A DNA stretch of 27,820 nt from a virus. The stretch is taken from IMG/VR virus record IMGVR_UViG_3300018421_000148, positions 1 to 27,820 of that record, one strand, 5' to 3'. Shown in pieces: positions 1 to 27,820 of this stretch. The translations under genes were made by a program, and so were the position numbers. The notes under the pieces were generated by a model. The model ran no database searches. It saw only the letters and a list, made by a program, of their open reading frames with translations, and had not been told where the DNA came from. The first letter of the stretch is position 1. Each line of letters starts with the position of its first letter.

Positions 1-1071
1 ATGAAAGCATATGAGACCGAACTTAATAATTGGTCTCAAAACCCTACACAAGAAAACCTAAACAGGCTCAACACTGTAGTAGCGGGAGCAAAAGAGTTTT
101 TAAAGATTGCCCCGGCTGCATATAGTTCGGACAACAACACCCTTATCAATGGGGTGATGAACTACGACAAGTACCAACAAGATCCGGACGAAATGAGAAG
201 TATGTTCGAACAAAAGTGGGGTGGTGAAGTCAATGTTCGTTACAATGATGAGACAATGCAAGTTGAAATTGTTGATGCTTCTAATGGTCAAGAAAATTGG
301 GGTAGTGTTTATGGTGGTCGTTATAAGCCTAGTGAAGAAAACGCTTTGACATTCACACCGAAGAACAACTTCAACTTTACAAGTTCTCAAGACTATGCTT
401 ACACCAAGGGTCGCCCAGCCATTGCCGCAGGAAACCCCGAACTCTTTGGTAAGAACTTTAGTGCAGAGGTACAATCTAATGATGACCTTAAGAAGAGTAT
501 TGCTATACAGTATGGGATGACGTTTAATCTAGACCCACAAACTGTAATGGCTGACCCTGAACTATGGGAGACTGCTCAAACAATGTACCTCGAAGATGCT
601 CAAGGAACACTATCTGAAATCGTTGCGGAAAACGAAAGACAGAAAAGGGATGCTGCTTCTAGAAGCCGAACTAAAAAATATGCGGGTACACGAACAGTTG
701 ACTTTAGTGGGACATCTGTAAAACTCGATCAACTAGCATCGCCTCCACTATTAACAATTCGAGGCGAATACGATGATGATGGTGAAGCGGAAGTTAATAA
801 AGTTCGTTTAGAAGCGTATAAGATAGAAGGTGGAGAATTGTATGTAGATATAGTCAATATATCATATCAATTTGTTGACATGAGCGGTAATCCTCTTTCG
901 GGGTCTGCACTAGCGGATGCTCAAGCAGACTATGCTGGTCTTAAGGATATGATTAATAGCAGTTATCAAATAAAAAAGCGTGAGGTTTCACAATTAAAAC
1001 AAGTTACTGATCCTACCGAACTGTCTGCTTACATGAGTGAACTTAAAAGAGCGGGATTAAAAACAAACTAA
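1..1071 (+). CDS. Probable phage virion protein, possibly 5'-truncated
   Basis: A 356-residue protein I do not recognise by family. It is hydrophilic, rich in Asn, Gln, Asp and Glu, and has no signal peptide or membrane segment. Residues about 205-230 are strongly charged; the C-terminal third looks like a beta-rich domain (about 232-295) followed by a helix. It ends 4 nt before the giant polyvalent gene, on the same strand, so the two are probably co-transcribed and this is likely a structural or internal virion protein. That role is inferred from position only. The ATG is the first base of the window, so the true start could lie further upstream and the N-terminus may be incomplete. Confidence 0.6.
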   Translation: MKAYETELNNWSQNPTQENLNRLNTVVAGAKEFLKIAPAAYSSDNNTLINGVMNYDKYQQDPDEMRSMFEQKWGGEVNVRYNDETMQVEIVDASNGQENWGSVYGGRYKPSEENALTFTPKNNFNFTSSQDYAYTKGRPAIAAGNPELFGKNFSAEVQSNDDLKKSIAIQYGMTFNLDPQTVMADPELWETAQTMYLEDAQGTLSEIVAENERQKRDAASRSRTKKYAGTRTVDFSGTSVKLDQLASPPLLTIRGEYDDDGEAEVNKVRLEAYKIEGGELYVDIVNISYQFVDMSGNPLSGSALADAQADYAGLKDMINSSYQIKKREVSQLKQVTDPTELSAYMSELKRAGLKTN

Positions 1072-1075
1072 TAGA

Positions 1076-4000
1076 ATGAACGAAGAAATTCTAGAATATC
1101 TACGAGGTCAATTTGGTGACGACTACTTTAACATTGACACTCAAGAAGCCTTAACCGACTATGAGAACACTGTTCTTCGTAGGGGCATTATGGCTGGTTA
1201 CGACCTAGGTGAGTTGCGACCCGCCTTGGAAGAACTTCGTGTTGAATTAGTAAAAAAAAAAGAAAGTCAACAAGAGGTTTTTCAATCTTCACAAGACCTC
1301 TATCAACAAGCAGTCGAAGAGACTGGGTTTTCGAAATCGGAAGACTCACCATACGCTGGAGGTCTAGGCTATGATTATAGCGGTACTCGAACATTAGAAA
1401 AACTTGACGGAAGTGCTGCCGAGCAAAAGGTAGCCAATGACGAACTAGATGCTTTAGCCAAGGATGTAGAAAACGCTCAATATGATCAGGCATATCAAAC
1501 ATTTAAGTACCTAGGTTATTCCGATGAAAAGGCATCTGAATCTGTAGGCAACCTACACAACATGGCTATTGAGCAGGGTCAACCCATAGGTCAGGTAATG
1601 AATAACCTTTACCTTATGGATTTCCGTACTGGGTTTGAGCAGTACAAAGACGATCTCAATGTGGAAAATGCTGATCGTTATAGGACTATCGTTGATTTTG
1701 GGGCTGCCTCACAAGAGGCTACGAATGTAGCGTATTGGCTAGATAAAGGCGTTGATATCGATGGTGCTTCAGAAGAACTTGGAATATCTATCAAGTCTCA
1801 TGATGTATTTCATGAGGACTATCTAACCCCAGGAGAAGACTACTTTTCTTTTTGGCTAATCGATGAAGAGTCCGCACCTGGTGAAAAGACGGGGGTATAC
1901 AACGACCTCAAAAGATTTTACAATCGTGCTGCGATTAGCAAGATGCAGGCAGATATGCTCGACCCTGTCATGCCTTTGTCCGAAGTAGATTTTGAGCGAC
2001 TTGCATACTACCAAAAGTTGATGCGTGAAAACCATCAAGTTGAATGGGACACAGACAACGCATTCCTTGAAGGTGTTGACATTGTTTTATCTAGTGTTGT
2101 ATCTCCTATCTTCGAATCCGCTGCGGCGATGTGGGCAGGGGCTGCAACGAACCCACTTACCTATATGGGTGCGCTTACTGGCGCAGGTACTTTTGTTGGT
2201 TTTGGTGCAGAGGGTCTTGCTCTTGAATACTCCTCTAAAGTATTAGAAGTCTTTAGTGAGTTAGGATACGACACAGCAAACCCCGCTCAACTAGCCAAAG
2301 CCTTTGAAAACCCAGAGGTCATGAAGGAAGCTCGTAATAGAGGTTTGGCTAAAGGTATCCCTATCGCTATTGTAGATGCTATTAGTGCAGGTACAGCAAG
2401 TGCTGTATACAAAAACATTATCAAGCAAGGGTATAGAAGGTTTACCACATATGCCCTCGCAGAAGGTGCGGAAGGTTTAATGGGTGCTGGTGGTGAAGCA
2501 TTAGGGCAGTTGGTAGAGACTGGGGAAATCTATGATGTGAAGGGAATCGCCTTGGAATTCCTAGGTCAAGGTATACAAACCGCTCCTATAAAAGCCTACA
2601 CTGCTATCAAGAATAAGGATATGAGTCAAGCGGAAAGAGACTATCTACGCTTTGCCGTCCTTAATCAGGATGCTCACGAACTTACTACCGCTGCGTCTTC
2701 AATGAACTTCAACGAAGTACAAGCAATTAATAAAAAGATTAAAGAGCAAAGACAGGCTGCTCGTAAGGCGAAGAGTAAAGAGGCTCGTGCAACACACCGC
2801 CAAAACGCTCGTCAACTTCAACAACAAAAATACGAGACACTCAATCGTAATCTAGAGACATTACAAAACCTGCCTGAAAACAAGCGTAAGAAAGTTGTAG
2901 AACTTACCGAACGCATGAACGACCATGCTATTGAACTTAAGCGATTTAAAAAGGGAGACCCCGGTCGCACGGCAGTCATTGAAGAGATAGGTAAGATATA
3001 TGGTCAAATTAATGACATCGTAAAAGGTCGTAAGCCTCGTGAGACTCCAATGGGATCAGAGGTTGCTCCTAATGTAAACCCAACTCCAGTAGATGGGGTG
3101 ACCCCGGTACCGGGCGCACCTACAGTTGAGGAAGCATCAACTCCAACAATCACAGAACTAGACGGACAACAAGCCGTGGTAAAACTGCCTAGTGGAATCA
3201 CTCGTGGTTTAGTTACTATTGACGAGGGTGGTAAGGTTACTATTGAGGATGCAAAAGGAAATGTAACAGAGCTAGGTAATGTTCAAGATATTGGTGAGCA
3301 GTCTCTTGAAGAGGCGGGGTTTGGTTCATTCTTGTCCGAGCTAAATGAAGACGGATCGTTCTCAATCCGTGGAAAACAATACACTGCTCCTCGTGGTAAG
3401 AAGTCAGTAAACCTCAATGAGAATGGAGAGGTTGTTAGTGTTACCCTAAAGGATTCGAAAGGTCGTAACCGAACCTTCCGTGGTGAGGTTGCCCAAGAGA
3501 TTGCTTACTTATTTAGTCAACCACAATCTAAACAAGAAGACACTCGTAGTATTGAGGAGATTATTGTTGAGACAAGTGAAGAGGCTAATGGCGGTCCAGC
3601 GGTAGAGACAGTAGAAGAGGTTCAAGGACAAGATGAAACTGTAACCCCTAGCGATGAGACTCCCCCGATCCCACAACAAGAAAAGCCTGAACTACCGAAG
3701 CCGGCATTGTCTTCTCCCGTGCGTACCATTAGCCCACGCAATGGTATCTCGGAACGAGTTGCTTCAATAGTCAATGGTCTTGTATCGGCATTGAGTGGTA
3801 ATATTGGTAAGGATGTACGGATGGTCTTTTGGAATAATACTGAAGACCTTAATAATGCCTTGGGTCAAAATGGACTAGAAGCATTCTATGATTTTAGAAC
3901 CAATACTATACACTTAACTATCGATGCTACGGATGCAGTGATTCGTGAAGAGTTTGCTCACGCTGGTTTCGGAGGCATCATGTCGGACGACAAGGTTCGT

Positions 4001-7000
4001 GGAAGACTATACCAAGAGGTAAGAGACCTCGCCAAGAAGAACGATGTACTCGGTGTTGATGTAGAGGCTATCGAACAAGCATATAGAGAATGGGGCAAGT
4101 CTGTAGGATTAAGCGAGTCTGCTATTGAGGCTATGGTGCAAGAAGAGGTGGTCATGAAAGTACTTGCGAGTTACACCACAAACCTCAACCAAATTGATGC
4201 TTCGTTGATAGGTAAGATCAGACGAATCATTAACAAAGCACTTACCGCAGTAGGTTTCAAGAAACTTACAATCACCGATGATGTTTCTCTTGTTAAACTA
4301 GCGGAGACATTCGCTCTTGCTACTCGCCAAGGAAAGGCTATTAACCAGCGTGTAAGCCAACCTTATAGAACACAGCCTGTAAGCGATGGTGGTCGTGCTA
4401 GTATCCTAATGTTAGCGGATGCCCTAGGTCTAGATGCAAAGACTATACAACAATTTAAAGGTGGCTATGGAGAGGCATTTAGTTTCAAGGCAGCGGAATT
4501 TTTAAAGAGAAGAGAAGTAGGATACGCTACCCAAGAAGAAGCTCTTGAGGCACTTGGTGAAATAGAAGATGTAAACCTTTTACCTGAAATTGCGAAGGAA
4601 GATTTAGAACTCGGAATGAGTGCTATGGCGACCGAGGTATTCGATGTCGCTAGTCAATCGCTAGAAGATGGTAAGACATACAATATTGAGACATATATTG
4701 ATTATAGTCAATATAAGTTAGAGACCGATCTTTCTATAAAAGGCAAGAGACTAGATGGCAGTCCTTCTTCTAGAAACCTTCGACTACCGATAGTTACAGG
4801 TGGATTCTTTATGCCTCGTACAGCAGAAGAATATGTTGAGGCACAGGAAAAGGGAACTATAAATCGATTCTTCCCTAAAGATACATTTGATAAATTAAAC
4901 CCTGGGGAACAACTACCTCCAAGATTCTTCGCATTAATGCCTGATCGTGGTACTACAGTTAGAAGGTCTACCAATACTGGTGGTGAGGGTCGCCTCGGTG
5001 GTACAGATGGAGTAAGAAAGGATCAGTTCCTTGCCGAAGAAGTATTAGGTTTAAGTTCCGAAATTCATAAAGAGATACTGCTCCAAGGTATCATGCAGTC
5101 GCCGATGATTCTTATCGGAGATGACAGTGTGCTTTTAGGAATCTATGAGAACGGAGACTTATTAGGTCATGTGTACGCTGAAGATATTGAAGCATATTTA
5201 GACGGAGACTCAAGTTTACTTCTTGATGAAGATGTGGTATTTGAAGACATAGTAATGTCCTCTGCTCCGTTGAAAGGTATGCCTATGGAGGCACTTGATA
5301 TTTACATGAGTGGCGTTGAAGCAATTGAAAACCGCAACCAAGCGGAGTACCAACAGTTGCTTGTCCAAATGCATCCAGATAATATCGGATGGATACCGGG
5401 ACTAGGAACATATAACGGCAACATATATAGTGCGGTGTATGAAGATGCTGTTAGAATTTACCAAGCGGTTTTAGAAAAAGAAAGTAATAATGGAAACATT
5501 GATGGTGCTTTAAAAGAGGCTTCAAAGATTGCGAAACAATCTATTCGAAAATCCTTAATGCCTCTAGGCGACATCTTATATGCTCGTGAGTTATATAAAG
5601 ATTCATATGGTGTAGAACCTCCACAGGTTGAGTCTATTGAGGAACTTGCGGGTTTCTTGGATACTAAACGCATGAGTGAGTTTGATGAGGGCATGATAAA
5701 AATCATGTTTGATTTGATTGACCTCGAAGCTCCTATGATTAGGCTTGATAACATTGCGTTCTTGGACAACAATGAAAACAGTGAAAGCGTTGAACCTTTG
5801 CTAGAAGACTTCCAATATAGTGAACGAGTTCGCCCTCAAAGAAGGACTTCTTTGGTTAACATTGATAGTAGAGAATACAAGGCGTACACTAGAAACTTTG
5901 GATCAGATGTTACTTGGTATTTGGAAGGTGGGCGTGTTCCTCAAACAATGAATGAACTACTTGCGGATGCAGACAACATTGCTGATCCACTAGAGCGCAT
6001 CAACTACTTGTCGTACATGACGGAACATATTGTCAACCGAGCCGGAGATATTGATGCCGAGATAGACAACAAACTGTTCCAACAAAAAGTAAAAGAGAAG
6101 ATCGATTCTTCTCGTGAGGAATTGTTGAGCGGTCGTGCTGCTTTGAACCAAGAGTCTATCAACAAACTAAAAGAGGGTATTGTCGCTGGTAAGCGTGTAG
6201 GTCAAGGCATTGCTTCTAGTCGTGGTGTATCTACGGATGTATCCGACATGTCGGCTTCTTCTGTTCGTTCAATACCTGCGGCTAACAGAAATGTTAGACC
6301 TATATATGTAGAACATGCTGTAGCGTTGACTAGTACAGAACGCCATCCAATAATGGCGGACCAGGAAGTTCCTCCGTTCATCGACAACATGCCTAAAGAG
6401 GATTACTCTAGAGAGGGTATGCTAACACTTTATCATGGTGGTTATGGTCTAGAGAATATCTCTAACGACCGACCTCTATACATATCTCCAGAGGAGAGTG
6501 AAGCGGCAGACTACCAACGCCTTCAAGATGACCAAGAAAAATCTGATCCTAAACTTGTAAACCCTGTCTACATAGAAGAGTCAAGGGTAGCATCTCAAGA
6601 CCAAGCACTAGAGGTAGCACGAAGATTGTTCCCAGAAAAGATGGCGCAGTATGATGCGACTGGAGATGCTATGTTCTTTATGTTGATAGATATAGAAGGG
6701 ATGGAGGCGAGAGGCTTTTCTTCAGAGGATATTCCATTTATACTAAATCAGAAAGAGCGTAAGAAATACTTTACGGCTCTTGAGTCGGCAGGTTTTGATG
6801 CGGTATCTTTTATGGATCAGCAGGCAGACCAGACTAGAAGTCCTAGGGTTGTGGAGAATATGGTAGTTCTAAATCCACAAACGGCTATGGATAATGGCTC
6901 TATGAAACTGCAAAGTCAAAAGGAATGGGCGGATGGAATCTATGCTACATTTAAAGAGCGTGTGGTTTCTAATCTTCTATACTTGCATGACCTTGCTGAT

Positions 7001-10000
7001 CCAGAGGTTCGTGAGTACATGCGTAGATGGTACGATGGTGCAAACAAGATTGCGAAGGACATGTCTACCAAATATGGTATTAGCGTAGAACAAGCCTCTG
7101 GTATTCTTGCTGCCCTATCGCCGGGTGCGGATTGGTTTATCAATATCCAAAACGCATACAACATCCTAGAGGTTCTTCACAATAACCAAGATTCTACATT
7201 TGATGAAACCATGTACAACATGGCTATCGGAAGAAAACTAGAATCATATAGACAAACTGGTCCAAATAGTTCTTACTACAAGAAGAAGTTCAAGGGTAAA
7301 AAGATGACCCCTTCTAAACTCTTAACGAAAGATCGAGCGGGATTTGATTCTTTCCAGGAGTCTATGGATATTCTTCGTGGCAGAACACTTTCTAGTATGG
7401 ATGCTTTGGAGAAAGCCAAGTTCATTCGCTACTATAGAGAAGTGTATATGCCTTCTACTGTACAAGTGTACAGCCCTGTTGGTGATGACCTAGGAACATA
7501 CACTACCAAGAGTGGTAAGCCTAGACAAGTTGTGACCCAAAGTTTTTCTAACATGGCGAAAGCCGTAACGATGTTTGAGAATAACGACATCGGTATGATT
7601 AGCGAACTGCTCGGAGGTAGCCATAAGATTAGACACTTCTACAATAACATCGCAAACCCTGATGCAACGGATGGTGATGTTACTATGGATACTCATGCGG
7701 TTGCTGCGGCGGAGCTCATGCCTTATGGTCAATCAAGCCCAGCCGTAAACGAGAACTTTGGTGGGGCAGGCATCATGTCTTCTTCGGTCAATGGTTTGTC
7801 AGGAAACTATTGGGCGTATCTTGATGCATATGTGGAGGCAGCAAACCAAAGAGGCATCCTTCCTCGTGAGATGCAGTCTATCACTTGGGAAGTGATTCGA
7901 TTAATGATGCCTTCAACTCTTCGTGATAATACTAGTAGATCAGATATAGCAGAGATTTATAAAGGTTATGAAGGAGAACCAATTGAAGATGTACAAAATG
8001 AAATTAAAAAATACTTCGATGAAAAAGACACCGACACAGAAACCCCAAGAGGAACAAATATTAAGCACCCTAGTTGGTACAGACCTTCTAGTAGCGAAGG
8101 AGATATTACGCAAGGGGAAACCTCTAACGAAGGAGACTTGGCTGGAGGAGATTTATCTAGCGGAACAAGTACCGAAGCAGATACACCCGGAAGTCCTAGC
8201 AACGATACCGGAAGGGCTGCACTAAAAATGCGTCAAGCCACGACACAGTTCGTGGACATGCTTAAGGGTGGTGTGCCTCAAGAGGTGGCGTTTGCCGAGA
8301 CCATCTTGAAGGCGGATAGAAAAGCCAAGAAGGGTAAACTCAAGCCAACGGATGAGGGATCAGATTTCTTCTACCAACCACAAAGCATCAATGCTACTAG
8401 AGAGCAGTTGATGGGGATGAGTACTGCGGAGATTGTATCAATGCTAGATACCAATGTCTTGCGTGACATTAGCACACAGGCTGGTAAGATAGACTTCTCT
8501 ACCGATGGTAACATCCTAGTACTTGCTCAAATAGAATACCTTGAGCGTTTGAGAAAAGCAGGCGACATGAACGGATACCAAACCGAACTCGCTAAACTTA
8601 CTCAAATGGGAACAACCTTTGGACAACTGCTCCGACAATTTGGGGAAATCAAAGGTCGTACTGTAGAGGGCATGGTATCCCTCATTGCAAAAGAATACGA
8701 GAGAAAGGGTACGCCTCTAAAAACAGATGCGCTAGAAACACTTACTCAAGTCGTAGACGAATACATGCAGGCTAAAGATGGATTTGACCAAGCGGTTGAT
8801 GAGGTCTTCGATACTGATCCGAGTAACTTCGACCAAATGGATAAGAAGGTTCAAGAGGCTCAAGAGAGATTAGAGAAAGCCATCGCAGGTATTAACGACT
8901 TCCAAAAGTTCAATGCGCCTACATGGGGTTCACTCCTATCTACCATTATGCAGGGTAACCTTCTTACCCTACGCTCTATTACAACGAACGTCATTGCGAA
9001 CGCCATCACGCTTCCAATGAGATTAGGTGAGCAGTTGATTGCTGCGCCGATAGAGTTTATGTTGTCAGGAAATAAGCGTGAGATCAGACCATCTTTCGGT
9101 GCTATGATTTACGGAGCGCAACGATCTTTCCATGGTCTTAAAGAAGCGTACAAATCTATCAAGAGCGGTGTTGCCCCTGGTGATTTTGAGTACACGGCGG
9201 GATATCAACTACGACCACTAGTTGCTCTTGCTACTGTATTTGGTAAGGGAAAAGAAGGACTACCTCAAGAGTTCCATAGTCAAGCAGACTTCATGAACTA
9301 CAAGGCAAAGAAACTTGTTGAGGGCATCTTTGGTCTAACGGCAGCATCAAACTTTAAACTACTTGTACTTGGTGACCGACCATTCTATCGTGGTATGGAG
9401 GGATATGAGTTGTACCAACAAGGTAGAAAGTTAGGGTTGTCAGGAGAATCTCTTGCTCAATTCCTTAAGTACCCTACCGAGGAACACTTGAGACTTGCTC
9501 GTGAAAAAGGATTGAAGCTCACCTTCCAAGAGAATGATTCTACCCTACTGTTTGGTATGGTGAATACCCAACAAGCACAAAACTTCTTTAGCGGTGCAGG
9601 TGGTAAAATGATGGAGAGTGATAAACTAATGACAAGAATGTTTGGTAATGCGGTTCGCTTTATCGTGAAGTCAAATGTTCCTTTCGTTAAGACTCCATTC
9701 AATATCCTATCACAGTCATTGGAGTTGACCATGTTCCCGATCACATTCTTACAAGCATTCTCTAGAGGAATGTCGGCTCGTGATAGATCAGAGAAACTAG
9801 CAACCGCCCTCATGGGATACATGTTGTTCTTACTTGCTCGTAGATTATATGACCAAGGTGCTGCTAGTGGAGCGGTAGATAAGATGAGTCCGAAGTCTCG
9901 TAGCGTAGCCTATGAGGTAGAACCTCCGTTCACTATCAATGTATCGGCACTAGGTCGTGAGACAGGAGAGCCTTTCCAACCATCTGATCGTAGAGTAGGT

Positions 10001-10930
10001 TTCGCTAAACTAGGTTTGCCGGGTGCGATACTCGCAGCGTATATTGAGGCGTTCAAGATTATCGATAGAAAGCCTAACTTCTCTAGCGAAGAAGAATTGA
10101 AAGAGTTTGGTATCGAAGAGCAAAGTCCAGTGAGTAGTTTCCTTGAGAAGTCAATGGGTATTACCCTAGGTTCTTTGGGTGCATTGTTGGATCAGTCCTT
10201 CTTGACCGGTCTAGAAAATGTAACGAAAGTGTTACAAAATACGGAGGATGTAAATGTAGTAACCAAGTACTTCGAGCAGTTGTCTCGTGCTATGGTATCC
10301 GTTCCTCTTCCTAACTTGTTCACATCATTCTATAGAGCGGAGCGTGAGTTCTTGCCAGACTATCGTGACAACACTATCGACAAGAGGTTTAAGAATGTAT
10401 TGTATGACAGAACCTTTGGTACATTTGGTAGAGGTGATAACCCTGCTCCTATCCGTATCAATGTGTGGGGTGAGAAGATTAATCAAACTCCTCCAGGAAC
10501 AAACCCTGTCTTCTATGAATTCCTTGACCCTACAGGCACAAGACTAGCAACGGATGATCCACTTAAGGTTGAACTATACTCTCTATATCGTAGAACAAAC
10601 GATGAGAATGCACTACCTTCTATACCTAGTATCATATTGAACAAGGAACTATTTAGAAACAAGGGATCAGAAAGATATGAGTTCACTACATCCGAAGTAA
10701 ATGAACTGCTCATGCTACTAGGTCAAGAAAGAACTAAAAGTTTACGAGCGGTTGTTGAGTCTGAAGGCTGGGGTAGAATGTCAGATGAATCTCAAATCGC
10801 TGTGGTTAAAAAGATAAATAGTCGCTTTAGTAAGGGCTACCAAAAATTAGATGATGGTAGTTTAAAAGTGTACAAGTGGTATCGCCGTAGACAAGAAATG
10901 ATAATGCAAAAGAAGAATGAAGCAAATTAA
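1076..10930 (+). CDS. Giant polyvalent/internal virion protein (3284 aa) with ART-like and LPD38-like domains
   Basis: Probably a virion-packaged protein injected with the DNA. Parts seen in order: hydrophobic Ala/Gly stretch about 343-375; charged coiled coil about 551-650; Pro-rich linkers about 662-690 and 835-890; degenerate zincin-like domain with REEFAHAG at 957-964 (E958-H962 where HExxH is expected) and E1023/E1024 in a following helix; ADP-ribosyltransferase-like domain about 1782-1935 (YHGG at 1786-1789, LYIS at 1801-1804, later GFDAV and VVLNP) resembling the ART domain of polyvalent proteins; helix-hairpin-helix glycosylase-like segment about 1950-2260 (ALSPG to 2017, MDTHA at 2204-2208); acidic Gly/Ser linker about 2335-2382; C-terminal region with VPFVKTPFN at 2868-2876, as in LPD38-type polyvalent domains. 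About 1200-1750 is unassigned. The stop overlaps the holin start by 14 nt. A run of ten A lies at 1252-1261. Domain calls are by eye; the ART-like and LPD38-like ones are the firmest. Confidence 0.85.
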   Translation: MNEEILEYLRGQFGDDYFNIDTQEALTDYENTVLRRGIMAGYDLGELRPALEELRVELVKKKESQQEVFQSSQDLYQQAVEETGFSKSEDSPYAGGLGYDYSGTRTLEKLDGSAAEQKVANDELDALAKDVENAQYDQAYQTFKYLGYSDEKASESVGNLHNMAIEQGQPIGQVMNNLYLMDFRTGFEQYKDDLNVENADRYRTIVDFGAASQEATNVAYWLDKGVDIDGASEELGISIKSHDVFHEDYLTPGEDYFSFWLIDEESAPGEKTGVYNDLKRFYNRAAISKMQADMLDPVMPLSEVDFERLAYYQKLMRENHQVEWDTDNAFLEGVDIVLSSVVSPIFESAAAMWAGAATNPLTYMGALTGAGTFVGFGAEGLALEYSSKVLEVFSELGYDTANPAQLAKAFENPEVMKEARNRGLAKGIPIAIVDAISAGTASAVYKNIIKQGYRRFTTYALAEGAEGLMGAGGEALGQLVETGEIYDVKGIALEFLGQGIQTAPIKAYTAIKNKDMSQAERDYLRFAVLNQDAHELTTAASSMNFNEVQAINKKIKEQRQAARKAKSKEARATHRQNARQLQQQKYETLNRNLETLQNLPENKRKKVVELTERMNDHAIELKRFKKGDPGRTAVIEEIGKIYGQINDIVKGRKPRETPMGSEVAPNVNPTPVDGVTPVPGAPTVEEASTPTITELDGQQAVVKLPSGITRGLVTIDEGGKVTIEDAKGNVTELGNVQDIGEQSLEEAGFGSFLSELNEDGSFSIRGKQYTAPRGKKSVNLNENGEVVSVTLKDSKGRNRTFRGEVAQEIAYLFSQPQSKQEDTRSIEEIIVETSEEANGGPAVETVEEVQGQDETVTPSDETPPIPQQEKPELPKPALSSPVRTISPRNGISERVASIVNGLVSALSGNIGKDVRMVFWNNTEDLNNALGQNGLEAFYDFRTNTIHLTIDATDAVIREEFAHAGFGGIMSDDKVRGRLYQEVRDLAKKNDVLGVDVEAIEQAYREWGKSVGLSESAIEAMVQEEVVMKVLASYTTNLNQIDASLIGKIRRIINKALTAVGFKKLTITDDVSLVKLAETFALATRQGKAINQRVSQPYRTQPVSDGGRASILMLADALGLDAKTIQQFKGGYGEAFSFKAAEFLKRREVGYATQEEALEALGEIEDVNLLPEIAKEDLELGMSAMATEVFDVASQSLEDGKTYNIETYIDYSQYKLETDLSIKGKRLDGSPSSRNLRLPIVTGGFFMPRTAEEYVEAQEKGTINRFFPKDTFDKLNPGEQLPPRFFALMPDRGTTVRRSTNTGGEGRLGGTDGVRKDQFLAEEVLGLSSEIHKEILLQGIMQSPMILIGDDSVLLGIYENGDLLGHVYAEDIEAYLDGDSSLLLDEDVVFEDIVMSSAPLKGMPMEALDIYMSGVEAIENRNQAEYQQLLVQMHPDNIGWIPGLGTYNGNIYSAVYEDAVRIYQAVLEKESNNGNIDGALKEASKIAKQSIRKSLMPLGDILYARELYKDSYGVEPPQVESIEELAGFLDTKRMSEFDEGMIKIMFDLIDLEAPMIRLDNIAFLDNNENSESVEPLLEDFQYSERVRPQRRTSLVNIDSREYKAYTRNFGSDVTWYLEGGRVPQTMNELLADADNIADPLERINYLSYMTEHIVNRAGDIDAEIDNKLFQQKVKEKIDSSREELLSGRAALNQESINKLKEGIVAGKRVGQGIASSRGVSTDVSDMSASSVRSIPAANRNVRPIYVEHAVALTSTERHPIMADQEVPPFIDNMPKEDYSREGMLTLYHGGYGLENISNDRPLYISPEESEAADYQRLQDDQEKSDPKLVNPVYIEESRVASQDQALEVARRLFPEKMAQYDATGDAMFFMLIDIEGMEARGFSSEDIPFILNQKERKKYFTALESAGFDAVSFMDQQADQTRSPRVVENMVVLNPQTAMDNGSMKLQSQKEWADGIYATFKERVVSNLLYLHDLADPEVREYMRRWYDGANKIAKDMSTKYGISVEQASGILAALSPGADWFINIQNAYNILEVLHNNQDSTFDETMYNMAIGRKLESYRQTGPNSSYYKKKFKGKKMTPSKLLTKDRAGFDSFQESMDILRGRTLSSMDALEKAKFIRYYREVYMPSTVQVYSPVGDDLGTYTTKSGKPRQVVTQSFSNMAKAVTMFENNDIGMISELLGGSHKIRHFYNNIANPDATDGDVTMDTHAVAAAELMPYGQSSPAVNENFGGAGIMSSSVNGLSGNYWAYLDAYVEAANQRGILPREMQSITWEVIRLMMPSTLRDNTSRSDIAEIYKGYEGEPIEDVQNEIKKYFDEKDTDTETPRGTNIKHPSWYRPSSSEGDITQGETSNEGDLAGGDLSSGTSTEADTPGSPSNDTGRAALKMRQATTQFVDMLKGGVPQEVAFAETILKADRKAKKGKLKPTDEGSDFFYQPQSINATREQLMGMSTAEIVSMLDTNVLRDISTQAGKIDFSTDGNILVLAQIEYLERLRKAGDMNGYQTELAKLTQMGTTFGQLLRQFGEIKGRTVEGMVSLIAKEYERKGTPLKTDALETLTQVVDEYMQAKDGFDQAVDEVFDTDPSNFDQMDKKVQEAQERLEKAIAGINDFQKFNAPTWGSLLSTIMQGNLLTLRSITTNVIANAITLPMRLGEQLIAAPIEFMLSGNKREIRPSFGAMIYGAQRSFHGLKEAYKSIKSGVAPGDFEYTAGYQLRPLVALATVFGKGKEGLPQEFHSQADFMNYKAKKLVEGIFGLTAASNFKLLVLGDRPFYRGMEGYELYQQGRKLGLSGESLAQFLKYPTEEHLRLAREKGLKLTFQENDSTLLFGMVNTQQAQNFFSGAGGKMMESDKLMTRMFGNAVRFIVKSNVPFVKTPFNILSQSLELTMFPITFLQAFSRGMSARDRSEKLATALMGYMLFLLARRLYDQGAASGAVDKMSPKSRSVAYEVEPPFTINVSALGRETGEPFQPSDRRVGFAKLGLPGAILAAYIEAFKIIDRKPNFSSEEELKEFGIEEQSPVSSFLEKSMGITLGSLGALLDQSFLTGLENVTKVLQNTEDVNVVTKYFEQLSRAMVSVPLPNLFTSFYRAEREFLPDYRDNTIDKRFKNVLYDRTFGTFGRGDNPAPIRINVWGEKINQTPPGTNPVFYEFLDPTGTRLATDDPLKVELYSLYRRTNDENALPSIPSIILNKELFRNKGSERYEFTTSEVNELLMLLGQERTKSLRAVVESEGWGRMSDESQIAVVKKINSRFSKGYQKLDDGSLKVYKWYRRRQEMIMQKKNEAN

Positions 10931-11366
10931 AAACACCAAAATTGGTAAGCTCTTAAAAGAGAAAGCACCTCAAGTATTAGATATTGTAGGAGACTTACTC
11001 CCTGATCAAGGGGCGTTGGGCGTTGTCAAGAGATTGATTGATGACCCTTCCGTTGAAATGAGTGCAGAGGAAAAGCAAGAGTTGAATAACCAAGTGATGG
11101 AGATGTACCAACTCGAAGTTGCTGATCGTGATAGCGCACGGAAACGCCAAGCGGAAATGGTAAAGGCGGGTGCGAAGGACTGGTTGTTCAATGTAACCGG
11201 TCTTGTAGGATTGGGAGCGTTCTCTTTCCTTGTTTGTTCTATCGTATTTTTACATGTACCTGAAGAGAACAAAGAGATATTCATACATCTTATCGGTATC
11301 GTTGAAGGTGTGGCTCTATCTATTTTCGGATACTACTTTGGATCAGCAATTAAAGAAGACAAATAA
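10917..11366 (+). CDS. Holin, 3TM/GTA-like family
   Basis: A 149-residue membrane protein. The N-terminal half is amphipathic (APQVLDIVGDLLPDQGALG at 17-35), followed by a charged helix with ADRDSAR at 69-75, then two hydrophobic segments at about 93-113 and 120-143 and a short charged tail. The amphipathic leader, the E..DR.SAR helix and the C-terminal membrane pair match the '3TM holin' family best known from gene transfer agents; such proteins permeabilise the inner membrane at the end of infection. It overlaps the polyvalent gene by 14 nt and the next gene by one base (TAATG), so all three are probably translated from one late transcript. The family match is by eye; the lysis role is supported by position. 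Confidence 0.75.
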   Translation: MKQIKNTKIGKLLKEKAPQVLDIVGDLLPDQGALGVVKRLIDDPSVEMSAEEKQELNNQVMEMYQLEVADRDSARKRQAEMVKAGAKDWLFNVTGLVGLGAFSFLVCSIVFLHVPEENKEIFIHLIGIVEGVALSIFGYYFGSAIKEDK

Positions 11367-11833
11367 TGGAACTAGAAGTATTAAGATTTAGTAGCGAAGC
11401 GGATAGCACTAACGGGCTATTGTTTGATATCACTAATGGTGAGCGTAAGTTCCTATGCTATACCCTAGAGGATGAGCATAGAGATGTAAAGGTTATGTCG
11501 GAGACTAGAGTACCGGCTGGTACCTATCAAATCACCCTGCGTACCACGGGAGGTCATCATGCTAAATACACAAAGAGGTATGGGGAGATGCACAAAGGAA
11601 TGCTATGGGTTCGTGAAGTGCCTAACTTTAAGTGGATTCTTATTCACACTGGTAATACTGATGAACACACTGCTGGGTGTCTCCTTGTTGGTGATACTCA
11701 AAAAATCAACTTTGGCGAGAGTGATGGATTCGTTGGTTCTTCTACTGCGGCGTATAAAAGAATCTACCCTCCGATTGCTAAAGCTCTTGAAGAAGGGGAG
11801 GAAGTAACGATTACATATATCGACTTCGATTAG
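11366..11833 (+). CDS. DUF5675-family protein, possible lysis partner
   Basis: 155 residues matching the DUF5675 pattern: RVPAGTY at 48-54, HKGMLWVREVP at 76-86 and a core IHTGNTDEHTAGCLLVG at 93-109. The His-Gly...Gly-Cys arrangement recalls the catalytic motif of YkuD-type L,D-transpeptidases, so a cell-wall role is plausible but unproven. No signal peptide or membrane segment is seen. Its start overlaps the holin stop by one base, which supports a lysis-module job such as a murein-active enzyme or accessory. It ends the rightward late operon and its stop overlaps the stop of the convergent leftward operon by 4 nt, with no terminator hairpin visible between them. Confidence 0.75.
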   Translation: MELEVLRFSSEADSTNGLLFDITNGERKFLCYTLEDEHRDVKVMSETRVPAGTYQITLRTTGGHHAKYTKRYGEMHKGMLWVREVPNFKWILIHTGNTDEHTAGCLLVGDTQKINFGESDGFVGSSTAAYKRIYPPIAKALEEGEEVTITYIDFD

Positions 11834-12162
11834 TAACGGAATCCATTGAATCCAAATAAGTGAAGGAAGCTCTCAAACATGTGGGCTAACTTCACATTCT
11901 TTGTGGATATAAGAACTCGATATCCCTTGGTATTCTTACCACGCTTTCGGTGTCTTTGCATCCTCTTGTTAATATGCTTGGTCATCCCAACATAGTGTTC
12001 TTTGGGAAGATAGTAGACATGGAAAATCTTTTTACGAGTAGTATCGATCTTCCTCTTACACTCTTTGCAATATCTTTGAACGCCTTGCGGTCTTGTATTA
12101 CTTCTATGGAACTGATCCGTAGGTTTATGTTTTGTACACCTGCTACATCTATGAAGTTTCAT
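11830..12162 (-). CDS. Zinc-finger plus GIY-YIG endonuclease-like protein
   Basis: 110 residues. Residues 6-35 form a CxxC...CxxC zinc finger (C6, C9, C32, C35) with the spacing often seen in front of phage free-standing endonucleases. Residues 47-110 read as a small GIY-YIG domain: VYY at 49-51, YVGMT at 57-61, R67, H71 and E97 at the places expected for the catalytic Tyr, Arg, His and metal-binding Glu, ending with GFNG near the C-terminus. GIY-YIG enzymes cut one or both DNA strands; stand-alone phage copies are often homing nucleases or repair/recombination nucleases. It is the last gene of the leftward operon and overlaps the gene before it by 14 nt. The first Y of the motif is preceded by V rather than G, common in this family. 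Confidence 0.7.
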   Translation of the reverse strand: MKLHRCSRCTKHKPTDQFHRSNTRPQGVQRYCKECKRKIDTTRKKIFHVYYLPKEHYVGMTKHINKRMQRHRKRGKNTKGYRVLISTKNVKLAHMFESFLHLFGFNGFRY

Positions 12163-12364
12163 GAAATTCTTGGAGAGAAGATTTGATTATCTCCAGTTCA
12201 AGCCTGATCCTTTGAGTGGTAGATTGTAGTACCGACACTATCTTCTCTTGACTTACAACTGGATTGCCTTGGTAATCAAAGAGCTTTTCATAGAGCGCAT
12301 CAATTTCTTTGTGAGCATTCTCACAAGCAAGATGATAATATTTCCCTAGGTCTTTGTGTTCCAT
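12149..12364 (-). CDS. Hypothetical small helical protein
   Basis: A 71-residue, fully helical-looking protein not recognised by family, with two charged helices split by a short turn (YQGNPVV) and a Gln/Leu/Glu-rich C-terminal half that could form a coiled coil. The chosen ATG at 12364 gives MEHKDLGKYY; a TTG nine codons upstream is in frame but less likely. It overlaps the GIY-YIG gene by 14 nt. The 54 nt between it and the resolvase gene contain a weak promoter-like match (TTG, 19 nt, TATATCGA), so it may have its own promoter. No function is claimed. Confidence 0.55.
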   Translation of the reverse strand: MEHKDLGKYYHLACENAHKEIDALYEKLFDYQGNPVVSQEKIVSVLQSTTQRIRLELEIIKSSLQEFHETS

Positions 12365-12418
12365 GGCAGTTGTTCGATATAATTTAGTCAACTACCATGA
12401 CAAAAAATATATCACAAA

Positions 12419-12859
12419 CTAGGAGTTATCAACAATGTCTTGAACGACTTGGTCTACTTGTGCTTGATTACTAGGGATATAGATAGCGTAGTCACCCATA
12501 CCATTTTGTTGACAGTAATTAAGGAACATCTTAAACCTCAAAGGGAAACTATGTTGACTAGGCACATAACCCTTGGTCTCTATAATAAACCTATGCTTGT
12601 CGCTCACAAAGTCGGGAGTGTAGGTGACTGCTCTGATCACCCTGTTCTCTTTAACACCGAATCCTCTTGAAGACTTCTTACCATACCTCCCCTTGTGTTT
12701 GAAGCCGGGAAATATTTCGTAGGTGTCTTCCTCGTACTTAAAGTCAATACCCGCCTCCTTGAGTTTCTTGTAGCAATACATCTCCAATTTTGATTGGAAG
12801 GTAACGCCATCATAGACACTCTTCTTACTATTGACCGCTCCTCTTTTCTTCTTTCTCAT
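12419..12859 (-). CDS. T7 endonuclease I-like PDDEXK nuclease (Holliday junction resolvase)
   Basis: 146 residues with the active-site plan of phage T7 endonuclease I: FQSKLE with E26, YTPDF with D83 and IIETKG with E94 and K96, the PD...(D/E)xK metal-binding set. T7 endonuclease I resolves four-way junctions and branched DNA before packaging, and this protein probably does the same. Its length is close to the 149 residues of T7 gp3. The N-terminus is very basic (RKKKRG), suited to DNA binding. The ATG overlaps the stop of the primase-helicase by 4 nt (ATGA), indicating translational coupling. A related reading is the DUF1064 phage nuclease family, which has the same fold and a similar layout. 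Confidence 0.8.
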   Translation of the reverse strand: MRKKKRGAVNSKKSVYDGVTFQSKLEMYCYKKLKEAGIDFKYEEDTYEIFPGFKHKGRYGKKSSRGFGVKENRVIRAVTYTPDFVSDKHRFIIETKGYVPSQHSFPLRFKMFLNYCQQNGMGDYAIYIPSNQAQVDQVVQDIVDNS

Positions 12860-14709
12860 AAACTAAATCCATCTTCAAGGCTCATCTTGGGGACATCGTA
12901 TTTCTTGTAGTCCTCTAGGCGTTGTGAGATAGGCTCGAATAATTTTCTTCTATCTGCACCTTGCACAACATAGAACCCTGTCTTTTGATTGTTGATTTCA
13001 AATTCAATAGGAGAAGATAGGGGGGTGGGCTGACCCCCCGTCTCCGTCACACGAACCTTACGAACATGTAGTTCCGTAGTTCTTCTAGTGATCGGGTCTT
13101 CTGCCTGTACCTTTCTATGTATGGTTAAGAATCCGCTACATCTATTCACCCACTTACCACCATGCTCACTATCCTCTGCGTAAGGAGCGATAGGTAGACC
13201 CATTGCATCCTTTCTTCTTTGCGCCTCCGTAACGGCATGGGTGTTTAGCCATACGGCGATCTCGTTGTTGTTTGCAAAGTTGAGCAGTTCACTTGCTGCC
13301 TCGTAATGATATTCGTGAATGCCTATCTTATTCTCTGATCCTATTTGAATCTTGAGACTATTATATGGGTCGATGAACAAAGCATCTACCCCACCTTGCT
13401 TCATGCACTTCTCCGTGAAGATAAGTATGTCGGTATACGAATACATGTCTCGGTTACCATATATAATGAAGTGGTCTTTGACCCATTCGTATGCATGTTT
13501 CCTTTGTTGGTATGTCATCTGGGCGATAGGTCTATCAACCGCAAACTCCATGAGCTTCATCTTCACGGAAGCCGTAGTGTTCTCGGAACTATACACACAC
13601 CATTTCCATCCGTGTTGAATAGCACTGTTCACCATGAGGAACAAACAAAAGGTTGTCTTTCCTACATTGCTGTGACCATTTAAGATGACAAACTCTTTTT
13701 TGTATCTAAAGTATTCATCGAGGTGTGGGTCTCCTAGTGATAGACCTATCTCAATATTACCCTCGGCGTATGCGTTAATCCATTTGAAGTCATCCGAGTC
13801 CGAAGAGATAAAAGAGTAGTCACCATCATCAACATCTGACTTACGCTTGGACATTTTCTCAAGTGCAATAACCTCGTTGATAGGTAGACCCTTACCATAC
13901 TCGATGCCGATGCGGATGGTTTCTCTCGCCGTTTCTATCGAGTTGATATCTCTCTTGCTAATCTCTCTTTCTAGAACATGTATAGCCTCATCCTCTTCCA
14001 TCCGACCTGCTGCGATGTAGCCACCACACAATCGTGAGGCACGGAGCAGTACATTATGCTTCTCACCATCGAGAGCATTTGCAATCATTGTTGCTACGAG
14101 GTTGAACTTTACATAGTCCGTTATAGGTTTTCTTTCAATGGGCTTCTCGTTCTTCTTTTCTTTAAGTGCCTCATCCGTATAAAAACTTCCGAATCTTTTG
14201 ACATCATCGTTAACGATCAGGTCCGGGTCATAACTTTCGTAACACGCTCTTGATTCATTCTTGCCCGTAGGGTCTACCTCCAACCCATAGGTCTTATCGA
14301 AATACTTTTCGAGCGCATTGAAATGGTCACGATGTCTTTCGGGATTTGTGACTGGAACAAGAGCTTTGATTCCGTCTCCACTTGGAGACACCCAACATGC
14401 ATAGACATGCTGATCGGTGGCTATGACCCCCTTGTTTTTTTCAATATCAATATGATCGAAGTCTAAACATATAAATCCACTATGCTCGACCAATCCATTG
14501 TCCTTGCGTATAGTAAACACACCGCTCCACAATACACATGGTAGTTGGTTTTTTAATTCAGACTTCTTCTTACCATCATCCGTCTTGCGAATCTCCTCGA
14601 TGAGTTCCTTGCTCTTCCCTTGTTGTATTCGCTGTAGTGCTACGGAAATATCTTTGTGAAATGGCTGATCCTTCTGATATATGTTCTGGTATATTGTTAC
14701 TTCCTTCAT
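12856..14709 (-). CDS. Bifunctional primase-helicase (VirE_N/BT4734-like primase + DnaB-like helicase)
   Basis: 617 residues. Residues 1-175 match the VirE N-terminal/BT4734-like domain: SGFICLDFDH at 77-86 with the acidic pair D83/D85, SPSGDGIKALV at 108-118 and DPTGKNESR at 146-154, as in archaeo-eukaryotic-type primases. Residues about 195-275 resemble a primase C-terminal helical domain. Residues 325-585 are a RecA-fold, DnaB-like helicase with Walker A GHSNVGKTT at 345-353 and Walker B ALFID at 443-447, then NTH at 489-491. The protein should prime and unwind DNA at the phage fork. It lies between DUF3310 and resolvase genes; its start is inside the 3' end of the DUF3310 frame (134 nt overlap) and its stop overlaps the resolvase start. 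The conserved N-terminus supports the ATG at 14709. Confidence 0.88.
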   Translation of the reverse strand: MKEVTIYQNIYQKDQPFHKDISVALQRIQQGKSKELIEEIRKTDDGKKKSELKNQLPCVLWSGVFTIRKDNGLVEHSGFICLDFDHIDIEKNKGVIATDQHVYACWVSPSGDGIKALVPVTNPERHRDHFNALEKYFDKTYGLEVDPTGKNESRACYESYDPDLIVNDDVKRFGSFYTDEALKEKKNEKPIERKPITDYVKFNLVATMIANALDGEKHNVLLRASRLCGGYIAAGRMEEDEAIHVLEREISKRDINSIETARETIRIGIEYGKGLPINEVIALEKMSKRKSDVDDGDYSFISSDSDDFKWINAYAEGNIEIGLSLGDPHLDEYFRYKKEFVILNGHSNVGKTTFCLFLMVNSAIQHGWKWCVYSSENTTASVKMKLMEFAVDRPIAQMTYQQRKHAYEWVKDHFIIYGNRDMYSYTDILIFTEKCMKQGGVDALFIDPYNSLKIQIGSENKIGIHEYHYEAASELLNFANNNEIAVWLNTHAVTEAQRRKDAMGLPIAPYAEDSEHGGKWVNRCSGFLTIHRKVQAEDPITRRTTELHVRKVRVTETGGQPTPLSSPIEFEINNQKTGFYVVQGADRRKLFEPISQRLEDYKKYDVPKMSLEDGFSL

Positions 14710-14959
14710 GGTGTTCTAGATATAGTTGGTGATTTAATTCTCTTTTTAGATGTACGATTGCCTTGATAATGTCTTGACTCATGGGGTTGCCGGGTTTTTT
14801 CCCCGCCCTCATTATATATGTCAAGGCAGTACCTAGGTTGTAGTTGTCTTGTTGAAAGTCTAGCACCACATCCATCGCTTCTATCTTTTTGTGCTTCCCT
14901 ATATAATAAGAAGGCACATCCTTTAAATTATAATCCACAGTATCCACTATCACATTCAT
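14576..14959 (-). CDS. DUF3310-family protein (nucleotide-kinase-like annotation)
   Basis: About 127 residues from the ATG at 14959. The core (SYYIGKHKKIEAMDVVLDF, then NLGTALTYIMRAGKK and KAIVHLKREL) fits DUF3310, a small helical family common in phage replication operons and sometimes labelled nucleotide kinase; its reaction is not established. Start choice is uncertain: the ATG at 14959 overlaps the PP-loop gene by 32 nt, while a GTG at 14917, preceded by AAAGGAT and 10 nt after that gene's stop, would give MPSYYIGK..., closer to the usual short N-terminus. The last 45 or so residues (Ser/Thr/Glu-rich) are encoded inside the primase gene in another frame and look unlike the family, so they may be run-on sequence. 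Confidence 0.7.
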   Translation of the reverse strand: MNVIVDTVDYNLKDVPSYYIGKHKKIEAMDVVLDFQQDNYNLGTALTYIMRAGKKPGNPMSQDIIKAIVHLKRELNHQLYLEHHEGSNNIPEHISEGSAISQRYFRSTTANTTREEQGTHRGDSQDG

Positions 14960-15788
14960 TAAAATCTTCATCAAACAATTGGAACTGCATCTTAAAAGAC
15001 TTGATATCTTCGTAACGAGTTCCTTTCTTAAACCTTGCCTTGTCGTTTTCTTGTCGTGCAAACCAATCGAACTTGTTTGGAGACTTTTCCGACATATGTT
15101 TCAAGAGCATCTCGTTCCTATGGAAGCAACCTACACAATTATTTAGATAAGCAAAGCGCACAGGCTTGTCTTTCCAATACGCCTCTATCTGATCCTTATA
15201 TATGTTGTCATGGATCAGTGGGAAAGAACACACACGATAAGGCATCTCCTTGTATCGATTACTTAAACCAGTCTTGCTCTTACCTATGATAAACTTTTCC
15301 CATTGGTATCCGTCCTCTTGATATCTATTCATCATAGAGTTAGCTCGCTTCACTTCATTGGCTCTAAATCCAATACGCATATCCACGGGCAGTTCCATGT
15401 TCTCATAACACCATTGCTTGATTGGGTTTACCTTGAGCTCCGTAGTACAATAGCGTTGAGTTACATTCGGAAGGTATAAGTATTCTCCTCCAGTCTTCTT
15501 GTCGCCACGCACAATCACATCATCAAAGGTTGGTCCAGTTAGCCAATGAATCTCTTGACCAATGAACTGCTCAAGATCGAGTATGGTGTATATGATTTCA
15601 TCTTGTTCTAAAGTCCCAATGAATTCTTGTCCTAGTTTGTCGCTCACTAATTGGCGAACCTTTGGATCGGGGAACATGCATTCCTTATCGCTAGTACGAA
15701 CAAGAGCAAACACATTGTAATCCGCCGGGTAATGCACGGCTATATATGATGAGGTCTTACCCCCACTTAATGAGTTCACTGTCTTCAT
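14928..15788 (-). CDS. PAPS-reductase-family PP-loop protein, possible [Fe-S] binding
   Basis: 286 residues starting with a PP-loop, SLSGGKTSSY at 6-15, which binds the pyrophosphate of ATP in adenine-nucleotide alpha hydrolases such as PAPS reductase. RYCTTELKVNP follows at 112-122. Five cysteines are placed to hold a metal or Fe-S cluster: C114, C218/C221 (NNCVGC), C279 and C284, of which the last two sit in a short tail. Phage members of this family are common; proposed jobs are sulfur assimilation, or DNA/RNA modification as in DndC-type phosphorothioation. Here the gene overlaps the cytosine methyltransferase stop by 4 nt, favouring a DNA-modification link, but no DndA, DndD or DndE is present. 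Substrate unknown. Confidence 0.75.
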   Translation of the reverse strand: MKTVNSLSGGKTSSYIAVHYPADYNVFALVRTSDKECMFPDPKVRQLVSDKLGQEFIGTLEQDEIIYTILDLEQFIGQEIHWLTGPTFDDVIVRGDKKTGGEYLYLPNVTQRYCTTELKVNPIKQWCYENMELPVDMRIGFRANEVKRANSMMNRYQEDGYQWEKFIIGKSKTGLSNRYKEMPYRVCSFPLIHDNIYKDQIEAYWKDKPVRFAYLNNCVGCFHRNEMLLKHMSEKSPNKFDWFARQENDKARFKKGTRYEDIKSFKMQFQLFDEDFNECDSGYCGL

Positions 15789-16840
15789 CGGAATAAAGGT
15801 TTTATTTTTTCAGCAATGGCTTGAACGACATCGACTGTCACGGCATTACCGCATTGCTTGTATCGTTGGGTCTTGCTAATCTCTTTTACCTCACCATCGA
15901 ATACTCCATACAAGGTATGATTATCGGGGAAACCTTGCAACCTTTCACACTCTATCGGTGTAAGCCTACGGATTCTTCCGTACTTAACAAATTGATCAGT
16001 GTTACCACCGCTCCCTGTACTTCCGTGAATAGTATTCGCTTCATCCTTTAGTGTGCGGTTGACTACCTCGCCATGCTTGTCCCGGCTATAGCCTACTACC
16101 TTGGGGTCTTTATAATCACGAGCCATGAGTGTTGGGCTGATCTCTTTAAAGCCTACTTCTCTAGGGGAGTAATTACTAACCTTTGGCGTTAGCATTTCTA
16201 CGAGTTGCATTCCCGAGTGGAGGGAGGCTTGACCTCTTGCTGTAAGCGTTTTGCTAACGGGTCTTCCTGTGCATTCCACCTCTCCATCTTCGCCACTTGA
16301 CTCGATGAGAGGAAATACTCCTCGCCAATCTCTTCGGGTTTCTGCAAGATATCCGACAAGGTACACTCTCTCACGATTTTGGGGTAAAAACCACGCAGTG
16401 TTGAGCAACTGCCATTCGCAGTCATAACCCCCAATGTCGGCAAAGGCTTGGAGGATTCCCGCAAAATCTGCCCCAGCATTTGAGGAGAAAGTTCCTTTAA
16501 CATTTTCCCAAATAAAAACTCGTGGTCTGCATTGTTTGATAAGCCGTATTGCTTCAAGGATAAGGCTTGAGCGTTCCCCACCCATCCCTTGTCGCTTCCC
16601 AGCAAGGCTAAAGTCTTGACATGGGCTTCCAAAAGTGATGAGGTCAATTCTTGGAAGGTCTCCTCCGTGAACATCTGTAACTGATCCGACATAAGTTGAT
16701 GATTTAAATTGGTGTTGGTATACCGCAACGGCATACTTATCTATCTCTGAAAAGTAACTTGTTACTTCGTACCCGGCTTTCTCAAATCCTTTATGGAAGC
16801 CACCGATACCACTAAACAAGTCAAGTTGATTTATCTTCAT
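15785..16840 (-). CDS. C5-cytosine DNA methyltransferase (Dcm family)
   Basis: 351 residues with the standard motif order: motif I DLFSGIGGF at 7-15 (S-adenosylmethionine site), motif IV GSPCQDFS at 71-78 with catalytic C74, motif VI ENVKG at 112-116, motif VIII QNRERVYLVG at 154-163, and motif X with GNAV at 331-334. The target recognition region lies about 190-290. All catalytic residues are intact, so it should methylate C5 of cytosine in a sequence not readable by eye, probably to protect phage DNA from host restriction. The ATG at 16840 directly precedes motif I; a TTG four codons earlier is in frame but adds nothing conserved. It overlaps the upstream gene by 20 nt and the PP-loop gene by 4 nt. 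A 178-codon second frame runs inside it. Confidence 0.93.
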   Translation of the reverse strand: MKINQLDLFSGIGGFHKGFEKAGYEVTSYFSEIDKYAVAVYQHQFKSSTYVGSVTDVHGGDLPRIDLITFGSPCQDFSLAGKRQGMGGERSSLILEAIRLIKQCRPRVFIWENVKGTFSSNAGADFAGILQAFADIGGYDCEWQLLNTAWFLPQNRERVYLVGYLAETRRDWRGVFPLIESSGEDGEVECTGRPVSKTLTARGQASLHSGMQLVEMLTPKVSNYSPREVGFKEISPTLMARDYKDPKVVGYSRDKHGEVVNRTLKDEANTIHGSTGSGGNTDQFVKYGRIRRLTPIECERLQGFPDNHTLYGVFDGEVKEISKTQRYKQCGNAVTVDVVQAIAEKIKPLFR

Positions 16841-17171
16841 GAGTAATATCAATCCTCTCTTTGTAAATTAACTTGGATGCAAGGCTTTCAAAGGTGTAGT
16901 TAGGAAGATCGTAGAGCTCCCGATATTTAAAGAGTATAAGGTTGTCACCTCTTTTATTCGGTATCACTATAATGGCGTAGTCAACATCGGACTTTTCCAT
17001 TGTGAAATTTAATTCCGAATCCCTATGATTTTGAACCTCTATCCAAAAACTATTTTTCTTTCCATCCTTGTCCGTATAAAAGAAGGGGGTCGAAAGTTTT
17101 TCGACCTTCAACCCCCAACACATAGCAATCACAAGGAATATCTTTTCCTTAAGATCAGAATGGTAGGTCAT
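16821..17171 (-). CDS. Hypothetical protein upstream of methyltransferase
   Basis: 116 residues from the ATG at 17171, chosen because it overlaps the stop of the SSB-like gene by only 17 nt. I do not recognise the family. It looks alpha/beta: a helix (KEKIFLVIAMCWG), beta strands (NSFWIEVQNH, DYAIIVIPNK, NLILFKYREL) and a final helix. The D...ExQ-like spacing around DKDGKKNSFWIEVQ could be a worn or variant PDDEXK-type nuclease core, which would be notable next to a methyltransferase, but this is weak. Its position between the recombination genes and the modification genes fits a DNA-related job. Confidence 0.6.
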   Translation of the reverse strand: MTYHSDLKEKIFLVIAMCWGLKVEKLSTPFFYTDKDGKKNSFWIEVQNHRDSELNFTMEKSDVDYAIIVIPNKRGDNLILFKYRELYDLPNYTFESLASKLIYKERIDITHEDKST

Positions 17172-17433
17172 CAGCCACCGCTTCTTTCTTGTTATCGTTA
17201 GTGTACTCTTTGGTAGCCTCGCTATGAGGATTGTATACACTAGCCATTGGCTTACCCGCACGGCTAAAGAACAGTGTTAGGTAAACATACCCCTTTTCAG
17301 TCTTGTACTTTTGCAAGTCTTCAAGGTGTGTTGCACTTAAGGAAATACGCCAAGAACGAACCTCTCCGTTCTCGCCACGCTTGGGTTCATCAACGAACCC
17401 GATCAAGTCTGAATCATACTTTTTCTCTGACAT
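17155..17433 (-). CDS. Small SSB-like protein with acidic DDLPF tip
   Basis: 92 residues. The core (about 8-65) is beta-rich (SWRISLSATHLEDL, GYVYLTLFFSRAGKPMASVYN) and could be a small OB-like barrel. A polar linker follows and the protein ends in ADDLPF, close to the acidic C-terminal tip of bacterial SSB (DDxIPF type) that recruits repair and replication partners. Together with the adjacent annealase and exonuclease genes this suggests a phage single-strand DNA-binding protein or a mimic of the host SSB tip. No canonical SSB signature is visible in the core, so the call rests on tail, size and context. It follows the exonuclease stop by 17 nt; the leader contains AAATCTATATT before the ATG. 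Confidence 0.55.
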   Translation of the reverse strand: MSEKKYDSDLIGFVDEPKRGENGEVRSWRISLSATHLEDLQKYKTEKGYVYLTLFFSRAGKPMASVYNPHSEATKEYTNDNKKEAVADDLPF

Positions 17434-17450
17434 GACAATATAGATTTAAA

Positions 17451-18218
17451 TTAAACTTCAAATTCTGCGAAGAAAGTTTCGGTCGGCGCATCGCTATCGA
17501 GATAACTCATAATGCGGTCAATCGCCATCGTATACTTCTTCTTTCCTCTCTCTATTGTTTCAGGCGTAGCCCGAACCAACGCTGGAAGATATGGATAAGT
17601 TTTCTCTTGTGCAACCCAAAAGTAATCATTGCCTGGGAAGACCGAGGTGTAGATATACGCTTGGATATCATAGCCAAAAGAAAAGACATCTCTACCAAAG
17701 GATTTCACTGATCTACAACTCTTGCTATCGGTAATAAACCCTTCGCCCTTACAGTCTAGGAATCCACGAACAGGTATCTCATCGATAAAAGAATTGAATT
17801 CTACTTGGACTTCACCGGTGAGGTACGAGTCTTTCAACCCCGTCTCATCGAGTCTATTTATCATATCGATAGCCACCTGGAAATCCTCTTCGCTCACAAT
17901 CTCAAGCCCCCGCTTTTTTGCTTCATCACTCATGTCTTGTTTCCATTTGCGATACTTTGCCGTAGCTCGTGGGGACTTGCCCCCAATCTCTTGAATGATA
18001 TCGTAGTCATCAAAAGTAACAAACCGCTCATCGTATTTCTCTGGTTCAAACAAAAGACAATCGTACACTGATCCAAAGGACAGTGCTTGAGATTCTTTCT
18101 TGAGTTGCCCCGCCATGTACATCTCCCATAGGCGCATGTCTTGGAGGGCATACTTAATAGAGGAGTAGGAAAGATATTCCTTCCCTACTTTATCTACTAG
18201 TTGATTAGCGAACTTCAT
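17451..18218 (-). CDS. PDDEXK exonuclease, RecE/DUF3799-like
   Basis: 255 residues. The start LSYSSIKYALQDMRLWEMY and ALSFGSVYDCLLFEPEKYDERF at about 45-66 match phage exonucleases of the RecE C-terminal/DUF3799 type. Active-site residues: E140 in VQVEF, D155 in RGFLDCK, D164 and K166 in TDSKS, and Q186 in YDIQAYIY. The usual His near GxxxH is replaced by Asp (GSVYD). These enzymes degrade one strand of a duplex 5' to 3' and hand the single strand to an annealase, which is encoded just before it with TAATG coupling. The pair forms a Red/RecET-like recombination module. Confidence 0.8.
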   Translation of the reverse strand: MKFANQLVDKVGKEYLSYSSIKYALQDMRLWEMYMAGQLKKESQALSFGSVYDCLLFEPEKYDERFVTFDDYDIIQEIGGKSPRATAKYRKWKQDMSDEAKKRGLEIVSEEDFQVAIDMINRLDETGLKDSYLTGEVQVEFNSFIDEIPVRGFLDCKGEGFITDSKSCRSVKSFGRDVFSFGYDIQAYIYTSVFPGNDYFWVAQEKTYPYLPALVRATPETIERGKKKYTMAIDRIMSYLDSDAPTETFFAEFEV

Positions 18219-18748
18219 TACCCTACAAATTTTTGTAAGGCTTCTTTTTGCTTCTCGGTAAACGAGTCGCCATACTTACCTATGATTCGATCGAAAGCTC
18301 CGCTTTTGTCTTTAGACTTTTTGATGTATTCAACGGCATCCTTAAACACATTCTTCTTTGATGTCCCGCTCTCACTAGTTGGGGCACTCTCTTGTTTAGC
18401 AATAGCCATTGACACCTCATTGCTTGAGGCAATAGATGACTCAATACCAATGCCTAGGTTAGCCAATGCACGACCCCATGCCGAGGTCTCACAGTTTTCT
18501 ACATAAGAAGTCTTATTGATATGGCTACTAGTTCTATCCTCTTGGGCGAATCCAGTAGCAACGACTGATCCTTTGTCGTTCGTGATAACCGCTCTGATCA
18601 CACAAGAATCATTGTCCAAGTGAATCATTTCGGTTTCAAGAGACCACCCCTTGTATTCAGGTGCGGTGCGAAAATAAAGGATACGCTGATTTACCTCAAC
18701 ATATTCCTTACCACGGATGTTCGTGGTTTTGAATTGGTGTTTTACCAT
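18218..18748 (-). CDS. Single-strand annealing protein, ERF/Rad52-like
   Basis: 176 residues. The diagnostic segment is ENCETSAWGRALANLGIGI (84-102) followed by SSIASSNEVSMAIAKQ, the 'ETSA.GRAL..LGIG..IAS.EEV' pattern of phage ERF/Rad52-superfamily annealases. A Ser/Thr-rich linker (120-130) leads to a C-terminal helical domain (132-176) of the kind that binds partners. It should coat single-stranded DNA and pair it with a complement, acting with the exonuclease translated directly after it. The ATG at 18748 is preceded by an A/T-rich leader with no Shine-Dalgarno. Exact subfamily is not decided by eye. Confidence 0.75.
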   Translation of the reverse strand: MVKHQFKTTNIRGKEYVEVNQRILYFRTAPEYKGWSLETEMIHLDNDSCVIRAVITNDKGSVVATGFAQEDRTSSHINKTSYVENCETSAWGRALANLGIGIESSIASSNEVSMAIAKQESAPTSESGTSKKNVFKDAVEYIKKSKDKSGAFDRIIGKYGDSFTEKQKEALQKFVG

Positions 18749-18775
18749 AGTTATTGAATTTAATTATTATGCAAT

Positions 18776-18937
18776 TTACTTTAATCCAGGGTCTTGTGCA
18801 AGTCTCTCTAGTTCCCTATAGATAGCCGATAGACTGTATACTAAATAGTTTAGTTGCTCATCTCCGGCTCTCACTAATTTATCTTGGAGTTCTCTTTCAA
18901 CCATCTCAAGATGGATTTTGATCTCATCTATATCCAT
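18776..18937 (-). CDS. Small hypothetical protein (53 aa)
   Basis: An open frame of 53 codons reading MDIDEIKIHLEMVERELQDK and ending QDPGLK. It is predicted all-helical with heptad-like Leu/Val spacing, so probably a short coiled coil. The ATG follows the stop of the winged-helix gene by 2 nt, which is strong support for a real, coupled gene. It ends 27 nt before the annealase start. Family not recognised. Confidence 0.6.
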   Translation of the reverse strand: MDIDEIKIHLEMVERELQDKLVRAGDEQLNYLVYSLSAIYRELERLAQDPGLK

Positions 18938-18939
18938 GG

Positions 18940-19311
18940 CTACATCTTTATTGTTATGACATCTCCTTCACAAATCTCTCCTAGGAGGACTGCCTCTCTA
19001 ATTTCATCTAGTTTTTCTATGGTTCTTTGGATACGCACGGAATCTCGTTTGCCTCGTATAATTCGTTGGGCTTTCTTTCTATCCGTTATATAGATTTCTC
19101 CTAGATCAGTAACCTTATAAACTCCCCTCGACTTTTTCTCCAACAGTCCATTCTCCACGAGCCTGGAAATATTGGAGGAGTAGTACCCCTTGAGCTTTGT
19201 TACATTAGAGCCGTTAACCGCTCTAACATATGATTGGATTTGAATTAATTGTTCTGGTTCCTCGTTCTTTACGAATTCTAGAATTTTTTGGGTGAGGTTC
19301 TTACTCGCCAT
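18940..19311 (-). CDS. Winged-helix DNA-binding protein
   Basis: 123 residues. Residues about 8-78 read as a winged helix: helices around TQKILEFVKN and IQIQSYVRAV, a recognition helix in YYSSNISRLVENGLLEK (43-59) and a wing SRGVYKVTDLGEIYI (61-75). A basic patch (DRKKAQRIIRGKR, 77-89) and a C-terminal helix follow. It is likely a transcription regulator acting on phage or host promoters. The recognition-helix/wing segment matches residues 86-118 of the protein at 21467-22150, so the two share a domain type. It overlaps the upstream gene by 11 nt. Confidence 0.65.
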   Translation of the reverse strand: MASKNLTQKILEFVKNEEPEQLIQIQSYVRAVNGSNVTKLKGYYSSNISRLVENGLLEKKSRGVYKVTDLGEIYITDRKKAQRIIRGKRDSVRIQRTIEKLDEIREAVLLGEICEGDVITIKM

Positions 19312-19459
19312 ACACTCTCTCTTTTAAGTTAATTAATACTTGCTTCACCGCTCTCATCTTATCGATGTAGAGGGTATTCTCTCTCATAGAAAACATGAAA
19401 CAAGCATCATCCAAATAGGCTAACGCTTGTTCCAATTCCTTACGCTCTTGATCAGTCAT
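19301..19459 (-). CDS. Small hypothetical protein (52 aa)
   Basis: 52 residues from the ATG at 19459 (MTDQERKELEQALAYLDD...), one base after the stop of the gene before it; two further in-frame ATGs lie upstream within that gene. Mostly helical, with two helices separated by RENTLY, and no recognised family. It overlaps the winged-helix gene by 11 nt, so it sits in the coupled run of small operon-leader genes typical of phage early transcripts. Confidence 0.55.
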   Translation of the reverse strand: MTDQERKELEQALAYLDDACFMFSMRENTLYIDKMRAVKQVLINLKERVYGE

Positions 19460-19460
19460 A

Positions 19461-19670
19461 CTAGTACTCATCAATTTCGACATCCTCGTCCGTTAACTCA
19501 ACGAACTCGTTGCCGTATTCCACAATCTCGTACTCGCCGATGCTCACCATGTCATGGAAGAACTCCTCGGACTCAAAAAGGTCTATGTCAACACGACCTC
19601 TTACTCGTACTTTTACTACCGCCTCTACATATGCGTGAGCGGTTCTTATTTCTCTATACTCTCTACTCAT
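19461..19670 (-). CDS. Small acidic hypothetical protein (69 aa)
   Basis: 69 residues from the ATG at 19670, which overlaps the preceding stop as ATGA. The first half is beta-like and basic (YVEAVVKVRVRGRVDIDLF), the second strongly acidic (GEYEIVEYGNEFVELTDEDVEIDEY). This looks like a small beta-barrel with an acidic tail. Acidic tails in small phage proteins can mimic DNA or bind host enzymes, but no family is recognised and no function is claimed. Confidence 0.55.
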   Translation of the reverse strand: MSREYREIRTAHAYVEAVVKVRVRGRVDIDLFESEEFFHDMVSIGEYEIVEYGNEFVELTDEDVEIDEY

Positions 19671-20473
19671 ACTATGTGGTTTAAACATTCTACACAAAAT
19701 CCAAACTTATCGGTATCGTGGGTATTGACATGACCACAGTCCTCACACTCGATATCTTCCGGTCCTTCGGTGTTGGAGATTTCCTCCATGCGCTCCGATG
19801 TTAGTTCATCATCGTATCCTATAGGATCAGCATCATTGTCTATTTCCTCAAAGGCGTTTCTTACTAGTGAGTAGTTGAAGATATCAAAGATGCTATCGGT
19901 CTCTCCATCAAGAACAAACCATCCATCTCCATTACGAACTTCCTCATCTAATTCCCAATCGGTGTAGTAAACAAAGTCTATTTCAAACGCTAGTTTTAGC
20001 AAGTCTTCATCACTCTCTTTGTTATTCAAGGCTCTATCTAGACATTGAGTAAATTCCTCAAAATCTTCTTCTATTTGAATTTGGTTAGGCTGGGTAAATT
20101 TTTGCGCCCAATGTAATATGGACTCTCTATCCTTTCTACATTCGGCAAGTGTATCTTTCTCTTCCTTGGTGTAGAAATTACCATCGCCCCACAACCAACC
20201 TTCATTCATTGGTTTGCTTGTTGCACTACAAACACGAGCTCCGGTGTCTAGGACTTCCTTGATATCGCTTTGAGAAATGGTTAGTTCGAAAGGGTCACTA
20301 TTTCGGTACACGAGGTCTGGGAATCTCTTGAAGTGAACTCGGTAGATTGTTTCGTGCCCTAGTCTAGGGTTGTGTCCCAAGATAATCCCGATCCCTTGAC
20401 CATCTTTCTCGGTGTCCCAAATCTTGAACTTGACAACTGTGCCGACTGGTATCGGCTGATTTTCTTTTAACAT
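19667..20473 (-). CDS. Acidic protein with N-terminal SH3/KOW-like barrel and C-terminal zinc ribbon
   Basis: 268 residues; first gene of the leftward replication operon. Residues 7-65 look like a small beta barrel (GTVVKFKIWD..GIGIILGHNP...YRVHFKR). Residues 82-105 hold CSATSKPMNEGWLWGDGNFY, a phrase seen in other phage unknowns. The middle is very acidic with several Trp and Tyr. The C-terminus is a zinc ribbon, CEDCGHVNTH then CVECLN. Zinc ribbons plus an SH3-like barrel suggest contact with RNA polymerase or nucleic acid, but this is inference. The ATG at 20473 is about 25 nt downstream of a good promoter -7 element and carries the ACTAACTAAAAT leader motif. Confidence 0.65.
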   Translation of the reverse strand: MLKENQPIPVGTVVKFKIWDTEKDGQGIGIILGHNPRLGHETIYRVHFKRFPDLVYRNSDPFELTISQSDIKEVLDTGARVCSATSKPMNEGWLWGDGNFYTKEEKDTLAECRKDRESILHWAQKFTQPNQIQIEEDFEEFTQCLDRALNNKESDEDLLKLAFEIDFVYYTDWELDEEVRNGDGWFVLDGETDSIFDIFNYSLVRNAFEEIDNDADPIGYDDELTSERMEEISNTEGPEDIECEDCGHVNTHDTDKFGFCVECLNHIV

Positions 20474-20498
20474 GACAAATAAATTTTAGTTAGTGCGA

Positions 20499-20531
20499 TA
20501 AATGTAAAGAGGATATTTTTAATGTGCAACA
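20499..20531 (-). promoter_or_regulatory. Leftward promoter of the replication operon
   Basis: On the minus strand, TGTTG at 20531-20527, a 20-nt spacer, then TACATTTA at 20506-20499. This fits the Bacteroidota housekeeping pattern (TTTG/TTG, about 19-21 nt, TAnnTTTG). The transcript would start near 20492 and reach the ATG at 20473 after a very short leader. Confidence 0.65.
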
Positions 20532-20575
20532 CCTAGGATAACTTTTTAACCCTCTCTCTCTCACTATATATATGT

Positions 20576-20594
20576 GTGTACCATATTGGTACAC
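20576..20594. repeat. Perfect inverted repeat, probable operator
   Basis: GTGTACCA-TAT-TGGTACAC, 8-bp arms with a 3-nt spacer. It sits between the divergent promoters. A close relative (GTGTACC, 4 nt, GGTAC on the minus strand) lies at 23528-23545 upstream of the gene at 22797-23453, so one DNA-binding protein may control both places. Confidence 0.6.
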
Positions 20595-20624
20595 CTGCAA
20601 ACATGCGTTTAGGATTAACTAAAA

Positions 20625-20641
20625 CACCTGGATTCCAGGTG
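20625..20641. repeat. Perfect inverted repeat, second operator candidate
   Basis: CACCTGG-ATT-CCAGGTG, 7-bp arms with a 3-nt spacer, located in the divergent regulatory region and abutting the first copy of the direct repeat GTGGTTGGACAC. Not followed by a T run on either strand, so not a terminator. Confidence 0.55.
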
Positions 20642-20692
20642 GTTGGACACCGATGATTCAAGTGATAATTTAACTCAAATGTGGTTGGACAC
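20639..20692 (+). repeat. Two 12-nt direct repeats GTGGTTGGACAC
   Basis: Exact copies at 20639-20650 and 20681-20692. The period of 42 nt is close to four helical turns, so bound proteins would lie on the same face of the DNA. They are 33 nt or more upstream of the rightward promoter and may be activator or repressor sites. Confidence 0.55.
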
Positions 20693-20724
20693 AAGTCTAT
20701 TTGTATTTTTTTTCGCTCTTCATG

Positions 20725-20754
20725 TTGTATAGTGGGATATTTTATTTAGATTTA
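20725..20754 (+). promoter_or_regulatory. Rightward promoter of the gene at 20779
   Basis: TTG at 20725-20727, 19-nt spacer, TAGATTTA at 20747-20754, matching the Bacteroidota promoter pattern. The sequence from the -7 box into the leader (TTTAGATTTACC then CACTAACTAAAAT, to 20770) nearly copies the leftward promoter-leader at 20508-20483. Confidence 0.65.
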
Positions 20755-20778
20755 CCTCACTAACTAAAATCCTATATT

Positions 20779-21126
20779 ATGAGTAAGATCAGTCAAATTG
20801 CCCTCCGTTTGCTTCAAGAAGCCGTAGTCACTAGAGGGACAAGTGAAGTAATGGAAGCCATGTACAATAACAAGCATTTCTTCCACACAGTAGTTGATAC
20901 CTACAACATCAACAATAGTTTAAGCACAACTCAATTGCTTGATGCAATTAACGACTACTACGATTTCAATGAGTTCGGAGGACTTACCGAAGATTCCACT
21001 CAAGAGATGATGGAGACCCTCATGCCTAGATATGTTCAATCCATATTCGAGATAGATGTACAAAGTGGTATCCTTGATGAATCCGTAAAACTCCTCACAC
21101 TCTTTATTGAAGGCGATGAAGAATAA
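20779..21126 (+). CDS. Hypothetical protein, lone rightward gene
   Basis: 115 residues, mostly helical and acidic at the end (FIEGDEE); no recognised family and no Cys, so not a zinc protein. It has its own promoter and shared leader motif just upstream and its own hairpin terminator 7 nt after the stop, so it is a single-gene transcription unit transcribed away from the replication operon. Such strongly framed, lone small genes in phages are often early host-takeover or regulatory genes, but that is inference. Pyrimidine-repeat tracts flank the unit on both sides. Confidence 0.75.
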   Translation: MSKISQIALRLLQEAVVTRGTSEVMEAMYNNKHFFHTVVDTYNINNSLSTTQLLDAINDYYDFNEFGGLTEDSTQEMMETLMPRYVQSIFEIDVQSGILDESVKLLTLFIEGDEE

Positions 21127-21132
21127 AAGATA

Positions 21133-21158
21133 AGCCTCACCAATCGGTGGGGCTTTTT
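21133..21158 (+). terminator. Intrinsic terminator of the gene at 20779
   Basis: Stem AGCCTCACC / GGTGGGGCT with loop AATC, followed by TTTTTC. Strong rho-independent form on the plus strand. Its core (CCTCACC, ATC, GGTGGGG) recurs in the opposite-strand terminator at 22415-22440. Confidence 0.85.
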
Positions 21159-21161
21159 CTT

Positions 21162-21184
21162 TCTCTCTCTCTCTCTCTCTCTCT
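21162..21184 (+). repeat. CT dinucleotide microsatellite
   Basis: About eleven TC units immediately after the terminator T-run. Such perfect dinucleotide tracts are unusual in phage DNA and can vary in length by slippage. Confidence 0.9.
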
Positions 21185-21301
21185 TATAGACAATATAGGG
21201 GGTTTTGAGGGAGATTTTTTTTGAAGCTCGAGATCGTGCAAAAAGTACAGTTCCAGGGGCGATTGCCTCGATTCCAAATGGAGGTTGAAACACACCTCAA
21301 T

Positions 21302-21319
21302 TTCAAGATTAAGAGCGGA
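21302..21319 (+). repeat. Left arm of 18-bp inverted repeat
   Basis: TTCAAGATTAAGAGCGGA on the plus strand, partner of 22279-22296. Similarity fades immediately outside the 18 bp on both sides. Confidence 0.75.
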
Positions 21320-21420
21320 GCAAAAACACCTCCCCATGAAGGGCGAAAAACCGCCCAAGGACTTTCCATGTGAATCTTGATTTCGCCAAATTTCCACCGA
21401 TCAGGCGCACACATGGGCAT

Positions 21421-21451
21421 AAAAAAACCCCCATCGATTTCTCGATGAGGG
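21421..21451 (-). terminator. Intrinsic terminator of the gene at 21467-22150
   Basis: Read on the minus strand: stem CCCTCATCG / CGATGGGGG, 6-nt loop, then seven T. It starts 16 nt after the stop of the leftward gene. The sequence right after the T-run (ATGCCCA) also follows the terminator at 22415-22440. Confidence 0.85.
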
Positions 21452-21466
21452 TCTAGTTTTGAACTC

Positions 21467-22150
21467 TTATTGAAGCACCTTACCTCGTGTAAATAAGTAA
21501 GGCAATTCTTGTACAAGGTTGACTACATTTTGGCGATTGTTCATCGCAATCATGATATCCAAAAGTTCACTTTGAATCTCGAATAGTGCATCTTGGTCAT
21601 GTACCATATCACAAGAATATAGATTGTACTTATGCTCCAATTCAACCATTCGTTCTAGCAATCTTCCGAATACAAAATTGTCGTTGTAAGTATTCGATTG
21701 ATTTGCTCTTTTGATACCAATCTTGTAGCCTTCGTACTTTGCTTTTTGGATAGCAAGTTGCTCCTTTCTTACCTTCTTGTACTCCTTTGGTTCATCCAAA
21801 TATTGGAGACCAAGTTTCGTGATTTTCACACCTTCTCGATTGTAAGTAATGAGACCTCTATCCTTGTAAGATTTGAAGTTAGTATCGTAGTGACCGCTCA
21901 TGTTAGATGGTAGTTTAGGTAGTAACCCTTTTACCTCTAATGAAGCCACATATCTAGCGATGTCGTGATGGATGTAATTTACAGTACTCGTTGGTACTCC
22001 ATTTGCAATCATCTTCAACATCAAATCCGACTTCTTCTCTTCATTCTTGCCGTTCAAGATTGCAATCATCTTCATGGTTGTTTTCTTACCATTGAAGCCT
22101 TGTGCGTTCATTACTTTCAAGTAAGTGAATAGTTCATTAATCGTTTTCAT
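21467..22150 (-). CDS. Probable winged-helix regulator (227 aa)
   Basis: 227 residues. The N-terminal 80 residues are helical and Lys-rich. Residues 86-118 (GHYDTNFKSYKDRGLITYN, then GVKITKLGLQYL) match the recognition-helix and wing of the protein at 18940-19311 (G-Y-x-S/T-N, then GL(I/L), then R.GV, then (V/I)T.LG). The C-terminal part (135-227) is helical with a coiled-coil character, likely for dimerisation. It is probably a transcription regulator. The gene has its own leader and terminator and is flanked by the two arms of an 18-bp inverted repeat. The ATG at 22150 follows AAATCTTTATTGTT, a leader shared with the gene at 22797-23453. Confidence 0.65.
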   Translation of the reverse strand: MKTINELFTYLKVMNAQGFNGKKTTMKMIAILNGKNEEKKSDLMLKMIANGVPTSTVNYIHHDIARYVASLEVKGLLPKLPSNMSGHYDTNFKSYKDRGLITYNREGVKITKLGLQYLDEPKEYKKVRKEQLAIQKAKYEGYKIGIKRANQSNTYNDNFVFGRLLERMVELEHKYNLYSCDMVHDQDALFEIQSELLDIMIAMNNRQNVVNLVQELPYLFTRGKVLQ

Positions 22151-22169
22151 AACAATAAAGATTTGTGCC

Positions 22170-22218
22170 CCTCCTAGGAGGAGCGGTTAGATTTAGTTGT
22201 GCCCACATGTCAAAGAAC
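22170..22218 (-). promoter_or_regulatory. Leader/promoter element upstream of the 227-aa regulator
   Basis: On the minus strand GTTCTTTGACATGTGGGCA (22218-22200), then a perfect 12-bp palindrome CCTCCTAGGAGG (22181-22170), then AAATCTTTATT just before the ATG. The 19-nt block recurs with one change at 23526-23508 in front of another gene. TTTGACA could serve as the -33 element, but no convincing TAnnTTTG follows at standard spacing. Confidence 0.5.
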
Positions 22219-22278
22219 TCGACCGCCGAAGCGATACCCCAATATAGCACCTTATATCTAATTACGCAACACCAAAGT

Positions 22279-22296
22279 TCCGCTCTTAATCTTGAA
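22279..22296 (-). repeat. Right arm of 18-bp inverted repeat
   Basis: TTCAAGATTAAGAGCGGA on the minus strand here and on the plus strand at 21302-21319. The two arms are exact and flank the leftward regulator gene at 21467-22150, about 960 nt apart. Confidence 0.75.
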
Positions 22297-22414
22297 GCAC
22301 CGCCCATGTAAATCTCAAAAAGCACCGCCCAGAAGCAAAGCTCATGAAAAATCCTAGTGTTTATAAGGGTTTGCGGAAATGTCCAACAAGATCTCGACAC
22401 GCATTTTTGGGCAT

Positions 22415-22440
22415 AAAAAAACCCCCACCGATGGTGAGGG
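22415..22440 (-). terminator. Intrinsic terminator of the gene at 22448-22714
   Basis: Minus strand: stem CCCTCACC / GGTGGGGG, loop ATC, then seven T and ATGCCCA. It lies 8 nt after the stop of the leftward gene. Confidence 0.85.
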
Positions 22441-22447
22441 TTAGTTC

Positions 22448-22714
22448 CTAGTATCTCCGTACAACTCCGAAGGCATCAAGGATAGCCATTCCTTCGTTGT
22501 ATTGAGATAATGTGAGTTTCTCATGGTATTCACTCAAGAATTCATCTAGACTTAAATCACATTCGTATTGTCCATCGACTCGATGTTTGTCTTTGATGAT
22601 TTCATCAAGGTCATCCATGTACCTTATTGCTTTCTCGTGAAGAATATCTTCTAGCACTTCATCGAGGTTTACCATGATGAACTTCCACATTGCATCTTTT
22701 TCTTTCGTTGTCAT
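22448..22714 (-). CDS. Hypothetical acidic helical protein (88 aa)
   Basis: 88 residues from the ATG at 22714 (MTTKEKDAMWKFIMVNL...). Helical and acidic; no recognised family. An earlier in-frame start would add 27 Arg/Ser-rich residues unlike the rest, so the ATG after CAAATCTTCAAAAGAAAG is preferred; its AAATCTT leader resembles those of the neighbouring genes. It is followed by a strong terminator and lies 82 nt after the stop of the gene at 22797-23453, with which it may share a transcript. Confidence 0.65.
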   Translation of the reverse strand: MTTKEKDAMWKFIMVNLDEVLEDILHEKAIRYMDDLDEIIKDKHRVDGQYECDLSLDEFLSEYHEKLTLSQYNEGMAILDAFGVVRRY

Positions 22715-22796
22715 GATTACTTTCTTTTGAAGATTTGTATTACCTCCCCTACTTCTAGAAGCAAGGGAGCGAGGATTAGGATCAGGACTACACACA

Positions 22797-23453
22797 TCAT
22801 AAGTCCATACCGAATTTGAGTTCTTTTGCTAGTTGAATATTAGCAAGTTCCATAGTGTCACAATCGAACTCAACTCGTACACCTAGCGCATCGAACTTCT
22901 CCGACATTGGTAGTGCCTCAAACATGATTTCAAGGTCATGGATGTTCTTGCCTAATTCAATGGAGTGGATGAAGGCTTTGAATAGTTTCAAATCATTCTC
23001 TTCAAAAACCCCTAGGTCTCCTTCCCTTAAATCTCTTAAGTCTAATGGATGAAGACCATACTCAATTGTGCAAGGCGACCGCTCAATGTCCAACAATAAG
23101 TTGTGCGACATTCGGTGTTCTAATCTCTTTAATACTCGTATCAAGTAATTGTCCTTCTCATCGAGTTCACAAAAGAAAGTTCCATTGTCCGCAATCGCCC
23201 CATTGATTTGGTCATCATCGAGGTTTTTAGCACAATCCAGGAACTCATTCAACATCTCTTCCGCTCGTTGAAGTTCATTTAAATCCACATAGAATGCTTC
23301 ATTGAACTCCTTTATACAAAGGTCATCGATAGTGATGAAATCTTTGTCCGAAAGTTTCTTTGTCTTTATAATCTCTTTTGAGATTTCCGCTACCACTTGT
23401 TGGTAGGTTTCGAGTGATGAATTAATCATCGTTGACAAATTAGTTTGTCTCAT
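22797..23453 (-). CDS. Hypothetical acidic protein (218 aa)
   Basis: 218 residues from the ATG at 23453; the longer reading adds 13 residues encoded by the conserved leader and is rejected. The protein is acidic and largely helical (ETYQQVVAEISKEIIKT, LNELQRAEEMLNEFLDCAKN), with no zinc motif, Walker motif or membrane segment. I do not recognise it. Upstream lie AAATCTTTATT, the 19-nt GTTCTTTGACATRTGGGCA block and a palindrome related to the one at 20576-20594, so its expression is probably regulated together with the gene at 21467-22150 and with the divergent hub. Confidence 0.7.
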   Translation of the reverse strand: MRQTNLSTMINSSLETYQQVVAEISKEIIKTKKLSDKDFITIDDLCIKEFNEAFYVDLNELQRAEEMLNEFLDCAKNLDDDQINGAIADNGTFFCELDEKDNYLIRVLKRLEHRMSHNLLLDIERSPCTIEYGLHPLDLRDLREGDLGVFEENDLKLFKAFIHSIELGKNIHDLEIMFEALPMSEKFDALGVRVEFDCDTMELANIQLAKELKFGMDL

Positions 23454-23507
23454 AATAAATAAAGATTTAGCCCATGAAGGAGAACCCTCCATAGGTGGTT
23501 AGAAAAA

Positions 23508-23545
23508 TGCCCATATGTCAAAGAACATCGTACCGATTGGTACAC
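23508..23545 (-). promoter_or_regulatory. Leader/operator element upstream of the 218-aa gene
   Basis: On the minus strand the palindrome-like GTGTACC, 4 nt, GGTAC (23545-23528) is followed by GTTCTTTGACATATGGGCA (23526-23508), 18 of 19 identical to the block at 22218-22200. The start codon is about 55 nt downstream, as in the other copy (about 50 nt). Confidence 0.5.
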
Positions 23546-24077
23546 AGTTAAGATAGCACACATAGGATAAAATTCATAGAGGCGGTAGATAATTTCTCCA
23601 AGTATTTTTGATTTCTCACAAGGGGCTATAAATCAACACAATAAACCCTGGCTCATAAACCAATGATTCACTTGGAGATGGGTAAGCGTGTGATACCTAG
23701 TTAGATATATTCTCGATACCAAATGGGAGGGGGGTGTGATTGTCAACCAAGGAGGGGTACGCGCCCTAGATTCGCAATGTACTAGGGTTCAACACGATGC
23801 GGTCTAATGGTTAAACTAGTGGTATAGGTGGCGAGGTACAAACGCCTGATCCACAACGCATTAGTTGGTAAAACGCCAAAAGTTTTCCGAGTTCCGATTT
23901 GGACTTTGAGGGGGTGGGTTTGGATTATCGTTTCGGTTCTCACTCGCACTCGTCACGCTATAGCGTATAATCCCCCCGGTCTTTAGGACTGATTTAATTA
24001 TTCGGATCGTGTTCTGATCGTTGGTATTTTGTTGGAGCAGTTAAGCCAGACAAGAAATATTTTGTCTCGTTTGACAC
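23546..24077. other. Non-coding, hairpin-rich intergenic region
   Basis: No supportable gene on either strand. It holds several inverted repeats: CCCTAG/CTAGGG at 23764-23787; GGCG/CGCC with a 9-nt loop near 23830-23846; a perfect 12-bp palindrome ACGCTATAGCGT at 23955-23966, enclosed by GGATTAT (23932-23938) and ATAATCC (23967-23973); and AGACAA/TTGTCT at 24048-24067. It also has G-rich runs at 23728-23734 and 23909-23919 and a near match to a DnaA box, TGATCCACA, at 23847-23855. This could be an origin of replication or a structured RNA; neither is proven. Confidence 0.5.
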
Positions 24078-24108
24078 TTGATTATATCAAAAAAAAGTTG
24101 TAACTTTG
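24078..24108 (+). promoter_or_regulatory. Consensus Bacteroidota promoter, rightward
   Basis: TTG at 24078-24080, a 20-nt spacer with an A-tract, and TAACTTTG at 24101-24108, a full match to TAnnTTTG. Transcription would start near 24115, inside the palindrome ATGCTTCAAGCAT (24111-24123). No standard gene follows in this direction; the transcript would run antisense into the 3' end of the nuclease gene at 24269-24817. Confidence 0.7.
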
Positions 24109-24110
24109 AA

Positions 24111-24323
24111 ATGCTTCAAGCATACAAGCATGGCGGTTGGCTTTGGAGAGCCACCGCAAAACCAAGTATGTAGAATGCACCCTGGTATAGGAAGTTGTAT
24201 TAGGGGATACTATGTCTAATTTTTAATGGGGGAATCATGTGCGAATGTGGGCACGAAGGGAGTCAATGTTATTGTGACTTCTGGGACGATGTCGAGTCTG
24301 GGGACTTGATCTTATTTGTATGA
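24111..24323 (+). ncRNA. Possible structured RNA or tiny-peptide transcript
   Basis: Downstream of the consensus promoter: palindrome ATGCTT-C-AAGCAT, then a strong hairpin GCGG..GGCT / AGCC.CCGC at about 24133-24158. Two very short frames follow: 29 codons at 24130-24219 and 28 codons at 24237-24323, the latter Cys-rich (MCECGHEGSQCYCDFWDD) and resembling a mini zinc protein. The last 55 nt are antisense to the neighbouring gene. No terminator is obvious. I cannot tell whether the product is a small RNA, an antisense RNA or peptides. Confidence 0.35.
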
Positions 24324-24817
24324 ACTGTTCTTAATTGAGAGTTCTTTATTTCGTAGAGGGGAGCTTGGGTAGTGAATACTGATCCATCATCCCTTTTTCT
24401 TTTTTCTCCTTTGGGGAAGTAATCGGCTACTTCTAGGAATTCGGTTTTAAATATCCAACCACATAGTGTGTACACGCTTGTCTTTTTATTTATAGAGCAA
24501 AAGATTAGGAGGTCGGATTCTAGATTCTCTTGGTATCCTACGAAGTTGTTTACATAATGAGGTTTAGGGTCTACTGTCCTCCCCATTGTTTTGACATCGA
24601 TCTTGTACCCTTTATATAGAAGGTCGTAACCCCCGTCAAACCCGGGTTTAAATTCGACTGGGAGTTGTAGGATCAGAGCGGTCATATATTCTCCTAATAG
24701 ACCAATGTACTGTTCTTCTTTGCTCCCATTGAAAGAATGTCTTTCTCCGAGGTTTTTTTCTTTGAGGATGTCCCAGCAAAAGTCTTTTAGGGACTGTGGT
24801 ATTTCTAGGGATGTCAT
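24269..24817 (-). CDS. PDDEXK-like nuclease (182 aa)
   Basis: 182 residues with a restriction-endonuclease-like core: GLLGEYM with E43, GGYDLL with D65, and KIDVKT with D74 and K76, in the spacing expected for E...PD...(D/E)xK enzymes; later strands (DLLIFCSINK, VYTLCGWIF) complete the fold. It should bind Mg2+ and cut DNA; target unknown. It may act in phage DNA processing or host genome breakdown. It is the third gene of the leftward set and its ATG overlaps the winged-helix stop by 4 nt (ATGA). The polar C-terminal tail (about 160-182) is antisense to the promoter-driven transcript from 24115. Confidence 0.65.
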   Translation of the reverse strand: MTSLEIPQSLKDFCWDILKEKNLGERHSFNGSKEEQYIGLLGEYMTALILQLPVEFKPGFDGGYDLLYKGYKIDVKTMGRTVDPKPHYVNNFVGYQENLESDLLIFCSINKKTSVYTLCGWIFKTEFLEVADYFPKGEKRKRDDGSVFTTQAPLYEIKNSQLRTVHTNKIKSPDSTSSQKSQ

Positions 24818-25230
24818 AGTTCGTTATAGAATCGTTGTACCATGAGCCTACCTTTTTGAGCGAGGGCATACCGCACACGATAATTGTATTTTGTTTCTGA
24901 TCTAAACATCTGCCCAAGGACATCCTTCTTTGGGGTGAGCTTATCGAAATGTTTGTATATATATTCTCTTTTGAGTAGTGGGTAGAGTACTTTACTCGGC
25001 AGTTGTTTTTTAGATTGCCCGTACTGATCGCATATCCAATCGATGGTAAAGAATTCAAGGTCGTAGATAAAGAGCATAAAGTCGATCTCTGGTCTAGATA
25101 TATCGTACTGCTCCTTAAACCTCTTATAAACCTTCGAGATATTTTTGAGGTGGTTTTGTTTTATGTATCGCTCTGGTTGTTTGCTAAACTCCCGGAACTG
25201 CTTCGTTGGTGCTACATGGCTCTTCGGCAT
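24814..25230 (-). CDS. MarR-like winged-helix protein
   Basis: 138 residues. The first 35 are basic. Residues 42-125 read as a winged helix: YDISRPEIDFMLFIYDLEFFTIDWICDQYG (helices 1-2), SKKQLPSKVLYPLLKREYIYKHF (recognition helix) and a wing leading to NYRVRYALAQKGRLMVQRFY, ending as MarR-type proteins do with a long C-terminal helix. It may regulate phage transcription or bind an origin with the DnaA-like protein encoded just before it. It overlaps that gene by 47 nt, unusually long here, so a later start is possible, but no conserved ATG is visible downstream. Confidence 0.65.
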   Translation of the reverse strand: MPKSHVAPTKQFREFSKQPERYIKQNHLKNISKVYKRFKEQYDISRPEIDFMLFIYDLEFFTIDWICDQYGQSKKQLPSKVLYPLLKREYIYKHFDKLTPKKDVLGQMFRSETKYNYRVRYALAQKGRLMVQRFYNEL

Positions 25231-25636
25231 GGCTAAATGTGATTTGCGGTTCTAGGTCGTTTATTGGTATGACCGACATTGTTGATTCTATCTTTCTTAT
25301 GATTGATATAAGGTCTCGTTTACTTAAAAAGAAAAGAGGGTCTACCCTTTCACCTATAGCGGAATCGAGCCTATTTTTACTGATCTCATAAACCTCGGAG
25401 TATAACTCACTGTCTGGTGAGAACAATAGGTTGGTATCGTGTATTCTCCATGCGTGTAGTATGGTGGCGTGATTATACCCTGTGATTCTTCCTAATTCCG
25501 AGCAACCGAAGAATGGCTTACATGCATTTATGTATGCATATTTGTATATGACATTCTTACGCTCCCTAGAATTAGTGATTCCATATTCTTCATTAAAGAG
25601 CTTCCAATCCATGGACACCTCAACACTTCTATTCAT
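25184..25636 (-). CDS. DnaA domain IV-like DNA-binding protein
   Basis: 150 residues. Residues 22-66 (SRERKNVIYKYAYINACKPF, then CSELGRITGYNHATILHAWRIH) match the DNA-binding domain IV of DnaA, including the G(R/Y)xHATILHA helix that reads the DnaA box. The AAA+ ATPase part of DnaA is absent. It could mark a phage origin, recruit host DnaA or compete with it at host oriC. The C-terminal half (about 75-150) is a helix followed by a polar tail and is not recognised. It is the first gene of a three-gene leftward operon with a very good promoter at 25663-25693. Confidence 0.75.
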   Translation of the reverse strand: MNRSVEVSMDWKLFNEEYGITNSRERKNVIYKYAYINACKPFFGCSELGRITGYNHATILHAWRIHDTNLLFSPDSELYSEVYEISKNRLDSAIGERVDPLFFLSKRDLISIIRKIESTMSVIPINDLEPQITFSHAEEPCSTNEAVPGV

Positions 25637-25662
25637 ATATAAGTTATATTTGCTTTAGGTAC

Positions 25663-25693
25663 TAAATCTACGAGAAAATGGACGACCATCAAA
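25663..25693 (-). promoter_or_regulatory. Promoter of the DnaA-like operon
   Basis: Minus strand: TTTG at 25693-25690, 19-nt spacer, TAGATTTA at 25670-25663. The same -7 box and spacer occur at the promoter at 20725-20754. It lies inside the start of the opposite-strand gene at 25678. Transcription would begin about 20 nt before the ATG at 25636. A partial rightward -7 box, TATATTTG at 25645-25652, is next to it but lacks a clear -33. Confidence 0.7.
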
Positions 25694-25974
25694 GTCGAAG
25701 AGAGGAATTTTTACTACTGTGTAACGATGTGCTAGGCACATTGCGGGCAGTTGCGGAGGAACTCGAACTTGATGATGATGTGGTGTTTATTGCGATGGCT
25801 GGGTTGTACGATGAGACAACAAATCGTGTTGAAGCAATATATGATGCTCAAGCACCTAGCGATGAGGTACTGATCACTGGTCTCGACTTTTTAGACGGGA
25901 TGATATGCCAGGAAATTGAAGATAACGAACCTAGAGAGGGAACTATTGATTGGTGGATCAATAGACTAAATTAA
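25678..25974 (+). CDS. Hypothetical acidic protein (98 aa)
   Basis: 98 residues, very acidic (EELELDDDVVF, EIEDNEPREG), mostly helical, no recognised family. It is the first gene of the rightward set and is divergent from the DnaA-like operon; its first codons overlap that operon's promoter. A TAnnTTTG-like box at 25645-25652 may drive it. The next gene starts 5 nt after its stop. Confidence 0.65.
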   Translation: MDDHQSRREEFLLLCNDVLGTLRAVAEELELDDDVVFIAMAGLYDETTNRVEAIYDAQAPSDEVLITGLDFLDGMICQEIEDNEPREGTIDWWINRLN

Positions 25975-25979
25975 ATTGT

Positions 25980-26207
25980 ATGATCAGAAAGATTATCGTG
26001 GGCATCAATCCCAAGGATGCTATGGCTTACTATGTAGGTATGAAGGTTGGGAAGATGGTCATCAGCAGTATCGTTGTTGATGAAAAATATTTAATAAGAC
26101 ATAATATTCGGAGATATTTAATATATTTAACAGGAGATGAGGGGGTTATGTTATGGAAGAACATAGAAGGTCTCCCCGTCGTAGTTGAATATAATTTGAA
26201 TTTCTAG
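25980..26207 (+). CDS. Hypothetical small protein (75 aa)
   Basis: 75 residues, alpha/beta, with hydrophobic strands (KIIVGINPKD, KMVISSIVVDE, LPVVVEYNL) and basic helix HNIRRYLIYL. No recognised family. The start lies 5 nt after the preceding stop. The nucleotide stretch encoding residues 35-60 is especially A/T-rich. Confidence 0.6.
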   Translation: MIRKIIVGINPKDAMAYYVGMKVGKMVISSIVVDEKYLIRHNIRRYLIYLTGDEGVMLWKNIEGLPVVVEYNLNF

Positions 26208-26212
26208 TGAAA

Positions 26213-26791
26213 ATGATGAAGTCTATTCTTGTGCGTATACCCAAGCGTTTCAAGGATACAATCAAAGTAAACGATGAGGAACTATATCTAGAGACAAAGT
26301 TCGATGAGTTTGCTCATAGGGTAATGGAGGGCGAAGTTCTAGGCACTCCTATAAAGTATGAATGCCCTTTTGAAAAGGGAGATACTATCTACTTCCATCA
26401 CCATGTCGTGGTGGAGAAAGCACAGCGTATAGCGGTTTTTGAGGGCGATGATGTCTACGAGGTTAGGTATCATCCTAGCGATTCTATTAATTCCCAGGCA
26501 TTCGCCTACAAGGATAAGGAGGGGAAAATCCATCCATTATCTAATTGGGTACTCCTAGAGCCAATACGCCCGGAGAAAAAGTTGAAGAGCGACATTTTAG
26601 AGATTGTAAGTTTTGAGGAGGAACTTGCTTCCGAAGGCATTGTGACCTTCTTGACTAGTGAGATGGTGGAGAATGGTTTGCGTAAGGGCGATCGGGTACG
26701 ATTCTCAAAGCACTCGGACTACGAAATCCAAATCGATGGTACACCATATTGGAGAATGCGTATGTCTGATCTAGAATTGGTGTATGGCTAA
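26213..26791 (+). CDS. Tandem GroES-like co-chaperonin
   Basis: 192 residues. The C-terminal half ends GLRKGDRVRFSKHSDYEIQI (155-174), DGTPYWRMRMSDLELVYG, the signature ending of GroES/Cpn10 (KxGDxVxF.KYSG.E...DG..Y.I....DIL). LLEPIRPEKK at 114-123 and EGIVTF at 141-146 fit the GroES N-terminal strand and following strand. The N-terminal half repeats the plan: ILVRIPKR at 5-12, GEVLG at 40-44, KGDTIYFHHH at 55-64. So two Cpn10-like folds appear joined, as in chloroplast Cpn20. It probably caps host GroEL, perhaps to fold phage proteins. Start: ATG at 26213 preferred over an in-frame GTG at 26207 overlapping the previous stop. It overlaps the next gene by 8 nt. Confidence 0.72.
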   Translation: MMKSILVRIPKRFKDTIKVNDEELYLETKFDEFAHRVMEGEVLGTPIKYECPFEKGDTIYFHHHVVVEKAQRIAVFEGDDVYEVRYHPSDSINSQAFAYKDKEGKIHPLSNWVLLEPIRPEKKLKSDILEIVSFEEELASEGIVTFLTSEMVENGLRKGDRVRFSKHSDYEIQIDGTPYWRMRMSDLELVYG

Positions 26792-27074
26792 AAAGGAATT
26801 CACAACGATTGGAGCATCCGAAAAGCTCATGAAGAGCATGGAGGTTGCAATCGAAAACATGATCGGAGAAATCCGCAAACCTATCGACCCCGATCTAGGG
26901 GGTACGCAAAGGAAGGCGGAACTACAGTCTATAAAACAAACGGCGGTAGATTGTAAGGAACTGATCATAGAGAGACAACGCCTAGAACAAATGGTAAAAG
27001 ATTTGAAAAGCAGTGGAGAAATCTCGGAAGAAAAAGATTACGGAGGAGGATTCGCAGAAAGGTTCTCTAAATAG
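26784..27074 (+). CDS. Hypothetical helical protein (96 aa)
   Basis: 96 residues. Residues about 12-80 form one or two long charged helices, probably a coiled coil (DCKELIIERQRLEQMVKDLK), ending in a Gly/Phe-rich tail YGGGFAERFSK. No recognised family. Its ATG overlaps the stop of the co-chaperonin gene by 8 nt, so the two are translationally coupled and could act together. Confidence 0.6.
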   Translation: MAKKEFTTIGASEKLMKSMEVAIENMIGEIRKPIDPDLGGTQRKAELQSIKQTAVDCKELIIERQRLEQMVKDLKSSGEISEEKDYGGGFAERFSK

Positions 27075-27109
27075 AGACCCTAGATATATCTTCCTATATT
27101 GGGACGATT

Positions 27110-27259
27110 ATGACATACAAGATAACGACAGGGATGTGTAGTTGTGGGTCTTTAGACTTCAAGCATACCTGCCCATATAGAGAAAAACACGAGCAAGATA
27201 TAGAGACCTTGTGCGATTGCTGCGAGGCTTGTATTGAGGCTTGTGCAAATGAATGTTAA
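27110..27259 (+). CDS. Cys-rich small protein (49 aa)
   Basis: 49 codons: MTYKITTGMCSCGSLDFKH, then CPYREKHEQDIETLCDCCEA, then CIEACANEC. Nine cysteines (10, 12, 21, 35, 37, 38, 41, 45, 49) plus His suggest a small zinc- or metal-binding protein with about two sites. The start is 35 nt after the preceding stop and the frame ends 18 nt before the next gene. No family is recognised; small zinc-finger proteins in phages often bind host RNA polymerase or nucleic acid. Confidence 0.6.
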   Translation: MTYKITTGMCSCGSLDFKHTCPYREKHEQDIETLCDCCEACIEACANEC

Positions 27260-27277
27260 CCAATTAAATTTAATCCT

Positions 27278-27601
27278 ATGTCAGTGAAGACAAAGTACCA
27301 AGTATTTCAAGATGCAGTAAAACTGCTCGTACTTTACCAGGCATCGCTCGATGCTATGGATGATTTCAAAGGGACTACCCTTTATAAGCATGATGTTAAG
27401 AAGCTCATGAACAACCTCGAAAAGAAGATCGAGTTCATGATTAGAAAACCATTGGATAAAGTTGACTCTGATCCAGAGACGAGTGAATTATTTTCTGCTC
27501 TTCAAAAAAGAGTAGAGATGATTAACACTTTAACGACAGAGGAATTGGCTCAATTAAAGTGGGTAATAGAAGAACACAGGGAAGAGGAGACTAATTCGTG
27601 A
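27278..27601 (+). CDS. Hypothetical helical protein (107 aa)
   Basis: 107 residues, fully helical and strongly charged (YKHDVKKLMNNLEKKIEFMI, EELAQLKWVIEEHREEE), probably a coiled-coil protein. Family not recognised. The leader AATTAAATTTAATCCT precedes the ATG, in the A/T-rich style of this genome. The stop codon lies inside a perfect inverted repeat (27594-27610). Confidence 0.65.
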   Translation: MSVKTKYQVFQDAVKLLVLYQASLDAMDDFKGTTLYKHDVKKLMNNLEKKIEFMIRKPLDKVDSDPETSELFSALQKRVEMINTLTTEELAQLKWVIEEHREEETNS

Positions 27602-27610
27602 TTCACGAAT
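27594..27610. repeat. Perfect inverted repeat at gene end
   Basis: ATTCGTG-ATT-CACGAAT, 7-bp arms and 3-nt spacer, overlapping the TGA stop of the 107-aa gene. No T-run follows, so an operator or RNA-processing hairpin is likelier than a terminator. Confidence 0.55.
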
Positions 27611-27616
27611 CGCAAA

Positions 27617-27666
27617 GTAAGGGTATAACCTCACAAGATTTGATTTCGGTAAGGCTATAACCTTAC
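27617..27666. repeat. Two palindromic boxes, tandem operator candidates
   Basis: GTAAGGGTATAACCTCAC at 27617-27634 and GTAAGGCTATAACCTTAC at 27649-27666; the second is a perfect 6-6-6 inverted repeat, the first nearly so. They are 16 of 18 identical and 32 nt apart, about three helical turns, upstream of the gene starting at 27725. They look like sites for a dimeric regulator. Confidence 0.6.
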
Positions 27667-27724
27667 AATGATGCAGAACGATAGGGTTTTGTGTCTTTAA
27701 TGAAACCTTTAACACCAAAGAGAA

Positions 27725-27820
27725 ATGACAACAGAAAGAATTAAAGAAATACAAAACAAGACTGCTTACCCCGAAAGTGCAAGTGTACAACAAGCCTTAT
27801 TACAAGTTTGGAATGAAGTA
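27725..27820 (+). CDS. Partial gene cut by the window edge
   Basis: The first 32 codons of a gene (MTTERIKEIQNKTAYPESAS, then VQQALLQVWNEV) run off the right end. The phrase KTAYPESxSVQQALLxVWNE is one I have met in small unknown proteins of Bacteroidota phages and prophages, but its function is not known to me. It lies downstream of the paired palindromic boxes, which may control it. Confidence 0.6.
   Translation, partial: MTTERIKEIQNKTAYPESASVQQALLQVWNEV

Follow-up and report, generated by a model that had tools for sequence, protein, structure and literature searches.

The window analyzed here, 27,820 nucleotides of viral DNA in all, holds a giant gene whose product is probably a virion-packaged, ejection-type polyvalent protein, with carrier ends and an exchangeable cargo middle. 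At least two unrelated predicted activities lie in its single chain (HhH, ART-like and zincin-like), as an earlier note, made from the letters of this DNA, had proposed in calling the product polyvalent. The conserved N- and C-terminal regions would act as the carrier, serving packaging, envelope passage and membrane contact, and the middle would be a cargo bay in which modules are gained, lost and swapped. The HhH cargo is predicted to excise a base from DNA shortly after entry, via K2184 and D2205, and the ART-like cassette to modify a host protein using NAD+; the zincin-like domain would be retained though probably catalytically dead. The product falls within a known kind, the phage polyvalent ejection-type proteins. 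What is new is a glycosylase-like hub, an ART cassette that is either on or off, and a hidden small gene; the earlier note had seen neither the behavior of the cassette nor how dominant the HhH module is, nor the overprinted gene. What is known of polyvalent proteins comes mostly from lists of their domains. The close relatives found here show the cargo principle directly: the ART-like cassette is absent to the residue in a 90%-identical relative, and in a sister group the neighboring slot is occupied by two kinase-like domains.

Table 1. Features of the giant gene and its neighbors, with positions in the window
Feature	Residues	Position	Strand	Remark
gp15-like gene, 3' part (432 aa)		1..1071	+	Start lies upstream of the window; directly before the giant
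Giant polyvalent / ejection-type protein (probable)		1076..10930	+	Single uninterrupted ATG frame, 3284 aa
Conserved N-terminal hydrophobic stretch	330-520	2063..2635	+	Common to giants of DC33, L024, L037, L141
Zincin-like domain	885-1105	3728..4390	+	EEFAH at residues 958-962 in place of HEXXH
Variable cargo slot	1106-1685	4391..6130	+	Two kinase-like domains in relatives; a decayed remnant at most here
Junction motif GRASI	1106-1110	4391..4405	+	
Junction motif GRAAL	1686-1690	6131..6145	+	
Optional ART-like cassette	1781-1938	6416..6889	+	Missing in frame from L002
DUF7178 / HhH-GPD-like DNA glycosylase domain (predicted)	~1945-2330	6908..8065	+	Candidate catalytic K2184, D2205
Overprinted 78-codon gene, +1 frame (very probable)		7989..8225	+	In linker between HhH and C-terminal region
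Junction motif GRAAL	2379-2383	8210..8224	+	
C-terminal conserved region	2381-3284	8216..10927	+	Well conserved, not LPD38
149-aa protein, two hydrophobic helices (holin-like)		10917..11366	+	
DUF5675 protein (possible lysin)		11366..11833	+	

The giant frame and its modules

The single continuous frame of 9.8 kb described in the earlier note is confirmed by relatives and by purifying selection. Its length is far above chance expectation, and giants occupy the same place in other viral contigs: full-length and 72% identical in L008 (3300025769_000158), full-length in 3300017914_001352 and 3300042731_001703 (67% identical, L009), and partial and ~90% identical in L002 (3300037847_000760). With dN/dS at 0.05-0.28 in each module big enough to measure, the frame is under purifying selection. 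A second, sister subfamily (<40% identical; L024, L037 and others, 3324-3543 aa) is collinear with the giant in its N-terminal region, in the zincin-like and HhH domains and in the last 900 residues. Synonymous divergence in the ART-HhH block (6416-8065) is ~0.75-1.3, compared with ~1.4-3 in most of the gene, which hints at module exchange by recombination. More widely, 13 of 90 pairs of giants differ in the order of their modules, and giants sharing modules with this one carry true ART-PolyVal, LPD22, LPD38, InPase and Glyco_hydro_108 domains; among 38 HhH-bearing records, ART-PolyVal is found in 13 and LPD38 in 6.

The HhH-like part had been named in the earlier note and is indeed present, extending over the range given in Table 1; its only Pfam match is DUF7178 (1.1e-24), and its PHROGs are 3842 and 2878. 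The DUF7178 domain is common to phages CRP-738, LS06 and zth2-2, and occurs in two copies in Rctr197k. At least 581 stretches in IMG/VR match the module, and 51 of the 83 HhH-bearing open reading frames examined are at least 1000 aa long, the longest reaching 5508. Five residues, K2184, R2186, D2205, T2206 and H2207, are invariant in 50 diverse aligned sequences. The Lys in a hairpin followed by a DTH motif is an arrangement shared with HhH-GPD glycosylases (Nth, AGOG), and by motif K2184 and D2205 fit the hairpin Lys and the Asp of the Nth-type enzymes. An AlphaFold model of the module is confident (pLDDT mostly 85-98) and almost all-helical; its best meaningful fold match in the PDB is the 8-oxoguanine glycosylase AGOG, at a level that is not significant (prob 0.35, E 0.93), and a sequence search against the PDB gave no match. 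The domain is >100 residues longer than its small phage homologues. Two further observations come from other records: Rctr197k_173 (L013), 2039 aa long, combines two DUF7178 copies with InPase and a 2H phosphoesterase, and G027, the record behind L077, has an open frame of 7150 aa.

We call the module HhH-GPD-like with fair confidence, and it may have glycosylase activity. The HhH-glycosylase fold has been reused in phage DNA hypermodification, and an enzyme of this fold that modifies bases, such as one of the phage thymine-pyrophosphorylase group, would agree with the lack of significant profile similarity to Nth/MutY (0.4% against E. coli Nth). We find this doubtful, as the best local alignment with Nth pairs the conserved Lys and DTH with the catalytic Lys/Asp of Nth, and the records of the small phage homologues call them DNA glycosylase or N-glycosylase/DNA lyase; the Pfam assignment is to DUF7178 only. 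With glycosylase activity preferred, DUF7178, an abundant module of unassigned function, is probably a DNA glycosylase that giant virion proteins carry as a built-in part, and if it is delivered, it would let the phage act, in the first minutes, on bases of its own DNA or that of the host.

An ART-like part, also foreseen in the earlier note, finds moderate support at the profile level, so that its kind was essentially right. Against a profile of ART-PolyVal domains taken from other HhH giants, residues 1760-1950 score 59% in hhalign (E 9e-5) and 14 other segments of the giant ~3% or less; LYHGG at 1785-1789 corresponds to the YHG(T/G) NAD-binding start. Since Pfam gives no match to ART-PolyVal (PF18760) above the family cut-off, nor any even at E<=10, the segment is filed as ART-like only. 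Its AlphaFold model is alpha/beta with modest confidence (pLDDT 66) and is not independent of the ART assumption, because true ART-PolyVal rows were part of its alignment. The first fold match of this model is VPA0770 (E 0.08), a RES-domain toxin and predicted ADP-ribosyltransferase (PMC12457610). A joint alignment of ART fragments with the ART-HhH stretch misplaced the fragments and was discarded. L002 lacks exactly the cassette, in frame and with both flanks intact, and the sister subfamily has no counterpart, which together mark the ART-like segment as an optional cassette; the absence from L002 may be an assembly error.

Upstream of the cassette lies the variable slot. It has no family match in Pfam, and the region 1100-1780 has no relatives outside the clade. 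For the stretch at about 1200-1750, which the earlier note could match to nothing, Pfam, PHROGs and NCBIfam indeed give no match; the note's suggestion that enzymes may hide there applies to relatives, with their kinase-like pairs, and we claim no enzyme for the copy in the window. In the sister subfamily (L024, L037, L112, L118, L119) the slot holds two tandem kinase-like domains, with the Gly-loop, VxK, DxHxxN and FDxxG motifs present in L024, L037, L118 and L119. The profile of these domains matches PDB kinases only through the Gly-loop and the start of the N-lobe, so the kinases of the relatives rest on motifs. Phages of Verrucomicrobia-Chlamydia and Bacteroidetes have polyvalent proteins in which a distinct protein kinase group has been described (PMC5512222). 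The slot in the window is shorter than that of the sister subfamily and does not keep the catalytic kinase residues; a kinase domain of its own was rejected, at only 4% against the kinase-like profile and with the kinase motifs not in place. A possible kinase remnant is MHPDNIGW at 1432, in which the catalytic Asp is missing; L008 has MHPDSIGW there, and L009 has lost it.

Module borders carry a short motif, (G/N/D)RA(R/S/A)(L/I), in most relatives. A full-length chain typically has 3-4 copies, where 0.06-0.1 would be expected; one exact copy is left in L009. As a general property of giants the motif was dropped, because it is family-specific and because searching for motifs openly gives equally scored repeats in other giants. 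Its fixed place at module borders within the family remains, though the motif was defined only in hindsight. Codons differ between the copies, so that any constraint would lie on the protein. At these places the chain may be flexible, may be cleaved or may be open to module swapping. Of the four copies that the sister subfamily has, two could have arisen when the kinase module was duplicated.

The zincin-like assignment of the earlier note holds for homology and not for the catalytic motif. A profile of residues 880-1110 scores better against HEXXH windows from other giants than against random ones, and matches the profile that contains gp21 of Flavobacterium phage elemoA (HEIFH), L084 and L097 at 91.6-95.7% (E 8e-7 to 1e-8), with control matches at 0.5% or less; the link to elemoA gp21 runs through L097. 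In place of HEXXH, EEFAHAG is invariant in five aligned relatives. One zinc ligand is therefore missing and the domain is probably inactive, which makes autoprocessing, the role proposed for polyvalent zincins (PMC5512222), doubtful for this giant.

The C-terminal region resembles the C-terminal end of giant L062 (94%, a distant match), which itself has no LPD38 match. The LPD38-like part (PF18857) that the earlier note had placed in this protein was ruled out: Pfam gives no match, and profile similarity to six true LPD38 domains is 1.1% or less.

These modules could also be read as catalytically dead remnants serving as packing or length filler in a giant that is mainly a structural ejection protein of the gp16 kind. 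The degraded zincin motif (EEFAH) agrees with such a reading, as do the fast divergence of most of the slot at 1106-1685 (20-50% identity to L009), the loss of its kinase residues and the presence of an intact classical enzyme motif in HhH only. HhH, however, is among the best-conserved modules (dN/dS 0.06-0.07), with Lys/Asp invariant in 50 sequences, and the clean presence or absence of the whole ART domain resembles cargo turnover rather than decay, so that we consider filler unlikely and prefer functional cargo.

A probable overprinted gene in the linker

The +1 frame within the giant gene very probably encodes a further, small protein. In the clade comparison, four-fold degenerate sites at residues 2301-2400 are 81-93% identical, compared with 9-71% in the other 100-residue windows having at least 20 such sites. 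All four clade members have an open +1 frame here that begins at a shared ATG and runs for 78 codons; in the overlap its product is 74-95% identical, against 68-87% for the main frame. Variable columns at main-frame codon positions 1/2/3 number 29/14/13 in the overlap, 17/11/51 upstream and 36/21/57 downstream. The codon-position signature is thus reversed in the overlap (Fisher p = 3.5e-5), and this reversal is unique along the giant gene (lowest 60-codon window -18, median +21); it is the pattern expected of a +1-frame gene under selection. We found no relatives of the product outside the clade, and no overprinted gene or such signal in the sister subfamily.

The same frame might instead be the tail of a frameshifted, C-terminally shortened giant, in that it is already open at about residue 2292, ahead of its ATG, and the overlap ends where the conserved C-terminal part starts. 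This seems improbable, however, because conservation in the +1 frame begins at the shared ATG, with differing +1 residues upstream, and because an AAGGAG/GGGAG-like stretch lies ~12 nt upstream of the ATG in all four genomes. A separate gene, which we favor, is a concrete hidden gene where gene finders would not look. More speculatively, and with little confidence, its product might be a cargo partner, an immunity or chaperone protein silencing the glycosylase or ART in the producing cell, with the GRA(R/S/A)L junctions as swap or cleavage borders.

Gene order, delivery and known relatives

Upstream gene order was read on IMG/VR contig 3300023180_000059 (59 kb), which includes the window. The series is MCP, three smaller genes (two of them virion structural families), a 1373-aa tail protein that is a virion structural protein, a 271-aa gp14-like gene, the 432-aa gp15-like gene and, 5 nt after the end of the last, the giant. 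In short-tailed T7-type phages the order is capsid, tail, gp14, gp15, gp16. The giant is accordingly the third and largest of three ejection-like genes, at the gp14-, gp15- and gp16-like positions. Rhodobacteraceae phage LS06-2018-MD07 has the same order, with a 3102-aa giant two genes after an annotated internal virion protein, as does Limnohabitans phage DC33, with a giant of 3125 aa. Flavobacterium phage elemoA (3694 aa) and Cellulophaga phage phi38:1 (1691 aa) have giants after the same gene series, both labeled "structural protein" by record annotation. The MCP and large tail protein of the window's phage are 26-36% identical to those of elemo-type and phi38:1-type phages; the host is probably in Bacteroidota. 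BLASTP found no significant similarity between this giant and those of elemoA and phi38:1, and the profile-level zincin match to elemoA gp21 is the sole link of the giant to the cultured giants used for synteny. Two record entries deserve mention: the LS06-2018-MD07 giant (L016, OP947163.1) is annotated only as methyltransferase, and phage DC33 (L017, PQ492659.1; 39 kb, with the giant-protein gene series) is filed under Inoviridae.

The place of the gene after the MCP, tail, gp14-like and gp15-like series, together with giants of cultured podophages at the same place, supports the virion-packaged, ejection-type reading, and from this gene order, with its parallels in other phages, we strongly infer packaging and ejection. 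The polyvalent domains of module-sharing giants and the ejection-protein position of the gene make a polyvalent protein that would travel with DNA the best reading. That the giant is never packaged and is made during infection for host takeover or defence is very improbable: its packaging in this phage rests on synteny and cargo-type enzymes occur also as solo phage genes, but in five phage groups the late structural operon has the giant immediately behind its gp14/gp15-like genes, and the hydrophobic stretch near the N-terminus is conserved across giants.

A packaged, ejected giant would have counterparts in known systems. Phage-type polyvalent proteins (PMC5512222) are likewise single giant chains with unrelated enzyme-like domains encoded among virion genes, as this one is, and share with it ART-like and zincin-like modules. 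The giant differs from them in that its main module is HhH/DUF7178 glycosylase-like, a word ("glycosylase") absent from the main text of Iyer et al. 2017 (PMC5512222), and in having no HEXXH in its zincin, no LPD38 and an overprinted gene inside. The likeness to podovirus ejection proteins (T7 gp14/gp15/gp16; N4 vRNAP) lies in operon position and order, in being third and largest, and in the hydrophobic N-terminal region, whereas the cargo, unlike that of T7 gp16 or the N4 giant virion RNA polymerase, includes no RNA polymerase or transglycosylase. At the same place in related phages stand elemoA gp21 and phi38:1 gp101, giants annotated as structural proteins; the HEIFH zincin of gp21 is homologous at the profile level, and gp21 also has DUF3293, unlike the giant.

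Directly downstream lie the two-helix 149-aa protein and the DUF5675 protein, which make the adjacency to lysis genes claimed in the earlier note plausible only. Elsewhere in the window, on the - strand, a PAPS-reductase-like gene (14928-15788) adjoins a C5-cytosine methyltransferase gene (15785-16852), and a GroES-like co-chaperonin is encoded at 26207-26791 on the + strand, as one likewise is in phi38:1.
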